From Verrucomicrobiales bacterium (GTDB lineage Bacteria; Verrucomicrobiota; Verrucomicrobiia; Limisphaerales; UBA11320), in NCBI GenBank assembly GCA_016793885.1, contig JAEUHE010000150.1, positions 62,001 through 126,000 on the forward strand: a DNA stretch of 64,000 nucleotides, given 5' to 3'. Numbering within the stretch: position 1 is the stretch's first letter; each line of letters starts with the position of its first letter. Below the pieces are notes generated by a model, which had not been told where the DNA came from, did no database searches, and saw only the letters and a program-made list of their open reading frames with translations. A program made the position numbers and the translations under genes. Shown here piece by piece: positions 1 to 64,000 of the stretch.

Positions 1-3000
1 GCTTTGGCCGCATCAGATCTCCGGAAGCGCTGGATCAGATATTGCACCTCCTCCAGGCTGCGGCCTGCACCCAATCGAAACGCCACCTCGTGTTCCTGCT
101 GATCCGCCAGTTCAACCTCAACCTGCACGGCGGTGCAGGGATCCAGCCCGGCGCCAGTCCTTCCCGACAGCCCCGTCCGTTTGAGTGCCGCCGGCGCGCT
201 CAGACGCCCGTGCCGCCCCAAAAACTCCTTACGATCGCAGGAGACGGAGCGCGTGGGTTCGCTGACGTCTACAAACGCGACGCGGCTTGCAAAGTCATTG
301 CTGAAGAGGTTGCGAGCCAGAATGGCTCCAGTCCTAGGATCGATCTCCGTTCGCACATGCATGAGTGTCTGCGGTCGGAGGGCTCCGAGGACCCATTCCC
401 AGTAGCCGAACACCGTCAGCCGGCGCGGCCTGCCCGACTCGTTGCGCAAACGCAGGGTGGTAAATTTGATGGGGGCGTCAGGTGCCACGAAAATGGTCAG
501 CTCCGAGTGGATGCCCTGCTGCCGATGTTCGAAGGTGCTGTAACCAAATCCATGGCTAATGCGATAGCTCCCGCTTCCGCGCGTCGGCAAGGGGCAGGGG
601 GACCAAAACTGCCCGGTCTCCTCATCGCGAATGTAAAATGCCTCTCCGCAGGGATCGGACACCGGATCGTTGCTCCATGGGGTCAGGCGGAATTCGTGGC
701 TGTTCTCGAGCCAGGAGTAGCCCGCCCCGCTCTCGGACACCACCGTGCCGAAGTAGGCGTTGGCAATCACATTGATCCAGGGGGCGGGGGTGGTTTGCGG
801 AAGCTGCGAACTGGCGCCTGCCTTGGTCTCTTGTGCAGGGGAGAACAACTGGGTCACGCTGTCGCGAATCTCGCTCTCGGCATGGTGGATCCAGCGCCGG
901 GGTGTCGCGAACAGTCGAAACCGCGGATCTTTCGCGGTGTTTCCGTTGGGCCGAAAGGATGGTGGCAGGCTCAACGGCTCCAGAGGCATTCCCCCGGAAA
1001 GCACCATCAAGTATTCCTTCCCGTCCTCCGTGAAGCCGCCGAGGCCGTTGTCGAAAAGGCGTGGCAGCGGGCTGGAATCTTCGATGGTTTCGGGAGCGGC
1101 GGGCAGAATCGAAGACCGCAGGGCGGGCATCTCCGGCTCGAAACCCGCCCGGCGCTCGACCTGTTGGCTCAGGGATCCAGCGCCATCCGTTAGAATGATT
1201 CTCGCGGCCGCGTGCAGCAGCAAGCGGTCTTCGGCCGGGAGTTGCTCCGCCCGACGCACAAAGATGCCCCCGGGTTTGTCCAGCATCTGCGATTCGATTC
1301 CCGACTCAATAATCTGGATAATGCTGGCATGCGCTGATTGGTGATAGACCGAGGTGTCCTCGTTCAGGATGACGAGATCAGCCGCCAGCCCCTTGATGCG
1401 CCAATAGGCATGCGCCCGAATCACCTGTCTCAGAAGTTCCGTCTTGGTGCCGTCGCTCAGGACCAGCAACGCGATCGGAAGATCCCCGGAAACTCCCAGG
1501 CTCCAGAGGCCGCTCTGGTTTTTTCGGTTGTTGAGGAGGGTGGTGCGAGTGGTGCGCCGGGTTTCATCGGCATAGATCAATGAACTCGCCAGCGCGCTGA
1601 ACAGACCGGCTTCTCCCCCCGTCACCCCCAAATTGCGCAGGGTGACCTGGCTTTCAGTCCAGGCCAGATCGACCAGCCGATCCGCCATTCGGTGAGTACG
1701 ATACTTGTCTCCCAGCCTGATTGCCATCTCGCGAGTCTCGCCCACCCCAAAGATAGCCTCCACCCGCACCTTGGATTCCGCCGGCACCAGCAGCACGCCG
1801 CGAAGGGCCACCAGGGGATCAAGCACCGAGCCCACTGAGTTGGACAGGGCCCCAGCTGCGAGCATAGCGGCCGGCGCCGCCAAATCCCGGCCTCGACCTA
1901 TGAATCGGGATCGGTCGGTTTCGTAGGAAAGGGATGACAATTCCTCGGCCGTCCCGATCAAGGAGTGGATGAACCAGATGGGTTTATCGCTGTCGGAGCG
2001 GCTCCGTCGCGTGCAGAGCAGGGACTGGCTGCTCTCGATAAACTCGGTCTGGACGAATAGATTGCTGAAAGCCGGGTGCGAAGCATCCGCAGATTGGGGC
2101 GCCAGAACAATCTCCGCGCAGGTGGTGACCTCGATCGACATCGGCTGGCTCGAATGATTGGCCAAGGTCAGACGGCGAAGCTCCACGTCGTCCTCGGGCG
2201 AGATACTGATTTCGAGGTGAATCTCCAGATCGCCCCGTCGCTGGCGAAACTCCGCGCGTCCCTGGTTAAAGGTAACTTCGTAAGTGCCCGAGGATTGGAG
2301 GGTGGGCTGGAAGGTGGCGGAGAACACGCTGCCATCGTCCAGATTTCTCAGGTAACAAAACGAGCCCCAGGCATCACGGGTCGCATCCTCTCGCCATCGC
2401 GTAAGAGCCAAATCCCGCCAGTGGCTGTAACCGCCCCCCGCTGACGAAATCATCAGATGATAGCGACCGTTCGACAGAAGGTGCACCTCGGGGCTCGGAA
2501 GGTCTGGTCGGGTAAAGACGCGCACTCCAGTATCGACTTCATCCTCGGTCAGCAACGGCACCGCCGACGCGACGGCTCCTTCCTCGGTGCCCAGCTTGGT
2601 CAGCGCCTTGGGGGTGCGCTCGTGAAGCAGGAGATCGACTGCTTTGAACATGGGGTCCGCGAGGAAGCGGCGTTGCATGGGCCGGTCTGCCAAGAGGTAG
2701 GTCAGGCTTAGCAGGCTCATCCCCGCGTGGTGAGCCATGTAGGATTTCACAATGGCCATGGTATGGCCGGGGGGCACTCGGGATGGCGTGTAGTCTATCG
2801 CTTCATAGAACCCGTAGTCGGACAAAGCTCCTTCCCGGGCGAGCCGCTCCAAGTTGAGAACCGCCTCCTCAGGAGCCACCATGAGGCCCATGACCGCCGC
2901 ATACGGCGCCAGCACAAGGTCATCCGACAATCCGCGTTTGAAGCCCAGCCCAGGCACGCCGAAGGCCCGATATTGGTAGTTCCGATGCGCATCGGTGAGG

Positions 3001-6000
3001 TTGTAGCCGGATTCCGAAATTCCCCAGGGCACGCCACAGATCTTGCCGTAGCTGATCTGCGCATGGATGGCCGCCTGGTAGGTCCGATCCAGCAATGTGC
3101 CGTCGTAGGAGGGCATCACCAGCAACGGCATCAGATACTCGAAGACCGAGCCGCTCCACGAAACCAGGACGGGCTCGCCTCCAACCGACGCGAGCAGACG
3201 ACCCAGCACGAACCAATGCTCCTGCGGAACCTGTCCCTGCGCGATGGCCACGAAGCTCGCCAGGCGGGCTTCCGACGCCAGGAGATCGTAGTGTCCTGCG
3301 TCAAAGCGATGCTCTCCCACATTGTAGCCCGTTCGGAACAGGTCGCGATCGACATCATATAAGAAGGCGAAATCCATGGACGCCATCTCCCGCGCCATCG
3401 CGGCGAGCTCGTCAAGCTCTCTCAAACGCTGCGCAGCCCTCTCCCGGACGGTCTCAGAGCTTCGCAACCGATGAGACCAATGCTCCGTCTGCTTTCGATC
3501 CCCGGACTTTCGGCTGCCCTCCAAGAGCGTGGAAAGCTTGGATTTGAGGCTGCTGTTCTCGCTCGCCAAGTCTCCCAGGGTCAGCATGCCTTCCAACTGG
3601 CGAAGCTCTCCGTCCAACTGTGGATCGAACGCCGGCTCCGCGGTGTGAAAGAGCCATGGAGCGAACCATTCCAATTCGTGCAGGTGCGCCTGAGCCTCGC
3701 GGAGAAACGCGGCACTCCAGAACGAGGCTTCCTCGGATCGAGACGACAAGTCGACGACCGCCTTTTCCGCCACGATAACTAATCGCCGCAGCAGGTGAGC
3801 CGCCGCGCCCGGGTCCGCCGGCGGGGAGTCCAGGGAAGCGAGGAATGGCTGCAGGTAAGCCGGTCCCCCCGCCGCTTCATAGAGGAGGGCCAACGTATCG
3901 CGCAGGCCGACGAAGATCTGGGCCCCTACCGGCTTGGCCGCGCGCCCTTCCTCTAGCCCTGCCGCGAGGACCATAAGACATCCGGCGAGATTGCCGCTAT
4001 CTACTGTCGAAACATAATGCGGCAATAGCGGTTTCAGAGTGCGCGTATCGTACCAATTATAGAGGTGTCCCCGGTATCGTTCCAGTCCGCGCAGCGTGCC
4101 CAGGGTCCGGCGACAGTGTTCGACCAGCTGCCCTTGAGAGAGATAACCAAGGTCGACCGCGGCGAGGTTCGAGAGCAGCCCCAGGCCGATGTTGGTGGGG
4201 GAGGTCCGTGAGGCCACCAAGGGAGCGGGGATCTCCTGGTAATTGTCAGGGGGAAGCCAATGCTCCTCCTGACTCACGAACGTTTCGAAGAACCGCCACG
4301 TCCTGCGGGCGCTGTGGCGGAGGAACGTGTGCTGCGTAGGGCTTAGCCGGATGGGACGGGTGGCGATCGGCAGGCTGATCCACCAGGCGGCCCACGGTGC
4401 GACGATCCAGGTCAGCCCGATGAGGGACTGAGGCAACTGGACGGGCAGGGAGTTGGCATACTCCAACACGAGCACCGCCACTCCCAGGACCGGGCAAATC
4501 CACATGCTCAGATAAAAACCGGCCCGGTCGGTGCGCGCGTTACGTTCCGCATCGCTGGAGGTCTGCCACTCCAGCAGACGCTTGCCGGTGAATAGCACTC
4601 GGGCCATCGTTCGGCCCACGGCATCCAGACTCATCCAGGCATCGTAGGGAAGAAATAACACTGTAAGGGATGTTTGAGCGAGCATGCGGAGCGAACCGCG
4701 CCCCACCGAAGCGAAATGCATCGCCCAGGGCCATTCCGCGGATTTGCGCCATGCGTCCCGAACCACTGTCAAAAACCCGGGCAAAAACAAGATGACGAGG
4801 GCCAGAGTCAGGCCTAGCTCCGGACGATGGGGTGCCAACCAGCCGCCTCCGACCATCAGGATCAGCAAGCTCAGTGGGACCACGCTTCGACGCAGATTGT
4901 CGAATATTTTCCAGCGGGACAGAGCGGAAATGGGATTGAGGATCCTTCGGGCGTCCGAGCCGGGAACACGGGGAAGCAGCCACTGTGAAATCTGCCAATC
5001 CCCGCGGATCCAGCGATGTCGGCGGTTCACGTCGGCGTTGTAACGAGAGGGGTGCTCCTCATAGAGCTCCACGTCGCTGACCAGGGCCGAGCGCGCGTGC
5101 ACCGATTCGATCAGGTCGTGGCTGAGAATGCTGTTTTCGGGGAAGCGACCCTTCATCGCCTGCTCAAATGCATCCACGTCATAAATGCCCTTCCCAATGA
5201 AGGAGCCTTCTCCGAAGACATCCTGGTAGACATCCGAAACCGCTCGGGTGTAGGGATCGATGCCGGCGTCGCCTGCGAAGAGCCGCACGAACCAGGATTT
5301 GGCCGCGCTCGGCAGGCTTACCCCTACGCGCGGCTGCAAAATGCCATATCCCTCGACCACAATCCCCTGGTTTGGATCCAGGCGCGGACGGTTGAGTGGA
5401 TGCGCAATGGTCCCGATTAGCTTCCTCGCCGCATCGCGTGGAAGCTGGGTGTCAGTGTCCAGTGTGATAACGTACCGAATCGTCGGCAGCCGTTCGATGG
5501 ATCCTACGATCGTGGAGAACCGCTCCAACCCATGGCCGCGCAGAATCGCGTTGAACTCGGCGAGCTTGCCTCGTTTTCTCTCGTAGCCCATCCAGGTGCC
5601 CTGAACCGCATTCCATCGGCGAGGGCGATGAAACAAATAGAAGATGCCGGGACGGTCGGCCTGGTATTTCGCATTCAGGAGTTCCACTCCGGAATGAATC
5701 CGTGCCACGAGTTCTGCGTCGCCCTGAACCGTTTCGCTCGCAGCATCTCGAAAGTCGGTCAGCAGGGCGAAGTAAACCTGGCGGTCACGGTTGGCGAGAT
5801 AGTGTATCTCGAGTGTTTCCAGCAGCTGATCGGCTGTTTCCGTGCTCGTCAGCAGGGTTGGCACCACCACCATGGTGGTCGAGCGCTCATCCACCCCGTT
5901 AGAAAAATCCATCCTGGGCAGCAGTCTCGGTTTGACCACCATGGTTGACAAGGCGTTCATCAACGCGATCGCCAACTGACTCGAGGCGAGAACCGTCGTG

Positions 6001-7340
6001 CCGCCGAACAGCAGAACTTTCCACCACGGACTTTCGGAGTCCTGGGCTGCCATAACGCCGTACGCGCTCATCAGCAGCACAATGAACGCGCTGCCGCCCA
6101 AGTAGTATTTTAGGGGATGATCTCGGATCAGACGCTCGAGCCTTAGCTTGAGGGGCAGGGAGGCTTGGAGTCGATGTTCGAGCTGGCGGCGGCCCCTGTC
6201 CGCCAGGTGGAACCCCACATGCTGATCGCGATCGCCGCTGCCTGCGCGGGCGGACTCGATCGCCATGTGCGCCACCTGTGGCTCGTTGGATCCGCTGTGA
6301 CGCGCGATTTGTTCCACACAGTGGCGATAATGATCGCGCGTCGCAAAATCCATGCTGGCATAGACCCCGGCCGGATCGTTCCGCAATTCGCGCTCCACAT
6401 GACTGAGCGTTTCCACAAATTGACGCCAATCATATGCCCCCAGAAAACGCAGGCTGGAGATCGAGCGGCTAACGGAAGCTTGATCTGAGGTTTGGTCGCG
6501 GCTTTCCTTGAGAATCATCTCCTCGACGGAAGTTCCGTTTTGCGCAATTCGCTGTTCCAGCCAATGCCGGGCGAAGTGCACGGCTGGATCCAGCCGGGAG
6601 ACGCGTTGGCAGAACTGGGCCACGAAGGCGCTGTGAAAGGAAAGCTTGGATTGGGCCATTTCGGCGACGACGACCAGCAAATCAGAAGGGTTGGTCGTCA
6701 GGACTTTTTCCAGACGGTCGGCCCAAGCGTCCGCCAGGTCGCGTTCATGTCGACCGATCGTGACCCGCGCACTGATTCTCCTCAGGTTCTCGATCAGCCC
6801 CAGGCGAAGCATGATCGGCACCGCCCACAGCTCGCCCAACGTGAGGGGGAGCTCTGGGCGATAGGCCGCGACGAAGCTAATCAATAGCTCGGAATCGACC
6901 TGCGCATCCGTGTGCGCCAGGAACTCCAGCATTAAATCGTAAATTCGGGGAAGACCGGCTGAGGGGCCCGCTGACAGGGCTGGAAGCTCCTTGCTGTAGC
7001 TGCTAGGCAGATGTCGTCGCGCCAGGGTGATTTGCTCACTGATCAGTCCCAGGTTGTCCAGCAACCACTCGGCCGCCGGCGTCATCACCCGCACTTGCCT
7101 TACTCCTAGGGAAGCGCGGTTAAAAGTGCTGAGCGCTGCTTCATTCGCATCCAGGCGGCGGAGCAGATGGCTCGAGCGCGTCTGTTTGCCCACTCGGTGA
7201 AGCCGGGCCATGGTGCCGGCTCGCGCCTCCAGTTCGTCCCTGCCGAGCAGTTCCCCCCGAAGTGGGGGTTCGAGCGGCTGAGAGAAGCGAGGAAGCCACG
7301 ACCGAAGGGTGGTCATCCATATGGAGAAAGTGGATTGCAT
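1..7340 (-). CDS. ndvB: cyclic beta-1,2-glucan synthase, NdvB/ChvB-like (3' end outside window)
   Basis: An uninterrupted minus-strand reading frame of about 2,446 codons enters from the left edge. The family makes periplasmic cyclic beta-1,2-glucan, linked to osmoadaptation and envelope integrity, by initiating, elongating and cyclising a protein-linked glucan at the inner membrane. The order seen matches the family: an N-terminal region with PLRGELLG, membrane segments near residue 410, a GT84-type core containing LDTDTQLPRDA near residue 620, more membrane segments near 800-900, a glycoamylase-like block (DFAFLYDVDRDLFRTGYN), then two beta-sandwich blocks of the GH94 type (the second with QFWSP). 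The C-terminal GH94 catalytic part, about 400 residues in full-length relatives, would lie beyond base 1. The first ATG after an in-frame stop is at 7340; a second in-frame ATG at 7316 is equally plausible. Neither has a clear Shine-Dalgarno. It lies 65 bp after a DUF2934 gene and is probably co-transcribed with it. Confidence 0.93.
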   Translation of the reverse strand, partial: MQSTFSIWMTTLRSWLPRFSQPLEPPLRGELLGRDELEARAGTMARLHRVGKQTRSSHLLRRLDANEAALSTFNRASLGVRQVRVMTPAAEWLLDNLGLISEQITLARRHLPSSYSKELPALSAGPSAGLPRIYDLMLEFLAHTDAQVDSELLISFVAAYRPELPLTLGELWAVPIMLRLGLIENLRRISARVTIGRHERDLADAWADRLEKVLTTNPSDLLVVVAEMAQSKLSFHSAFVAQFCQRVSRLDPAVHFARHWLEQRIAQNGTSVEEMILKESRDQTSDQASVSRSISSLRFLGAYDWRQFVETLSHVERELRNDPAGVYASMDFATRDHYRHCVEQIARHSGSNEPQVAHMAIESARAGSGDRDQHVGFHLADRGRRQLEHRLQASLPLKLRLERLIRDHPLKYYLGGSAFIVLLMSAYGVMAAQDSESPWWKVLLFGGTTVLASSQLAIALMNALSTMVVKPRLLPRMDFSNGVDERSTTMVVVPTLLTSTETADQLLETLEIHYLANRDRQVYFALLTDFRDAASETVQGDAELVARIHSGVELLNAKYQADRPGIFYLFHRPRRWNAVQGTWMGYERKRGKLAEFNAILRGHGLERFSTIVGSIERLPTIRYVITLDTDTQLPRDAARKLIGTIAHPLNRPRLDPNQGIVVEGYGILQPRVGVSLPSAAKSWFVRLFAGDAGIDPYTRAVSDVYQDVFGEGSFIGKGIYDVDAFEQAMKGRFPENSILSHDLIESVHARSALVSDVELYEEHPSRYNADVNRRHRWIRGDWQISQWLLPRVPGSDARRILNPISALSRWKIFDNLRRSVVPLSLLILMVGGGWLAPHRPELGLTLALVILFLPGFLTVVRDAWRKSAEWPWAMHFASVGRGSLRMLAQTSLTVLFLPYDAWMSLDAVGRTMARVLFTGKRLLEWQTSSDAERNARTDRAGFYLSMWICPVLGVAVLVLEYANSLPVQLPQSLIGLTWIVAPWAAWWISLPIATRPIRLSPTQHTFLRHSARRTWRFFETFVSQEEHWLPPDNYQEIPAPLVASRTSPTNIGLGLLSNLAAVDLGYLSQGQLVEHCRRTLGTLRGLERYRGHLYNWYDTRTLKPLLPHYVSTVDSGNLAGCLMVLAAGLEEGRAAKPVGAQIFVGLRDTLALLYEAAGGPAYLQPFLASLDSPPADPGAAAHLLRRLVIVAEKAVVDLSSRSEEASFWSAAFLREAQAHLHELEWFAPWLFHTAEPAFDPQLDGELRQLEGMLTLGDLASENSSLKSKLSTLLEGSRKSGDRKQTEHWSHRLRSSETVRERAAQRLRELDELAAMAREMASMDFAFLYDVDRDLFRTGYNVGEHRFDAGHYDLLASEARLASFVAIAQGQVPQEHWFVLGRLLASVGGEPVLVSWSGSVFEYLMPLLVMPSYDGTLLDRTYQAAIHAQISYGKICGVPWGISESGYNLTDAHRNYQYRAFGVPGLGFKRGLSDDLVLAPYAAVMGLMVAPEEAVLNLERLAREGALSDYGFYEAIDYTPSRVPPGHTMAIVKSYMAHHAGMSLLSLTYLLADRPMQRRFLADPMFKAVDLLLHERTPKALTKLGTEEGAVASAVPLLTEDEVDTGVRVFTRPDLPSPEVHLLSNGRYHLMISSAGGGYSHWRDLALTRWREDATRDAWGSFCYLRNLDDGSVFSATFQPTLQSSGTYEVTFNQGRAEFRQRRGDLEIHLEISISPEDDVELRRLTLANHSSQPMSIEVTTCAEIVLAPQSADASHPAFSNLFVQTEFIESSQSLLCTRRSRSDSDKPIWFIHSLIGTAEELSSLSYETDRSRFIGRGRDLAAPAAMLAAGALSNSVGSVLDPLVALRGVLLVPAESKVRVEAIFGVGETREMAIRLGDKYRTHRMADRLVDLAWTESQVTLRNLGVTGGEAGLFSALASSLIYADETRRTTRTTLLNNRKNQSGLWSLGVSGDLPIALLVLSDGTKTELLRQVIRAHAYWRIKGLAADLVILNEDTSVYHQSAHASIIQIIESGIESQMLDKPGGIFVRRAEQLPAEDRLLLHAAARIILTDGAGSLSQQVERRAGFEPEMPALRSSILPAAPETIEDSSPLPRLFDNGLGGFTEDGKEYLMVLSGGMPLEPLSLPPSFRPNGNTAKDPRFRLFATPRRWIHHAESEIRDSVTQLFSPAQETKAGASSQLPQTTPAPWINVIANAYFGTVVSESGAGYSWLENSHEFRLTPWSNDPVSDPCGEAFYIRDEETGQFWSPCPLPTRGSGSYRISHGFGYSTFEHRQQGIHSELTIFVAPDAPIKFTTLRLRNESGRPRRLTVFGYWEWVLGALRPQTLMHVRTEIDPRTGAILARNLFSNDFASRVAFVDVSEPTRSVSCDRKEFLGRHGRLSAPAALKRTGLSGRTGAGLDPCTAVQVEVELADQQEHEVAFRLGAGRSLEEVQYLIQRFRRSDAAK

Positions 7341-7405
7341 CCAGTACTGCGCTCGGGGTCAGCCGCCAGGGCTTGTTCTTCCTTCGCGGTGGCTGGCACT
7401 TTCCG

Positions 7406-7600
7406 TCAACTCCACACTGGATCGCCTCCCTCGCTGTTCCTAAATCGAAACCAGGCTTCCGCTTCTAGCCAATGTTGGGAGCCTTCGCCGGGCACATCCC
7501 CACGTTCCAGCGAGAGCCGCTGGGCCAGTGCTCTCACATCTTCGGGGCTCACTAAACCGTTTTGGTAATAGTCGGCAGGATAACAGTTGTTCGTGTTCAT
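7406..7600 (-). CDS. DUF2934 family small protein
   Basis: This 64-residue protein carries the DUF2934 signature: an ALAQRLSLERG helix followed by SQHWLEAEAWF. The family is small, soluble and of unknown function, and often sits beside glycogen, trehalose or glucan genes. AAGGA lies six bases before the ATG at 7600. An upstream in-frame ATG at 7657 has no such support. It is followed by the cyclic glucan synthase gene, which suggests one transcript and possibly a role in the same osmotic or envelope response. A sigma-54-like sequence lies very close to the start; see that entry. Confidence 0.75.
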   Translation of the reverse strand: MNTNNCYPADYYQNGLVSPEDVRALAQRLSLERGDVPGEGSQHWLEAEAWFRFRNSEGGDPVWS

Positions 7601-7612
7601 ACTCGTTCCTTC

Positions 7613-7628
7613 AGCAGGAACCGCGCCG
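7613..7628 (-). promoter_or_regulatory. possible sigma-54 promoter for the DUF2934/glucan synthase operon
   Basis: The minus strand reads CGGCGCGGTTCCTGCT, with GG and GC 10 bp apart. It is 76 bp downstream of a TGCA palindrome at 7704-7716. The predicted transcription start would fall only 2-3 bases before the ATG at 7600 and would leave the AAGGA outside the mRNA, so this is one of the weaker members of the set. Confidence 0.4.
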
Positions 7629-7703
7629 GACATCGCTGGTTTCGGTAAAGCCAACAATACAAGGCATCTAGCAAGTGAGGGAAAGAGGCCGCGGAAAGAG
7701 TTT

Positions 7704-7716
7704 ATGCAAATTGCAA
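7704..7716. promoter_or_regulatory. TGCA-palindrome enhancer-like site
   Basis: ATGCAAATTGCAA matches the recurrent TTGCA-N3-TGCAA palindrome found upstream of many sigma-54-like promoters in this window. A half-matching GTGCATAAGCATC follows at 7731-7743. Confidence 0.5.
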
Positions 7717-7800
7717 TGGCTCATCGCGAGGTGCATAAGCATCCTGAAAGGTGGGCTCCCCGTTGGTCCGCGCCGCCGCGTCTGAGGCCTAAAATAATGA

Positions 7801-7827
7801 AGGGAGCTGCAGTAGCTGCAGCTCCCT
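7801..7827 (-). terminator. hairpin terminator after the BON lipoprotein gene
   Basis: There is a perfect 12-bp stem (AGGGAGCTGCAG / CTGCAGCTCCCT) with a 3-base loop. Read on the minus strand it is followed by a T-rich stretch (TCATTATTTTA). It lies about 70 bp after the stop codon of the BON gene. Confidence 0.65.
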
Positions 7828-7895
7828 AGCATTCTCGCGACCTGCGGGCTGTGGGCGGAGGTGAGACCCAATACGAGCGGCTGAGTTGAGCTGCT

Positions 7896-8234
7896 CTACT
7901 GAGTCGGCTTCTTGAGCGAGATCTTGTTATCAACCTTTTTGACGCCGGCCACCTTCTCCGTGATTTCGCCGGCCTGGTCCTTCTGAGCCTCCGAATCGAC
8001 AAAGCCGCTGAGTTGGACGTGGCTGTGGAAGGTGGAGACAATCACCCCGTCATATTTGTACTGGGGATCGGTCGCAAGCGCGGCTTTAACCCGAGTGGTG
8101 ATGGTGCCGTCTTCGCGGTTTTGCTCGGCTGTTCGATCGCTGCTCGCATTGGTCATGCAACCGGTCCAGAGCCCGGTGCTCAGGAGGATACTGGAACTGG
8201 CTAGAAGGGAGAGAAAATTGGGGGAGCATTTCAT
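7896..8234 (-). CDS. BON-domain lipoprotein (OsmY-like)
   Basis: This is a 112-residue protein with a signal peptide ending in the lipobox LWTGC at about residue 26, so it should be lipid-anchored in the envelope. The remainder is one BON domain: TTRVKAALATDP, then VQLSGFVDSEAQKDQA, then VAGVKKVDNKI. BON domains bind phospholipid surfaces, and OsmY-type proteins are induced by osmotic stress. It is a single-gene unit between a strong sigma-54-like promoter and a hairpin terminator. Confidence 0.88.
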   Translation of the reverse strand: MKCSPNFLSLLASSSILLSTGLWTGCMTNASSDRTAEQNREDGTITTRVKAALATDPQYKYDGVIVSTFHSHVQLSGFVDSEAQKDQAGEITEKVAGVKKVDNKISLKKPTQ

Positions 8235-8289
8235 GGGGAACCTATTTATGGTTGAGGTGATGATGTTTTTTTACTTGTGAGTAATCTTT

Positions 8290-8305
8290 AGCAGCGTACG
8301 TGCCA
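8290..8305 (-). promoter_or_regulatory. sigma-54 (-24/-12) promoter of the BON lipoprotein gene
   Basis: The minus strand reads TGGCACGTACGCTGCT, close to the textbook TGGCACG-N4-TTGCT. The predicted start would leave a leader of about 45 bases before the ATG at 8234. I see no TGCA palindrome within 120 bp upstream, where the sequence is the 3' end of the receiver gene. Confidence 0.72.
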
Positions 8306-8327
8306 GCGGTGGTGTCCCGACGAATGC

Positions 8328-8759
8328 TCAGTCCAACCGCGACTGATTGGCTTTCAACAATAAGGTGGATTCGACCAAGGACCTGAGCTCATCAATCGAA
8401 AATGGTTTCTGCAGCCGTTTGGCTTGTATCCGGAAGGGAATCCGCGCATCGGCTGACATGAGAATGAACGGGGGCGGGTTACCTCGCTCCACGATCCAGT
8501 CCATAAACTCTAGTCCGGTGCCGTCGGGAAGGTGGTAGTCCGAAATAATCAGGTTGTAGCTTGATTTTTCGGAGGCGTAGAGTTTTGCCTCATCGAGCGT
8601 GGCAGCCGTGACCGCCGACCATCCCCACCCGGCGAACGTTCTCCAAAGAATGCGGCGGAGAGCCGGATCATCCTCCAGAATCAGGATGCGAGGCGTCCTG
8701 CCGGATGTCACGTCCTGCCGGTGCGTCTCCAAGGTGAGTAGATCGGGCGAGAGTTCCAT
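8328..8759 (-). CDS. single-domain response regulator (CheY-like receiver)
   Basis: This 143-residue protein is one receiver domain preceded by about 22 extra residues. The acidic pair is in ILILEDDP near residue 30, the phospho-acceptor is Asp74 in IISDYHLPDGTG, and the conserved Lys is in QKPFSIDE. There is no output domain, so it probably acts in a phosphorelay or by protein contact. The LPDGTG run resembles the receivers fused to the hybrid kinases at 20.8 and 49.6 kb. The partner kinase is not adjacent. Confidence 0.88.
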   Translation of the reverse strand: MELSPDLLTLETHRQDVTSGRTPRILILEDDPALRRILWRTFAGWGWSAVTAATLDEAKLYASEKSSYNLIISDYHLPDGTGLEFMDWIVERGNPPPFILMSADARIPFRIQAKRLQKPFSIDELRSLVESTLLLKANQSRLD

Positions 8760-8918
8760 AGGTTATCGAGGTTGATGTGATCGTTGATTCATCGGCGTTC
8801 GTGACCTGTGTCGGGTCTCAAACCGCGCCAAGCATCCTTAGCTGGTGGTGTGCCATGAGTCCGCCGAGCGGAGCGTGCAGTTATGGACCCTGATAAGATC
8901 CCCTCGGGCCTGAGACGC

Positions 8919-8961
8919 TTGCATTTCGCCCGGTCGGTTCGCCGGACCATGCAAAGCGCTC
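8919..8961. promoter_or_regulatory. paired TGCA-palindrome enhancer-like sites
   Basis: TTGCATTTCGCCC at 8919 and ATGCAAAGCGCTC at 8949 have centres 30 bp apart. They lie about 50-80 bp upstream of a sigma-54-like promoter. They sit in the otherwise gene-free interval 8760-9088, in which I see nothing else except that promoter. Confidence 0.45.
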
Positions 8962-9004
8962 TGCAGCTTAAGCATCGGACGTCCGCTGGCCGTGCTTCCC
9001 GTCT

Positions 9005-9020
9005 CGGCACGATTCCGGCT
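9005..9020 (+). promoter_or_regulatory. sigma-54 promoter upstream of the AsmA-like gene
   Basis: CGGCACGATTCCGGCT has the GG-N10-GC spacing. Fifteen of its 16 bases match the minus-strand element at 61314-61329. The predicted start leaves about 57 bases of leader before 9089. Confidence 0.65.
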
Positions 9021-9088
9021 TTTGCATGGCATGACTCTGAAGCCTGCGAACGGGAAAGGCGCATGCCTCGCGCAGCGTCCGGCGGTGA

Positions 9089-11101
9089 TTGGGAATCGCC
9101 GCAACCTTTCAGCCTGTGCGCCCACCGCTTCCTGAACCACGCCGGGTGGGGGCGGACGCTGCTCCTCCCCGAGGTTGCACGGTCGGCGCCACGGAAGGGC
9201 AGGAGACCCGCGGTGGACCGTCCGCTTCCGTCCGCTCCGCGGGAAAGCGATGGCGACGCGTCGCCTTTCGGGTGTTGCTCGTGGTCCTAGTGCTGGAGTT
9301 GGTTTATGTGGTCGGCGCGAATCTTTATTTGAATTCCGCCTCCCTTCAACGACTCGTGAATCGGCGTCCTGAGCGATTCTACATGAGCTGGACGGAGGCG
9401 CGCACCTGGATCCCTGGTGTCATTTCATTGAAGGGTGTTTCGCTGAGTGGCAGAAGCTCGAAGGACGTGTGGTATTGCTCGCTCCGCGAGTGTGCCTTTG
9501 ATGTTGATCTGGTGCCGCTCCTGGGGCGGCGCGTGATCTGTGAGACTCTAACGGCTTCGGGAGTCGATTTTCGACTGCGCCATCCTCGTTCTGGGGATGG
9601 CAGTGCGGCACGTCCGGGACAACCACCCATTCCTCCCTTGCTGGCTGAACCGGCGGCAACCAACTCCGCCATTACCTCGGCTTCGTGGTACATCGGGATA
9701 GAGTCGGTGCAGCTCCAGCGGGTGGATCAGATCTGGATCGCGGGTTTACGCGTGACTGGATCCGGGGAGATTACTGGCGCGGTCAGCTTCCTGACCCGGG
9801 GGGATTTCGAGGCGCGCGTCGATGCGTGGCGAGTCCGACGCGGAGATGTAGGCATCAGCGGTGCGACCGTCTCAACAAATGCCGGCATCAACCTCAGCGG
9901 CCGGCTCGGCCCGCTGGTGTTTGCTGACTCGCGCGGAGACCAGATCTACAATCATCTTGACGCCCGACTGGAGATCCAGGGCGATTTGATCGACATGGGA
10001 CAGGTGGGTGGACGCGTTGACCCCTCCTCGAACATCCGGCTGGGAGGCGCGGGCACTCTGGATGCTTCGATTCAGGTGATCGGAGGGGTTTATTGGCCAG
10101 GATCCCGACTTGAGATCCACTCGCCTCAGCTGATCCTCACGACGGGCAGCTATTCCTGGCGTGGACCCGCGAGCGTGATCGATCAGATCGAGTTGGCTCC
10201 CGATCAGCGCCCGCGGGCTCGTTTGGAGTTGGAGGAGACCCAGCTGGAGCTTTGGCATCTCAACACGCGGGTGGATGGGGCCATCGGGCCTCGGTTGTCG
10301 CTACAGTCCATCGCCCATGACCTTCGTCTCGTGGGTCGGTTCGCCGACGCGGACCTGCACATGCAGGTATCACCCATGCGGTTTCCGGACGCCAGCAGGT
10401 TGAATGCATATTTGCCCCGGCCGTTGTCCCGGGTATTTCAGAGCGGCGATGTGCTCGCCATGGTTCAGTTACAGCGCACTCCCGATCAAGGGCTCGAGGG
10501 GCGGATCGAGTTGGAAGGCGATGACCTCGCCGTGCTGCTCGCCTCGAAAGAGTATCGGGTGGATGCCCGTCTTTCCGCGCGGTTCTCCGCCGGTCCGGCA
10601 GCGGAGGGACGATTTGATCTCTCCGAGACCACCCTTCAGCTCACCAATGTATCTACACCCCGACTCTCGACCCGATCGCTCGCCCCTTGGAGCGCCACAG
10701 TAGAGCTCTATCGAGGTGATTTGACTCTCCGCGAGCCGTGGAGTTTGCAAGCCGGCGTTCGTCTGAGCATGCATGATACACGGCCGGTGCTGGCGGCGCT
10801 CCGGTCGCTGCCCGACACGCCGGGCTGGCTGCGCTGGGTCCCGACCATCAGCAATCTGAATGGGCAGTTCGATTTGGGGGCCTCCAAGGAAAGCCTCACC
10901 CTGCACCGTCTGGCACTGGTTGGCCGCGGAACGGACATTCGGGCAGAGCTGGATTGGATCGACGAGAAGGTGTTGGGCTTGATCTATGTGCGCTACGGAT
11001 TGATCGCCCTCGGCCTGGAGCTTTTGGAGGAAGATCGGGATTGGCATCTCCTTGGTGCGAAGCGCTGGTACGAAAGGCGGACCCAATCCTCCGAACCATG
11101 A
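9089..11101 (+). CDS. AsmA/DUF748-like envelope protein
   Basis: This is a roughly 670-residue protein with one N-terminal membrane segment (about residues 58-80, FRVLLVVLVLELVYVVG) followed by a long beta-rich region with repeated short modules. AsmA-type proteins form periplasmic bridges implicated in lipid transport between membranes. Similarity is of style rather than firm motif; a second protein of this style is at 45.3-46.5 kb. The open frame begins at TTG 9089, and the first 50 residues are Pro/Arg/Gly-rich, so the true start may lie further in. The 3' end may contain an enhancer-like site (GTGCGAAGCGCTG at 11055) for the next gene. Confidence 0.65.
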   Translation: MGIAATFQPVRPPLPEPRRVGADAAPPRGCTVGATEGQETRGGPSASVRSAGKRWRRVAFRVLLVVLVLELVYVVGANLYLNSASLQRLVNRRPERFYMSWTEARTWIPGVISLKGVSLSGRSSKDVWYCSLRECAFDVDLVPLLGRRVICETLTASGVDFRLRHPRSGDGSAARPGQPPIPPLLAEPAATNSAITSASWYIGIESVQLQRVDQIWIAGLRVTGSGEITGAVSFLTRGDFEARVDAWRVRRGDVGISGATVSTNAGINLSGRLGPLVFADSRGDQIYNHLDARLEIQGDLIDMGQVGGRVDPSSNIRLGGAGTLDASIQVIGGVYWPGSRLEIHSPQLILTTGSYSWRGPASVIDQIELAPDQRPRARLELEETQLELWHLNTRVDGAIGPRLSLQSIAHDLRLVGRFADADLHMQVSPMRFPDASRLNAYLPRPLSRVFQSGDVLAMVQLQRTPDQGLEGRIELEGDDLAVLLASKEYRVDARLSARFSAGPAAEGRFDLSETTLQLTNVSTPRLSTRSLAPWSATVELYRGDLTLREPWSLQAGVRLSMHDTRPVLAALRSLPDTPGWLRWVPTISNLNGQFDLGASKESLTLHRLALVGRGTDIRAELDWIDEKVLGLIYVRYGLIALGLELLEEDRDWHLLGAKRWYERRTQSSEP

Positions 11102-11134
11102 GCCGACCTCGGTTTCCACGAGGGAAATTCTCGC

Positions 11135-11150
11135 GGGCATGTGATTTGCT
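11135..11150 (+). promoter_or_regulatory. sigma-54 promoter of the 11263 gene
   Basis: GGGCATGTGATTTGCT has a perfect TTGCT -12 half and the GG-N10-GC spacing. The predicted transcript would have a leader of about 100 bases that contains the CAA repeat at 11216-11233. Confidence 0.55.
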
Positions 11151-11215
11151 GGAGTCCCTTCGTTAGCGGAGGCTGTACTCCGCGAATAAGGCCACCGCGG
11201 CTTTGCAGTGGATCT

Positions 11216-11233
11216 CAACAACAACAACAACAA
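11216..11233 (+). repeat. (CAA)6 microsatellite in the 5' leader
   Basis: Six perfect CAA units lie 30 bases before the ATG at 11263. They would give an unstructured leader. No Shine-Dalgarno is evident at this start, so an unstructured CA-rich leader may matter for ribosome entry. Confidence 0.8.
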
Positions 11234-11262
11234 CCTGAACTGTTACCGAACAGCCTCCTTTT

Positions 11263-11658
11263 ATGAACAAGCAACTCGATCCTCAGTGGTGGACGCCCGT
11301 CTACAACTCGTCCTGGGAGCGCGTGAAAGCTGCCTTCAAGCGCGATTGGGATCAAACCAAACATGACTTCGGTGGCAAGGAACCTGACACCGATCAGGAC
11401 GTCAACAACACCGTGGCTCAGGCCGTCGGCAAGGAGCCCATTCCTCCCCGCGGCGCGCCCACTTTCGAGGAGGCGGAGCACGGTTATCGCTTTGGCTATG
11501 GCGCGCGGCAACACTACGGGAAGCGCTATCCTGCCTGGGATGAGAAACTAGATGCGCAACTGAAAAACGACTGGGAATCGGGCGGTGCCGACCCCGAGCG
11601 GTCGTATGAACAATATCGCCACCAAATCCGCCGCGGCTGGGATTATGAGGAACCCTGA
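11263..11658 (+). CDS. small acidic soluble protein, paralogue of the protein at 46545-46943
   Basis: This is a 131-residue protein of unknown function, rich in Trp, Tyr, Asp and Arg, with no signal peptide or membrane segment. It shares a near-identical core (SSWERVKAAFKRDWDQT) with the 132-residue protein at 46545-46943. A second conserved block is RFGYGARQHYGKR and a third is RYRxxIRRGW near the C-terminus. In both, the middle contains a Gly-Lys/Glu-x-x-Ile-Pro-Pro-Arg-Gly stretch. The two copies sit beside envelope-stress genes and sigma-54-like promoters, which suggests a stress-induced cytoplasmic role. Confidence 0.8.
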   Translation: MNKQLDPQWWTPVYNSSWERVKAAFKRDWDQTKHDFGGKEPDTDQDVNNTVAQAVGKEPIPPRGAPTFEEAEHGYRFGYGARQHYGKRYPAWDEKLDAQLKNDWESGGADPERSYEQYRHQIRRGWDYEEP

Positions 11659-11733
11659 GTCTTTGATTTGAATATCAGAGAGGCGGAAAGGCGCGCGCCT
11701 CTGCGGGGTGCGCCTTCCGCCGGTTGTCGAGTC

Positions 11734-12960
11734 ATGAAAACCTTTGCCTGTGGCTCTTGTGGCGGGGTCATTTTTTTCGAGAATGACCGCTGTGTGCGCT
11801 GTGGTCACACTCTGGGTTTTCTACCCGCCCAGATGGAGCTCGCGACCTTCACGCCCTTCCCGGATGGATCATGGTCTCCCGCGGGAGGTGCGGCGCAGGG
11901 GAGAAAGTTCCAGCTGTGTTCGAACGGTCGGATTCACTCGGTGTGCAATTGGTATTTGGAAGCCGATGATCCGGGAGAGCTATGCTACTGCTGTCGTTTG
12001 AACCTCATTATTCCCGACCTCAGCGTTGCCGGAAACCTGGAGCACTGGCACCAGCTTGAAATCGCGAAACGTCGCCTGGTTTATTCATTGCTCAACCTCT
12101 CCCTGCCGACGTCCGGTTTTGCAGCGTCCCGCCACCAGTGGCCCGCGCTGCGTTTCCAGTTCATGGCCCAACTGCCGGGTGGCCCGCCGGTACCCACCGC
12201 TCATCAACAAGGCGTGATCACCGTGGACCTTGCCGAGGCCGACCCTGTGGAGAGGGAGCGTCGTCGGAAACATCTCCACGAACCCCAGCGCACGCTGCTC
12301 GGCCATTTTCGTCATGAGTCCGGCCATTACTATTGGGGGGCTCTGATTGCGGGATCGGATTGGGCAGGGCGGTTTCGAGCTCTTTTTGGCGACGAAACCG
12401 CCGCCTACGATTCCGCGTTGGGCGCTTACTATGCCAACGGACCGTCGCCTGGTTGGGAGGCGCGCTTCATCAGTGCTTATGCGAGTTCTCACCCTTGGGA
12501 GGATTGGGCCGAAACTTGGGCTCATTATCTGCATATGATCGATCTGATCGAAACGGGGCAAAACTATCGCATCCATCCGGAGGTGCCCGAGCCAATCAAC
12601 GTCCGCTCGCCGACGCTCGTTCCGGCAGATCCCGGCCAATCATTTGATGAAATGTTGGACCGGTGGTTCCCGCTGGTCGCAGCGACGAACTCCCTGAATC
12701 GGTCCATGGGCTTGCCCGATCTCTATCCCTACGTCATGGCCAGCACCGTCATCGAAAAAATTCGCTTTGTGCACGAATTGGTTAAGGCGCGAAGTTCCGA
12801 AAGTCGTTCGCAAGCGGCGCCCCAGACTGAGGAGACCACTACGTCTCCTTCGGCGAATGAGGGGACGGAGTTGCAGTCTGCAACGACATCGCCAGAAAAA
12901 CCGCATTCCGCACCGAAGTCTGAATCAGCGCAGCGGTGCGTCGATTCCTTAATGCCTTGA
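11734..12960 (+). CDS. zinc-ribbon putative metallopeptidase
   Basis: This is a 408-residue protein. The N-terminus has a zinc ribbon (CGSCGG at 6-11, CVRCG at 20-24), followed by further Cys at 62-87 (CYCCR). The catalytic zinc motif HESGH lies at about 194-198, followed by WEDWAETWAHYLHMID, which could supply the third ligand. This matches the family annotated as putative zinc-binding metallopeptidase with an N-terminal zinc ribbon; substrates are unknown. The C-terminal 60 residues are Ser/Glu/Thr-rich. ATG 11734 starts exactly at the ribbon; the TTG at 11668 is less likely. The last 90 bases also carry two enhancer-like palindromes for the next gene. Confidence 0.85.
   Translation: MKTFACGSCGGVIFFENDRCVRCGHTLGFLPAQMELATFTPFPDGSWSPAGGAAQGRKFQLCSNGRIHSVCNWYLEADDPGELCYCCRLNLIIPDLSVAGNLEHWHQLEIAKRRLVYSLLNLSLPTSGFAASRHQWPALRFQFMAQLPGGPPVPTAHQQGVITVDLAEADPVERERRRKHLHEPQRTLLGHFRHESGHYYWGALIAGSDWAGRFRALFGDETAAYDSALGAYYANGPSPGWEARFISAYASSHPWEDWAETWAHYLHMIDLIETGQNYRIHPEVPEPINVRSPTLVPADPGQSFDEMLDRWFPLVAATNSLNRSMGLPDLYPYVMASTVIEKIRFVHELVKARSSESRSQAAPQTEETTTSPSANEGTELQSATTSPEKPHSAPKSESAQRCVDSLMP
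12871..12913. promoter_or_regulatory. paired TGCA-palindrome enhancer sites inside the metallopeptidase 3' end
   Basis: TTGCAGTCTGCAA at 12871 (perfect arms) and CCGCATTCCGCAC at 12901 have centres 30 bp apart. They lie 80-120 bp upstream of the sigma-54 promoter at 12991. They lie within the low-complexity C-terminal coding region of the upstream gene. Confidence 0.6.
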
Positions 12961-12990
12961 GGCGGATGTTGTTCTGGAAATCGGCCCCGC

Positions 12991-13006
12991 TGGCACCCTC
13001 CTAGCT
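12991..13006 (+). promoter_or_regulatory. sigma-54 promoter of the glycine-zipper stress protein
   Basis: TGGCACCCTCCTAGCT has the GG-N10-GC spacing and lies 31 bp after the metallopeptidase stop. The predicted leader is about 78 bases and CA-rich. Confidence 0.72.
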
Positions 13007-13095
13007 ATATCTAACACGTACCTCCACCCAGTGGGAAACAATCTCGGGCGGGAGCGCAGTCAACAGCAAACTCAAAGCGGAAAGAACTAATTAAT

Positions 13096-13641
13096 ATGAG
13101 CAACAAATCCGTGTTTTGCATCGTGAATTCGGGTGTGCAAGCCTCTCAGATTGTGGAACGCCTCAAACGGGATGGCTTCACCAGCACCGACATCTCCGTA
13201 CTATTTCCCGACAAGACAGGCACACGCGACTTCGCGTTAGAAAAAGGAACCAAAGCACCCGAGGGCGCGGTCACCGGGGTCAGCACGGGCGCCGTTCTTG
13301 GTGGTGCCTTGGGATGGCTGGCGGGCATCGGAGCCTTGGCCATTCCCGGCGTAGGTCCGTTTGTCGCAGCTGGTCCCATCGCAGCTGCCCTGAGCGGTGC
13401 CGCCGTTGGCGGCGCTGTCGGCGGAATCGCGGGATCGCTCATCGGCATGGGCATTCCTGAATTTGAAGCCAAGCGCTACGAAGGAAAAGTGAAGGAGGGC
13501 GGCGTGCTTCTGTCAGTCCATACTGATTCTTCCGAACAAGTGAAGCGTGCCAAGAAAATCTTCGAAGAAGCCGGTGCGGAAGATATTTCGACCGCCGGGG
13601 AAGCCGGCGTAGAGGCCGAGCGCAGGCCAGTCGTGAGATGA
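13096..13641 (+). CDS. general-stress glycine-zipper membrane protein (YflT-like)
   Basis: This is a 181-residue protein. The N-terminus (SVFCIVNSGVQASQIVERLKRDGF) resembles the domain of heat-induced YflT-like proteins. The centre (about 55-125) is a Gly/Ala-rich hydrophobic zipper that can span or insert in the membrane. The C-terminus has GIPEFEAKRYEGKVKEGGVLLSVH, typical of the family. Function is unknown; relatives are stress-induced. The protein at 17289-17696 has the same two ends but lacks the zipper. A sigma-54-like promoter and an enhancer pair lie upstream. Confidence 0.82.
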   Translation: MSNKSVFCIVNSGVQASQIVERLKRDGFTSTDISVLFPDKTGTRDFALEKGTKAPEGAVTGVSTGAVLGGALGWLAGIGALAIPGVGPFVAAGPIAAALSGAAVGGAVGGIAGSLIGMGIPEFEAKRYEGKVKEGGVLLSVHTDSSEQVKRAKKIFEEAGAEDISTAGEAGVEAERRPVVR

Positions 13642-13744
13642 TTTGGATTCTCTGAACCGCAGCTGGTTCTCCAACAGCTGGCGGAGCAGATAGGAATCCA
13701 TCGAGGACGGTTCTGTGTTGGTGCTACCCACGGAGCCGTCCTTC

Positions 13745-15829
13745 TCATTGAGCCTTGAGCAGGTCAATCCAAAAGCGACAGCCTGCTCCCGCTGCGGATT
13801 GCAGTCCGACCTGTCCCCCCATGCGCTCGACGCCCTTCCGCACGATGGACAGTCCTATCCCGGTTCCCGGATAACGACCTCCATACAACCGTTCAAACAC
13901 TCGGAATATTCGTTCCTGGTGCTCGAGAGCGATGCCGATTCCGTTGTCGCAAACCCATAGGCGAATCCGTTCCGGCGAGGCCGGAGCATCCGTTCCAGCC
14001 GGAGGGCTGGCCGGCACCGTGTCCACCGAAATGACGATAGTTGGCCGTACTCCGGGTGCCACAAACTTTATGGCATTGCTGAGCAAATTTGCCAGGCACT
14101 GGCTTAAGGCTGATTCGTGAGCGAGAGCGACGGGCAATGTTCCGTTCACCTGGATGCGTGCCCCCGTCTCTGATATCTGTGCGGCGAGCTGATGGCAGGC
14201 TGAATCCAGGGCCTTTCTCACTTCCACCTTCTCAAGTTTCATCTCCGCCTGACTGATCTGGCCGTAGGCCAGAAGATCCAGTAGCAGTCGATCCATGAAT
14301 TCGGAACCCTCCTTGATGCGACGCAGATAATCTTGTCCGGTGTCGTCTAAACGAGCGGCGTGATCTTCCATCAATAGCTGGGAGAAGCTGGCCATGGTAC
14401 GCAGGGGGGCTCGAAGATCGTGAGCAATCGAGTAGACGAATGCTTCCAGTTGCTCGTTGCTGTTTTCGAGGGCCGCCGTTCGCTCCTTCACCCGACGCTC
14501 CAACTCGGCAGCATGGGTGCGCAGGTGGCGCTCGGCATTTCTTTGTGGGGTGACGTCCCGGAACACCACCACGCCACCCACCGCCTCCCCGTCCGCGTTG
14601 CGCAGTGGAGCGGACGTATCGTCGACCGGAATCTGGGTGCCCGTTCGAGATACCAACAGACAGCGCTCCTCCAAGCTTACCGGAGTGCTCCGGGCGAGCT
14701 CCCTCCGCGTGGGATCTGACGCCGGCTGGTGCGTGGTCTCGTTGACAACTTGAAACACTTCTCGCAGAGGCCGGCCGACGGCCTCCGCTTGGCGCCAACC
14801 CGTAAGATCTTCTGCGACGGGGTTGAGATACGTTACGCAGCCGTGCACATTGGTAGTGATCACTCCGTCTCCAATGCTTTGCAACGTGGTCTGCAATAAC
14901 TCCCGGTTTTCGGACAGCGCCCGTTCGTGGCGACGAACGGAGCGGGCGGCGGACCAGAGCAGCGCGATCAGCAGCCCCACTTCCACAACCGTTCTGAGAG
15001 CCGTTCCGAAGGCAGTGTCGACCAGCCCGGCTTCCTGGATCGACACCCGCAGCCAGCCCAGAGCGAACGGCGTGATCACGATGAACGGAACAAGACGTCG
15101 GATCAGCAATCCCCCCGATCCCCGATCGAAGGCCATCCGAACAGGATCGCGCTCGGGAACGCAGCCAACTACACCTAATCCGAGAGCCAGAATAAAGGAG
15201 GCGGTCTGGATCGCGATCCCAGTAAGCCGCGGAATGGAGAACATCAAATCCGCTCCGTAAAAGTGGCCCGTTAAGGACAAGGACGCGATGGCAGCCGCCG
15301 TGGTGCCTAAATACACGGGCCAATTCCGAGCCCATGACTCGAAGGTCAGCCAAAGCGTTGCGGTGCCCAACAGAAGAAAGGAGGTGGAGGCGGGAAGCCC
15401 CATTCGGCCTGGCGATGCCGTGGCTCGGGCTCCCGGGTCCTCGTGAAAAAGGAGGGTGTCGATGCCCAGATCCCAGCCGATGAGGTGTTCCAGCAGTGTC
15501 AAGCCTCCGAGCGCCATGACGACGAACGACAGGCTGCGAATGGCCAGCCGGAAGCCAGGTCGGAGGACAAGAAGCAGCAGGCAGGCACCCGCGCACGCGG
15601 AGGCAATCGCGGCATTCGCTTTCATGGTGATCCCGCTGGCCTCCCAATCCGCGAGCCTTTGGATCCCGGTGGCCCATCCCGCCAACGTGACCAGCGCCCC
15701 TGCCAGGGCATATCCACCCAACCCAGCCACCACGAGACGGACCGTCGCTGCTGGCGGGGGGGTAGAGACGAGACGACCCCACCAGCTTCCAGCCGCCTTC
15801 GCGCCGGTTGTTTCGGGCAGGCGGCTCAT
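13745..15829 (-). CDS. multi-TM sensor histidine kinase with PAS domain
   Basis: This 694-residue kinase has seven or eight membrane segments over roughly residues 25-290, then a PAS domain (SIGDGVITTNVHG to about 430), then HisKA with the phospho-acceptor in IAHDLRAPLRTM, then a HATPase domain (NLLSNAIKF, DNGIGIALEHQ, GTGIGLSIV). It resembles bacteriophytochrome-style kinases without the chromophore module. Stimulus is unknown; the membrane half is the likely sensor. The start ATG lies directly after the stop of the upstream receiver gene, so the two are co-transcribed and likely partners. Confidence 0.9.
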   Translation of the reverse strand: MSRLPETTGAKAAGSWWGRLVSTPPPAATVRLVVAGLGGYALAGALVTLAGWATGIQRLADWEASGITMKANAAIASACAGACLLLLVLRPGFRLAIRSLSFVVMALGGLTLLEHLIGWDLGIDTLLFHEDPGARATASPGRMGLPASTSFLLLGTATLWLTFESWARNWPVYLGTTAAAIASLSLTGHFYGADLMFSIPRLTGIAIQTASFILALGLGVVGCVPERDPVRMAFDRGSGGLLIRRLVPFIVITPFALGWLRVSIQEAGLVDTAFGTALRTVVEVGLLIALLWSAARSVRRHERALSENRELLQTTLQSIGDGVITTNVHGCVTYLNPVAEDLTGWRQAEAVGRPLREVFQVVNETTHQPASDPTRRELARSTPVSLEERCLLVSRTGTQIPVDDTSAPLRNADGEAVGGVVVFRDVTPQRNAERHLRTHAAELERRVKERTAALENSNEQLEAFVYSIAHDLRAPLRTMASFSQLLMEDHAARLDDTGQDYLRRIKEGSEFMDRLLLDLLAYGQISQAEMKLEKVEVRKALDSACHQLAAQISETGARIQVNGTLPVALAHESALSQCLANLLSNAIKFVAPGVRPTIVISVDTVPASPPAGTDAPASPERIRLWVCDNGIGIALEHQERIFRVFERLYGGRYPGTGIGLSIVRKGVERMGGQVGLQSAAGAGCRFWIDLLKAQ

Positions 15830-15830
15830 C

Positions 15831-16298
15831 CTATCGGTTCAAGGAACCTTGATCCCCTGGCACCCGTCGCGCCTCGCGCACGAATCGATGCCAATCCTGC
15901 AAGGCACGTGCGAACGCCACCAAACCGTCCATACTACCCGGCTTCACCACGTAGCTATTGGCTCCCAACCTATAGGCACGCTCAATGTCGGAGCTGCGGG
16001 TGGACGAGGTGAACAAATGAACGATAAGCGGTCGGAGTGATTCGTTGCTGCGGAGTCTCTGCAGCACCTCGAATCCGTCGAGGCGTGGCAGGTTCACATC
16101 CAATAACACGAGCTGAGGAAAGGGAAATGTGGACCGATCGCTATATGACCCACTGCCGCCGAGATAAGCCAATGCCTCGGCGCCGTCCGGCACCGACTGC
16201 ATGGTGCATTTGACGGCCGCCCTTATGAAGGCCTGCCTCAGCAATGTCACGTCGTTTTCCTGATCCTCGGCTAAGAGTATCTGGAGTTCGGAATTCAT
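15831..16298 (-). CDS. Rcp1-type single-domain response regulator
   Basis: This is a 155-residue receiver of the Rcp1 subgroup, which usually partners multi-TM or phytochrome-type kinases. The phospho-acceptor is Asp67 (LVLLDVNLPRLDG), preceded by the typical GSYSDRSTFPFP insert. The start at 16298 matches the start of the related protein at 42777 and avoids overlap with the CBM48 gene. It lies between the CBM48 gene (13 bp gap) and the kinase (1 bp gap), so it is the middle gene of a three-gene operon. Confidence 0.88.
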   Translation of the reverse strand: MNSELQILLAEDQENDVTLLRQAFIRAAVKCTMQSVPDGAEALAYLGGSGSYSDRSTFPFPQLVLLDVNLPRLDGFEVLQRLRSNESLRPLIVHLFTSSTRSSDIERAYRLGANSYVVKPGSMDGLVAFARALQDWHRFVREARRVPGDQGSLNR

Positions 16299-16311
16299 GG
16301 CTGCATGGTTC

Positions 16312-16674
16312 TCATGCGACGCACTCATTGACGCGGGGCCCAAAACGGTGCGAGACCTGAGGCGAGGCTGGATCGAGCCGCCACTGGTCATCGACCAGGT
16401 AGGCGTACTCGTAGCGACCGGGAGCCAGGGGGACAGTGGTGAACCAAGTACCGTTGGGTGCGCGATCCATCACGAGGGAATGATTTTCCCAGCCCGTGAA
16501 AGTTCCAATTAAGCGCACCCGTTCCGCTTCTGGAAAGGAAGCTACGAAGAAAACAAACACATCGTCGCGATGGGATACTTCCACTCCGTCCCGGCTTGGA
16601 TCTTCCTCAGTGGGCTGAATCCACCGCGGCCGGGCTACCCAGCGTGGAACGTCGGTAGTCGTAGGTTTGTTCAT
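16312..16674 (-). CDS. stand-alone CBM48 / AMPK-like glycogen-binding protein
   Basis: This 120-residue protein contains one CBM48-type domain: VFVFFVASFPEAERVRLIGTF, GWENHSLVM, GTWFTTVPLAPGRYEYAYLVDDQWRLDP. Such domains bind glycogen-like alpha-glucans and are normally fused to branching enzymes, pullulanases or kinase subunits; here there is no enzyme. It is the first gene of an operon with a response regulator and a histidine kinase. It may report glycogen state to signalling or tether it to glycogen; that is inference. It is driven by one of the best sigma-54-like promoters in the window. Confidence 0.87.
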   Translation of the reverse strand: MNKPTTTDVPRWVARPRWIQPTEEDPSRDGVEVSHRDDVFVFFVASFPEAERVRLIGTFTGWENHSLVMDRAPNGTWFTTVPLAPGRYEYAYLVDDQWRLDPASPQVSHRFGPRVNECVA

Positions 16675-16736
16675 AAATGTCTGCGTTTAAGAATTGGAGA
16701 TACACACAGTGACCGCCATAGTCGTCGCATTCCTCC

Positions 16737-16752
16737 AGCAAAGCTGGTGCCA
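16737..16752 (-). promoter_or_regulatory. sigma-54 promoter of the CBM48/regulator/kinase operon
   Basis: The minus strand reads TGGCACCAGCTTTGCT, matching the consensus at nearly every conserved base. The predicted start leaves a leader of about 50 bases before 16674. An enhancer-like palindrome is about 70 bp upstream. Confidence 0.78.
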
Positions 16753-16817
16753 CTGGTCTCTTTGATCGCCCGGCTCTTGAATTGCAACAGTTTGGAACAA
16801 TTGGGCTTCTCCGATTC

Positions 16818-16830
16818 TTGCATTCTGCAC
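16818..16830. promoter_or_regulatory. TGCA-palindrome enhancer-like site
   Basis: TTGCATTCTGCAC matches the palindrome on both arms. A half-site TTGCA also occurs at 16782-16786. It lies in the leader-side gap between the CBM48 gene and the gene at 16913. Confidence 0.58.
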
Positions 16831-16912
16831 GGTGGATCAGGCGGAGCGGGTCACGGGCGGGTCTCGACCCAGTTCCCGCCAGTCTCGAGTCCTCCAGGCT
16901 CAACATCGCTAG

Positions 16913-17305
16913 TCAGTGGATGATTTCCGCTAAGGCGGCCATCCAACCTGGCAGCCATCCTCGAACGCGGGGCGCGTTCACAGTGGGGGGCGGCTGATCT
17001 TCCCCCGGCTGGTCCAGGGCATTAGGATCCTCGCCAGGCGAGAGTCCCCCAGCAGTCGCAGCGGGGGTGGGCGGCTGCTCTGCCTTCTTGTCGTCCACCA
17101 AGCCTTGGATGTCATCACGCGAGGCGAAATCCCAATTGCAGGGGAGACTTGCCCAGCCACAGAGTGCGAAGTTGGGTGTATTCATAGGCGCTGTTCGTTG
17201 GAGAGTTCCGAAAGGCAGATCGATTCCGTGTCGAACTTTCCCCGACTCAGACTTCGACTCCATCGATCTCTGCACATGATCCGGCTCATCAAACCAATGG
17301 AACAT
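16913..17305 (-). CDS. hypothetical protein, translationally coupled
   Basis: This 130-residue reading frame starts at ATG 17305 and overlaps the end of the upstream YflT-like gene by 17 bp, which suggests translational coupling. There is no signal peptide or membrane segment. The C-terminal half is Pro/Glu/Asp-rich and ends in RGWLPGWMAALAEIIH. I recognise no family. The frame could extend upstream to 17545 but would then lie entirely antiframe to the upstream gene, so the short form is preferred. Confidence 0.45.
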   Translation of the reverse strand: MFHWFDEPDHVQRSMESKSESGKVRHGIDLPFGTLQRTAPMNTPNFALCGWASLPCNWDFASRDDIQGLVDDKKAEQPPTPAATAGGLSPGEDPNALDQPGEDQPPPTVNAPRVRGWLPGWMAALAEIIH

Positions 17306-17696
17306 ATTCGGTGAAGACCCTACGGTGCCCAATGTCGGCGACGCTGGAGATTTCTTCACCGCGGGCTTCCTCGAAAATTTGCATGACGTCCTCCATTTCC
17401 TCCGGAGCATCGGTCTGGACGCAGATGACAATACGCCCAGCGCGGAGCATTTGCTCGTAGCGTTGGGCTTCCAAATCCGGAAATCCCAAGTCAGAAAAAC
17501 TTCCGCAGGCACCCGTCGTGGCCCACTGTTCCTCTCCCGCGACATCCAGGGAGGAAAAGGTTTCTAGAGGTGAACGGTCGAATCCAAGAAATGCCCTGAT
17601 GCGGGTATTAGAGAAGCCTCCCGCCCGAAGCTGATCCACCATGTGAAATGTATGGGCCTCCGAGGGTGCAACGCAGATCAGGAATTTTCTGAACAT
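17289..17696 (-). CDS. YflT-like stress protein lacking the glycine zipper
   Basis: This is a 135-residue protein. Its N-terminus (KFLICVAPSEAHTFHMVDQLRAGGF) and C-terminus (GFPDLEAQRYEQMLRAGRIVICVQT, then IFEEARGEEISS) align with the two ends of the 181-residue protein at 13096-13641. The central Gly/Ala membrane zipper is replaced by a short polar linker, so this copy should be soluble. It is probably a shortened paralogue and may work with the membrane form. Confidence 0.75.
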   Translation of the reverse strand: MFRKFLICVAPSEAHTFHMVDQLRAGGFSNTRIRAFLGFDRSPLETFSSLDVAGEEQWATTGACGSFSDLGFPDLEAQRYEQMLRAGRIVICVQTDAPEEMEDVMQIFEEARGEEISSVADIGHRRVFTEYVPLV

Positions 17697-17746
17697 AGTC
17701 AGGCTGGTTTGGTGGTGTAGGAACTGGGTGTAAGGCCGGTGTATTA

Positions 17747-17762
17747 AGCTGGAAGAATGCCA
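17747..17762 (-). promoter_or_regulatory. sigma-54 promoter of the soluble YflT-like gene
   Basis: The minus strand reads TGGCATTCTTCCAGCT with GG-N10-GC spacing. The predicted leader is about 40 bases. The nearest enhancer-like cluster is about 190 bp upstream and is shared with the divergent TonB-receptor operon. Confidence 0.58.
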
Positions 17763-17947
17763 CTGACCGGGTGGTGAGACGCCTTCGGCTCCTTAGCGTT
17801 TTCGGGGCCCTCATCGCCATGATTTCCTTGCAGACCGCCCGGCTTCACCCGGCGCCCTCCCGTACTTCGCAACGATCTTGGCCTTCAACATGGTCCAGAC
17901 AACGGCACTCCGATCGTTACGCACCCTAGATAATCAAAAAGCACGGA

Positions 17948-17992
17948 TTGCAGGCTGCAATGCACCATGCAGAACGCTAGGGCGTTTTGCAT
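17948..17992. promoter_or_regulatory. cluster of three TGCA-palindrome enhancer-like sites
   Basis: The sites are TTGCAGGCTGCAA (17948, perfect arms), ATGCACCATGCAG (17960, sharing one base with the first) and GGGCGTTTTGCAT (17980). They lie between divergent sigma-54-like promoters at 17762 (minus) and 18066 (plus). Apart from the two promoters I see nothing else in 17697-18099. Confidence 0.6.
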
Positions 17993-18065
17993 GAGTCGCG
18001 CTGTCGCTTTTGACCGTTCCAGCGGAAACCTTCGGCGTTTTAGGGGGTGTCCTCTTCACGTAAAA

Positions 18066-18081
18066 TGGCACAGTGAAAGCT
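18066..18081 (+). promoter_or_regulatory. sigma-54 promoter upstream of the TonB-receptor operon
   Basis: TGGCACAGTGAAAGCT has the GG-N10-GC spacing and a good -24 half. It lies 75-120 bp downstream of the enhancer cluster. It could serve the small frame at 18100 or, with a 186-base leader, the TonB receptor at 18278. Confidence 0.58.
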
Positions 18082-18099
18082 CTTGCATCGAACCGAAAG

Positions 18100-18267
18100 A
18101 TGTACGACCAACGCGACCACCCTCTTGACAGCGGCGAGCGCGCTCGCGCCTTGACCCAGTTTTTCACAGAGGCGTCACGTGCTAATCAAGGTAACTTCGC
18201 TCAGGTAGCACTGGGCTATCCGGATTCCTTATCCATCTCGGCCGTGGGCGTTGTCCGGACATGTTGA
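18100..18267 (+). CDS. possible 55-residue leader protein
   Basis: This short open frame begins eight bases after the predicted sigma-54 transcription start and ends 10 bp before the TonB-receptor start. It is polar in its first half, with no signal or recognised motif. It could be a genuine small protein or simply open leader sequence. Confidence 0.25.
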   Translation: MYDQRDHPLDSGERARALTQFFTEASRANQGNFAQVALGYPDSLSISAVGVVRTC

Positions 18268-18277
18268 GAGAGGAGCT

Positions 18278-20212
18278 ATGAAGGGCGCCTCCTGGAGAAT
18301 AAGGTTGGGGCAGGGGATTCTAATCCGTTTGGGGTTGTGGCTTTTGCCCATCCATGGGTCGGCTCAGACTTCGGGCGTTACCAACCAGGTCGGGGAGGCG
18401 ATCCGCCGTCTCAAAGACATGAGCTTGGCTGAGTTGCTCGATGAGCGGGTCACCATCGTGTCAAAAACGACGGAGCTCTCGTCACAGGCCCCCGCAGCCG
18501 TCTTCGTGGTCACCGGGGAAGATATCCGCCGATCTGGAGCAACCAGCTTGCCTGAGGCCCTGCGATTGTCCCCCAACCTCTCTGTTGCCCAAGTGAACTC
18601 GAGCGAGTGGGCCGTGAGTGCTCGAGGTTTCAACAATACTCTCGCCAATAAGTTGCTGGTCATGATCGATGGGCGCACGATTTACACCCCGCTCTATGCC
18701 GGTGTCTTTTGGGATGCCCAGCATGTGCTGCTCGAGGATGTGGACCGCATCGAGGTCGTCAGTGGAGCGGGAGGCGCTCTCTGGGGAGCGAACGCCGTAA
18801 ACGGAGTGATCAACGTGATCACCCGCAGCGCAAAGGATACCCAGGGCACTTATATCACCGGCGGCGGGGGAAGCTTTCTCCAGGATTTCGGTGCGATCCG
18901 TTACGGAGCGGCGGCGTCCTCGAATCTCTTCTATCGGGTCTACGTTCAGCGGTTCGATCGGAATGAAACCTCCCTGGCGAACGGGCGATCCGCCCAGAAC
19001 GGCTGGGACCTGACGCAAGGAGGCTTTCGAACGGACTGGGACCTTTCCGAACTTAGCGCGTTCACCTTCCAAGGCGATTTTTACGGCGGCACCCAGAGCC
19101 GTCCCACGTCTTCCATTGGAATCGATGGACAGAATCTGCTCGGTCGCTGGACTCGACGTTACGCAAACGGAGCCGAGCTGAAGGTGCAGACTTACTTCGA
19201 TCGTACGTGGCGGGAGATTCCCAATGCGTTCGTGGAGGACTTAAAGACTTATGACATCGACCTGCAGCACCAGCTGCCTTTGGGGGAACGTCAGACCCTG
19301 GTCGTCGGGGGCGGGTATCGCTTGATGCAGGATCGCATCACCAACACGCGCGTGGCTGCTTTCCTCCCCCCCAATCGAGACCTACAGCTGGCGAGCGCGT
19401 TCTTCCAGGATGAGATCGAGTTGGTTCCTGAACGCCTCAAAACGACGCTGGGCGCCCGGATCGAGCATAACGATTACTCGGGTATCGAAGTGCAACCCAG
19501 CGTACGTCTGGCGTATATGCCGGCCGAGCGGCAGATTGTGTGGGCGGCAGTCTCAAGGGCCGTTCGGGCGCCCAGCCGCATCGATACCGACTACTACACG
19601 CCGGCGCCTCCCGTCCCGGTCGGGGTTCCTCGGTTGTCAGGCGGGCCTGGGTTCGAAGCCGAGGATCTCCTCGCCTATGAGCTGGGTTATCGCGTTCAGC
19701 CAACGGATCGCCTCCAGTTTTCCATCTCCCCTTACTATAACTTTTATAAGGATCTGCGCAGCTTGGACCTCATCGGGCCCGGAAGCTATGTGTTGGCAAA
19801 TCATTATCGGGGCGAAATCTGGGGTGTTGAGCTGACGTCCAAATATCAGCTGAGTGATAATTGGAGGATTCAAGGGGGTTACAACTACCTTCACAAGAAT
19901 CTCTGGCCGGATGGTCCGGGAGGGGTCAATGCCAGCGTGCGAGAGGGAAACGATCCGCAACACCAATTCTCCTTCCAATCCATCCTCAATCTTTGGAACG
20001 GGTTTCAACTGGATGCCACGGGTCGATTCGTGGATACCTTGGACAATCCCCGTGTGGACAGTTATTTCAGCATCGATGTGAGGCTGGCCTGGCAATACAA
20101 ACGGATGGAGTTCTCGGTTGTCGGCCAGAATCTTTATGATTCCAAGCACCCAGAATTTGGAACTCAGGAAATCCCGCGCAGCGTTTACGGAAAGATCACA
20201 TGGAGGTTCTGA
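18278..20212 (+). CDS. TonB-dependent outer-membrane receptor
   Basis: This is a 644-residue protein with an N-terminal signal segment, then a plug domain (AAVFVVTGEDIRRSG; SEWAVSARGFNNTLANKLLVMIDGR; VDRIEVVSGAGGALWGANAVNGVINVITR) and a beta-barrel ending in TWRF, as outer-membrane proteins do. The family imports siderophores, vitamins or glycans using TonB energy; the substrate is not evident. GAGAGGAG before ATG 18278 fixes the start. The stop overlaps the YfiR-like gene by 13 bp. Receptor, YfiR protein and hybrid kinase form one operon, suggesting sensing rather than simple uptake. Confidence 0.92.
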   Translation: MKGASWRIRLGQGILIRLGLWLLPIHGSAQTSGVTNQVGEAIRRLKDMSLAELLDERVTIVSKTTELSSQAPAAVFVVTGEDIRRSGATSLPEALRLSPNLSVAQVNSSEWAVSARGFNNTLANKLLVMIDGRTIYTPLYAGVFWDAQHVLLEDVDRIEVVSGAGGALWGANAVNGVINVITRSAKDTQGTYITGGGGSFLQDFGAIRYGAAASSNLFYRVYVQRFDRNETSLANGRSAQNGWDLTQGGFRTDWDLSELSAFTFQGDFYGGTQSRPTSSIGIDGQNLLGRWTRRYANGAELKVQTYFDRTWREIPNAFVEDLKTYDIDLQHQLPLGERQTLVVGGGYRLMQDRITNTRVAAFLPPNRDLQLASAFFQDEIELVPERLKTTLGARIEHNDYSGIEVQPSVRLAYMPAERQIVWAAVSRAVRAPSRIDTDYYTPAPPVPVGVPRLSGGPGFEAEDLLAYELGYRVQPTDRLQFSISPYYNFYKDLRSLDLIGPGSYVLANHYRGEIWGVELTSKYQLSDNWRIQGGYNYLHKNLWPDGPGGVNASVREGNDPQHQFSFQSILNLWNGFQLDATGRFVDTLDNPRVDSYFSIDVRLAWQYKRMEFSVVGQNLYDSKHPEFGTQEIPRSVYGKITWRF

Positions 20213-20808
20213 GACACGCTAGACACCTGCCGAGAGCATGGAGGCTTTTGCGTGAGGGAAGCCACCTCGCGCTTACGGGCCTGATGTGGATTGCCTTAAC
20301 CTGGGCGGCACCGTGGTCCATCGGCCAGGAGGTCTCGCGGGAGTATCAGCTGAAGGCGGTGTTGTTGTATAACCTGACTCAGTTTGTCGAGTGGCCGGCC
20401 TCCGCCTTTCCTTCTCCAGAATCGCCGTTTATTGTGTGTGTGGTGGGTCCGGATCCCTTCGGCGGTGCGCTGGATGAGGCGGTGCGGGCGGAACGGAGCA
20501 ACAACCGCCCCATCGTCATTCGTCGGATCAACCGAATTGAGGAGGCCGCTGACGCGCAAGTGGTGTTCTTCGGGCTCGCCCGGAGAAATGAAGTGGCCGA
20601 GGCTCTGAAACGAGTTCGAGGCCGTTCGCTGCTGACCGTGAGTGACTTCGACGGATTCCTGTCCTCTGGCGGGACCGTGCGGATGGCATCAACCCCGGAC
20701 CGCAAGATCAAACTCCGGGTCAATCTAGACAGTGCGAAAGCCAGCGGGCTCACGATGAGCGCCAAGCTTCTGCGAGTTTGCACGATCGTGCAGGCAGGAG
20801 ATGAGTGA
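20200..20808 (+). CDS. YfiR/DUF4154 family periplasmic protein
   Basis: This 202-residue protein has a signal segment around residues 25-45 and a YfiR-type domain: YQLKAVLLYNLTQFVEWP at the start, FIVCVVGPDPFG, and a C-terminal IKLRVNLDSAKASGLTMSAKLLRV. In Pseudomonas YfiR is a periplasmic repressor of a membrane signalling enzyme. Here it is translated between a TonB receptor and a membrane hybrid kinase with an extracytoplasmic sensor, so it may couple receptor state to the kinase. It overlaps the receptor gene by 13 bp; two bases separate its stop from the kinase ATG. Confidence 0.88.
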   Translation: MEVLRHARHLPRAWRLLREGSHLALTGLMWIALTWAAPWSIGQEVSREYQLKAVLLYNLTQFVEWPASAFPSPESPFIVCVVGPDPFGGALDEAVRAERSNNRPIVIRRINRIEEAADAQVVFFGLARRNEVAEALKRVRGRSLLTVSDFDGFLSSGGTVRMASTPDRKIKLRVNLDSAKASGLTMSAKLLRVCTIVQAGDE

Positions 20809-20810
20809 GC

Positions 20811-23081
20811 ATGCGATTCAGAGATTTTCCCATTAAGCGCAAATTAGTGGTGGTGAATCTGGCCACCAGCTTCTCGGTGTTGATCCTCACCTGTGTCGCC
20901 CTCTTCTCCTATGAGCTCCACAGCTACAAGGCTGCCAGCACCCGGGCCATCTCCACCATGGCGGAGCTGATCGCCGCGAACAGTGCCGCCGTGATTATTT
21001 TTGACGATAAAAAGCTGGCGGAGGAGCTGTTGTCAGGCCTGCGTGCTGAGCCGGAAATCGTCGCGGCCGCGCTCTTCGATCATCAGGGGCAGCTCTACGC
21101 TCGCTACCCCGCCCATCAAACCAACAACCCGATTGCTACCGCGGAAGTCCCGGATGGTGTCCTGTTCCAGGATAACTTCCTTACGATCGTCCGGGCGGTG
21201 GTGGAGGGCCATCGGCGGGTGGGTACTCTCATCGTCAAGGCGGACCTTTACGAGATGTACCGCCGGATGGGGGTGTATGGTTTGGTGATGCTCCTCGTGC
21301 TGGGCGGCTCCGGGCTCGTGGCGCTTTTCCTTTCGAACCTGTTTCAGCGAGGAATCTCTCAGCCCCTGCTCGACCTGGCCCAAACCGCCCGGGTGGTTTC
21401 CGCGCAGAAGGACTACTCCGTCCGTGTGTTCAAACAAAGTCAGGACGAGTTGGGAGTGCTTACCGAGGCGTTCAATTCGATGCTTGATCAGATTCAATCC
21501 ACCGATTCGGCGCTTCGCCAAAGTGAGGCCCGCCTGTCCGGCGTCTTTAATCAGGCGGGCGCTGGCATCGCCCAGCGCGACCTCTCCGGCCGGCTCACCC
21601 TCGTGAATGACCGGTTCTGCGAAATAACCGGACGCACCCGCGAGGAGCTGCTGCAGATGCGCATGGAGGACATCCTCCACCCCGAAGACTGGCCGCGGAG
21701 CGAAGCGTGTCTTCAGGAATTGATGAAGGGGCCAGCGCGGTCGGTCATCGAAGAACGCTGCGTTCGCCCGGGAGGCGAAGTGATTTGGATTCGCACGAGC
21801 CTTGTCGTTATTCGAGACGAAGCAGGCCGACCCCAATCCACTCTTGCCGTTTCGCAGGATGTGACCGAGCGAAAGCGTGCGGAAGAAGAGCTGGAGCGGG
21901 CGCGCGATACGGCGGAGCAGGCGAATCGAGCCAAGGATGACTTTTTGGCCGCCTTGTCCCACGAGTTGAGAACTCCCCTAAACCCCGTGCTCTTGCTCGC
22001 CAGTGAATCAGCAAACGATATGTCTCTACCGGCGGAGGTGAGGGCTGATTTTGCCACCATCGCGAAGAATGTGACGCTGGAGGCTCGCCTGATTGACGAT
22101 CTGCTCGACATTACCCGCATCACCCGGGGCAAACTCCCGCTCGATTTAAAGTCCATCGAGCTGCACTCTGTTCTGCTCGATGCCATCGCCACCGTCCGTC
22201 CGGAGGTCGAGCAGAAGGAGCTTCATCTTCACCTCGACCTCAAGGATAAAAACAGCTGGGTGATGGGGGATTCCGTCAGACTTCAGCAGGTTCTTTGGAA
22301 CGTCCTGAAGAACGCCATCAAGTTCACGCCGAAGGGAGGAGACGTTTGGGTCACCACGCGGCGGTCGGTCCTAACCCATCGTTCGGAGATTATCATATCG
22401 GATAATGGCATCGGCATCAGCGAGATCGAATTGGGTCGAATCTTCCAAGCTTTCAAGCAAGGGGAGCACGCCCGGTCCGGCAAAGCGCACTCCTTTGGCG
22501 GTCTGGGTTTGGGGCTGGCGATTAGCCGTCTCTTGATCGAACACCATGGCGGCACCATCGAGGCATCGAGCCAAGGACCCGAACAAGGAGCCATGTTCAC
22601 AATTACTCTTCCCTCGGAGCTGAAGCCGGCCCCCCTTGACACGTCCGCTCCCCTGCAGCCGGGTTCGGAGCCCCTATCCCCATCGTCGGCGGCTCCGTTG
22701 GCCATGAGCAGCCTCCTCCTCGTTGAGGATCATGATCCGACGCGACAGGCCCTTGAACAGTTGCTGGTTAGGCGTCGATTCCGGGTACGGTCGGCGGCCA
22801 CCTTGGAGGAAGCCCGCCGATGGCTCGCCAGCGAGTCATTTGACTTGGTGGTTTCGGACATCGGTCTGCCGGATGGGAGCGGCTGCGATCTGATGATCGA
22901 GGCTCGACGGGCGAACCCTCGCACGAGGGGCGTCGCGCTTACCGGTTACGGTATGGAAAAGGACGTTGCGTCCAGTGAGGAAGCGGGATTCTCTGCCCAT
23001 TTGATCAAGCCGGTTCGCATCGACATGCTAGAGGCCGCTTTGAGATCCATCGCGCTTTCGGACGACGCTGCTTCCCGCTGA
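20811..23081 (+). CDS. membrane hybrid histidine kinase (CHASE-type sensor, HAMP, PAS, HisKA, HATPase, REC)
   Basis: This kinase of about 756 residues has two membrane segments (about 15-35 and 150-175) bracketing an extracytoplasmic domain of the kind that follows YfiR genes (ELIAANSAAVIIFDD). Next come HAMP, a PAS (SGVFNQAGAGIAQRD), HisKA (LSHELRTPLNPVLLL), a HATPase (VLKNAIKFTP, SDNGIGISEIE, GGLGLGLAI) and a receiver with Asp in LVVSDIGLPDGSG. The kinase core closely resembles that of the kinase at 49606-52968. ATG 20811, 10 bp after GGAG, is preferred to GTG 20805. No DNA-binding output is attached. Confidence 0.9.
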   Translation: MRFRDFPIKRKLVVVNLATSFSVLILTCVALFSYELHSYKAASTRAISTMAELIAANSAAVIIFDDKKLAEELLSGLRAEPEIVAAALFDHQGQLYARYPAHQTNNPIATAEVPDGVLFQDNFLTIVRAVVEGHRRVGTLIVKADLYEMYRRMGVYGLVMLLVLGGSGLVALFLSNLFQRGISQPLLDLAQTARVVSAQKDYSVRVFKQSQDELGVLTEAFNSMLDQIQSTDSALRQSEARLSGVFNQAGAGIAQRDLSGRLTLVNDRFCEITGRTREELLQMRMEDILHPEDWPRSEACLQELMKGPARSVIEERCVRPGGEVIWIRTSLVVIRDEAGRPQSTLAVSQDVTERKRAEEELERARDTAEQANRAKDDFLAALSHELRTPLNPVLLLASESANDMSLPAEVRADFATIAKNVTLEARLIDDLLDITRITRGKLPLDLKSIELHSVLLDAIATVRPEVEQKELHLHLDLKDKNSWVMGDSVRLQQVLWNVLKNAIKFTPKGGDVWVTTRRSVLTHRSEIIISDNGIGISEIELGRIFQAFKQGEHARSGKAHSFGGLGLGLAISRLLIEHHGGTIEASSQGPEQGAMFTITLPSELKPAPLDTSAPLQPGSEPLSPSSAAPLAMSSLLLVEDHDPTRQALEQLLVRRRFRVRSAATLEEARRWLASESFDLVVSDIGLPDGSGCDLMIEARRANPRTRGVALTGYGMEKDVASSEEAGFSAHLIKPVRIDMLEAALRSIALSDDAASR

Positions 23082-23117
23082 ACGATTCCGGACGACTCGT
23101 GTCCGCCGCAACCCAGC

Positions 23118-23161
23118 TTGCAACCTGCAACGAGTCTCCGTGCGGATTGGGCAGTCTGCGA
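23118..23161. promoter_or_regulatory. paired TGCA-palindrome enhancer-like sites
   Basis: TTGCAACCTGCAA at 23118 (perfect arms) and GGGCAGTCTGCGA at 23149 have centres 31 bp apart. They lie about 80-115 bp upstream of the sigma-54 promoter at 23237. Confidence 0.62.
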
Positions 23162-23236
23162 AGACCTCAGCGCCGATTCCAGGACACGATGGCCGTAACA
23201 AGGCGATAAAACCAGGAATCGCCCGTCATATCGCGT

Positions 23237-23252
23237 TGGCACCTTACTAGCT
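23237..23252 (+). promoter_or_regulatory. sigma-54 promoter of the YqjD/YqjE operon
   Basis: TGGCACCTTACTAGCT differs from the promoter at 12991 at only three bases. The predicted leader is about 16 bases, ending with AAGGA before the ATG at 23279. Confidence 0.73.
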
Positions 23253-23278
23253 AGAGTGGGAATCGAAGGAACGCCGCA

Positions 23279-23596
23279 ATGAAAGAATCGCACTCAGCCT
23301 TGGCCGTCGAACCGCAGAGCGCGCGCTCGCCGGAGGCGGGTCCCGCTCGTGGCGAAGCCATTTATCGTTTCACGGATCGGACCGAGCCAAGGAGGCCACT
23401 ACACCTCGTGATGATCGTGAGGCTTGAGAACGACCGTCCTGTCCTGACCTCTGCAACGGCATCAGCGCACCGATCGGCAATCGAGATTATTCCCGGCGCC
23501 GCACTGGTGGATCTGGAACGTGAGCGCATCCCGGAGCGCGTTCCGGAACCCTTTAATTGTTTAGCCAGACTCATCATTCCTCATCCCAAACTTTAA
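23279..23596 (+). CDS. hypothetical soluble protein, first gene of the YqjD operon
   Basis: This 105-residue protein has AAGGA nine bases before its ATG. There is no signal or membrane segment and no family is recognised. It begins the transcript that continues into the YqjD-like gene 27 bp downstream. Confidence 0.6.
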   Translation: MKESHSALAVEPQSARSPEAGPARGEAIYRFTDRTEPRRPLHLVMIVRLENDRPVLTSATASAHRSAIEIIPGAALVDLERERIPERVPEPFNCLARLIIPHPKL

Positions 23597-23623
23597 CCGA
23601 CACAACCAGCCCCCAACCTTATT

Positions 23624-23923
23624 ATGAATTCACGTTACGAAACCCCCGCTGCGGTTCGACATGACGCCCATACTTTAGCCGAAGAAGCGAGAGCCCTGCT
23701 CCAGGCCACCGCGGATGTGGCCGACGAGAAGGTGGCCGAAGCCCGTAAGCGCCTGGAGAGCGCATTGGAACGAGGTCAAGACGTCATAGCCCTCGTTAAA
23801 GAACAAGCCACCGCCAGCGTCACGGCCGCTGACAAGCGCGTTCGGGAGAATCCATACGAAGCCATGGCGATCGCATTCGGATTGGGAGCGGTGCTCAGCT
23901 ATCTGATTACCCGACGTGGCTAA
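23624..23923 (+). CDS. ElaB/YqjD/DUF883 family membrane-anchored protein
   Basis: This is a 99-residue protein. A long amphipathic helix (about 10-75, heptad-rich EEARALLQATADVADEKV) is followed by the family signature RVRENPYEAMAIAFGLGAVLSYLI, a C-terminal membrane anchor. Relatives tether ribosomes or act at the inner membrane in stationary phase. It is followed immediately by a YqjE-like gene, the conserved YqjD-YqjE order. Confidence 0.88.
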   Translation: MNSRYETPAAVRHDAHTLAEEARALLQATADVADEKVAEARKRLESALERGQDVIALVKEQATASVTAADKRVRENPYEAMAIAFGLGAVLSYLITRRG

Positions 23924-23936
23924 CCAGGGGTCTGGC

Positions 23937-24326
23937 ATGGTCGAAAGCCCTTCCATTTTCCGAGAGATCCAGGGTCTGCTCAAGCGGTTCGGACGAGATT
24001 TGCTCGGCCTCGGACAGGTCCGGTTGGAGCTCTTCGTGGTGGAAATCCAGGAGGAACGAGAGCGTTGGATCGCAGCGTTTTTTCTCTCTTTGCTGGTGGC
24101 CGCGTTTGGCCTTCTGGCTGGCTTTTCGCTCACGATCGCAGTGGCGGTGCTCCTCTGGGAGCATTCCCCGGGGTATGCGCTGCTCATTCTCACTTCGGTC
24201 TACTCGCTGGCCGCCTTTCTTTATTATCGGCGATTGGCGAAAATGCGACGCGAGTGGTCCATCCTCCCGGAGACTCTGGGGCAGCTCCAGAAGGACCGCG
24301 AATGTTTAGAACGCTTGCTCAAGTGA
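23937..24326 (+). CDS. YqjE / phage-holin family membrane protein
   Basis: This is a 129-residue protein with an amphipathic N-terminal helix and two adjacent membrane segments (about 45-70 and 78-100), as in YqjE-type proteins. Despite the holin-family name there is no phage context. AGGGG precedes ATG 23937; GTG 23916, overlapping the YqjD stop, is an alternative start. The 3' end overlaps the next gene by 25 bp. Confidence 0.82.
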   Translation: MVESPSIFREIQGLLKRFGRDLLGLGQVRLELFVVEIQEERERWIAAFFLSLLVAAFGLLAGFSLTIAVAVLLWEHSPGYALLILTSVYSLAAFLYYRRLAKMRREWSILPETLGQLQKDRECLERLLK

Positions 24327-24670
24327 CTACTCTGGAATCGAGACGGCGGCTGCTGACTTCCACGGCCGAAGTTCAACGAAGGAACCTTGGCGAGAGCTGG
24401 GCCGGACTTCGTTCAGTGACGCAACTCGCAATAAGTGGCATTCGAAATGATGCCACGCGGGTTGGAAGCCTGGCCGCCGCCGGCACCGCGATCTGGAGTG
24501 CGATACGCCTCCTGCGCGGAACTCCTCAGGCGCCAGGATCAGCGAAACCTGGCGCGACGGTCTTTTCTCGTGCGTTGGGGTGGTTCAAGTTGGGCACCGC
24601 ATTATGGAACGGTCTGCGAAGCGGCGGGTCCAATCCTTCGAGCGGGTTCCGATCGAAATCCGATTTTTAA
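24302..24670 (+). CDS. YqjK-like hypothetical protein
   Basis: This 122-residue protein is basic and begins with a helix rich in Arg ([19 protein letters not shown]), followed by a moderately hydrophobic Ala/Gly stretch ([18 protein letters not shown]). Its position directly after YqjD- and YqjE-like genes is that of YqjK, and the length and N-terminal character fit. Sequence similarity alone is weak. AAGGA lies seven bases before ATG 24302. The frame extends further upstream inside YqjE, which I regard as non-coding. Confidence 0.6.
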
Positions 24671-24714
24671 AGTCCTGTCTGTTAACCCAAACAATCCGGG
24701 AGAAAGTTTCATTT

Positions 24715-24870
24715 ATGCTACGCTGGTCCTTGATTTTCTTGATCGTCGCCTTGGCTGCCGCCTTCTTGGGCTTCAGCGCTCTGGCCGGAACCGCTGCCAT
24801 GATTGCGAAGGTCCTCTTTGGTGTGTTTCTGATTCTATTCTTGGTGTCTTTGATTCAGAGAAACGCTTGA
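24715..24870 (+). CDS. DUF1328 (YtjA) small membrane protein
   Basis: This 51-residue protein has two membrane helices: [19 protein letters not shown], then the family motif [20 protein letters not shown]. YtjA-type proteins are of unknown function and are often induced by stress or stationary phase. It lies 44 bp after the YqjK-like gene and ends the operon. Confidence 0.9.
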
Positions 24871-24924
24871 GCCAGGACCTTGGTTTGCCGCGGATGTCCT
24901 GGAGGTGACAGGCTTATCCGTCCG

Positions 24925-24962
24925 CCCACCACTCGGCCTCCCAGCCACAAGTAAGTGGTGGG
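24925..24962. terminator. hairpin between convergent operons
   Basis: A 9-bp perfect inverted repeat (CCCACCACT / AGTGGTGGG) with a 20-base loop lies between the DUF1328 stop and the stop of the sigma-54 regulator. There is no clear T-run, so this is a possible bidirectional terminator only. Confidence 0.4.
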
Positions 24963-24981
24963 GAGGCTCGACCAAACTGGC

Positions 24982-26349
24982 CTATTCCAAGCCAATCTTC
25001 TTGCGTTTCCGGTAGAGGGTGGCTTGATCGATGCCCAGCACCTCGGCCGCTTCCACCAAACTTCGGGTCCTAGCCAGAACCTGGCGAATGTGCTGCTCCT
25101 CTAGGGTCTCCAGAGAAATGAGCGTGCCGGCCGCCGCCGGGGTTGGGCTCTGCCCTGGGGCAGATCCGTCGGCGGAGCCATTGAGGTCGGCCGGGAGATC
25201 CTTAGGAAGGATCGCTTCTCCCCGCGAAAGAATGGCCGCCCGCTCGATCGCATTGCGCAATTCCCGAAGATTTCCCGGCCAGGAATGCGCAAACAGTCGC
25301 GCTACGGCATCCTCGGAAAAGCTGGAAATCGTGCGCCCACATTGCGCGGAGAAATGTTTCAGGTAGTGCTCGGCGAAACGGAGTAGGTCGTTCTGGCGGG
25401 CGCGCAGCGGCGGCATCTCCACCGCAATCACGTTCAGACGGAAGTAAAGGTCCTCCCGAAAGGCTCCTTCGGCTACGCGTTTCCTCAGGTCGCGGTTGGT
25501 TGCGGCGATCACACGCACGTTCGCTTGGCGGGTAACGTTCTCGCCCAACCGTTCGTACTCTCGCTCCTGCAGCAGGCGAAGTAGTTTCGGCTGGATCTCC
25601 ATGGGTAGATCGCCGATCTCGTCCAGGAACAACGTGCCTCCCTCCGCCGCCTTGGTCTTGCCCCAATGATCTTTGAGCGCTCCCGTGAACGAGCCTTTGA
25701 CGTGGCCGAAGAGCTCGCTCTCGAGAAGCTCCTTGGAAAGGCTGGGGCAACTGATGGTCACGAAAGGCTTGTCGGCGAGGTGGCTGCCTTGATGAACCGC
25801 TCGAGCCGCGACGCTCTTCCCGGTGCCGCTCTCGCCGAGAATCAGGATGGATGCCGGCGTCGGCGCGGCCCGCATCAGCACCTCCATGACTTCGCGCATC
25901 AAGGGCGTGGTGAAATCGAAGATGGGCTCCGCGTTCTGCGACTTGGTCTCGATCACCTCCCGTTCCAGCTTTTCGATCTGCTGGCCGAGCTGCCGAAACC
26001 GCTGTACTCGAGCGAGCACGGTGTGCAGTTGCTCGCGCAGGAAGGGCTTCTCCAAGTAATCGGCCGCGCCTCTCCTCATCGCCTCCACGGCTGTTTTGAC
26101 GCTTCCTTGAGCGGTGAATAGGATCACCGGCAGGGCGGGGAATTGCTTCTGGATTTCCACCAGCACCTCTAGCCCGCTTTCCTGGCCAAGATTGAGATCC
26201 AGCAGCGCCGCATCGAACTTGTCCTCCTTGAGCCGGGCCAGCCCGCCCTGCCCGGAAGCCACGCCTTCCGCATAGTGCCCCTCATCCTCGATGACAAAAC
26301 AGGTGGCGTCGCGGAACGTTCTATCGTCGTCGATTACCAGAAAGTCCAT
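24982..26349 (-). CDS. NtrC-family sigma-54-dependent response regulator
   Basis: This 455-residue protein has a receiver (Asp51 in ALLDLNLG), an AAA+ ATPase and a Fis-type helix-turn-helix. The ATPase has Walker A GESGTGKS (172-179), the sigma-54 contact loop GSFTGA (219-224) and Walker B LFLDEIGD (240-247). The C-terminal HTH is [24 protein letters not shown]. All residues needed to activate sigma-54 RNA polymerase appear intact. It lies at the end of an operon with two histidine kinases. It is the obvious candidate to bind the TTGCA-N3-TGCAA sites that accompany sigma-54 promoters across the window, including one set upstream of its own operon. Confidence 0.95.
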
Positions 26350-26361
26350 AGTGTTTGATAT

Positions 26362-27504
26362 TTAGCTAAGCTTTGGTTTGGGAAGGCGAACGACGAATGT
26401 GGTCCCTTGGCCGAAAGTGCTCTCGCAGATCAACTCCCCGTCCATGGCGTTGACCAGCTTCTTTACAATGCTCAATCCTAGGCCGGTGGACGGTTCGCCG
26501 CTCGTGGGTCGCGCTGAAAGTCGTCCATATCGCTTGAACATCCGCGCCCGGTCCTCGGGCGTGAAACCCGGCCCCTGGTCTCGCACAGTGCACTCGACGT
26601 AGCTCTCAGCCGGCGTAACCGTCACAAAGATCTCCCGTCCCGGTTGCGAGAATTTCAACGCGTTCGACAGCAGGTTGTCCAAGACCTGGTTTACTGCCGT
26701 GGGATCGGCCATGACATCGGTCCCGGTCGGAGCGATGGCGGTATGGACCTGGAGCTGCTTTCGGTGGGCGGCTTCGCCGTACTGGCGCACCGCAACCACC
26801 GCAGCGTCGGCCAGGCTCAGCGTTCTCGGCTTGAGGACCATGGCATGATCTGTGGCCGCGTTGGCCAATAACTCCTTCACGAACGCCAGGAGCTGGCCGC
26901 TCGTATGGCTGATGTTCTCGGCGAGCTGGCTCGCCCGAACTTCCGAGCCTCGGCCGCCGACAATGGCCTGGCCCAGCAGTTGGGCGCTCATCTGCATCCC
27001 GCCCAAATGGTTCTTAAGATCGTGAGCGAGAATGCCGAGCAGCTCATCCTTGTCTTCCGCCAGCCAGCGTAGTCGGTCCCGCGCTCGTTTCAGGGCGAGC
27101 TGAGTGTTGACGCGTGAAACCAATTCCGCGTGGTGGAATGGCTTGGTGACATAGTCGACACCGCCTGCCTCCAGGGCACGGACGATGAAGTCCTTGTCAT
27201 CAGCGGCCGAGAGGAAAATGACCGGAATGTCGCTCAGGTCAGGATTCTTCCGGATCTGCACGCAGACCTCACAGCCATCCATCTCCGGCATGAGGAAATC
27301 CAAGAGGATTAAGTCCGGCGGGCGCAGGGCTAACCGCTTTAATGCGGTGGTTCCGTCCTGTGCGGGGATGATCTCATGGCCGAGCTTGCCGAGCACTCCG
27401 CCCACCACCTGGATATTGGCGGGTTGATCATCCACGACGAGTATCGTCGCCGGAGCTTGGTTTTCCCCTCGGGGATCTGATGCAACTGGTGTGTTTGAAG
27501 TCAT
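26362..27504 (-). CDS. receiver-histidine kinase (REC-HisKA-HATPase)
   Basis: This 380-residue cytoplasmic protein begins with a receiver (Asp69 in LILLDFLMPEMDG), followed by HisKA (GILAHDLKNHLGGMQ) and HATPase (LLSNALKFSQPG, VRDQGPGFTPED, GLGLSIVKKL). It has no membrane segment. The order suggests a relay intermediate: it can receive phosphate from the upstream hybrid kinase and pass it to the sigma-54 regulator 12 bp downstream. Its start overlaps the upstream kinase stop by four bases (ATGA). Confidence 0.93.
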   Translation of the reverse strand: MTSNTPVASDPRGENQAPATILVVDDQPANIQVVGGVLGKLGHEIIPAQDGTTALKRLALRPPDLILLDFLMPEMDGCEVCVQIRKNPDLSDIPVIFLSAADDKDFIVRALEAGGVDYVTKPFHHAELVSRVNTQLALKRARDRLRWLAEDKDELLGILAHDLKNHLGGMQMSAQLLGQAIVGGRGSEVRASQLAENISHTSGQLLAFVKELLANAATDHAMVLKPRTLSLADAAVVAVRQYGEAAHRKQLQVHTAIAPTGTDVMADPTAVNQVLDNLLSNALKFSQPGREIFVTVTPAESYVECTVRDQGPGFTPEDRARMFKRYGRLSARPTSGEPSTGLGLSIVKKLVNAMDGELICESTFGQGTTFVVRLPKPKLS

Positions 27505-29729
27505 GAGGTTCGGTGGCCTTTCAAAGCGCTGATGACGGAAGTGAATGCCGCCAAGCTTTGCTCAAGCTCTACTAGCGCGTAGGAGTCCGCGTGTCGAGCT
27601 AGCTCAAGGCCGTAGGATTGAAGATAGGGGCAATGCCATACTGTGGCGAGCTCCATTAGAGCCCCGGCGAAACGCCGGCTTTCGCCAAATGCGCCGGTCG
27701 CTCGAACCTCGGGCCAGACTTCTCGTTCCATCTGCTCGAGTATGGCAATCAGCTCCGGTGCGGCATTCCCGGGCGATGGTCGTCCTGTGGGAAGCGGGCT
27801 GACAACCGCAGCACCGCTAGAATCGGGGGAGGCAGGAATGAATTTGGCGAGTTCCTCAAAAAGGCCTTGGCGGGTAAACGGCTTGCGAATGTAACCCGTA
27901 AACATGCGCTTGAGTTCCTGCTCGTCATTCAAGAGGCTGGACGCGGTCACGGCTATTATGGGGATGGATTCCATGCCGGGGATCTTGCGGAGTTCCGGCA
28001 AGGTCTCCCTGCCGTCCATCACGGGCATCCGCAGATCGAGCAGGATGACGTCGGGACGCTCGAGCCGCGCCTTGAGGAGAGCATCTCTGCCGTCCGATGC
28101 CAGCACGAGGCGGTGGCGGGAGCCGGCGAAGATCCCCTGGACCAGGTGACGGTTGGTCTCGTTGTCGTCCACGACCATGATTGTCGAAGGCTGCAACGCG
28201 TCAAAGTTCAGCGACGGACTGGCTTCCGAGGGGTCCGAGGAGCTGGCGCGAGCCGAGACGGGCACGTCGCGAAACTCCAATCGGAACGTCGAACCCTGTC
28301 CGAGGACGCTGGTGGCTCTGACGGAGCCCCCCATCTTCTCGGTCAGGCGCTGCACGATCGAGAGGCCGAGCCCGGTGCCTGAGGTCTCTTTTTCCCGATG
28401 TGTGCCCGCCTGCACGAAGGGTTGGAAAATGGCATCGAGGCGGTGTTCGGGGATCCCAACACCCGTGTCGATCACCTCAATCACCAGAGTGATGTTGCTC
28501 CGATCATCCAGGTTGAGGCCCCGCACCTGCACCGCGACCTTCCCCCGATCCGTGAACTTGACGGCGTTTCCGACGAGATTGATCAATACTTGTCTCAGTC
28601 GTACGCGGTCAATGAGCAGCGCCCGGGGGAGTTCCTCGGAGATGTGGCATTCCAGCTTGATCGACTTTTTCGACGCGGGCTCTGAAAACACAGTCTGCAG
28701 AAAATCGCAGATCTCCTTGGGATCGGTTGGCTCCGGGCGCAGCTCCAGCACTCCTGCTTCGATCTTGGACATGTCCAGAATGTCATTCATGAGCTGGAGC
28801 AAAGAGTCGGCGCTGCTTCGCATGGCGTGTAGATACTGGAGCTGGCGAGGATGCTTCAGTTCGCTGGCCAGCAGTTCACAAAACCCCAGGATCGCATTCA
28901 TCGGCGTGCGGATTTCATGGCTCATGTTAGCCAGGAAGGCCGATTTTTCGCGGCTGCTCCGCTCAGCCTGCAAACGCGCTTCGACCAATTGCCTTTCGCG
29001 TTCCTTGTGCCCCAACATGATTCTGGCCAGCCAGAAGGCGTACACGCCCGCGCCGATTCCGACCACGCCTGCACTGAGGCTGGTCAACCCGGCGCGCAAG
29101 AGCTGACCTTTGGTATCATTTTCCCCGATCTCTGCACGCTCGGGGCTCAGGTTTTGTATGGCGTCGATCTGCTGTCGCAGCGCGTCCATGCGGAGCAGGC
29201 CTTCACGCGACGCCACCAGCTTCGCCGCGGGCAGGAGACCTTGGTTCCTTCGACTCTCCAGAACCTCCTGATGGGAAGCCATGCATAGGTCCACTTGCCG
29301 TTGCAACTTCCCGATTTCCTCGAGCAAACGGGGGCGGTCGCGCGCCAGGTCCCTGAGATTGGCAAGGAGGGCTGGCACTTCCTTTTCGGCGTTACCCATG
29401 GGCGCGAGAAACTGGTCATCGCCCGTGATGGTGAAACCACGCTGTGCGGTTTCGATGTCGAGCATCAGCTTGAGCAGCTCGTCGACACGCCGCGCGGTGG
29501 TGACCATCACCCGGTTCGCCTCGAGGCGGCGCGAGAGTTCCTTCCACGTCGCGGCTGCCAGCACCACGCTGACTAAGGAAAGCGTGAGCCACACGACGAC
29601 CACCGACCGGTAGATCTGGTTCTTGCGCTTCAGAGGCTTGTTCGTGCTCGTTAACAGTTGTGCCGATTCAGGCAGAGCAGGGCGGCGTCGGCACCGCGCT
29701 GGCGTGGCCCCTTCGGAGCGCACCTGCAT
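27501..29729 (-). CDS. CHASE3 hybrid histidine kinase
   Basis: This is a 742-residue protein. Two membrane segments (about 42-62 and 218-240) flank a CHASE3-type helical sensor (DIETAQRGFTITGDDQFLAP is the family hallmark). HisKA (ANMSHEIRTPMNAIL), HATPase (LVGNAVKFTD, DTGVGIPEH, GTGLGLSIV) and a receiver (Asp in VILLDLRMPVMDG) follow. The last 100 residues are helical but lack a visible HPt histidine motif. It lies 18 bp after the outer-membrane protein gene, so the sensor is co-expressed with an envelope protein. Confidence 0.93.
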   Translation of the reverse strand: MQVRSEGATPARCRRRPALPESAQLLTSTNKPLKRKNQIYRSVVVVWLTLSLVSVVLAAATWKELSRRLEANRVMVTTARRVDELLKLMLDIETAQRGFTITGDDQFLAPMGNAEKEVPALLANLRDLARDRPRLLEEIGKLQRQVDLCMASHQEVLESRRNQGLLPAAKLVASREGLLRMDALRQQIDAIQNLSPERAEIGENDTKGQLLRAGLTSLSAGVVGIGAGVYAFWLARIMLGHKERERQLVEARLQAERSSREKSAFLANMSHEIRTPMNAILGFCELLASELKHPRQLQYLHAMRSSADSLLQLMNDILDMSKIEAGVLELRPEPTDPKEICDFLQTVFSEPASKKSIKLECHISEELPRALLIDRVRLRQVLINLVGNAVKFTDRGKVAVQVRGLNLDDRSNITLVIEVIDTGVGIPEHRLDAIFQPFVQAGTHREKETSGTGLGLSIVQRLTEKMGGSVRATSVLGQGSTFRLEFRDVPVSARASSSDPSEASPSLNFDALQPSTIMVVDDNETNRHLVQGIFAGSRHRLVLASDGRDALLKARLERPDVILLDLRMPVMDGRETLPELRKIPGMESIPIIAVTASSLLNDEQELKRMFTGYIRKPFTRQGLFEELAKFIPASPDSSGAAVVSPLPTGRPSPGNAAPELIAILEQMEREVWPEVRATGAFGESRRFAGALMELATVWHCPYLQSYGLELARHADSYALVELEQSLAAFTSVISALKGHRTS

Positions 29730-29747
29730 CCTGTCACCCCGGGCTTG

Positions 29748-31028
29748 TTAGCGCCCCTGCCGAGCCTGCTCAAAATCGTATTGGACTAGGAGGCCAACAC
29801 TGTGCCCTCCCTTTTCGCTTCGACGTTCCCGCACGGCATTGATGCCGTAACCGTAGCGGGCCACGATTCGGCAGATCCTGCTTTTTGGAGTGAAGGTCAG
29901 CCCCCCGCCCACCCCTGACTGCCAGCTGTCCGGTTGTTCAAATCCCTCCAGCTCATCGAGGTAGGCGGTAGCCCCTTCTAACCTAAGCTGGAACCGACCG
30001 GTGCCGTCCAGCGGAATGAGGTAGCTCGCATGAAAATGCATGAACCGCCGGGCCGTTAATTCCTGATGATAGTACCCGGGCAGAATCAAGGGAAACTCTG
30101 CCACCAGGGGAAGCACTCCGCCTAGCCGCCAGGCACCCAGTCTGTCTGCGTCGCCCGATCCACCCGCCGTCACCGCCAAGGAGGCCTTGTGGCCGGTGTT
30201 GGTCCACGCATAGTCCAAACCGGCGTACGCCCAGTAAAGGTCCACCCGCGATTGAATGCGTCGATCTCCAAGAAACCCAAAGCCGCCATCGTTCGACCGC
30301 CATTGTCGCTCAAACCAGACGGAGAGTTCGAGACCCAGGTCGGGATACAACACGGGCTCTTTTCCGGCGAAGCGCAAGCCGGTTCGGAAATACGGCATAA
30401 AGCGATCATCGGGCGGCTCAAAGCTGTCATCGGTATTGCCGGTCCGGTTGAACACCGAATAGCGGCCGCCTCCTTTCACAACCAGCGAAAGGGGGATGGT
30501 CATGGCTGGATTCAGCAGTTGGTAGATGCCGACGGAGAGTCCGCCTCCGTGGCCATCGAAGCTTTCCTCCCGATGATAGTTACCCTGTCGTATCTCGTAG
30601 TAATTGTCACCATAGCCTCCCCCGGAGAAGCCAATCCCGAGATCGGTATGAGGCGAGATCAGCCCGCGGAATCCCAGTTCTCCGTCCAGGTAAATCGGAG
30701 CGATCGCCAGCCGGAGCATCACGTTGGTGCCCGCAATCGCCGGGTTGTTGTAATAGTAATAGGCGTACCCTGATTGGGGACCACGCCCGTTGATCGGCTG
30801 GTCATACCCGACCTGCAGCAGACTGCGTCGCACTGGGTCCAGCTGTCCATAGACAGAACCTGGTGATGTCACCAGAAGCAGCAGGATTCCGATCCATTGG
30901 CTCGAAACCTGGATCCAGCTCCGGATGCTGGAATCCCTGGTCTTCAACAACGACTCGGGAGATGGAGCGATGCGGTGAGCATCGCGATGGCTGCGGCCGC
31001 TGTGGCGGAGTGGAACGAGGGGCTTCAT
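29748..31028 (-). CDS. outer-membrane beta-barrel-like protein
   Basis: This is a 426-residue protein. A signal segment (about 45-65, IGILLLLVTSPGSVYG) is preceded by a 40-residue positively charged extension. The mature part is rich in Gly, Tyr and alternating aromatic residues (GYAYYYYNNPAIAG; YLDGELGFRGLIS) and ends QARQGR. It looks like an outer-membrane or surface protein of unknown family. ATG 31028 shares its A with the stop codon of the tiny membrane gene before it (TAATGA), which fixes the start by coupling. It is the second gene of the sensor operon. Confidence 0.72.
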   Translation of the reverse strand: MKPLVPLRHSGRSHRDAHRIAPSPESLLKTRDSSIRSWIQVSSQWIGILLLLVTSPGSVYGQLDPVRRSLLQVGYDQPINGRGPQSGYAYYYYNNPAIAGTNVMLRLAIAPIYLDGELGFRGLISPHTDLGIGFSGGGYGDNYYEIRQGNYHREESFDGHGGGLSVGIYQLLNPAMTIPLSLVVKGGGRYSVFNRTGNTDDSFEPPDDRFMPYFRTGLRFAGKEPVLYPDLGLELSVWFERQWRSNDGGFGFLGDRRIQSRVDLYWAYAGLDYAWTNTGHKASLAVTAGGSGDADRLGAWRLGGVLPLVAEFPLILPGYYHQELTARRFMHFHASYLIPLDGTGRFQLRLEGATAYLDELEGFEQPDSWQSGVGGGLTFTPKSRICRIVARYGYGINAVRERRSEKGGHSVGLLVQYDFEQARQGR

Positions 31029-31177
31029 TAATTGACCTTCTTGCCTTGAATCACTCGCACGAGCACAACGACGATAGCCACGACCAGGAGGATGTGGATA
31101 AAGCCACCCATCGTGTAGGAGGAAACCAGACCTAGAAGCCAAGCAATAATCAGGATGAGAGCTAGAGTATAGAGCAT
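31028..31177 (-). CDS. Lmo0937-family small membrane protein
   Basis: This 49-residue protein has two membrane helices (LYTLALILIIAWLLGL and IHILLVVAIVVVLVRVIQG), matching the Lmo0937 family in length and the conserved WLLG. Function is unknown; members are common among stress-induced small proteins. It is the first gene of the operon that runs through the outer-membrane protein and two kinases to the sigma-54 regulator. Confidence 0.88.
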   Translation of the reverse strand: MLYTLALILIIAWLLGLVSSYTMGGFIHILLVVAIVVVLVRVIQGKKVN

Positions 31178-31289
31178 AGGACCAGTCGGATGAATGTTAG
31201 TGTAAGTCCGTCTTCAGTTTTTCTGCTTCCGCGTCGCAGCGATTGGGTCTCGTTCAAACCTCACCCATCAACGGAAGCGGCTTGGCTTT

Positions 31290-31305
31290 AGCTATAAGCA
31301 TGCCG
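31290..31305 (-). promoter_or_regulatory. sigma-54 promoter of the sensor/NtrC operon
   Basis: The minus strand reads CGGCATGCTTATAGCT with GG-N10-GC spacing. The leader would be about 100 bases. With the enhancer pair at 31497-31539 this implies that the activator operon may activate itself. Confidence 0.6.
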
Positions 31306-31496
31306 GGTGAGGAGGTTGGCGTGGCGCAGGCGATTTGGAACGTGGCTTGACCTCGGGCTCCGAACGATGCGAACCGCGAAAGCTGGCTCTCCTCGCGGTA
31401 GGCAGAGGTCCTGGGGCGATCTGGAGTATCCGGGTTACACGAGCGGGCGTCGGAAGCCCTGTTCATGTCTGGCGACACATGAGGGTTCATTTCGCA

Positions 31497-31539
31497 TTGC
31501 AAATCGCACTACCAGCCATGCGGGTCGTGCAAAATGCAA
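31497..31539. promoter_or_regulatory. paired TGCA-palindrome enhancer-like sites, divergent region
   Basis: TTGCAAATCGCAC at 31497 and GTGCAAAATGCAA at 31527 have centres 30 bp apart. They lie between a minus-strand sigma-54 promoter (31305) and a plus-strand one (31614), about 75-115 bp from the latter and 190-235 bp from the former. The interval 31178-31643 otherwise shows no gene. Confidence 0.65.
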
Positions 31540-31613
31540 TCTTTCGAGCCTCCTACTGGGTTCAATCGGGGGCACTGACCCAAAAATCCATACTCATTGG
31601 TGGGGGCGTGACT

Positions 31614-31629
31614 CGGCACGGTCCTTGCG
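31614..31629 (+). promoter_or_regulatory. sigma-54 promoter of the DUF3185/entericidin operon
   Basis: CGGCACGGTCCTTGCG matches the consensus in both halves (GGCACG, TTGC). The predicted start is only about four bases before the ATG at 31644, so the AGGA at 31631 would lie outside the mRNA. Confidence 0.6.
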
Positions 31630-31643
31630 TAGGAAGTTGTCGT

Positions 31644-31841
31644 ATGAACAAGAACCTCGGCCTCGTCCTGATCATTTGTGGAATCGTTGTCACCATTCTT
31701 GGTGTGAGCGCCTCCGAATCCTTCAGTTCCGAGCTTTCTCGATTCTTTACCGGCAGCCCTACCGAGAAGTCGATCTGGCTGTTGCTGCTCGGGGTCGCCC
31801 TGACGTCCGTCGGGGCCGTCTTGAGACTCGGAAAAGCATGA
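31644..31841 (+). CDS. DUF3185 small membrane protein
   Basis: This is a 65-residue protein with two membrane helices: LGLVLIICGIVVTILGVSASES, with the family GIVVTILGVSASES block, and IWLLLLGVALTSVGAVLRL. Function is unknown. It is first in a two-gene unit with the entericidin-like gene. Confidence 0.87.
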   Translation: MNKNLGLVLIICGIVVTILGVSASESFSSELSRFFTGSPTEKSIWLLLLGVALTSVGAVLRLGKA

Positions 31842-31888
31842 GCGCTTGATTTTTTCAACTCGTCCACCACGACCTGACTACAACAATT

Positions 31889-32050
31889 ATGAACTCGATC
31901 CCCATGAAACTGGCACTTACACGCTTCGGTCTCCTCCTCGTCTGCTTGATGCTCTCCTTTGCTGGTAGCGGCTGCAAACACACAGCGAACGGCGCGGGGC
32001 AGGACATTGAAAAGATGGGTGAAAAGATCCAGGAAAAAACCCAACCCTGA
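31889..32050 (+). CDS. entericidin-like lipoprotein
   Basis: This 53-residue protein has a signal peptide with lipobox AGSGC (Cys at 29) and a mature part ending GQDIEKMGEKIQEKTQ, the entericidin A/B pattern (GxDIxxxGxxI). Entericidins are small osmotically induced lipoproteins linked to programmed lysis or envelope stress. It lies 47 bp after DUF3185 and just before a strong terminator. Confidence 0.9.
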   Translation: MNSIPMKLALTRFGLLLVCLMLSFAGSGCKHTANGAGQDIEKMGEKIQEKTQP

Positions 32051-32111
32051 CGGCATCTGGTAACTGAAGGACGGCCTGACTCCTCTGGGGAAGGCCTCCT
32101 CCGGTTCCACG

Positions 32112-32170
32112 CCCGACGGTTGAACGGCCACGAGGGGCAACTCGTGCAGCTATCAACTGTCGGGTTTTTT
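32112..32170 (+). terminator. rho-independent terminator after the entericidin-like gene
   Basis: The 12-bp outer stem (CCCGACGGTTGA / TCAACTGTCGGG, one G-U pair) encloses a 6-bp inner stem (CACGAG / CTCGTG) and is followed by TTTTTT. Confidence 0.85.
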
Positions 32171-32255
32171 ATTGGTGGACGCGGACCGCTCAACGTGGTG
32201 AAGGGCGGATGGTCCGGTTTCCGGGTGGGGACACGACTGGATTCAAGGCCGCGCT

Positions 32256-32275
32256 TTGCATGACGCAAAATGCAA
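32256..32275. promoter_or_regulatory. overlapping TGCA-palindrome enhancer-like sites
   Basis: TTGCATGACGCAA (32256) and ACGCAAAATGCAA (32263) overlap by six bases. A half-site TTGCAAGAG follows at 32290. They are 65-80 bp upstream of the sigma-54 promoter at 32338. Confidence 0.6.
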
Positions 32276-32337
32276 AGCAATCCGGAGGATTGCAAGAGAC
32301 TCTCGGCGAATCCATAGGACGCATGCGGGCCGCCCGC

Positions 32338-32353
32338 TGGCACCTGTTTTGCT
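32338..32353 (+). promoter_or_regulatory. sigma-54 promoter of the DUF892 protein
   Basis: TGGCACCTGTTTTGCT is an almost perfect -24/-12 element. The predicted start falls three bases before GTG 32367, which implies either a leaderless message or a start further in. Confidence 0.72.
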
Positions 32354-32366
32354 AAAATGTGAAACC

Positions 32367-34115
32367 GTGAAAACTCCCACTCTAACTCTTACCGAGGCCC
32401 CATCCACACCCAAGCCTCCGGGGACCCAGAAGCCCCGGGCCAAGCGCAGGAAGAAATCCAAGCCACGAACTCGAAAAGCTCCCAGTTCCCCACTACAGCG
32501 CATTTTTCTGAGTGAGTTGGCCGATGTTCTTCACGCTGAAAAGCAACAGGTCAAAGCTTTGCCCCTGTTGGCTCGAGCTGTTCACGAACCCGCTCTGAAG
32601 CAGGCGATCAACGATCACGCGAAAGCGACGCGGGAGCATGTGAAACGCGATCAGCAAATTTTCAAACTCTTGGGCAAGCCAGCCCCCCACCGACCCTGCG
32701 TCGGAATGCGCGGAATCATCGGCGAAGCCAGGAAGTCACTCCAAGGTGCCCCTTCGGCCAGCAAGGATGCGCTCATCGTCGCCTCCGCCCAAAAGGCTGA
32801 GCATTATGAGATCGCCACTTATGGAACGCTCCTGGCCTGGGCGAAAACTTTGCAGCAGGACAAAATCACGCAGCTCCTCGAGACGACACTTCGCGAGGAG
32901 GAGTCCACCGATGCGTTGCTCACCCGGATTTCAGAAGCCCGACTCAACCAAGACGCCGCCGATAACAAAACAAACAAACTCAAACCACAACAAAGGACGG
33001 ATATGCCACGCGACAATGAGCCTGTATGGGACAATGCCCCACAGCATCGCCACTCAACTTCTGAACAGGGAGAATATGAACGTGAACGGCACCCCGATGA
33101 ATGGCGTGAAGGTAATGGCCGAAGGTATTTTCCCGAGGACGATGAAGATATAGATTCGCCACGCTCGAGCAGCGGCGGTCGTCATCGTGATGAGGATCGA
33201 GAGGGTCAAGATAGAGACTATGAGCGCTACTCTGACCGGGATCGACCCACCTTCCGGACCGAGTACGACGACAGCCGCCGATCATTCCCTCGGGTTGAAT
33301 ATTCTAACTCCGAACGGGAGGGCGACTGGGATCGAGGGCCCGAGCGTGAGCGTGACGATCACGGAAGATCTCCAACCCGCTCTCGCTCCTCAGCGTCCCG
33401 CGAGGAAGGCGATGATCGCTATTCGGATCACCAAATGAACCGGGGTTCTTCCGGCTGGAGATCTTCCGACACGAGTCGCGACCGGGATCAATATGGTCGG
33501 TTCGAGGGCCAAAACTACGGAGGTGACTCCTCCGCCTACTCCAACGATCGTCGCAGCAGCGCTCGATCCTCCGGATCGTCCTCTGATCGTGACCGGGATA
33601 ATCAAGGACGGTACCGGAGCGAAAATCGTAGTTCCTCCTCGTCGGGTGAAGGCTCCCAGAGGGGGCAAACAGGCCGCTCGGGATACTCTTCGCGAAGCAA
33701 CCAGGACCGGTTTCAGGGTGAGTCCCGATCATCGGCCGATCGCAGCTATGAAACCCGACGTTCTTCTGACGATGCCTCTCGTGGCTCCTCACGCCCGGGT
33801 TCCAACCGTTCAGCTCGAAATCAGGCCGATCAAGGTCGTTATGCGCGGGATCGCGAATCCAATTCTGAGAACCGCTCGCGCAGTTCCAGCCGCAGCGACA
33901 CTCGCGCTGGGGAACGCGACGCCTCCCGACGCCGGACCGGAGTGATCACCGCAGGAGACCATCGCTCGAATCGGGATGAGCAAGGCCGTTTTCGGGGCGA
34001 GGCTGGATCCTCTTCGGCGGGAGACCGGGGTGAGCGATCCTACTCTGACGAAGACGATGACAATCGGACGGGATGGAATCGCCGATCATACTCCTCTTAT
34101 TCCGAAAGCAATTGA
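32367..34115 (+). CDS. DUF892 (YciE/YciF ferritin-like) protein with a long Arg/Ser/Asp-rich tail
   Basis: This protein has about 582 residues. After a basic Lys/Pro/Thr-rich leader (1-45) comes a ferritin-like DUF892 domain of about 160 residues (FLSELADVLHAEKQQVKALPLLARAV; HYEIATYGTLLAWA; EEESTDALL). Known relatives end there at about 170 residues. Here some 370 further residues follow, almost entirely Arg, Ser, Asp, Glu, Gly, Asn and Tyr, and so predicted disordered. A loose motif D-x-x-G-R-[FY]-x-x-[ED] recurs about five times (QYGRFEGQ, NQGRYRSE, EQGRFRGE and others). YciE/YciF proteins are stress-induced. The frame extends upstream to TTG 32256, but the promoter argues for GTG 32367. 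Confidence 0.82.
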   Translation: MKTPTLTLTEAPSTPKPPGTQKPRAKRRKKSKPRTRKAPSSPLQRIFLSELADVLHAEKQQVKALPLLARAVHEPALKQAINDHAKATREHVKRDQQIFKLLGKPAPHRPCVGMRGIIGEARKSLQGAPSASKDALIVASAQKAEHYEIATYGTLLAWAKTLQQDKITQLLETTLREEESTDALLTRISEARLNQDAADNKTNKLKPQQRTDMPRDNEPVWDNAPQHRHSTSEQGEYERERHPDEWREGNGRRYFPEDDEDIDSPRSSSGGRHRDEDREGQDRDYERYSDRDRPTFRTEYDDSRRSFPRVEYSNSEREGDWDRGPERERDDHGRSPTRSRSSASREEGDDRYSDHQMNRGSSGWRSSDTSRDRDQYGRFEGQNYGGDSSAYSNDRRSSARSSGSSSDRDRDNQGRYRSENRSSSSSGEGSQRGQTGRSGYSSRSNQDRFQGESRSSADRSYETRRSSDDASRGSSRPGSNRSARNQADQGRYARDRESNSENRSRSSSRSDTRAGERDASRRRTGVITAGDHRSNRDEQGRFRGEAGSSSAGDRGERSYSDEDDDNRTGWNRRSYSSYSESN

Positions 34116-34146
34116 GGCACTTCGTTGAGCCGAGTGTCTGACCCTC

Positions 34147-34198
34147 CACCAAGGGTGCCGGAGAGACTAAAAGACAAAAGTCCTTCGCACCCTTGGTG
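34147..34198. repeat. 12-bp inverted repeat between convergent genes
   Basis: CACCAAGGGTGC at 34147 and GCACCCTTGGTG at 34187 form perfect arms with a 28-base spacer. They lie between the DUF892 gene and the DUF6655 gene. There is no T-run; possibly a bidirectional terminator or a regulator site. Confidence 0.55.
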
Positions 34199-34256
34199 CC
34201 GTTCCAAGGGATGCTCTTCGGCTCCGGCATGCCGCAGGGCGGTTGGATTGTCTTGG

Positions 34257-34895
34257 TTACTTACTTTTCAGGTCGGGAACGTCAGTCGCCACCCATTGAA
34301 TGAGCCCGAGCAGCTTGTAGTAGCGGATATAGGCTTTTCCTACGACTGGGCCGCTACCGAATAAATAGGCTTTGGAATCGGACGAGTAAGCGAACAGGGC
34401 AACCTTGGTGATGGAATTGTGCCGCGACGTTTTATAGAGCGCCACCTCGGGGGTTTCAATCGCACCCGCCAGCGGGAGAGGTAGTCCGGTCTTGGGTATT
34501 CCTATCAGTGAATCACTGGGATCGATCGACATCGCGCCTACGCGGGGCTCGATCACCACTTCGCTGCGGGAGGAGTCCGTCTGAAGCAGTCCTCCGGCTC
34601 GACTGACGGCCTCACGAAGGGATCCTAACAAGTATTTCACGTCGTAGCCCTCCACGAACGACCCATCAATATAGACACGCTTACCGCGGAGAACATCCAA
34701 TGAGATGTGTGAAATGGCTCGGTCAGCGGCAGTGCTGAGGAGCAGTTGCTCCGATCCTGACCTCAAAGGGTGCGTGAGGGTGGTCTGCGAACATCCGGTC
34801 CCCAGCATGAGGCAACTCAGCACCGCCGGCCTCCAGGCAGCACCTATCTCAACCCAATACCGATGTGAGGACTTTCGGGTTAGGATTGCGGCCAT
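34257..34895 (-). CDS. DUF6655-like lipoprotein
   Basis: This is a 212-residue protein with a signal peptide and lipobox LGTGC at about residue 35, then a domain with LRSGSEQLLLSTAADRAI, GKRVYIDGSFVEGYDVKYLLGSLREAV, and EPRVGAMSID. This matches the DUF6655 family of outer-membrane-associated lipoproteins, which resemble CsgG-type domains in style. Function is unknown. ATG 34895 places the lipobox correctly; the longer frame to 35093 has a Pro-rich non-coding look. It is probably co-transcribed with the Pro-Trp repeat gene 97 bp upstream. Confidence 0.78.
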   Translation of the reverse strand: MAAILTRKSSHRYWVEIGAAWRPAVLSCLMLGTGCSQTTLTHPLRSGSEQLLLSTAADRAISHISLDVLRGKRVYIDGSFVEGYDVKYLLGSLREAVSRAGGLLQTDSSRSEVVIEPRVGAMSIDPSDSLIGIPKTGLPLPLAGAIETPEVALYKTSRHNSITKVALFAYSSDSKAYLFGSGPVVGKAYIRYYKLLGLIQWVATDVPDLKSK

Positions 34896-34992
34896 GAATC
34901 TTGAGGGGGCATAAGCAGTGCTTGCGAGTGGGCGAGACGGGCGCCGGTTGCTCGAGCGAACGGGGTTCGCCTGTATGTGGGGCGGGCTTGAA

Positions 34993-35547
34993 TCAAGGGA
35001 TGCGTCGCAAGGGGCCGCGGTTGGTGTAATAGGGGTAGGGCGGGCGGTCGCGCCAGGCCGGGGGAACGTTCGACCACCAGTTGGGCGGCACATTCGTCAG
35101 AGTGGTGGGGGGAAGGGTGGACCACCATTGTGGAGGCGCGTTGGTCCACCAATGCGGGGGGACATTGGTCCAGAAACGCGGTGGAACGTTCGACCACCAT
35201 CCTGGCGGAACATTGGTTGAGGCAGGATTCAATCCCGCCCACCATCCTGGCGATTGGTTCGTCCACCAGTCTCCCGGCCTCTTGGTCCACCAATCAGGAG
35301 GGAGATTGGTGGAAGGAGGAGGGGGAGGGGGATCAATATTAGGGGGCGGCTCCACCGGAAGCACGGGCCGCTCGGGGATGGGGGGAGTTGTGGGGCGGGC
35401 GGGGGGTGCCGGGATCGCGGGCTCTGCCGGCTTCGCCGGAGTCGCAGGCTTCGCGGGGAGAATGTCGGCTGAAGGGGTTCGCTCCTGAGCATCAGCAATG
35501 CTCCCGACCAGGGTTGCCAATCCCACCCAAAGAATCGCTCGTTTCAT
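34993..35547 (-). CDS. secreted Pro-Pro-x-Trp-Trp repeat protein
   Basis: This is a 184-residue protein. A signal peptide (AILWVGLATLVGSIADA) is followed by a Pro/Ala/Lys-rich linker (PAKPATPAKPAEP) and about eight or nine copies of a short unit close to N-V-P-P-x-W-W-[TS]-N. I know no named family with this repeat. Tandem Trp pairs on a polyproline scaffold suggest binding to a surface polymer such as peptidoglycan or polysaccharide, but this is speculation. An ATG at 35556 is also in frame (three more residues). Confidence 0.75.
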   Translation of the reverse strand: MKRAILWVGLATLVGSIADAQERTPSADILPAKPATPAKPAEPAIPAPPARPTTPPIPERPVLPVEPPPNIDPPPPPPSTNLPPDWWTKRPGDWWTNQSPGWWAGLNPASTNVPPGWWSNVPPRFWTNVPPHWWTNAPPQWWSTLPPTTLTNVPPNWWSNVPPAWRDRPPYPYYTNRGPLRRIP

Positions 35548-35635
35548 GGCTTTCATAATCTGTTCACTCCACCGTTAGGTTTTACTCGTTGCGTCAGCCA
35601 TGACCTGCGCGATCGATCGGCTGCGGTAGTCATCT

Positions 35636-35651
35636 AGCTATGAACGTGCCA
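35636..35651 (-). promoter_or_regulatory. sigma-54 promoter of the Pro-Trp repeat gene
   Basis: The minus strand reads TGGCACGTTCATAGCT, a near-consensus element. The predicted leader is about 75 bases. Confidence 0.7.
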
Positions 35652-35723
35652 ACCCAGCTCGATCCTCGCTCGCTCCTGTGAGGCTTGGCAGCTGAAAGGC
35701 GGGAAATTGTTGAACGGCGGCTG

Positions 35724-35736
35724 ATGCAGGTAGGCA
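35724..35736. promoter_or_regulatory. weak TGCA-palindrome enhancer-like site
   Basis: ATGCAGGTAGGCA matches one arm well and the other partly. It is 79 bp upstream of the promoter at 35651, the usual distance in this window. Confidence 0.35.
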
Positions 35737-35776
35737 GGGATGGATCCCACCGGAGCGGGAGGTGTCCGCCGCGCGG

Positions 35777-36598
35777 TCATCCTTTGAGGAGAGATTGTGC
35801 ACCATCCACATAAATCTCCGTGCCCGTCACATGGTTGGAATAGTCGGACGCGAGGAACCACGCGATCTCGGCCACCTGATCCGCCTGCGCCGCTGCCCCG
35901 TCGCCTAAAGGAACTTCACCCTCCGGAAATTGCACCGGCCGACGCCTGATGAAATCCAGGTTTCGGGCCGTGAGCGATTCGTCGATGTGCGTGGCCACTG
36001 ATCCTGGGCAGATTGCATTGATACGTATTCGATCCCTCGCATATTCTAACGCGCTCATTTTCATCAGGGCGATCTGAGCGGCTTTGGAACAGGCATAGGC
36101 GGTGGCGCCGAGCGTGCTGAAGACGCGATTTCCGTTGATAGAGGAGACGACAATGATGCTGCCCCCGCCGCCCTGGCGCAGCCAAGGCACGGAGTGCTTC
36201 AGAGTGAGAAAGGTGCTGCGCAGGTTTACCGCGAGCGTCAGATCCCATTCCGCAGCGGTGATATCCACCAACGGAGCCCAAATCCCGTTAATCCCGGCGT
36301 TGGCAACGACCACATCGATTCTTCCCCAGAGAGCTCCAATTTCTTGAAAGGCCTTCCGAACATCCTCCTCCACGGATACATCGACCTGCTTGGTGTGAAA
36401 CACCACCTCCTGCTGGGACAATGAAATCGCGACCTGTTGGAGTCGATCTAATCGGAGGTCCAACAACGCCACCTTCGCGCCGGACAAACCCAGCAGCTCC
36501 GCCGTCGCCGCCCCAATCCCCGATCCTGCCCCCGTCACCACGGCGACACGACCTTTCAGATTGTCCGACACCAGCTCGTCTGTGTCCGACTCCGTCAT
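35777..36598 (-). CDS. short-chain dehydrogenase/reductase (SDR)
   Basis: This 273-residue classical SDR has the cofactor motif TGAGSGIG (21-28), NAGI, catalytic Ser in VVSSINGN and the YACSK pair (Tyr-x-x-x-Lys), then CPGSVATHI. Asp in LLDLRLD suggests NAD(H) preference. Substrate is unknown. It starts two bases after the amylase stop, so the two are translated together. Confidence 0.92.
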   Translation of the reverse strand: MTESDTDELVSDNLKGRVAVVTGAGSGIGAATAELLGLSGAKVALLDLRLDRLQQVAISLSQQEVVFHTKQVDVSVEEDVRKAFQEIGALWGRIDVVVANAGINGIWAPLVDITAAEWDLTLAVNLRSTFLTLKHSVPWLRQGGGGSIIVVSSINGNRVFSTLGATAYACSKAAQIALMKMSALEYARDRIRINAICPGSVATHIDESLTARNLDFIRRRPVQFPEGEVPLGDGAAAQADQVAEIAWFLASDYSNHVTGTEIYVDGAQSLLKG

Positions 36599-36600
36599 AA

Positions 36601-38523
36601 TTATTCCTCCCAGATGTCACGCCAACGGCTGACACCCTGGATGGGGATGGCTCGACGTCGCGTCGTGCGGTTCTCACGATGCGGGGCGGCGTCAGTAACC
36701 GCGGAGAGAATTACAAATTTATAGGCCATGGGTTTCCCACACGTCTGGGAAAAGCAAATCTCTCCGAACCAGGTGTTACGGTTGATGCACTCCAGAGGCA
36801 CCGCCTCCCGGATGTCCCAGTCTCCGAGCTCCGGGCAATCCCCGATGATGGCGACTGTCTCGCCGGGTGACGTGGGTGCGCCGTTCACCTGAACCCGGAT
36901 CAACACCGGCGCGGTGAGCGGCGGACCCACCCTACTAAACACGCGCGCTGATCGAGGAGGAACGGCCAGGGGGCTGGCAGTGCCGTTGACAACCGTCATC
37001 TGCTCCCCGCTCAGCAGGCACGTGTATGCACCATCCTCCATCGCCACATCGCCCAGTGAACAGATTCGTTCGGGGCCCTTATTGAGAAAGACCAGCAGGC
37101 GGTCGGAGCGATAACGTCTCAGAAACACATAGAAATCCGCCTCCACCACCAGCGGCCAGTGACCACCCCATTGCACCGCTTGATTTCGCCTCCGCTCCGA
37201 GGACAAAACCCTCAGCAGCTGCGCCAGCTCCGTTTCGATGCTCCAACTCACCATCATGGGACGGTTGTAAGGCTCCTCCCCGCCATTGGTGTCGTCGTGC
37301 AAATACTGTTCGGAACCGTAGTAGACGCAGGGTATTCCTCGCGCGGTGAGGATCAGCACTGTCGCCAGGCGTAACCACGCCTCGTCGGCGTTCAGCGACT
37401 GCAGCCGGGGAATGTCATGATTCTCAAAAAACGTGACCAGTTCGGTGGACGAACGATAGTGATCATCCTTGTCGAGAATGTTTTGAACCTCCTGAAAACC
37501 GCTGGTGCCAGGTCGTGTAAAACAGTCTCGGATGGCGTGACACAGCCCAAAGTCCAAGATGCTCATTCCCGCATCATTGGCGAAAGCGACGGATCGGGCG
37601 TTGTCGGGATGGCTGTGGATCCACTCGCCAAAAATAAACACCCCGGGTTTGTGCATCTGGATGTCCGAGTTGAATTCCTGCCAGAACCACAACGGCATGT
37701 GCTTCACGGTGTCGATGCGAAGGGCGTCGACCCCTTTGTCGAGCCATAGCTTGATCGCCTCCTTGATGTGGCGACGGTAGTAGATGTTGTTTTCGTTGAA
37801 GGTGGCCAGTCCCTTCAACTCGCAATTCTGCACCTGCCAGTCGTCTTCCCAATCGGTCACGGGCCCGTAATGATGATACCAGTGTTCCGTATCGTTTGAG
37901 AAGTCGGCCACGAGTCGCCCGTCATCGTAGAGACGGCCCTTGCCCTCGTCCGTCTGGGGGGAGCTGTGGTTGCACACAATGTCGAGAATCAGCTTCATGC
38001 CGCGCTTGTGCAGCTCGCTGATCAAGCGGTCGAAAACCGTGTCCTGACGGGCGAAGAGTCTGGTCTCGCTGACGTCGTTCACCCACCGGGAGTTGATGCG
38101 CTTAAAATCGCGCGCCCAATAACCATGCAGCGGGCATTCGTCCCCGCTGGCCGACTCGACCTGCTCGAAGAGCGGAGTCAGCCAGAGTGCCGTGACACCG
38201 AGCGATTGGAGGTAGTCCAATTTGTCGAGAATGCCTTGGAGGTCTCCTCCCCAGTACTTCGTCCAGCTTTGATGAGACGGGTCGTTCAGATCCGCTCTCG
38301 CCCCTGCATTTTGGGGAAGGGCGTCATGGAATCGATCGACGACAATGAAGTAAATGGTCTCGCCTCTGAACTCGATGTCGACCGCCGGCGGAGCTTCATC
38401 GAGGCGCTGCGGGGAGTTATTTCCCCAGGTGGAGAAGCTCCGTTTGCGCTCGACGGCACTCTGCCAAACCAATCCGGTTTCCTCCTCTTGGGACGGCGTG
38501 GGATCCGCATGATTTTCGCTCAT
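36601..38523 (-). CDS. GH13 alpha-amylase/CGTase-like enzyme with C-terminal CBM20
   Basis: This 640-residue enzyme has no evident signal peptide and may be cytoplasmic. The (beta/alpha)8 barrel begins at IYFIVVDRFHD. Catalytic residues are visible: nucleophile Asp about 271 (ALRIDTVKH), acid/base Glu about 300 (IFGEWIH), stabiliser Asp about 370 (FFENHD); DIVCNHSS is also present. The C-terminal 100 residues form a starch-binding CBM20 (IIGDCPELGDWDIREAVPL). It probably degrades or remodels glycogen or maltodextrin. The start is uncertain: ATG 38523 lies only about six bases after the predicted sigma-54 start site, and ATG 38544 lies before it. Confidence 0.9.
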   Translation of the reverse strand: MSENHADPTPSQEEETGLVWQSAVERKRSFSTWGNNSPQRLDEAPPAVDIEFRGETIYFIVVDRFHDALPQNAGARADLNDPSHQSWTKYWGGDLQGILDKLDYLQSLGVTALWLTPLFEQVESASGDECPLHGYWARDFKRINSRWVNDVSETRLFARQDTVFDRLISELHKRGMKLILDIVCNHSSPQTDEGKGRLYDDGRLVADFSNDTEHWYHHYGPVTDWEDDWQVQNCELKGLATFNENNIYYRRHIKEAIKLWLDKGVDALRIDTVKHMPLWFWQEFNSDIQMHKPGVFIFGEWIHSHPDNARSVAFANDAGMSILDFGLCHAIRDCFTRPGTSGFQEVQNILDKDDHYRSSTELVTFFENHDIPRLQSLNADEAWLRLATVLILTARGIPCVYYGSEQYLHDDTNGGEEPYNRPMMVSWSIETELAQLLRVLSSERRRNQAVQWGGHWPLVVEADFYVFLRRYRSDRLLVFLNKGPERICSLGDVAMEDGAYTCLLSGEQMTVVNGTASPLAVPPRSARVFSRVGPPLTAPVLIRVQVNGAPTSPGETVAIIGDCPELGDWDIREAVPLECINRNTWFGEICFSQTCGKPMAYKFVILSAVTDAAPHRENRTTRRRAIPIQGVSRWRDIWEE

Positions 38524-38539
38524 TTGTGGCGTCCCCTTT

Positions 38540-38555
38540 AGCAAAGGGCATGCCA
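38540..38555 (-). promoter_or_regulatory. sigma-54 promoter of the amylase/SDR operon
   Basis: The minus strand reads TGGCATGCCCTTTGCT, with both halves near consensus. The transcript start would be about 38529, very close to the start codon. Confidence 0.66.
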
Positions 38556-38641
38556 GGGCGAACGGTAGTGGCCAGGCCTGGATGGGGCTAGATGCTGGCG
38601 ATGGGCGCTACGCCGTGAAATGCTTTTCAAACCGTCGCGGC

Positions 38642-38684
38642 ATGCATTCTGCCACCCCGCGGTCGCGCATCTTGCAATTGCCGT
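38642..38684. promoter_or_regulatory. paired TGCA-palindrome enhancer-like sites
   Basis: ATGCATTCTGCCA (38642) and TTGCAATTGCCGT (38672) have centres 30 bp apart and lie about 90-130 bp upstream of the promoter at 38555. They abut the 3' end of the FAD/Rieske gene. Confidence 0.5.
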
Positions 38685-38690
38685 GGGCGC

Positions 38691-40205
38691 TTAGCCCTTA
38701 AGCCGCTCGAGCGGTTTTTCTGCTGGGCCCGAGATCACGTCGCCGGTCGGGGAAAAGCGTGACCCGTGACAAGGACAGTCCCAAGTGCGTTCGGCCTCAT
38801 TCCAGGCGACCAGGCATTTGAGGTGCGGACAAACTGGCGAGCAAAGCGTCAGCGCCCCGGATGGATCGCGGTAGGCTGCCACCCTCGCTTTGCCCACGTT
38901 CACAATCATTCCCCTCCCGGGTTCCACTTGCTGCAATGAACCACACTTCGTGCCGGCCACCCAGTCTCGCATCAGGTAATAGGGATAATCGGCGTTTTCC
39001 CTCAGATAGTGCCAGAGACCCTCTCCGGACGCCTTGCGACTTGGAGCGAACAGATCCTTCCATGGATTGGTGTAGCCGTGAAAGGCGTCGACCGCCATCA
39101 TCGCTGCCAAGGTGCCGAAGGTCATTCCGTTGCCGCCGAAGCCGGTCGCAATGAATTGCCGCGGAGCGGATTCACCGATGTACGGCAGACCGTCCGGCGT
39201 TTCGATGACCTGTCCGGACCATCGATGATCCACTTTCGCCGAAGGCAACCAGTGTTGCAGTAACTCGTTCAGCTCGTGGTAAACGGTCTCGGTGTGCTCG
39301 AGCTGTCCGGTCTTGTGGTCTCCCCCTCCGAGAATAGCGTAGTCGAAATCTCCCTTCCGATCGATCCGCAAATAGTGATAGGGAGTCTCGGTATCCCAGA
39401 AGCAAGCCTCGCATGCTGTGCCCGCCGGCAGGCGCGCTCCCACGGCATAGGAGTTGTAAAGAAACAGCTTACTCTGAAACAGGGTGGAGGAAAGAAGGTT
39501 CGTTTGCCCGGTTAGGGGCGTGTGGGTGGCGATGACAATATATTGGCAACGAATTCGATGGCCCGCGGCTACCACCGCCATCGGGTCGGAACAGATCTCG
39601 GTAACCTCGCTGTGTTCCGCCACCAGGCTACCTTCGCCCGGGATGGTCTCCACCAAGCCGGTCAGGTACTTTACGGGATGGAACTTGGCTTGATCAACAA
39701 ACTTGACGCCAGGACGCCCGAAGATCGGTGTCTGTTCCATCATCTCCGCGGAGAAGCCGAGGTCGCGGGCCACTTGCGATTCTTCCAAAAGATCAGCCCG
39801 CTCGGCTTCTGGGTCGGATGCCGACGAAGCCACCAAGTAAGCGGGAACGGTTTTGAATTCGCACGAGATCGTCCCGCTGCGGATGATTCGTTCGATCAGA
39901 CCTATGGCGGCCTGTCCTCCCTGCCAGACGGCGGCCGCCCGATCTACACCCCACCGCGAAACCAATTCCTTTAAACGCACATCGGTGACCATCGAGAGAT
40001 GGGCGGTTGTGCGAGAGGAATCGCATCCGCCCATGGTAGCCCGGTCCACGAGACATACCTTGTAGCCCTCTCGCTTGAACAGGTAGGCGGCGGTGGCCCC
40101 CGTGATGCCCCCGCCAATAACCACGACGTCGACCGTGAGGTCCTGGTCGATGCTAGGATAAGACGCCGGACGTACCGACTGGAGCCAGTAAGGATGGTCC
40201 TGCAT
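38691..40205 (-). CDS. FAD-dependent oxidoreductase with C-terminal Rieske domain
   Basis: This is a 504-residue protein. An N-terminal DAO-type FAD fold ([21 protein letters not shown]) is followed by the substrate domain and, after residue 410, a Rieske [2Fe-2S] domain with both ligand pairs visible: CPHLKC and CPCHGS. This architecture is known from a family of bacterial proteins annotated as FAD-dependent oxidoreductase with Rieske domain; the substrate (an amine or amino acid by analogy) is unknown. There is no signal peptide. It is transcribed from a sigma-54-like promoter divergent to DUF4142. Confidence 0.92.
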
Positions 40206-40301
40206 GGGATGGCTCCTGGTTAGGAACTGGATTTGTCTCCGCGTGGCATAACGTTGGATCTGATTGATGAATGCTTATTCGTCGTCAGTCGTTCCATCCT
40301 T

Positions 40302-40317
40302 AGCCTTTAGCATGCCA
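40302..40317 (-). promoter_or_regulatory. sigma-54 promoter of the FAD/Rieske gene
   Basis: The minus strand reads TGGCATGCTAAAGGCT with GG-N10-GC spacing. The predicted leader is about 85 bases. Confidence 0.62.
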
Positions 40318-40358
40318 GATGCCTTGACGGGTGAAGTTGGCTTTCAGCGTTGGACATC

Positions 40359-40402
40359 CCGCATATTGCGTCGTCATTCAGCGCACTGGTGGCGTTTTGA
40401 AT
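40359..40402. promoter_or_regulatory. paired TGCA-palindrome enhancer-like sites, divergent region
   Basis: CCGCATATTGCGT (40359) and TGGCGTTTTGAAT (40390) have centres 31 bp apart. They sit between the minus-strand promoter at 40317 and the plus-strand promoter at 40456. The second site is degenerate. Confidence 0.48.
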
Positions 40403-40455
40403 GATATTCGAAGCCGATCATGCATCGATTCGTTCTCACTAAGAGAGTTCCGTCC

Positions 40456-40471
40456 TGGCACGCATCCGGCT
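40456..40471 (+). promoter_or_regulatory. sigma-54 promoter of the DUF4142 gene
   Basis: TGGCACGCATCCGGCT has a perfect -24 half. The predicted leader is about 40 bases and A/C-rich. Confidence 0.65.
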
Positions 40472-40522
40472 CTGTGCTGCCAGAGACAAACACGACTTCA
40501 ACAATATATACCTCATCAAATT

Positions 40523-41428
40523 ATGAACCGACCCATTCGTCATTTAGTATTAACAGGCACGTTGTCCACCCTCGCGTGCAGTTTACTCGTCACCGCGGCG
40601 GAGCCGGACAAGGCCAAGGCAGATCGTCGCGATTCAGATCGCGGAGCTTATCAAGACAAGAATAACTCCGGGGCCTCCCGTCCGGATTCCAAGGACAAGG
40701 ACATGGATGCAAGTCCGGAGGGCTTTGTCCGTGCCGCCCTGCTGGGTGGCATGAAAGAAGTTCGCATGAGCGAAATCGCCATGGAGCGTTCAGAAAGCAC
40801 CGAGGTGAAGACCTTCGCGCAACGAATGATCCAGGACCATACCAAGGTCAACAATCAGCTCATGCAGCTCGCTCAACGCCGGGCGTGGACGATGCCTCCC
40901 ACCAATACCTTCCAATCACCCTATGCTTCCGTCGGTGCCAGCGTCGCACCCGGCCGCGACCGGAATGCCCGAACGGAGGATGGGTCCTTGAAGGAGCGGA
41001 ACCGCACCGATGTGGCGGATGCACCGACGACCGACCGGGAGCGTCGCGACTACAACGCGGATCGCCAGATTCGTGGTAAGGACGTAGCGGATAAACAGGC
41101 GCCTGAGGCCCGCTGGGACCGCCTGCAGATGCAAGGTCGGACTTCTCTCGAGGCACTCAAGAACACCCCGACCGCCGAGTTCGATAAGGCTTATGCCCGC
41201 GAGGTCCTGCGTGGCCATTACGCCTCCGTTCAAAAGTATGAACACGCCGCTAAGAACGGTTCTGATGAGGAGGTCCGCACTTTTGCCAAGAATACTCTGC
41301 CGGCCCTGCAGGATCATCATCGTCAGGCCAAACAACTCGCTCAGTCGTTGGGCGTAAGTGTGGAACATCGTGAAGACAAGAAGAGCCCCACCTCTTCCAG
41401 TGATTTCGACAAGCCAAAGTCGGAGTAG
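40523..41428 (+). CDS. DUF4142 periplasmic protein with charged insertion
   Basis: This is a 301-residue protein with a signal peptide (LVLTGTLSTLACSLLVTAAEP). The DUF4142 ferritin-like helices appear in two parts: FVRAALLGGMKEVRMSEIAMERSESTEVKTFAQRMIQDHTKVNNQL near 70-120, and the second half from about 210 (EFDKAYAREVLRGHYASVQKYEHAAKNGSDEEVRTFAKNTLPALQDHH). Between them is a 90-residue Arg/Asp-rich insert that most family members lack. The family is periplasmic and stress-associated, with uncertain function. A strong terminator follows. Confidence 0.9.
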   Translation: MNRPIRHLVLTGTLSTLACSLLVTAAEPDKAKADRRDSDRGAYQDKNNSGASRPDSKDKDMDASPEGFVRAALLGGMKEVRMSEIAMERSESTEVKTFAQRMIQDHTKVNNQLMQLAQRRAWTMPPTNTFQSPYASVGASVAPGRDRNARTEDGSLKERNRTDVADAPTTDRERRDYNADRQIRGKDVADKQAPEARWDRLQMQGRTSLEALKNTPTAEFDKAYAREVLRGHYASVQKYEHAAKNGSDEEVRTFAKNTLPALQDHHRQAKQLAQSLGVSVEHREDKKSPTSSSDFDKPKSE

Positions 41429-41456
41429 ACGACGGCTTGGTTAGTCGCAGAATGCT

Positions 41457-41494
41457 CGTCGCTCGAGAATGGCTCGAGCGACGGGCTTTTCTTT
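41457..41494 (+). terminator. rho-independent terminator after DUF4142
   Basis: An 11-bp perfect stem (CGTCGCTCGAG / CTCGAGCGACG) has a 5-base loop and is followed by GGCTTTTCTTTG. Confidence 0.85.
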
Positions 41495-41700
41495 GTACCT
41501 GCCTCCCTCCCGCGCAGCTGATTGACTACGTTGTGGTCCCCAGCCGATCTAAAAAGGGCGAGGGAACAGCGTCTGGAAAGGGGGAGAGTTTGCCGGTTAG
41601 AGAAGCGACGCCCGGGAGGACGTCCGAGTTTCTCACCTCCTATGGCCGAAGGTAATCGCTCGCCGCGCCTCCCGAGCATCTTGAAGTGCGGAACCTTCGC

Positions 41701-41868
41701 ATGAACCACACCGGCTCCACACTCAATGGGCCTTCCTTAGCAATTTTTGGGCCTGTCATCTTCTCGGTCCTCTCTGCTTTTCTACTCCTGCTGGCAAGGT
41801 CCATGGATTTCGCGGACCTTACGGATTGGGACCTAGCTTGCTCACCGAATCCCTGGCAGCGATGTTAA
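41701..41868 (+). CDS. possible small membrane protein
   Basis: This 55-residue frame begins at ATG 41701 and has one hydrophobic helix (AIFGPVIFSVLSAFLLLLARSM). No family or clear promoter is recognised. The rest of 41495-41968 shows nothing else I can support. Confidence 0.3.
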   Translation: MNHTGSTLNGPSLAIFGPVIFSVLSAFLLLLARSMDFADLTDWDLACSPNPWQRC

Positions 41869-41968
41869 GCAGGGAGTATTGAGGTAAAGTCTCCCTCCAG
41901 TTTTTGGTGGGGAGGAGTGGCCTCCGGAATTTGTCAGCGCTTTGGCGACGTTCAGGTTGCCTTGGGTG

Positions 41969-42012
41969 TTGCAAAATGCAGGTTTGATGACTGCGAGGAG
42001 TGCAATTCGCAG
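41969..42012. promoter_or_regulatory. paired TGCA-palindrome enhancer-like sites
   Basis: TTGCAAAATGCAG (41969) and GTGCAATTCGCAG (42000) are both strong matches, with centres exactly 31 bp apart. They lie 90-130 bp upstream of the promoter at 42102. Confidence 0.65.
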
Positions 42013-42101
42013 GGCTCCGGCCTCAAAATGGGCAATTGCTTATCAGCGGAACCCATTCTCCAGCTTCTCCATAGACACGACCCACCCCGATTCAGGCGGG
42101 C

Positions 42102-42117
42102 TGGCAACCGGCCTGCT
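42102..42117 (+). promoter_or_regulatory. sigma-54 promoter of the 42149 gene
   Basis: TGGCAACCGGCCTGCT has the GG-N10-GC spacing. The predicted transcript start is about 42128. Confidence 0.63.
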
Positions 42118-42148
42118 GAAGGGACGAGTGAGTGGCCCTCGTTTGCCC

Positions 42149-42499
42149 ATGTCCGATCTAGACTCCAAGCCAGCCATCCTGCTTCCGTCGAACCGGTCCG
42201 GATCGTCGGCGGAAGGCGGTGCGGCGGGAAAGGCCGAAGAGGGAAATCAGCGCGATCCTCTATCAAGCGTCGGTGCACCCTTGCCCCGAGGGGGCCGTGT
42301 GAAGTCCGCCGCGGCGCAACGGTGGCATCGACGCCGAATTCTCCAAAAGTACTTTCAGAGAGCTTGTGTGGTGGTGTCCGTGCTGACGGTGGGAGTCACT
42401 TTGGTTTTGTTATTTGCTTCTCGTTCACGCGTGGGGTCCTCGCGGGTTGTTCCTCAGGTCATTGATCCTCAATCACTTCTGCAAGACATCAGGCCGTAG
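42149..42499 (+). CDS. single-pass membrane protein, hypothetical
   Basis: This is a 116-residue protein. A polar Ser/Gly/Glu-rich N-terminal half is followed by a basic stretch (RWHRRRILQKYFQR) and one membrane helix (ACVVVSVLTVGVTLVLLFA), with a 25-residue outer tail. I recognise no family. An in-frame GTG at 42128 coincides with the predicted transcript start and would add seven residues. The promoter and enhancer pair upstream make a real gene likely. Confidence 0.6.
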   Translation: MSDLDSKPAILLPSNRSGSSAEGGAAGKAEEGNQRDPLSSVGAPLPRGGRVKSAAAQRWHRRRILQKYFQRACVVVSVLTVGVTLVLLFASRSRVGSSRVVPQVIDPQSLLQDIRP

Positions 42500-42776
42500 T
42501 CTGTTCGGGGATGGGCTGTAGTCGCGGAGAACGCGAGCGATTGGAGGAGTCCGCGGCGGTTCCTTCAGCTACTCCCCATGCACTTCCAATCTGCCTGCCG
42601 TATCCCCGCCCGGTCGGGATGAGGCAATGGATCCCGCTACCGACCGTCCTCCGCCCGCCATCGATCCACCTCAGATCCGTCGTGGAGTTGGCCTCAATTT
42701 TTTATTTGAGATGGATGAAGGTCGACTACTAAGGTCCTCATCGCCAAGTGCGGACGCCGAATTCCAAACCGACCTT

Positions 42777-43223
42777 ATGAATGAGCAGCAGATGATTCTC
42801 TTGGTCGACGACAGCGACAACGATTTGTCGTTGATGCGGAGCGCGTGCCGAGCCGCGAACTTCCAGGCTGCGTTACAAATGGTCAACAACGGCGACGAGG
42901 CCATCTCCTATCTGCGTGGGGAAGGGGAATACAGCGACCGAATCCGTTTTCCGCTGCCCACGGTAATGCTCTTGGATTTAAAAATGCCGATGAAGGACGG
43001 TTTTGAAGTGTTGCGCTGGGTTCGTGAGCAGCCGGTCCTTAAAAGACTATGTATCATCATCCTGACCGCATCTGCTCGTCCGGAGGATGTAACTCAAGCC
43101 TTCGACTTAGGGGCGAATTCCTATCTCGTCAAACCCGCTGCCATGTCCTCCCTGATCGCCATGGTGTGCTGCCTTCGTGACTGGCTGGAATACAACCGAT
43201 TCCCCCGGATCCAGCAGCAGTAG
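42777..43223 (+). CDS. Rcp1-type single-domain response regulator
   Basis: This is a 148-residue receiver with Asp67 in VMLLDLKMPMKDG and the GEYSDRIRFPLP insert. It aligns closely with the receiver at 15831-16298, and both have the acceptor Asp at 67. No kinase is adjacent. ATG 42777 is chosen by that alignment; ATG 42711 is in frame upstream. The gap 42500-42776 has a small GC-rich hairpin but no promoter I can support. Confidence 0.86.
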   Translation: MNEQQMILLVDDSDNDLSLMRSACRAANFQAALQMVNNGDEAISYLRGEGEYSDRIRFPLPTVMLLDLKMPMKDGFEVLRWVREQPVLKRLCIIILTASARPEDVTQAFDLGANSYLVKPAAMSSLIAMVCCLRDWLEYNRFPRIQQQ

Positions 43224-43235
43224 CGGCGACCGCTC

Positions 43236-44552
43236 TCACTGTTTCACGGCGGGCGCGCGTTTTTCTCCGATATCCTTCCGGACCATTCGGTCCACCTCGC
43301 CCCGTGTCACGGTCGGGAGAAATCGTTTGCGATAGAGTTCATCGTAGAGAATCGCCACAATGGCAACCAGGGGAGCGGCGATCAATACTCCGAGAACTCC
43401 GAAGGCCAGAACGCAAATCAGCATGGAGAAGATCACAGCCACGGGATGAAGCTCCATCTCGCGGGCCATGATGTAGGGAAGAATGACGTTGTTTTCCAGC
43501 GCCTGGACCGCCACGTAGGCGGCGATGACCCACAGCGGAGTTGTGCCTCCTTGGACGAGTCCGAACACGAGCGCGGGAACCGCGCTCAAGATGGGGCCAA
43601 CATACGGGAACGCCTCGAACACGCCGGCAATCATGCCGAGCAGAAGTGCATCCATTACTCCGAAAATGGGCCACATCAACAAGAACACCAAGCCCCCGAT
43701 CGTCAGCATTCCCAGCGCGGTGGCCCCGGCCCAGCCGGGAAGGAAGCTGCTGACGCGTTTGGCGATCTGCCTGGACTGGTCGTGATATCGCTCGGGAACG
43801 ACTGCGTAGAACATGCCAAAAACCGGCACCGGGTTGATGAGGGTGAACAGAACGCCGAAGAAGACTGTCCCGAGGACAACAAGGATCTGAGCCGCATTGA
43901 ACGCGGCTCCGGCAAACCCCCCGGCCAGGGATTGGAACACCTGCGTGAAACCCGATCGCAGCGAAGCGGCGGGCCTTGCCTCCGCCGGAGGCGTGGGCTC
44001 GGCTGGGCGTCGTGGTATGGCAGCCGATGTTGCAGTCGGTGTGGCCGATGGTGTGGCCGATGGTGTGGCCGATGGTGTGGCCGATGGTGTGGCTGATGGT
44101 GTGGCTGATGGTGTGGCTGATGGTGTGGCTGATGGTGTGGCGCGTGCAATCTCCGTTTTGACCTCAGCTTGCAGCCGCTGCTCAGATCGGACGGCTTGCT
44201 GCTCCATCTTGATAAGCGGTTTCTGAAGCTTCTCCCAGTAGCGCGGCAGTTGATCTGATAATTTGCTGACCGACGTCGTCATGGGTCCGAAAAATGCCCA
44301 TCCCGTCAATAGGACAACCAGCGCGAAAGCCATTGCGAGCAAGGCTGTGGCCGAGGTGCGCCCTCCTGTCCAACGAGCGAGACGCTGGACGAGGGGATCC
44401 AGTGCCAAAGAAATAAGAATGACCAACAGGAAAGAGAGCAGGATGGGAGCGATCAGCTCAAACGATCGGATGAGCGCGTACAGAGCCGCCCCCAACAGGA
44501 CATAACCAAATGCCGGATGTGTGCCCGCGGATGAACTTGAGTTGTTAGGCAT
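43236..44552 (-). CDS. AI-2E family transporter/permease with SATP repeat insert
   Basis: This 438-residue membrane protein of the AI-2E (PerM/YdiK) family has seven or eight helices. The segment FVLLIPVLISL-type start and the GWAGATALGMLTIG, FEAFPYVGPILSAVPALVFGLVQGG and VLGVLIAAPLVAI blocks are visible. The loop after the second helix pair (about 105-190) has an insert with nine Ser-Ala-Thr-Pro-like units encoded by a 12-bp tandem repeat. Transported substrate is unproven; some relatives act in Na+/H+ exchange or signal export. It is the last gene of a four-gene operon that starts at 46943. Confidence 0.9.
   Translation of the reverse strand: MPNNSSSSAGTHPAFGYVLLGAALYALIRSFELIAPILLSFLLVILISLALDPLVQRLARWTGGRTSATALLAMAFALVVLLTGWAFFGPMTTSVSKLSDQLPRYWEKLQKPLIKMEQQAVRSEQRLQAEVKTEIARATPSATPSATPSATPSATPSATPSATPSATPSATPTATSAAIPRRPAEPTPPAEARPAASLRSGFTQVFQSLAGGFAGAAFNAAQILVVLGTVFFGVLFTLINPVPVFGMFYAVVPERYHDQSRQIAKRVSSFLPGWAGATALGMLTIGGLVFLLMWPIFGVMDALLLGMIAGVFEAFPYVGPILSAVPALVFGLVQGGTTPLWVIAAYVAVQALENNVILPYIMAREMELHPVAVIFSMLICVLAFGVLGVLIAAPLVAIVAILYDELYRKRFLPTVTRGEVDRMVRKDIGEKRAPAVKQ
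44039..44134. repeat. 12-bp tandem repeat (8 full units) inside the AI-2E gene
   Basis: There are four copies of GTGTGGCCGATG followed by four of GTGTGGCTGATG and a degenerate ninth. On the coding strand each unit encodes Ala-Thr-Pro-Ser, and the 12-bp length keeps the frame, so copy number can vary without inactivating the gene. Confidence 0.95.
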
Positions 44553-44566
44553 GTGGATGGGGTCGG

Positions 44567-45292
44567 TTATCGTTCCGTCACGATGATGGTTCGAGTGCTC
44601 TCGATGATGGAAAGCAGCTCCTTCTGTTCCCGGTTCGGGATTTTGAGATTGTCCAGGGTGGCTTTGATGTCACCCACCGTCGCGTCGAATTCCGCATTGG
44701 TGATGCGCATGTTTTCATGACCCGATTTCATCGGCACGCCCGTGTAATCCGAGGGGCCCCCGGTGGCGAGGCTCAGGAACTGGACCAGGTGTCGTTCGAG
44801 TCGAGCGACATTGGCGGGGGTGGGTTGCCAATTGGTAGGCGCAGAGCGCTTGAAAATCGACGTGAAACGTCCAGGGACGCCGCTGCGTCTCCAATTCACC
44901 CGGGGGTCTTCGAGAACGCGCGGTAAAAAATCGCGAACGATCGCCTCCAGCCCCGGGTGCCCCCCCAGCCGAGCATAGAGCGGACTCTTCTCGTCATCTG
45001 TGACCGCTAAGGCCACGGCGGCGTTGGTGGTTTGGCTGCGAGACCGTTGTCGGGCGCGGGTGCTGCCACCCTCCAGTTGACGTTGTTTGGCCATTCTCTG
45101 GCTGGCGCGTTGATCCGCCTCATCGCTGCCGGAGGTAAAGTAGTTTTCGGACGCCGCTTCCTGATGCCGGCTTCCGCACCCTGCCAGAGCCAGGGTCGCG
45201 ATGAGGAGGCCAAGACACAGCCAGCCGGTTCCAAGCCAAGCGCGCAAACGGCGAGCCGTAAGGGTCGTCCGAGGAGTGAAGATGGAAGACAT
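44567..45292 (-). CDS. lipid-anchored group 1 truncated hemoglobin
   Basis: This is a 241-residue protein. The signal peptide ends in lipobox LALAGC (Cys39), followed by a 60-residue Gln/Arg/Ser-rich spacer, then a truncated-globin domain from about 103 (SPLYARLGGHPGLEAIVRDFLPRVLEDP) with the proximal His at about 192 (MKSGHENMRI). Truncated globins bind O2, NO or sulfide and are usually cytoplasmic; export with lipid anchoring is unusual. It lies 15 bp before the AI-2E gene in the same operon. Confidence 0.9.
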   Translation of the reverse strand: MSSIFTPRTTLTARRLRAWLGTGWLCLGLLIATLALAGCGSRHQEAASENYFTSGSDEADQRASQRMAKQRQLEGGSTRARQRSRSQTTNAAVALAVTDDEKSPLYARLGGHPGLEAIVRDFLPRVLEDPRVNWRRSGVPGRFTSIFKRSAPTNWQPTPANVARLERHLVQFLSLATGGPSDYTGVPMKSGHENMRITNAEFDATVGDIKATLDNLKIPNREQKELLSIIESTRTIIVTER

Positions 45293-45318
45293 AAGCGATG
45301 AGGTTTCGTGGTGGGCGG

Positions 45319-46530
45319 TTAGGGGTCGGAGATTCCGTTGGTGGTGTCCCAGGTTTGCGGGGCTTGGAACTGGAGCAGGCCCCCCTCCTCGGTTCTACCT
45401 TCGAAACGGGGAAGGTAGGCCTCAATGAACGCATTCCTAAGAATGTTCAAGAACAGCGCGAGGAGATCGGTTTGGGTTCTTCCGCTGAGGGACCCCTCGA
45501 AAGGAATCAAGGTTCCAAACTGGTTGCGATCCTGATTCTTCAGGAGAAAGGTGGCGACACTGACGATACCTTCCCACAGACCCTCGAGAATCCTTCCCTC
45601 CGCAAAGTCGGAGCTGACATTCAAGATCTCCAACTCGCGGAAAAGCGCCTTGGCATAACCGTTGATCATCCCTTCCTTCGCGTCGGCCTCGATTACCATA
45701 TCAAACCAGCCCTTTTCGAAATCGATTGCCCCGTAATGCGCCGCGAAGCCGTTGATGAGGGTTACGTCTAAATTGAGGAGCCGGGCGCTTAAGCGAAACG
45801 TCGGGCGGTAACTGGCGGGATCCAGCTGGATATGGCACTCGCAGCGTGCCTGATCCATCGCTCTGGCGGAGGCATGGACGTTCGCCACGAACGGGCTGGT
45901 CTCCTGACTGATGTTGCTGAGGTTGGAGACCGTGATCTGCACATCGGAGAGATACACGTTGAGGGGCACGGGGCCGTCGTAGGTGCGCAGGTTTACAGAG
46001 CCGTCGGACACCACGGCGGTGTTGATGCGAAAGGGGAACAGATCGCCGACCAATCCCATCCACGCACCCTCGCCTCCTTGCTGGCGCTGTTCTGCTTCGG
46101 ACGAATCGACGAAATTAACCTCAGGATGATGGATCGCCAGCCTGCCGACCAGTTGTCCTCGGAGCAAAGACCGCCACTCGAGGGCCAGTTCCAGGCTTCT
46201 GGCCGTGATGAAAGGCACGGGAACAGCTCCGGTGGTCCGGCTGATATGAATCCCGCGAACCGCGTAAGCTCCTCTCCACAGGCTGAGTTCTACATCTTCG
46301 ATCCGTCCCCGATAAAGCGGGTTTCGCTGCAGGAGATCGTTCAGATACCCTGTGATGACCGTGGGGAGATAGAGGCGGAATCCCACCGCGAGTAAGAAGA
46401 GGCCGGGTAGGACTCGGGTCAGCAGAATCCTTCTCCTTTTTGAACGAGGGCGAGAAGCTGCCCGGCCCCCGGACTCCAACCTGGCGTCGGTGCGTGAGAT
46501 CGTCCCACTGGATGGCGAGGACTCGGGCAT
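45319..46530 (-). CDS. DUF748/AsmA-like envelope protein
   Basis: This 403-residue protein has a basic N-terminus, one membrane anchor (about 38-55, VLPGLFLLAVGFRLYLP), then DUF748-type segments: ELSLWRGAYAVRGIHI, ARSLELALEWRSLLRGQLVGRLAI, LNVYLSDVQITVSNLSN. DUF748 proteins belong to the AsmA-like set thought to act in lipid or outer-membrane homeostasis. ATG 46530 is chosen because it starts 14 bp after the upstream gene stop. It lies 26 bp before the globin gene. Confidence 0.82.
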   Translation of the reverse strand: MPESSPSSGTISRTDARLESGGRAASRPRSKRRRILLTRVLPGLFLLAVGFRLYLPTVITGYLNDLLQRNPLYRGRIEDVELSLWRGAYAVRGIHISRTTGAVPVPFITARSLELALEWRSLLRGQLVGRLAIHHPEVNFVDSSEAEQRQQGGEGAWMGLVGDLFPFRINTAVVSDGSVNLRTYDGPVPLNVYLSDVQITVSNLSNISQETSPFVANVHASARAMDQARCECHIQLDPASYRPTFRLSARLLNLDVTLINGFAAHYGAIDFEKGWFDMVIEADAKEGMINGYAKALFRELEILNVSSDFAEGRILEGLWEGIVSVATFLLKNQDRNQFGTLIPFEGSLSGRTQTDLLALFLNILRNAFIEAYLPRFEGRTEEGGLLQFQAPQTWDTTNGISDP

Positions 46531-46544
46531 GGGTAATCTGGGAG

Positions 46545-46943
46545 CTACCTTTTCCGGTGCATCCAGCCGCGGCGGATCGCGTCCCGATAGCGTTCCCAGC
46601 TTTGGTCTGGATGAGCAGTGAGGTCCTCCCAATCTTTCCGCAGTTTCTCCTCGATATCATCATCCCACTCGTCCGTTTTTCGTCCGTAATAGTGCCGGGA
46701 TCCGTAACCGAATCGATACGCCGCTTCGGCGTCTTCATAAGCCGGGACACCTCGGGGGGGGATGGTTTCCTCCCCGATGGCCTGGGCCAGCGTGTGGGGA
46801 AGTCGCTGATGGGTGTCGGGCACGGAGGATCGTCCCAAATCGTGCTGCGTTTGATCCCAGTCGCGTTTAAAGGCGGCTTTAACTCTTTCCCAGGAGGATT
46901 CGTAGGTCTCGTCCCACCAGTTGGGGTTTTGGAATAGATTCAT
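46545..46943 (-). CDS. small acidic soluble protein, paralogue of the protein at 11263-11658
   Basis: This is a 132-residue protein. SSWERVKAAFKRDWDQT is shared exactly with the 11263 protein, as are RFGYG(S/A)R, a central IPPRG and a C-terminal RYR-x-x-IRRGW. No domain is recognised. It begins an operon continuing to a DUF748 protein, a lipid-anchored globin and an AI-2E transporter. The open frame extends far upstream (to 47249), but conservation begins only at ATG 46943. Confidence 0.8.
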   Translation of the reverse strand: MNLFQNPNWWDETYESSWERVKAAFKRDWDQTQHDLGRSSVPDTHQRLPHTLAQAIGEETIPPRGVPAYEDAEAAYRFGYGSRHYYGRKTDEWDDDIEEKLRKDWEDLTAHPDQSWERYRDAIRRGWMHRKR

Positions 46944-46973
46944 GATGGCATGATGTGAAGTTGCTTTTATTGA

Positions 46974-46989
46974 AGCAGGCATCGTACCC
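46974..46989 (-). promoter_or_regulatory. possible sigma-54 promoter of the 46943 operon
   Basis: The minus strand reads GGGTACGATGCCTGCT, with a good -12 half but a weak -24 half. The leader would be about 20 bases. The nearest enhancer sites are about 140 bp away, shared with the divergent gene. Confidence 0.38.
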
Positions 46990-47124
46990 AAGAATGGCGA
47001 CGTGGGTTTTGTGTGCCTGCAGTCAAGGCTTCCCTCGCACGCGGGATGTCTGTTGCTCATGAACTCGCGCTCAACAAGCCCGGGTGCCGGGAGAAATGGG
47101 TGGATCGGATTGGTCATGGGCGCC

Positions 47125-47168
47125 TGCCGTTTTGCAATGTGCCTGACCCGATCTCGTGCAAAAGGCAG
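47125..47168. promoter_or_regulatory. paired TGCA-palindrome enhancer-like sites, divergent region
   Basis: TGCCGTTTTGCAA (47125) and GTGCAAAAGGCAG (47156) have centres 31 bp apart. They lie between the divergent operons at 46943 and 47336. No gene is evident in 46944-47335. Confidence 0.55.
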
Positions 47169-47243
47169 GGAGTGAGAGGTTGACAGAGCCGGCAGCCCCC
47201 ATTCGCAGGCCCGCGATCGGTTGCTCAGGGCTCCGAAGCCACT

Positions 47244-47259
47244 TGGCACGGATACGGCT
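47244..47259 (+). promoter_or_regulatory. sigma-54 promoter of the PRC/BON gene
   Basis: TGGCACGGATACGGCT has a perfect -24 half and the same CGGCT -12 half as the promoters at 9005 and 40456. It lies about 80-115 bp downstream of the enhancer pair. The leader of about 66 bases is A/C-rich. Confidence 0.7.
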
Positions 47260-47335
47260 AGGTGAGTTCTGCAATTTGTAACAACAAACCAACACGAATC
47301 ACTTAACGGTGTCCTTAACTCAACGGCAGAATTTT

Positions 47336-48082
47336 ATGAGAACCAACTTCCTTGTCAGTTGCGGCTTAGCCGCTGTTTGTATCGCCCTTTCACCCACTCG
47401 CGTCCAGGCGGAGCATGAAAAAGACGGGGTCGCGGGAGGTGCACACTCCGCCAAGCCCGCTGGAAAATCGGTGAGTCAGCTGATTGGCCAACCGGTGATT
47501 AACGATCATGAGGAGAAGCTGGGCAAGGTGCATGACGTGATCGTGGACCCGGTCAGCGGGAAGGCGCCTTACGCCATCATCGCCTTGAACAGCTCGGTCT
47601 CCAGCACTCAGAACAAAATCGCCGTGCCCTTGCGGGATCTCAAGTGCTCCGCCGAGGGCAAGCCTATTTTGCTCCGCGCGACTCCTGAGGCTCTGCGAAC
47701 AGCCACAAAAAATTTGAGTGGAGAGTGGACCAGCGCTCGGGATGCCGAATGGGCGCAGAAGGTAGACGGCTTCTACGGCACTACGGTGTCCAGCGAGCAG
47801 CGCTTTGCTCCTGATGCTTCGCGCGACGCGAAGGACTCGCGCACCTTTGTGCGGGATCCGGCGCCCAAGGGCGGGGAGCTGCTCATTGCGCCTCAAGATC
47901 AGGCGCTCGTTGATAAAGTCTGCGAGAACGTGGATGTAGTGCACGTTCGGGTGCAGAATGGTGTCACTCATATTTACGGCTCCGTGCCGAGCGAGCAAGC
48001 TCGTCAGGATCTCGAGACCCGCGTGCGATCCGTTCAGGGCGTCCATACGCTCGAAAGTCACCTGCGCGTCCGAAACCCCTGA
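47336..48082 (+). CDS. periplasmic PRC-barrel plus BON-domain protein
   Basis: This 248-residue protein has a signal peptide (SCGLAAVCIALSPTRVQA), a PRC-barrel (about 45-115, SQLIGQPVINDHEEKLGKVHDVIVDPVSG) and a C-terminal BON domain (about 180-246, VDKVCENVDVVHVRVQNGVTHIYGSVPSEQARQDLE). Both domains are common in envelope-stress proteins; the BON part may contact membrane lipids. It is monocistronic, followed by a terminator. Confidence 0.88.
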   Translation: MRTNFLVSCGLAAVCIALSPTRVQAEHEKDGVAGGAHSAKPAGKSVSQLIGQPVINDHEEKLGKVHDVIVDPVSGKAPYAIIALNSSVSSTQNKIAVPLRDLKCSAEGKPILLRATPEALRTATKNLSGEWTSARDAEWAQKVDGFYGTTVSSEQRFAPDASRDAKDSRTFVRDPAPKGGELLIAPQDQALVDKVCENVDVVHVRVQNGVTHIYGSVPSEQARQDLETRVRSVQGVHTLESHLRVRNP

Positions 48083-48121
48083 GCTGTCAGTCTCTGCGCA
48101 TCAGGCTGGGGCCTTTCAACG

Positions 48122-48155
48122 AAAACGGCGATCCTGCTCAGGGTCGCCGTTTTTC
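48122..48155 (+). terminator. rho-independent terminator after the PRC/BON gene
   Basis: A stem of ACGGCGA / TCGCCGT with an inner CCTG/CAGG pairing is followed by TTTTT. Confidence 0.8.
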
Positions 48156-48287
48156 TGCCGCTAATTCGCACAATGGGAAGGATTTGGCGCGCCTGGGCCC
48201 AGGCGTTTGCGGGGAAGTCCACTCGCAAGTTCGGCCCGCGCATCAAAGTGGTCGCATTTGCGTCGGGAGTCTCTACAGTTCGGCTCC

Positions 48288-49589
48288 GTGACTGACCGGA
48301 CTCTCGAGCTATTAGGCAATCTGAGTATGCACCTGGCCGCCCGTCGGGAGCATATCTTGAAGGCGTGGATAGAGGCTACGGCCGCCGATGCCGAGATGAC
48401 CACGGTCAGCGCCCTCACCCGAGCGCAGTTCATTGATCATATACCCCAACTGCTGGATGCCTTCGAGTTAAAGCTCCGATCCAAACCCGGTACCAACCCG
48501 TCGCAGGTCGCTGACCAGGAACAGAGTCTTGAAAATGTGAAGCATGGACTTCAGCGGTGGCAGCAGGGCTATCAGCTGAAGGAGTTAATGCGGGAGTGGG
48601 GACACCTCCACCTGTGCCTCTTCCATGAAATCGAGCGCTTTGCCACCGATCCCGAGATTCCGCGCCCGGTGGCGCTGATCGCGCAACGGGAATTGATCTC
48701 CCTGATCAATGAGGGGATTAACGAGAGCGCCAGCCAATATGCCCGGATGCAACGGGCCGAGGCCGCGGGTCACGTCGAAGATCTCCAGAAGGCCTTAACG
48801 CACCTCACCTCGGTGGAGCAGCGTCGCGCCGAGTTGATCCGCCAGGCGGTTCACGATCTCCGGGGCAACGTGCAAACCGTCAGCACGGCGGCTGACTTCC
48901 TGCGGGAGGAGGATCTGCCTGCGTCCGACCGCGCGAAGATTGCTCAGTTGGTTCAAACGGGGGTGGACACGCTGAGCTCCATGCTTGGAGATTTGATGAC
49001 CCTGTCACGACTGGAGGCGGGGTTGGAACGTCGGGAGGTACAGACTTTTGATGCCGCGGCGATTCTCGCGGAGTTGTGCAACTCCTCGCGCCCGCTCGCT
49101 TCTCAACGCGCCCTGGAGCTGCGCGATCAGGGGCCCGCCAGCCTGGTGGTGGAAGGCGATGCAGGAAAGGTGCGGCGCATCATTCAGAATCTCCTGCTCA
49201 ACGCTCTGAAGTACACTGACCAAGGCGGGGTCACGGTTACCTGGGGAGAGGAGCCCGAGAAATGGTGGGTGGACGTCAAGGATACCGGCCCTGGGCTCCA
49301 CACCGGATCGGGAGGTGCAATGGTGGCAGGTCTGGAGCAGGCAACTCACTTTTCTCACGAGGCCGATCGTCCGCCGGTCCATACGGTAGGAGGAATGGTC
49401 GTGTCCGATTCAGCATCCGGGGCTGTTTCAGCTCGAGCGCACCAACAGCAATCGGGAGAGGGGATTGGACTCTCCATCGTGAAGCGCCTCTGTGAGCTGC
49501 TCGACGCCAGTCTGGAACTCGCCTCCTCCGCCCCCCACGGCACTCAATTTCGAGTCCGATTTCCGCGACGATACGATCCTGGAACCTAA
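48288..49589 (+). CDS. cytoplasmic sensor histidine kinase with RsbRD-type N-terminus
   Basis: This is a 433-residue protein. The N-terminal 150 residues are helical and resemble the RsbRD/RsbT co-antagonist domain (RREHILKAWIEAT; LQRWQQGYQLKELMREWGHLHLCLFHEI). Then come HisKA (QAVHDLRGNVQTVSTAADFL) and HATPase (NLLLNALKYTDQGG, VKDTGPGLHTGSG, GEGIGLSIVKRL). There is a 55-residue insertion in the ATP lid. No membrane segment is seen, so the signal is probably intracellular. GTG 48288 is the most likely start, since conservation begins there. It converges with the kinase at 49606. Confidence 0.87.
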   Translation: MTDRTLELLGNLSMHLAARREHILKAWIEATAADAEMTTVSALTRAQFIDHIPQLLDAFELKLRSKPGTNPSQVADQEQSLENVKHGLQRWQQGYQLKELMREWGHLHLCLFHEIERFATDPEIPRPVALIAQRELISLINEGINESASQYARMQRAEAAGHVEDLQKALTHLTSVEQRRAELIRQAVHDLRGNVQTVSTAADFLREEDLPASDRAKIAQLVQTGVDTLSSMLGDLMTLSRLEAGLERREVQTFDAAAILAELCNSSRPLASQRALELRDQGPASLVVEGDAGKVRRIIQNLLLNALKYTDQGGVTVTWGEEPEKWWVDVKDTGPGLHTGSGGAMVAGLEQATHFSHEADRPPVHTVGGMVVSDSASGAVSARAHQQQSGEGIGLSIVKRLCELLDASLELASSAPHGTQFRVRFPRRYDPGT

Positions 49590-49605
49590 GGGGAAGTATG
49601 CGCCA

Positions 49606-52600
49606 TCAGTCCGCTGGGCGCGGGGCGGTCTTCTCCACCGGGCCTTGGTTGCGAGCCGGTGTCGAGGCCAGTTGCGCGAGGGCTTGCTCCAGAGATTGCA
49701 TGCGCACCGGCTTGATGAGATGAATGCTGAAGCCGGCGAGTTTGCTTTTGGAGAGGTCCGACTCCATTCCATATCCGCTGAGGGCGATCCCCTTCACATC
49801 CGGATTGCGGTGAAGGATTTCCCGCATCAGATCACAGCCAGTGCCATCGGGAAGATCGATGTCGGAAATCAACAAGTGAAACTCGTGCTGCTCGGCCAGG
49901 CGGCGGGCCTCGGCGACGGAGGACGCGGACTGCACCTCGTAGTGGCGACGGGTCAGCAGCTGTCTCAGCGCATCGCGGGTGGCTGCATGGTCCTCCACCA
50001 ACAAGAGGCGCGGGCCACCGGTGCCGGTGGGCGCGGGCGTTCCGGATGCCGGAACATTCTCCGATGAATTGACACTTCCGCTGGATGTCTTGCGACGAAT
50101 GGGCAAGTTTATGGTGAACGTGGCTCCTTTGCCGCGGCCCGCGCTCCTGGCGCTGATGGTGCCGGAATGCAACTCCACCAGCTTTCGGCCGATCGCCAGG
50201 CCCAGCCCCAAGCCTCCAAAGCGGTGCGCTCCGGCCGCATTCAGATGCTCCCCTTGAGTGAAGGCGTCAAAAGCCTGGGCCAGTTCTCGCTCGGTCATGC
50301 CTATCCCGGTGTCCGAGATGACGATGCTCAGGCTGTCCGGCTCCTCCGAATGTGTGGAAATGGACACGGTCCCGAACTCGGGTGTGAATTTGACCGCATT
50401 CTTGATCACGTTCCAGAATACCTGCTGCAACCTCACGGCATCCCCCTCGACGAAGGGGGCGGACGCCGACAGATGGGTGGTGAGCGCTATCCGCTTGAGA
50501 TCCACTTCCGACTGAACAGTGGCGATGGCTTCGTTTAGTGCGCTGTGCACGTTCACCATCTCCAGGTTCATGCTGAGCTTTCCATGGGTGATGCGCGTGA
50601 TGTCCAGCAAATCATCAATCAGCCGGGCCTCCAGTTCCACATTGTTGCGAATCGTCTGAAACCGCGCCCGTACTCCGGCCGGCAGCTCGGGATCATCGGC
50701 ACCCTCGCTGGCCAACAGCAGCACAGGGTTCAAGGGGGTGCGCAGCTCATGCGACAGCGCCGCCAAGAAATCGTCTTTGGCGCGCGAGGCGGCCACCGCC
50801 TCCTGATGCGCCTGCTCCAGTTTGCGCTCCGACTGCTTTTGCTCAGTGATGTCACGCACGATCTTGGACGCGCCGACTATCCTTCCGTGGGCATCCTTGA
50901 TGGGCGAGATGGTCAGGGAGATTTCCACCAAACTCCCGTTCTTCCGCCGGCGAACGGTGTCGTAGTTCGCGATGCGTTCGCCGCGACGTATGCGGCGGAG
51001 AATGTTCGGCTCCTCCTGGGAGTGCTCGGGGAGCATGAGCGTCGTGATGGGCTTTCCGATGATTTCCTGCGCGCTATAGCCGAAGAGCCGTTCCGCACCC
51101 CGATTCCAGCTGGTAATGAGGCCGTTGAGGTCTTTGCTAATGATGGCATCATCCGACGATTCAACGATGGCGGCCAGCCGGCGCGAAGCTTCCTCGCCAG
51201 ATTTGCTCTCGGTAATGTCCATCAGCATGTTGACCGCGCCGATGACCCGGCCGGCGACATCCCGAATCGGATCGGGGTAGGGGACCACACTCCGGCGTGT
51301 TCCGTCGGGTCGCTCGATGATGATTTCGCCTCCTCGTATCCCATGTCCCTCCCTCAACGCTCTCGCCATCGGCAGCCGGTCCGCCGGGAGCGGTGTCCCG
51401 TCCGGAGCATACGTGCGCCACGATCCGCACCACTGATCCCTCCCGACCTCAGGACGTCTCCCCCACAGAACGGCGGCGGCCTCGTTGAAGAGTAGAATGT
51501 ACCCCTGGGCATCGGTAGTGTAGACCGCGGTGGGCAGGGCATGCACCAGCTGGCTATATCGTTGTTGGCTCTCCCGTATGGCAGCATCGCCGAGCTTGCG
51601 TGCGATGGCGATGGCCGCCGTGCGGCTGGCCATTTCCCCCAGGCGAACATCGAGCTCGCCCGGCGGTCGGCATTCGGGATAGTAGATGCCCACTGTGCCG
51701 AGGACGCTTCCCTGGTTGGAGAGGATCGGCCGGGACCAGCAAGCCCTGAGGCCATGGTCGAGCGCCACTGCTCGGAGGCAAGCCAGCCGCGGATCCGACG
51801 CGATCTCCTCAACCTGCACCGTCTTTTGCAAAAACGCTGCGGCCCCGCAAGAGCCGGCCGCAGGGCCAATCGGCATGCCATCCAAAGCGGCTCGCACCGG
51901 GGCCGGCAAGCTGGGAGCGGCCGCCTCCTTCAGACAAGCTCCATCGGAATCCAAGAGATGGATGCAGACGAAGGCTGGATGTGTGCATTCCAGCTCTACT
52001 GCCCGCGCCAGCGACTCCAAAATCTCACCGAGTGGATGATCTTCGGCAATGAGTTGGAGGACCCGTCGCTGGCTTTCCGCAACCGCCTCGGCGCGTTTGC
52101 GCTCCGTCGTAAGACGCGTTGTGCCGGTGACCGCCGCCACTCTCCCATCGGGTGCGAACACCGGGCTAAAAATGTACTCGTGGTAGTCCTCCTCCCCTGA
52201 GGCGCTGGTGAAATAGGTCTCGCCCCGGACGGGTTTTCGAGTTGCGATCACTTGCTGAACCTGGGCCTTGAGTCGCCAGGCTAGCTCCGGATCGTATCCG
52301 AGTTCCAGCGAGCTCTTTCCCGTGATTTCCTCGAGGGATTTACCCCACAGCTTCAGGAGCGGCTGGTTGGCGTAAATCCAGTTGCCCTCCAGGTCGAAGG
52401 TGTAAGCCAGATCGGTGATCGAGGCCAGAGTTGCCTCAAAGAGCCTCGCTCGATCCTCTTCCTGCCGCAAAAGCGTTTGCATCGCGGTGATGGAATCCCG
52501 TGCTTGGTATTGGCGTTGGCGCGCTCGGAGCGCGACCTCCACGGTGCTGACGAGCGCCTCCGCAGTCAGCGGTCGATCGAGTAAGCTGATTTGGCCGGTG

Positions 52601-52968
52601 CCCAGAATCGCCGAGTAGCGCCCCCGCGCTGCCGTCGACCTGGAACTCAGGGTCAGGAGGGCGAGCGGGATGTCCGACCAGGCGGGCTGGCCAGCCAGCA
52701 AGTCACCCAGGCCCGGGCAGGAGCCGCCTTCTAAAACCTCCGCACTCAGGAGGATCACTCCGCATCCGCGTCGGCTTTCTTCGATGAGCTGCGCGGCATT
52801 GCCGCACACGTAAGGAAGCATCCCCGCTTCCGTTAGCCAGCGGGCAGCCAGCTCGGCTTCATTCGCGAAGGGTGCAAGCAGGAGAACGCGACGTTCGAGG
52901 CGACCCGAATCCTGCCCCGAATCGGCCTCGCCTGGCTTCCGGTTGAGAACCATGGATGGAGGATTCAT
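49606..52968 (-). CDS. large soluble hybrid histidine kinase (pseudo-receiver, PAS, GAF, PAS, PAS, HisKA, HATPase, REC)
   Basis: This kinase has about 1,120 residues. The N-terminal 150 residues fold like a receiver, but the acceptor position reads VILLSAEVL, with Ser replacing Asp, so it is a pseudo-receiver. PAS (TLASITDLAYTFDLEGNW), GAF (about 330-480), PAS (ALPTAVYTTDAQG), PAS (ESSDDAIISKDLNG), HisKA (LSHELRTPLNPVLLL), HATPase (VIKNAVKFTP, GGLGLGLAI) and a receiver with Asp (LLISDIDLPDGTG) follow. The core and C-terminal receiver are close to those of the kinase at 20811. ATG 52968 is preferred; the frame runs back to TTG 53079. Confidence 0.9.
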   Translation of the reverse strand: MNPPSMVLNRKPGEADSGQDSGRLERRVLLLAPFANEAELAARWLTEAGMLPYVCGNAAQLIEESRRGCGVILLSAEVLEGGSCPGLGDLLAGQPAWSDIPLALLTLSSRSTAARGRYSAILGTGQISLLDRPLTAEALVSTVEVALRARQRQYQARDSITAMQTLLRQEEDRARLFEATLASITDLAYTFDLEGNWIYANQPLLKLWGKSLEEITGKSSLELGYDPELAWRLKAQVQQVIATRKPVRGETYFTSASGEEDYHEYIFSPVFAPDGRVAAVTGTTRLTTERKRAEAVAESQRRVLQLIAEDHPLGEILESLARAVELECTHPAFVCIHLLDSDGACLKEAAAPSLPAPVRAALDGMPIGPAAGSCGAAAFLQKTVQVEEIASDPRLACLRAVALDHGLRACWSRPILSNQGSVLGTVGIYYPECRPPGELDVRLGEMASRTAAIAIARKLGDAAIRESQQRYSQLVHALPTAVYTTDAQGYILLFNEAAAVLWGRRPEVGRDQWCGSWRTYAPDGTPLPADRLPMARALREGHGIRGGEIIIERPDGTRRSVVPYPDPIRDVAGRVIGAVNMLMDITESKSGEEASRRLAAIVESSDDAIISKDLNGLITSWNRGAERLFGYSAQEIIGKPITTLMLPEHSQEEPNILRRIRRGERIANYDTVRRRKNGSLVEISLTISPIKDAHGRIVGASKIVRDITEQKQSERKLEQAHQEAVAASRAKDDFLAALSHELRTPLNPVLLLASEGADDPELPAGVRARFQTIRNNVELEARLIDDLLDITRITHGKLSMNLEMVNVHSALNEAIATVQSEVDLKRIALTTHLSASAPFVEGDAVRLQQVFWNVIKNAVKFTPEFGTVSISTHSEEPDSLSIVISDTGIGMTERELAQAFDAFTQGEHLNAAGAHRFGGLGLGLAIGRKLVELHSGTISARSAGRGKGATFTINLPIRRKTSSGSVNSSENVPASGTPAPTGTGGPRLLLVEDHAATRDALRQLLTRRHYEVQSASSVAEARRLAEQHEFHLLISDIDLPDGTGCDLMREILHRNPDVKGIALSGYGMESDLSKSKLAGFSIHLIKPVRMQSLEQALAQLASTPARNQGPVEKTAPRPAD

Positions 52969-53237
52969 CGCCGGCCGCTCAGTTGGCCGCTTGCTCAGAA
53001 GTGCTCTGAGAGCGGTTCGGCGCCCCGCTGATCCTGTTTGTTGGGCTAACCATGTTCCTTGCGATACTTGTGAAAACAAACGGGGATGACAAATCTATTG
53101 TGGGCGTGAAGTTGAGCGGGAATCAGGCTCTCCCGGCGGTGGCCTCCAGATCAGAGACCTCAAACTCCACCAACCGATCGAAGTACAAGGGTCTCGGGGA
53201 TGCCCGGCCGATGAACTAACACCTGCACTCCGCTGGA

Positions 53238-53600
53238 TCAATACTTGGTTTTCGCCCACTCCATGAGTTTTCCATCCTTGCCAAATCGGAGCCGTAAATA
53301 TTCTCCGTGCGCAGGCAGAGGCACCCCTGTCCCGACGCCGACGCCCGAGTGACGTCCAAAGGAACCCACCCCTAGACCCAGGCTCATTCGAGCACCGCGC
53401 TTTAGGATCCATTCCGCCGAGGTTCCCGCATCGCTCTCGCTGACCAGAGCCGGCTTTCCGAGATCGTTCAAGGATTCCTCAAAGGTGTAGGTTCCGATCC
53501 GATCGTTCCAGGGGATCGTCGACGCGTTGATCTTCGGGGATCGGTTGGATGTGCAACCTGCCATCATGGCCACGAGACAAAACCAAATTATAATCTTCAT
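53238..53600 (-). CDS. small lipoprotein, hypothetical
   Basis: This is a 120-residue protein with signal peptide and lipobox MMAGC (Cys16). The mature part has NDLGKPALVSESDAGTSAEWIL, a Gly-rich centre and a C-terminal LRLRFGKDGKLMEWAKTKY. This pattern resembles small SmpA/OmlA-like lipoproteins in style but is not a firm match. Transcription from the sigma-54-like promoter at 53709 may continue into the kinase downstream. Confidence 0.75.
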   Translation of the reverse strand: MKIIIWFCLVAMMAGCTSNRSPKINASTIPWNDRIGTYTFEESLNDLGKPALVSESDAGTSAEWILKRGARMSLGLGVGSFGRHSGVGVGTGVPLPAHGEYLRLRFGKDGKLMEWAKTKY

Positions 53601-53693
53601 GTCGCAGTTGAGTTATGGTGACCGAGTCGCCATCGGCTTCGATGGAATTGAGTTACAATCTGGCTGAGGGCCGGGTTCGCATTTTTCATTTCA

Positions 53694-53709
53694 AGCACAC
53701 CGGGTGCCA
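53694..53709 (-). promoter_or_regulatory. sigma-54 promoter of the 53600 lipoprotein gene
   Basis: The minus strand reads TGGCACCCGGTGTGCT with GG-N10-GC spacing. The leader is about 83 bases. It is divergent to the promoter at 53937, with the enhancer-like sites between. Confidence 0.62.
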
Positions 53710-53824
53710 AGGCACGCTGCTGACCGCTTGGTTATGCTCGGGATCGATGCCGGCGCCCGCTGTTCCAGCGGCGCAGTACGACAGCAAGCCCCTCCCGCTT
53801 CAAGCAGGCAGGGTGAGTTCGGGT

Positions 53825-53870
53825 ATGCATTTTGCAAGGATGCATCCTCCTTCAGCCATGCAACGTGTGT
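53825..53870. promoter_or_regulatory. TGCA-palindrome enhancer-like sites, divergent region
   Basis: ATGCATTTTGCAA (53825) is a strong match. A weaker ATGCAACGTGTGT follows at 53858, its centre 33 bp away. The surrounding interval 53601-54007 has no gene I can support. Confidence 0.52.
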
Positions 53871-53936
53871 GTATGCTTGCCGTACGTTGCGATCCATATA
53901 TTTGGATTTCCTCATATTTTCGGAAAGTTGCCGAGA

Positions 53937-53952
53937 TGGCGTCGTTCTAGCT
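53937..53952 (+). promoter_or_regulatory. possible sigma-54 promoter of the 54008 gene
   Basis: TGGCGTCGTTCTAGCT has the GG-N10-GC spacing and a weaker -24 half. The leader is about 44 bases. Confidence 0.48.
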
Positions 53953-54007
53953 CGCTGGTTTCTAAGCCTTTGATCACGGATGCGTCCTAAACACTCGAAC
54001 GAACATC

Positions 54008-54529
54008 ATGAAAAACGATACGCGGAAACAAACGGTTGGAAAAAATGGCAGCGCAACCAAACCCGATAGCGCAAAGCTGCGGACTTCCTCTTCTTCCGGC
54101 GGTGGGAGAAGCGGGGTGGGTGCGGTCGGGGGCGCAGCCGCCGGAGCTGTGCTCGGTGCCGTGGCCGGTCCCGTTGGCGCTGCTGTCGGGTTGGTGGCCG
54201 GAGCGGTGGCAGGTGCCCTCGCGGGAAAGCGTGTGGCTCGGGGAACCTCCGCTTCAGCCGCACGCGACCAGGCCAAGAGCATCTCCCCAGCCTCTTCCGG
54301 CACCGCAAAATCCTCCGCCTCGGATTCCGCTGCCATTGCCAAGGAGGATACGAAGAAAAAGAAAAGCACCGGGCCCGGCCTAAAACGCAATTCCCCCACA
54401 GGATTAGGCTCGGCGAATGGCGTCCGAAAGGCATCCCGGACCTCCCAACTCCCCTCCGCCCCTAAGCGTCAGGTCCTCCCGGCAGGAAAGGGCTATAAAA
54501 GTAGGTCTCGCCCGGTGGCGGGACGTTGA
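54008..54529 (+). CDS. glycine-zipper protein with basic Ser-rich tail
   Basis: This is a 173-residue protein. A Lys/Ser-rich head is followed by a glycine zipper (about 38-75: VGAVGGAAAGAVLGAVAGPVGAAVGLVAGAVAGALAG) that could form a hairpin in the membrane. The tail is Ser/Lys/Ala-rich and ends in Arg. It is not recognised beyond the zipper. It resembles other stress-associated zipper proteins in this window. Confidence 0.7.
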   Translation: MKNDTRKQTVGKNGSATKPDSAKLRTSSSSGGGRSGVGAVGGAAAGAVLGAVAGPVGAAVGLVAGAVAGALAGKRVARGTSASAARDQAKSISPASSGTAKSSASDSAAIAKEDTKKKKSTGPGLKRNSPTGLGSANGVRKASRTSQLPSAPKRQVLPAGKGYKSRSRPVAGR

Positions 54530-54564
54530 GGGAATCATTTGCGCTCGGCCGAGAGTTCGGGAGT

Positions 54565-55236
54565 CTAGGTAGGGGCCATGGCTCCGATCGACCATAGTTG
54601 GCAGCCGTCGGTCACTACGACAAGACCGTCGGCTGGTCGCTCGACCCTCGTGCCTCCTGTAAATTCTCCGAAGGCCGGCAGCAAGGTGAGGCGGGGCTGG
54701 AGTTGGAAACAGGGTAGCCGCACGGATTGACGTCCTTTTCCGCTCCATTGGAATACTGGATGGACATGGCCGGCAATCACGTGATGCGTTGCGTCCTCCG
54801 TCGGTGTATGTCGAAAGGCTAGGGGGCCCAGCCGCCAAGGTTCATCGACGACTTTGAATGCGAGTGCGCTGGGGGGATCGCCCGCCCTCCGATCATGATT
54901 GCCGCGGATGAGCGTGCAGGTCAGATGGGCGTGTTTACTCCTCCACGCGTGGAGTGTGGATAGCGTTAGCGAGGCATGCGATTCCGGCGCGTGCAGGAAA
55001 TCTCCCAGCACCACAAGTTCGCTGCAAGGATACTTCGAGAGCAGGGTATCCAGGCGTGACAAGTTGTCTGCGGTGGTGCCGTGTGGCACCGGCTGGCCAA
55101 GTGACCGGTAGGCGGCTGCTTTTCCGAAATGTGGGTCGGCGATGCATAAGGCTCTTCGGTCCGGCCAATAGAGTGCTTTACCGGCCAACAGCAACAGGCG
55201 TTCGTCCCCAATCCTTACTTCGATCTCGGTTTTCAA
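54565..55236 (-). CDS. pdeM: ligase-associated DNA damage response endonuclease PdeM
   Basis: This is a 223-residue metallophosphoesterase. Metal-binding motifs are visible: ADPHFGK (D-x-H), VVLGDFLH (GD), IRGNHDR (GNHD) and VIAGHVHP (GH-x-H). PdeM is part of a bacterial DNA repair cluster with an Lhr-like helicase and an ATP-dependent ligase. Here the helicase gene lies 39 bp upstream, but no ligase or exonuclease gene is adjacent. Confidence 0.92.
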   Translation of the reverse strand: MKTEIEVRIGDERLLLLAGKALYWPDRRALCIADPHFGKAAAYRSLGQPVPHGTTADNLSRLDTLLSKYPCSELVVLGDFLHAPESHASLTLSTLHAWRSKHAHLTCTLIRGNHDRRAGDPPSALAFKVVDEPWRLGPLAFRHTPTEDATHHVIAGHVHPVFQWSGKGRQSVRLPCFQLQPRLTLLPAFGEFTGGTRVERPADGLVVVTDGCQLWSIGAMAPT

Positions 55237-55275
55237 AGGTGCGTTTTCATGAACGATTGATGATGCCCGGTGTGT

Positions 55276-57861
55276 TCAGGATCTTCCCTGATCGAGTGGT
55301 GCCCGGGGCGAGATACGGTCCGAGCACCCCTTTCCTTCGGGGCCGGCCGCTTTCTCGAGATCGGCGACCATGCGCGTGATGCGATCGGCCAATTTCTCAG
55401 TGGTCGAGCTTTCTCGAAACCGTTCCACCAGCAGGGGAAAGGCGAAGGGCGTTGGTCGCTGGAGGTGCTTCCAATTGAGCTGGCTCGTTCTGATTCGCGT
55501 CAACGTTTCCTCCAGTCGTTCCAGGTCCAGTTCCTGCCGAATCACTTCGCGCTGCGCCTGGGTAAGGAGGAGGTTGCCGGGATCATACTTGCGAAAAACA
55601 TCATAGAACAAACTCGACGAAGCCTGGAGCTGTCGGGTGCTCTTCGGGACACCTGGATAGCCTGCAAAAATCAGTCCGGAAATCCGGGCGATCTCGCGAA
55701 AACGACGCTGGGCGAGTTCGCTGGCGTTCAAACTCGCCAGTGAATCTTCCAACAAATGATCGGTGCTGAATGCCTCCGCAGTGAGATGCCTTTCCCAGTC
55801 TAACTCGGAGGCGGAAAGCAGTTCGACGCCGTAATCGTTGACTGCGATGGAAAAGCTGGAGGGATGATGTCTGCCCACGCGCCAGGCCAGGAGGCTGGCC
55901 AACCCGAGGTGCACGTTGCGGCCGCCATGGGGATAGAGAAATAGATGCCAGCCTTCGCGGGTCGTCAATACTTCTGCCAGGATCTTGTCCTGGGTGGGTA
56001 GCGCAGACCAGCTCTGCTGGAGCTCCAGCAGAGGTCGTATCAGCTCCATCTCGGGTCCTTCAAATCGGCCGTTCGCCGCCGCGGCGATCCGCGTCACGAT
56101 CGCCTGGGAAAGCTCGGTGGAGAGCGGCATGCGGCCTCCGTTCCAGCTCGGGACGGCCGGCTTCTTTCCAGAAGCCCGGCGGACATAGGCGGTCATCTCA
56201 TGGACCCTCACCAGCTCCAACAGTTTTCCTCCAAAGAGCAAATGATCCCCGGGCTTTAGGCGAGCTATGAAACCTTCCTCGACCGAGCCAAGCGCTTTTC
56301 CGGCCCCCCGACTGCCCAGATATCGGAGGGTTATGCTGGTTTCGCTGACGATGGTGCCGATGCTCATTCGATGGCGACGTGCCAACTGCACATCGGGCAC
56401 CCGCCAAACCCCATTCTCGTCGGGCATCGCCCGACGGTAATCCGGATAGGCATTTAGCGAGGTGCCTCCGTGTCGCACGAATGCCAGCGCCCACTGCCAC
56501 TCCTCGGCGGTGAGATCGCGGTAGGCGTAGGCTGAGCCAATCTCCCAGACCAATTCTTCGGGCACAAAGCCCCCTCCCAGCGCCACCGTGACCAGGTGTT
56601 GCACCAAAACGTCCAGTGGCTTGTGGGGAGACTCCCGGGGTTCCACCGCACCGGCCACGATGGCGTCCTGCGCCGCGACCGACTCTATCAGCTCGAGGCT
56701 GTGGGTTGGCACCAGGGTCAATCGGGACACCTGGCCCGGGGCATGTCCGGATCGGCCGGCCCGCTGCATCAGGCGCGCCACTCCCTTGGGCGAGCCGATC
56801 TGGAACACGCGTTCCACCGGAAGGAAGTCTACACCCAAGTCCAGGGTGGACGTGCAAATCACGGCCTTGAGTTTTCCCGATTTGAGCCCGAGTTCCACCC
56901 ACCTTCTAAGGTCGCGATCCAGTGAGCCGTGGTGGATGGCCAACAAGCCCGCCCAATCGGGACGGGCATCCAGCAGAGCTTTGTACCATATTTCGGATTG
57001 CGAGCGCGTGTTGGTGAAGATCAGGGAGGTCTGGGTGGATTCGAGTTCGGCGACGACTTGTGGCACCATGCGCATCCCCAGATGCCCTGCCCACGGGAAC
57101 CGTTCCAAGGTGAGTGGCAGCAGAGTGTCTATCAACAGGTCTTTGTGAAGGCCGCCTTGAAACAGGCGACCACCTCCCTGAGGAACCAAGACCTCGAGGG
57201 CGTGGTGGAGATTGCCCAGGGTGGCTGACAGTCCCCAGGTCTGAAGTTCGGGATTCCAGCGTCGCAGGCGGGCCATGGCCAGTTGCAGCTGCGCTCCGCG
57301 TTTGTTTCCCAGCAGCTCATGCCATTCATCGACAATCACCATCCGTAAGTTGGAAAGCGATTCGCGAGCCTCCGGCCTGGACAGGAGCAGGCTGAGGCTT
57401 TCGGGCGTGGTGATGAGGACCGTGGGGAGCCTTCGGGATTGCTTGGCCCGTTGGCCGCTGGCGGTATCGGCGGTTCGTGCGCCCACGGTCCAGTGAAGAT
57501 CGAGCTCTCGCAGCGGCTCATTCAAGGCTCGCTCGGTATCCGCCGCCAAGGCGCGCATGGGAGTGATCCACAGGATCGACAAAGGAGGTGCGGAGGCTGC
57601 CGGGCGGGCGCGAGATGAGGTTGGGGTCGGGGATGTTCCTCCGGACGGCCGCGTGTGAGGGGGGGAGGCAATCCAGCGGTTGAGGGCCCCCAGCCACACT
57701 GCGTGAGTTTTCCCCGAACCCGTGCTGGCATGGAGCAAGCCGGATTGTCCACCTGCGATCGCATCCCACACCGCCTGCTGAAAAGGGAAAGGCCGCCACC
57801 CGCGGCTCTTCAGCCAACGTTCGGCAATGGTGGACTTCAAACCCAGGCGCTGGTTCGACAT
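55276..57861 (-). CDS. ligase-associated DEXH-box helicase (Lhr-like)
   Basis: This 861-residue helicase has Walker [14 protein letters not shown] as the DEAH-like box, SATLGN (motif III), TNTRSQSE, and motif [11 protein letters not shown], followed by the winged-helix and C-terminal region of the Lhr-like repair helicases. It unwinds damaged DNA or hybrids with PdeM. GGAAG lies five bases before ATG 57861; ATG 57888 is in frame upstream. The pair with pdeM is conserved in many bacteria. Confidence 0.92.
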
Positions 57862-57968
57862 CGTGCTTCCGCTGAGCTGATTATTCATCGGAAGCGGGAC
57901 CAATGACCACTTTTTTTGGCGGGACTCGGGACTTCTTCCGGTTGGCGCGATGCGGTGCCGGTCGGCTC

Positions 57969-58012
57969 GTGCATTGCGCACATGGCCGGAATTTCGGCCG
58001 TGCAATGCGCAA
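57969..58012. promoter_or_regulatory. paired TGCA-palindrome enhancer-like sites
   Basis: GTGCATTGCGCAC (57969, perfect palindrome) and GTGCAATGCGCAA (58000) have centres exactly 31 bp apart. Between them lies a second palindrome GGCCGGAATTTCGGCC. They are 55-100 bp upstream of the promoter at 58067. Confidence 0.65.
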
Positions 58013-58066
58013 GGCGAGACGCGCTCCCGATCTCGATAAGTCTTGGTTCTGTGCGGTTTAGCTCGA

Positions 58067-58082
58067 TGGCGTGCGTTAAGCT
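58067..58082 (+). promoter_or_regulatory. sigma-54 promoter of the 58097 small membrane gene
   Basis: TGGCGTGCGTTAAGCT has the GG-N10-GC spacing. The predicted start is four bases before ATG 58097, so AAGGAG at 58083 would be outside the message if this is the real promoter. Confidence 0.5.
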
Positions 58083-58096
58083 AAGGAGATCTCATT

Positions 58097-58222
58097 ATGA
58101 TCGCGCTTATTCTGGAACCCATGCTCGCAGCTGCTGGCTATTCATTTCTTTACCTCCTGCTGGGCGGAGGACTGGGCGGAGCCATTCTCATCTTTATTGT
58201 GGCCAAGATGATTGGAAAATAG
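58097..58222 (+). CDS. 41-residue membrane peptide
   Basis: This 41-residue protein has a single hydrophobic helix rich in Gly and Leu (FLYLLLGGGLGGAILIFIVAKMIG). AAGGAG lies nine bases upstream of the ATG. It resembles small stress-induced membrane peptides but I do not recognise a family. Confidence 0.65.
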   Translation: MIALILEPMLAAAGYSFLYLLLGGGLGGAILIFIVAKMIGK

Positions 58223-58339
58223 GCGAACTCCGTTACGCCTCTCTCGCTTTCATCATCCGTTCGTCCCGTATCTGTGAACTCCAAACCGTATCAACCAATA
58301 CCAAATTCGACGCCGGAATGTGCGTCACTCAATCCCCCT

Positions 58340-58918
58340 ATGAAACCCATAACCATTGCTTCGCTCGCCTCTGTCTTGGTCGTCTCGAGTCTACCACTCT
58401 CCGGGGCCCATATTTGGCAGGATCACCGCGAGTGGGCTTCAAGCGCGTTTTCGTACGACCGTAAATCAGGCCCGCTATATTCGGCCAACGAACTGTCCCT
58501 GGATTTGGGAGGTAGCTATACGGCTGGACAGCGCGGCGTGGAGAATCTTTTCGAGACCAGCATCAAGGGTCAACGCGGTCGCTGGGGCGGTGGTGTGGGG
58601 CTGAACTACTTCTTCACTCAACAGGTCGGGGTGGGGGTGGACGCGAACATGGCTGACAACGGAGGGAACTTGGTGGATGCGGTCGCCGCCAATCTCATTG
58701 TGCGCTTTCCCTTGGGTAACTCTGGCGTCGCCCCGTATTTGTTCGGTGGTGGCGGACGAACGACTGATCGGCAATGGGACTGGATGGGCCAGGCCGGTGT
58801 CGGCCTCGAGTTTAGGTTGAACCGCACGGTGGGTATCTACACCGACGGACGTTATCAATGGCCGGAGAACGTGGGCGACAGCCTCCTGTTACGTACCGGC
58901 CTCAGGATTAATTTTTGA
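58340..58918 (+). CDS. outer-membrane beta-barrel protein (OmpA/Omp-like 8-strand)
   Basis: This is a 192-residue protein with a signal peptide (ITIASLASVLVVSSLPLSGA). The mature part alternates Gly/aromatic strands (GGGVGLNYFFTQQVGVGVDANMAD; YLFGGGGRTTDRQWDWMGQAGVGLEFRL) and ends GLRINF with the terminal Phe expected of outer-membrane proteins. Function is unknown. It lies 117 bp after the 41-residue gene and may share its promoter. Confidence 0.85.
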   Translation: MKPITIASLASVLVVSSLPLSGAHIWQDHREWASSAFSYDRKSGPLYSANELSLDLGGSYTAGQRGVENLFETSIKGQRGRWGGGVGLNYFFTQQVGVGVDANMADNGGNLVDAVAANLIVRFPLGNSGVAPYLFGGGGRTTDRQWDWMGQAGVGLEFRLNRTVGIYTDGRYQWPENVGDSLLLRTGLRINF

Positions 58919-58979
58919 ACTGGAGTTGCGACGCACGCGGCTCCCTGGTCCTGATTGAGTTTCCTCTACTATTTCTTTT

Positions 58980-59954
58980 ATGATTGTGACCGAACATCCT
59001 ATTTCCTCGGCCGAGGAGCTAAGAGCTTCCGAACGGCATTTGTATCCGTTCCTGTGTTGGCGCGCCATTCTGGGCGGCACGGTGGCGGCGATTGGCATTC
59101 ACTTGTTGTTGATTGCCCTGGGCCTCGGTGCGGGCCTCGCGACCTTCACGCCCATGACGGACGCCAACCCCGCGACCAACTTAAGCATCGGAAGCGCGAT
59201 TATCTGGACCCTTTGCGCGTTGGTGGCTCTGGCGTTCGGCGGCTTTGTGGCGGGGCGTTTCTCCCGCTCCCGACATAGCGGCTTTGTTCATGGGGTGATG
59301 GTGTGGAGCCTGACCTTGATACTATCTATCCTTTTGGTCTCGATGGGCACCGGCATGGTGCTGGGAGGCGCCATGAAGGTATTGGGAGAAGGGTTGGGTA
59401 TTGGTGCCAAGGCCGCCGCAGCAGGAGCCTCGGAGGTGGCGGCGGAAGGGGTTAAACGTACCGGTGAGCATCTCACAAGTTTCATCAGTGAGGCCGTCCC
59501 ATCCGGAGCCACCAACGTAAATCCACAAAGCGCAATTCGCGCGCGTCGAGAAGTGGGCCTCGCTCTGACGCGCTTGTTCAATCCCGCGAACGAGGGCAGC
59601 TTTCAAGAGAATCGGGCAACCGCCGTTAAGGCGCTCCAGAGTTACGCGGGAATGAGCGAAGCCGACGCTGCTCGTTCCGTGGAGGAGTGGTCGGCCTCTT
59701 ACAAGGCACTTCAAGATGATCTCGCCAAGGAAAAAGCCCGATTGGAAGAGAAGGCCCGGGAACTGGCTGATCGAGCGGCTAGTAACCTATCTCACGCTGC
59801 CATTTGGACATTCTTTGCCTTGTTGGCAGGGCTGCTCGTAACCGCCTTCTCTGGCAGTTGCGGGGCCAGTGGCGCCCTTCGGGCTATGGTAGTGACTCAC
59901 TCCAGTTCTGCGCGATTGGAGAACCGTCCCTCAACCGCCACCACGGCTCCTTGA
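58980..59954 (+). CDS. hypothetical membrane protein with coiled-coil domain
   Basis: This is a 324-residue protein. Three membrane helices lie in the first 135 residues (AAIGIHLLLIALGLGAGLA; IIWTLCALVALAFGGFVAG; WSLTLILSILLVSMGTGMVLGG), then a Gly/Ala-rich and helical polar region (about 130-275, with a coiled-coil DDLAKEKARLEEKARELADRA), then a fourth membrane helix near 280-300. I do not recognise the family. It is followed by a strong bidirectional terminator. Confidence 0.72.
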   Translation: MIVTEHPISSAEELRASERHLYPFLCWRAILGGTVAAIGIHLLLIALGLGAGLATFTPMTDANPATNLSIGSAIIWTLCALVALAFGGFVAGRFSRSRHSGFVHGVMVWSLTLILSILLVSMGTGMVLGGAMKVLGEGLGIGAKAAAAGASEVAAEGVKRTGEHLTSFISEAVPSGATNVNPQSAIRARREVGLALTRLFNPANEGSFQENRATAVKALQSYAGMSEADAARSVEEWSASYKALQDDLAKEKARLEEKARELADRAASNLSHAAIWTFFALLAGLLVTAFSGSCGASGALRAMVVTHSSSARLENRPSTATTAP

Positions 59955-59992
59955 AACGACCGACGTTCTTCGTGAGTTGGTTTGCTTAAGTT

Positions 59993-60031
59993 AAGGCTCC
60001 GATTGGGTCTATCGACCGCAATCGGAGCCTT
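59993..60031. terminator. bidirectional hairpin terminator
   Basis: A 13-bp perfect stem (AAGGCTCCGATTG / CAATCGGAGCCTT) with an inner GGTC/GACC pairing lies between the convergent genes at 58980 and 60042. Confidence 0.8.
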
Positions 60032-60041
60032 CGTGTTTCGA

Positions 60042-61199
60042 TTAGGGCTTCAGCACCACTTTGACGCAGTCGTCCTTCTTGTTGCAGAATATATCGTAAG
60101 CATGAGCGGCTTCGGAAAGCGGGAGCCGGTGGGTAATGATGTCATCGAGGGTGATTCTTCCCTCTTCCACCCAGGTCATCAGTTCGTCGATGTGCTTGTG
60201 AGCAGGGGCTTGGCCGAAGAACAGACGCAATCCTTTGTCAAAGATTTGCCCGACGGGAAAATTGTCATAAGCCATCCCGTACACTCCCACCACGCTCACG
60301 ACACCGCCTCGGCGCACCGCGCTCACCGCCAGTCTGAGTGCGTTGATCGTTCCGGCCTGTGCGTGGAGAACATTAGTCACCTTCTCTAGGGTGGATCTTT
60401 CCGCTTCAAGTCCGACCGCATCGATGCAAACGTCCGCTCCACGGCCGTCCGTCATGGAGCGGATCTTTTCCACGCAGTCACCGTCATGAATGTTGATGGT
60501 CTCCGCATGGGCAGACTTTCGCGCCATGGCTAGTCGATACTCTTGTCCATCGAGAGCGATGACCCGGCCCGCTCCTTTGAGCCAGGCGCATTTCTGCGCC
60601 ATGAGTCCGACCGGTCCGGAACCGAAGACTGCCACCGTCTCGCCACCCTGAAGGCTAGCCCAGTCCACCGCGGAGTACCCCGTCGGAAAGATATCGGTCA
60701 AGAACAGCACTTGCTCATCCGTCAGTTCCGAGCGCACTCGCCGGGGACCAAAGTTAGCATAGGGCACGCGTACATACTCCGCTTGCCCGCCGTCATAACC
60801 TCCATACAGATCGGTGTAGCCGAACAGAGCTCCACCTTTGTCGGTCAAGAGCCCTCCCTCAGGACCATACTTGTCCGGGTTGGAATTCTCGCAATGCCCC
60901 GGTAGGTCGTGACCGCAGAAGAAACAACTGCCGCAGGCTATCGGAAAGGGAACCACGACTCGGTCGCCTTTCTTCAAATTGAGCACGGCGGAGCCAGTTT
61001 CCTCGATCAAGCCCATAAATTCGTGGCCCATGACCATGGGACGCTTCTGGGGCAGGAATCCGTTATAGATATGGAGATCCGAGCCGCAGATTGCGGTAGA
61101 CGTGACACGGAGAATGATGTCGTCGGTTGCTTTGAGAACGGGGTCGGGAACATGCTCGAACCGCATGTCCTTGGGCTTGTGGAATACGATGGCCTTCAT
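60042..61199 (-). CDS. zinc-dependent alcohol dehydrogenase
   Basis: This 385-residue MDR-family enzyme has catalytic zinc ligands in AICGSDLH and GHEFMG, a structural zinc cluster CGSCFFCGHDLPGHC, and the nucleotide motif VFGSGPVGLMA. Length and motifs match the glutathione-independent formaldehyde dehydrogenase-like subgroup of zinc alcohol dehydrogenases. The substrate is not established. It is transcribed from a sigma-54-like promoter and is divergent to the Gfo/Idh/MocA gene. Confidence 0.9.
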   Translation of the reverse strand: MKAIVFHKPKDMRFEHVPDPVLKATDDIILRVTSTAICGSDLHIYNGFLPQKRPMVMGHEFMGLIEETGSAVLNLKKGDRVVVPFPIACGSCFFCGHDLPGHCENSNPDKYGPEGGLLTDKGGALFGYTDLYGGYDGGQAEYVRVPYANFGPRRVRSELTDEQVLFLTDIFPTGYSAVDWASLQGGETVAVFGSGPVGLMAQKCAWLKGAGRVIALDGQEYRLAMARKSAHAETINIHDGDCVEKIRSMTDGRGADVCIDAVGLEAERSTLEKVTNVLHAQAGTINALRLAVSAVRRGGVVSVVGVYGMAYDNFPVGQIFDKGLRLFFGQAPAHKHIDELMTWVEEGRITLDDIITHRLPLSEAAHAYDIFCNKKDDCVKVVLKP

Positions 61200-61313
61200 A
61201 GCGATTTATTGGGCGGATAGGCCGTTCGTCGTACTGCTGCCGATCGGCCTGCGGATGACATTGTCTGTGCCGTCTCACTTTCAATTCAGGGTTAAAATAA
61301 GACACGGCGTCAG

Positions 61314-61329
61314 AGCCGGAATCGTGCCC
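61314..61329 (-). promoter_or_regulatory. sigma-54 promoter of the alcohol dehydrogenase gene
   Basis: The minus strand reads GGGCACGATTCCGGCT, identical at 15 of 16 bases to the promoter at 9005. The leader is about 105 bases. Confidence 0.65.
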
Positions 61330-61389
61330 GCCCCAACTGCCTCGGCCAGCGTCCATGGGCTAGGAAGCCATGCGTTTCGCCGCGGCTGA

Positions 61390-61414
61390 ATGCACTCCAC
61401 TGTGCACATTGTGA
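61390..61414. promoter_or_regulatory. weak TGCA-type sites between divergent promoters
   Basis: ATGCACTCCACTG (61390) and GTGCACATTGTGA (61402) share one base. Each has one good arm. A third half-match TTGCAACCGTCAG is at 61531. The interval 61200-61611 shows only these sites and the two promoters. Confidence 0.35.
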
Positions 61415-61445
61415 GCTGCTCCGTCCCAGAGTGGCTCCAGCACGG

Positions 61446-61461
61446 CGGCACGAACTGTGCT
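61446..61461 (+). promoter_or_regulatory. sigma-54 promoter of the Gfo/Idh/MocA gene
   Basis: CGGCACGAACTGTGCT has the GG-N10-GC spacing and a strong -24 half. The leader would be about 140 bases. Confidence 0.6.
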
Positions 61462-61611
61462 GGAGGTTGCTGCCACGTGCGGCTGGGTTGGTGATCCCGT
61501 CCGCAAGCGGCGTCGCTGAGCGGGCGATGCTTGCAACCGTCAGGAGTCGACAAACTCCTTAGAGAGTAATCGCGTGGCTGTCCGGCGCTCTGTGACTTCA
61601 TTGATCTGATT

Positions 61612-62733
61612 ATGAAACGAAAACGATCTCCTCAGCGTGGCAAGATTCGTTATGCGGTGATTGGCCTGGGGGACATTACCCAGGGGGCCGTGCTGCCGGG
61701 CTTCCAGAATGCCGAGAAAAACTCCGAGCTGGTCGCTCTGGTCTCGGATGACCCCAAGAAGCTCCGCCATCTGGCCAAGCATTATCACGTGCCACACGCG
61801 TGCCACTACGATCAGCTGGACCGGCTGATGCAGAGCGGTAGCGTCGATGCCGTGTATATTGCGCTGCCCAACAGCTTACACCGCGAGTTCGCTATCCGGG
61901 CCGCTGAGGCGGGCGTTCATGTCCTCTGTGAGAAGCCGCTCGCGGTCACCGAATCCGACTGCCAGGACATGATCCGGGCGTGCAAAACGAACCGGGTAAA
62001 GCTCATGACCGCGTATCGTTTGCACTTTGAACGAACCAATCTGGAAGCTATCCGACTTCTTCAGGAAGGACGGATCGGCGAGCTTCGTATTTTCCAGTCC
62101 GTGTTCACCATGCAAGTGAAGGCAGGGAATGTCCGCCTCCAGAAAGCTCTCGGGGGCGGAACCCTTTACGACATCGGGATTTATTGTATCAACGCCGCGC
62201 GGTATCTCTTTAGGTCGGAGCCGACCGAAGTGATTGCGGTCACTGCCAAGAACGACGATCCACGGTTTCGGGAAGTGGATGAGATGACGACCGCCATCAT
62301 GCAGTTTCCTCAGAATCGGTTGGCCAGCTTCACCACCAGCTTTGGAGCCGCTGACGCTGCCGAATATGTCGTCGTCGGAACCAAGGGGCTGCTGAGATTG
62401 AAGCACGGCTATGAGTATTCCCAACCTATGGAGATGGAACTTACGGTGGCGGATCGGACAAAGCGCCGCAGCTATGCTTTAAGCGACCAATTCGGGCCGG
62501 AGATTCTCTACTTTTCTGACTGCATTCTGAATGACCGGGAACCCGGGCCGTCTGGATTCGAGGGGTTAGCTGACGTGCGTATCATCCGATCTCTGTATGA
62601 ATCCGCTCGCCACCGTCGACCGGTGAGGATTCGAAGTCGAGGGGGACTTCGAAGGCCCGATCTCGGTCAGAGTATCCGGCGGCCGCGCGTCAAGCATCCG
62701 GCCAAGGTTCGAGCCGAGTCACCCCACCGGTAG
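61612..62733 (+). CDS. Gfo/Idh/MocA family oxidoreductase
   Basis: This is a 373-residue protein. The N-terminal nucleotide fold has AVIGLGDITQGAVLPGF, and the catalytic motif CEKPLA is at about 105. A C-terminal dimerisation domain has GGGTLYDIGIYCINAARYLF, typical of glucose-fructose oxidoreductase-like members. The substrate is probably a sugar or cyclitol. The last 40 residues are Arg/Pro-rich and unusual. Confidence 0.9.
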   Translation: MKRKRSPQRGKIRYAVIGLGDITQGAVLPGFQNAEKNSELVALVSDDPKKLRHLAKHYHVPHACHYDQLDRLMQSGSVDAVYIALPNSLHREFAIRAAEAGVHVLCEKPLAVTESDCQDMIRACKTNRVKLMTAYRLHFERTNLEAIRLLQEGRIGELRIFQSVFTMQVKAGNVRLQKALGGGTLYDIGIYCINAARYLFRSEPTEVIAVTAKNDDPRFREVDEMTTAIMQFPQNRLASFTTSFGAADAAEYVVVGTKGLLRLKHGYEYSQPMEMELTVADRTKRRSYALSDQFGPEILYFSDCILNDREPGPSGFEGLADVRIIRSLYESARHRRPVRIRSRGGLRRPDLGQSIRRPRVKHPAKVRAESPHR

Positions 62734-62772
62734 AAACGACCGCCCTGATCGCGCTATCCTGACGTCTTAGAA

Positions 62773-63226
62773 CTACGACGTGGCAACCTTGCTCTCATGA
62801 TGTTCGAGCGAAGGGGAAATTGAGCCGCAGGCCTAATTTAGGCTGGCTTCCTCCTTCGCTAAAGCTATGGAGGACGGCTGCCCATGTCCGTAGCATCAAT
62901 GGATGTTCGTCGAAGCCCGTCTTCGGAGGACTACGACGTGGCAGCCTTCGCTCTCACGATGTTCGAGCGAATGGCAAATTGAGCCGCAGGCCTAATTTAG
63001 GCTGGCGTGCCAAGCCGTAGCACCAATGGATGTTCGTCGAAGCCCGTCTTCGTAGGACTACGACGTGGCAGCCTTGCTCTCATGATGTTCGAGCGAAGTT
63101 TCGTCTATGCCGTAGGCCTAGGTTTGGCTGGCTTGCCAAGCCGTAGCATCAAAGGATGTTCGTCGAAGCCCGTCTTCGCTGAAGCTACGACGTGGCAGCC
63201 TTGCTCTCACGATGTTCGAGCGAAGG
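62773..63226. repeat. tandem intergenic repeat of about 127 bp beside the tRNA
   Basis: A unit starting CTACGACGTGGCA(A/G)CC and containing ATGTTCGAGCGAA recurs at 62773, 62931, 63058 and 63185, with spacings of 158, 127 and 127 bp. The first copy has an extra 31 bp and the last is cut off at the tRNA 3' end. Short open frames inside are repeat artefacts. Confidence 0.92.
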
Positions 63227-63227
63227 C

Positions 63228-63315
63228 TGGTGCCAGTGGCGGGACTCGAACCCGCACGGCTGTTTAAGGCCCCGGGATTTTAAGTCCCGTGCGTCTGCCA
63301 TTTCGCCACACTGGC
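63228..63315 (-). tRNA. tRNA-Leu (anticodon UAA)
   Basis: The minus strand folds into an 88-base tRNA including an encoded CCA. The acceptor stem is GCCAGTG / CACTGGC, the anticodon stem-loop CGGGA-CTTAAAA-TCCCG has anticodon TAA (plus-strand positions 63280-63282), there is a class II variable arm (GGGCCTTAAACAGCC region), and the T arm GCGGG-TTCGAGT-CCCGC is intact. Confidence 0.93.
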
Positions 63316-63323
63316 GGTGTGCC

Positions 63324-63341
63324 ACACGGCTTACGCCGTGT
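63324..63341. repeat. small hairpin upstream of the tRNA
   Basis: ACACGGC-TTAC-GCCGTGT is a perfect 7-bp stem. It lies nine bases upstream of the tRNA 5' end. Confidence 0.55.
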
Positions 63342-63439
63342 CGAATGAATCTGCTTTGGATTGGGGGCCCATGTCACGATCGAAAAATGGAGGCCAAACA
63401 AGTTGGGTAACGCCGGTTTTTCTCACTTTGTCGGCCGGG

Positions 63440-63699
63440 CCCGAACCCGCAGGGTTCAAAGAGATGTAGCCGGGGGTGCTCGCACCCCCGGAACCGTTAA
63501 CAGTACGGAGCATCGCGCAGCGATGCCACCGGCTTCTGAGACTTGCGGCACCCGACTCAAGGAAACCAAGCAATTCATCAGTCCGTTCGCGGACGAGTGG
63601 CACACCTTTCAGGGTGCTGTTGAATAGGGAGCCGGCAGACCGGGGGTGTCGCTTCGCTCCACGCCCCGGCTAATTTCTTTGAACCCTGCGGGTTCTCGG
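63440..63699. repeat. nested inverted-repeat element
   Basis: A 36-bp arm at 63440-63475 is mirrored with few mismatches at 63664-63699 (shared cores CCGCAGGGTTCAAAGA and its complement, plus GTAGCCGGGG). Just inside the left arm is a perfect hairpin GGGGGTG-CTCG-CACCCCC, and the right side has a matching GC-rich hairpin. No coding gene is evident from 63316 to 63856, so this looks like a non-coding mobile-type or dispersed intergenic repeat. Confidence 0.72.
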
Positions 63700-63856
63700 C
63701 TTCGGCCTCAGGAACTCAGGCGAAGAAGTGAGGATCCCCTTCAGCGGGGAACAATCATACCCATCGCTTCCAGCCCATGACGTAGGGTTGCTTTGGGTAG
63801 CACGATGTTGTATTGCTCAAGACATCGGAGCGGTCGATGCAACGGTCGCCTCCCTT

Positions 63857-64000
63857 ATGAAAGCTATCCTTTTGACCTTCAGTTGTGGCCTCGCAGCGTT
63901 GGTGGACGGGTTCGCGCAAGGTTCACTCACTTACCAAATTGGACAGCTCAACTTTCGCCCAGCCTATGTCTTTCAGCCGGATCCGCTCCATCCCACCGTG
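63857..64000 (+). CDS. secreted protein, 5' end only
   Basis: The frame is open from ATG 63857 to the right edge (48 codons). A signal peptide (ILLTFSCGLAALVDGFAQG) is followed by the start of an unrecognised mature protein (LTYQIGQLNFRPAYVFQ). A Sec-exported protein is likely. Confidence 0.5.
   Translation, partial: MKAILLTFSCGLAALVDGFAQGSLTYQIGQLNFRPAYVFQPDPLHPTV

Follow-up and report, generated by a model that had tools for sequence, protein, structure and literature searches.

YciF and its relatives, which make up the DUF892 family (PF05974), are widespread and stress-linked, with an unsettled function. PDB entries describe YciF as a stress protein. The family shares a ferritin-like helical bundle with Dps and bacterioferritin and is classified separately from both. 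Long hydrophilic, disordered chains with a likely stress link are represented by hydrophilins, LEA proteins and KGG-repeat proteins (PF10685). Lysine is common in LEA proteins, and the RG/RS tails that bind RNA are Arg-rich and Lys-free.

We analysed a window of 64,000 nucleotides, taken from a 138-kb contig (JAEUHE010000150.1) of a Verrucomicrobiales bacterium (GCA_016793885.1). It contains a gene for a DUF892 protein of 582 aa rather than of the ~170 aa typical of the family, a length that is a usual, not a defining, property. The GC content and tetranucleotide profile of the contig match those of other contigs of the genome, and contamination was rejected. The gene is known from one assembly. 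The features of the gene, together with related remnants on Paracoccus plasmids, are listed in Table 1.

Table 1 Features of the DUF892 gene in the window and of related tail-gene remnants elsewhere.
Feature	Position	Strand	Residues	Basis or remark
Whole gene	32367..34115	+	582 aa	From GTG 32367; start uncertain
N-terminal basic extension	32367..32486	+	aa 1-40	13 K/R, 1 acidic residue; net +12
DUF892 / YciF ferritin-like domain, five helices	32493..32960	+	aa 43-198	Pfam, alignment, AlphaFold, Foldseek
Junction	32961..33002	+	aa 199-212	Higher AT content than most of the window
Lys-free Arg/Ser/Asp/Gly/Tyr tail, from internal ATG	33003..34112	+	aa 213-582	Composition, AlphaFold
Motif copy DQYGRF	33486..33503	+		
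Motif copy DNQGRY	33597..33614	+		
Degenerate copy NQDRF	33699..33713	+		
Motif copy DQGRY	33828..33842	+		
Motif copy DEQGRF, within RDEQGRF	33975..33992	+		RDEQGRF also occurs in the Beijerinckia hemerythrin tail
Broken tail-gene remnants (GGWFG[DRH]PEGHAEA type), immediately after DUF892	L163:2114-2553, L174:1074-1500, L176:592-1109			Paracoccus plasmids

The N-terminal part of the protein was confirmed as the DUF892 ferritin-like domain named in the initial annotation. It matched PF05974 with an E-value of 2.1e-43 and 148.5 bits (curated cut-off, 23.7 bits), and no other Pfam match was found in the 582-aa protein, the tail giving none up to E 10. In an alignment of 45 DUF892 sequences, the residues that are invariant (E58, L77, H84, C111, G116, Q142, H146, Y147, Y152, A159, and E178) are all present in the window domain, and the near-invariant E120, E145, and E148 are likewise kept. 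Judging from the ferritin-like fold, E58, H84, E120, E145, H146, and E178 are the probable metal ligands. With its residues fully conserved, the core probably retains its activity. In the AlphaFold model, pLDDT exceeds 90 throughout the five-helix domain, and the top Foldseek matches were the solved YciF structures 2gyq, 2gs4, 7tmv, and 4eru with target-normalised TM values of 0.87–0.93. The domain is 30–46% identical to its relatives. Foldseek similarity to Dps and bacterioferritin was weak, and the protein has no match to a cage-forming family. A K/R-rich extension also precedes the domain in part of the Bacteroidota DUF892 proteins; among 86 DUF892 frames on genome contigs, mostly of Bacteroidota, 22 have an N-terminal extension with a net charge of at least +4.

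The remainder of the protein, described at the outset as an Arg/Ser/Asp tail of 370 residues, lies with the domain in a single open frame. The 370 residues include 73 Arg, 73 Ser, 45 Asp, 36 Gly, 33 Glu, and 17 Tyr and no Lys. In 18 other genes of the window, Lys makes up 28% of the basic residues, and the chance of finding none among the 73 of the tail is near 3e-11. The suggestion of a disordered polyampholyte is supported by the Uversky index, which classes the tail as disordered, by pLDDT values below 50 in 340 of the 582 residues (nearly all within the tail), and by the charge parameters (FCR 0.41, NCPR -0.014). The kappa value of 0.11–0.15 indicates that opposite charges are well mixed. 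The recurring D-x-x-G-R-[FY] motif that had been pointed out is also real: the form D-x(1,2)-G-R-[FY] occurs in four copies, compared with 0.10 in shuffled sequences (P about 1e-4). Pfam, NCBIfam, and PHROGs contained no match to the tail, and a literature search with the motif strings gave nothing relevant.

The length of about 170 residues ascribed to known DUF892 proteins agrees with our sample. Across 132 other DUF892 frames, the domain is followed by a median of 4 and at most 41 residues, whereas the window protein continues for 384 residues, of which 370 are the Lys-free tail. Two further DUF892 genes, L001 and L003, are located on the same contig, and both are without such a tail. Searches with the tail or its repeat profile found only the genome itself among 293 genomes of the order and 236 and 286 genomes of the class. 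The tail had no match in 49 genomes reached via related loci or in 316 Bacteroidota genomes, both searched without a positive control, and none in plasmids with low-complexity filtering on; a search for the Paracoccus-type tail, again without a positive control, returned empty answers. Chance tail matches in the own genome, order, class, and Bacteroidota did not hold up (L028, for example, overlaps a real membrane-protein frame), and two plasmid matches to a short tail piece were at chance level. Plasmid DUF892 matches that run past the domain in Rhizobium, Sinorhizobium, Mesorhizobium, and Methylobacterium are, where annotated, genes of 163–207 aa without such a tail. The combination of domain and tail is real in the sequence analysed and rare, and it is a variant of the known DUF892 family. 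The initial annotation considered this combination unusual, which applies to DUF892, as it was present in no other sampled member, but not to the tail type, which is found again on alphaproteobacterial proteins of the hemerythrin type. In the proposed search for homologues with both parts, no other sampled DUF892 protein had the tail, and hemerythrin-type fusions carried similar tails.

A query written around the motif had a single plasmid match, the Beijerinckia indica protein WP_012382971.1, which consists of a hemerythrin domain (E 1.5e-14) and a 281-aa tail. Since the short query was designed in this way, the motif match is not independent evidence; the absence of Lys and the attached helical-bundle domain are. 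A piece of the Beijerinckia tail led to WP_230376845.1 (Paracoccus sp. MA) and WP_100526157.1 (P. aminovorans), in which a hemerythrin-like part is followed by tails of 228 and 236 aa, respectively. The N-terminal parts of the two Paracoccus proteins are weakly similar to the Beijerinckia hemerythrin part (E 3e-6 and 2e-4), and the one examined against Pfam had no match. By eye, several of the usual metal-ligand His residues seem to be lost from the hemerythrin-like, Lys-free-tailed Paracoccus proteins (L172:2186-3583 and L175:1257-2597).

The three alphaproteobacterial tails contain no Lys, have NCPR values of -0.004 to -0.028, and carry two or three D-x(1,2)-GR[FY] motifs each. Including that of the window, all four tails begin at a Met at the domain boundary, are devoid of Lys, and have 2–4 motifs. 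We define an unnamed class of Lys-free R-D-x-x-G-R-F tails from these four proteins; the window tail shows its features, namely no Lys, near-zero net charge, at least two D-x(1,2)-GR[FY] motifs, and a Met where domain and tail join. The hemerythrin proteins thus resemble the window protein in the order of a bundle, a Met, and a Lys-free, neutral Arg/Asp/Gly/Ser/Tyr tail with R-D-x-x-G-R-F, and differ from it in the family of the N-terminal domain. The GGWFGDPEGHAEAARRGW-type repeat is present in the alphaproteobacterial tails and absent from the window tail. BLAST gave no support for homology of the window tail to the Beijerinckia tail, as their alignment scored 68.9 bits and shuffled sequences reach 91.7 bits. 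A shared stretch of at least 7 residues, here RDEQGRF, arises in 1.5–2.7% of shuffles. The likeness shown between the window and alphaproteobacterial tails is one of composition and layout. It suggests that tail-bearing stress proteins of unrelated bacteria form a small class that has no name as yet. Two viral loci matched by the Beijerinckia tail piece were rejected, short pieces alone being in common. One viral contig (L170:18-2486) encodes an 822-residue protein with AWFGDPEGHARAAALRG and GWRGDPQGHAEAARERW, short pieces resembling the alphaproteobacterial tail repeat.

At the junction between domain and tail, an out-of-frame TAA (32963) directly follows the domain at the place where most relatives end, so that a one-base indel would split the domain from the tail. 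The GC content of the spacer falls in the lowest 2.5% of 44-nt windows, and AAAGGA precedes the internal ATG. On three Paracoccus plasmids, one from P. ferrooxidans and two from P. versutus, the gene immediately after DUF892 is of the tail type, has a GGWFG-type repeat, and is broken and frameshifted. The annotation of one of these remnants (L163) splits it into two short hypothetical proteins. The gene for the tailed, hemerythrin-like protein of Paracoccus sp. MA, like that of P. aminovorans, lies ~1–2 kb from a DUF892 gene and near a sigma-70-family sigma factor. Because DUF892 and a broken tail-type gene adjoin in Paracoccus, and because the window domain ends where its relatives end and is followed by TAA, spacer, and ATG, the window gene probably arose when a DUF892 gene and an adjacent tail gene merged in frame.

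The same layout could instead reflect two genes, a DUF892 gene ending near 32963 and a tail gene starting at ATG 33003, that were joined by a single-base error of the assembly or by a very recent indel, or else one frame with an internal start that yields both a fused and a free tail. We regard this alternative as possible but rather unlikely. The exact placement of the out-of-frame TAA, the AT-richer spacer with AAAGGA, and the adjoining genes on some Paracoccus plasmids are in its favour, as is the strong in-frame Shine-Dalgarno sequence at the Paracoccus tail ATG (-10.3 kcal/mol). That of the window ATG, however, is ordinary, with 21–29% of all ATGs scoring equally well; the single frame is intact in the sequence analysed; and in independent Beijerinckia and Paracoccus plasmid records, hemerythrin-type domains are fused to tails in the same arrangement.

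The gene neighbourhood and the PDB description of YciF point to a stress setting for the window protein. A DUF4142 gene is located at 40331-41428 of the window. The DUF892 loci of Paracoccus and Mesorhizobium include a sigma-70-family sigma factor, and that of Mesorhizobium also a PRC-barrel gene. A PRC-barrel/BON-type protein was noticed by eye upstream of the L003 DUF892 gene. The minus strand of the window at 34993-35556 encodes a Pro/Trp-rich protein of 187 residues in which N-V-P-P-x-W-W-[ST]-like units recur and which has no Pfam match. Within the same genus, the neighbouring SDR gene matches at only 33–37%, and synteny provided no empty-site comparison.

We favour, with evenly balanced confidence, the reading that the gene encodes a YciF/DUF892 stress protein with a long disordered tail gained by in-frame merger, of a type also found on hemerythrin-like proteins, and that the tail would function as a bristle. 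The core would dimerise like known YciF proteins and thereby present two tails. Under stress, the tails may form hydrated bristles that stick weakly to one another by Arg-Tyr/Phe and Arg-Asp contacts; the bristles would either keep the protein soluble or collect it into condensates. The metal/oxidation-handling core could thus be concentrated where its neighbours are given protection, and the basic N-terminal arm may touch nucleic acid.

Alternatively, the tail might be a hydrophilin- or LEA-like desiccation shield, with the DUF892 core serving merely as a carrier or dimeriser. The hydrophilic and disordered nature of the tail, in which only 7 of the 370 residues are Ile, Leu, Val, or Met, fits this possibility, as does the occurrence of DUF892 in stress-type gene neighbourhoods. 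We nevertheless consider it unlikely: the tail has no profile match to the LEA or KGG families (PF10685 was also without a match in the genome itself), it contains no Lys, a residue common in LEA proteins, and the core is fully conserved and probably active. It is still more doubtful that the protein is a Dps-like nucleoid guard that binds nucleic acid through its tail and basic N-terminus. Although the tail is Arg-rich and Lys-free like RG/RS tails, the N-terminal arm is strongly basic, and the fold distantly resembles that of Dps, acidic residues are as many as basic ones in the tail, its first 74 residues have a net charge of -0.15 per residue, and no Dps-type family match was found. Of the roles that the initial annotation suggested for such tails (phase separation, DNA coating, and protection in drying), DNA coating by a plain polycation is argued against by the near-zero net charge.

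The forward frame 32256-34115 is single and stop-free; a TTG at 32256 is an alternative in-frame start that would give 619 aa, and the Shine-Dalgarno match is poor or weak at both this TTG and the GTG at 32367. None of 5,000 Markov simulations produced a stop-free stretch of 370 codons, and codon usage by itself gives the tail frame weak support. Nucleotide differences among the motif copies number 27, 18, and 42 at codon positions 1, 2, and 3, respectively, third positions varying most. DNA tandem repeats were sought in the tail and none was found, and expansion of a DNA-level repeat was rejected as its origin for this reason. The stop-free codons, the third-position bias, and the absence of tandem repeats support the tail frame, and an untranslated, spurious extension, to which the weak codon-usage score of the frame might point, is highly improbable in view of these codons and differences, the strong composition bias, and the annotated proteins with the same tail type elsewhere.

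A broader form of the bristle reading, which we put forward only tentatively and regard as quite unlikely, would be a class of bacterial stress proteins, recurrent and as yet undescribed, whose metal-type four-helix bundles (DUF892, hemerythrin) received Lys-free Arg/Asp polyampholyte bristles from a tail gene that is mobile; retention of an internal start would give fused and free tails, and the bristles would build stress condensates round an iron/oxidation-handling core. The interest of the window protein comes mainly from the recurrence of its tail type on other helical-bundle stress proteins. Its presence on hemerythrin-like proteins of another phylum points to a functional partnership of metal-type helical bundles with a Lys-free disordered chain, and the proteins described here are concrete ones in which condensation, drying protection, and nucleic-acid contact by such tails can be studied in bacteria.
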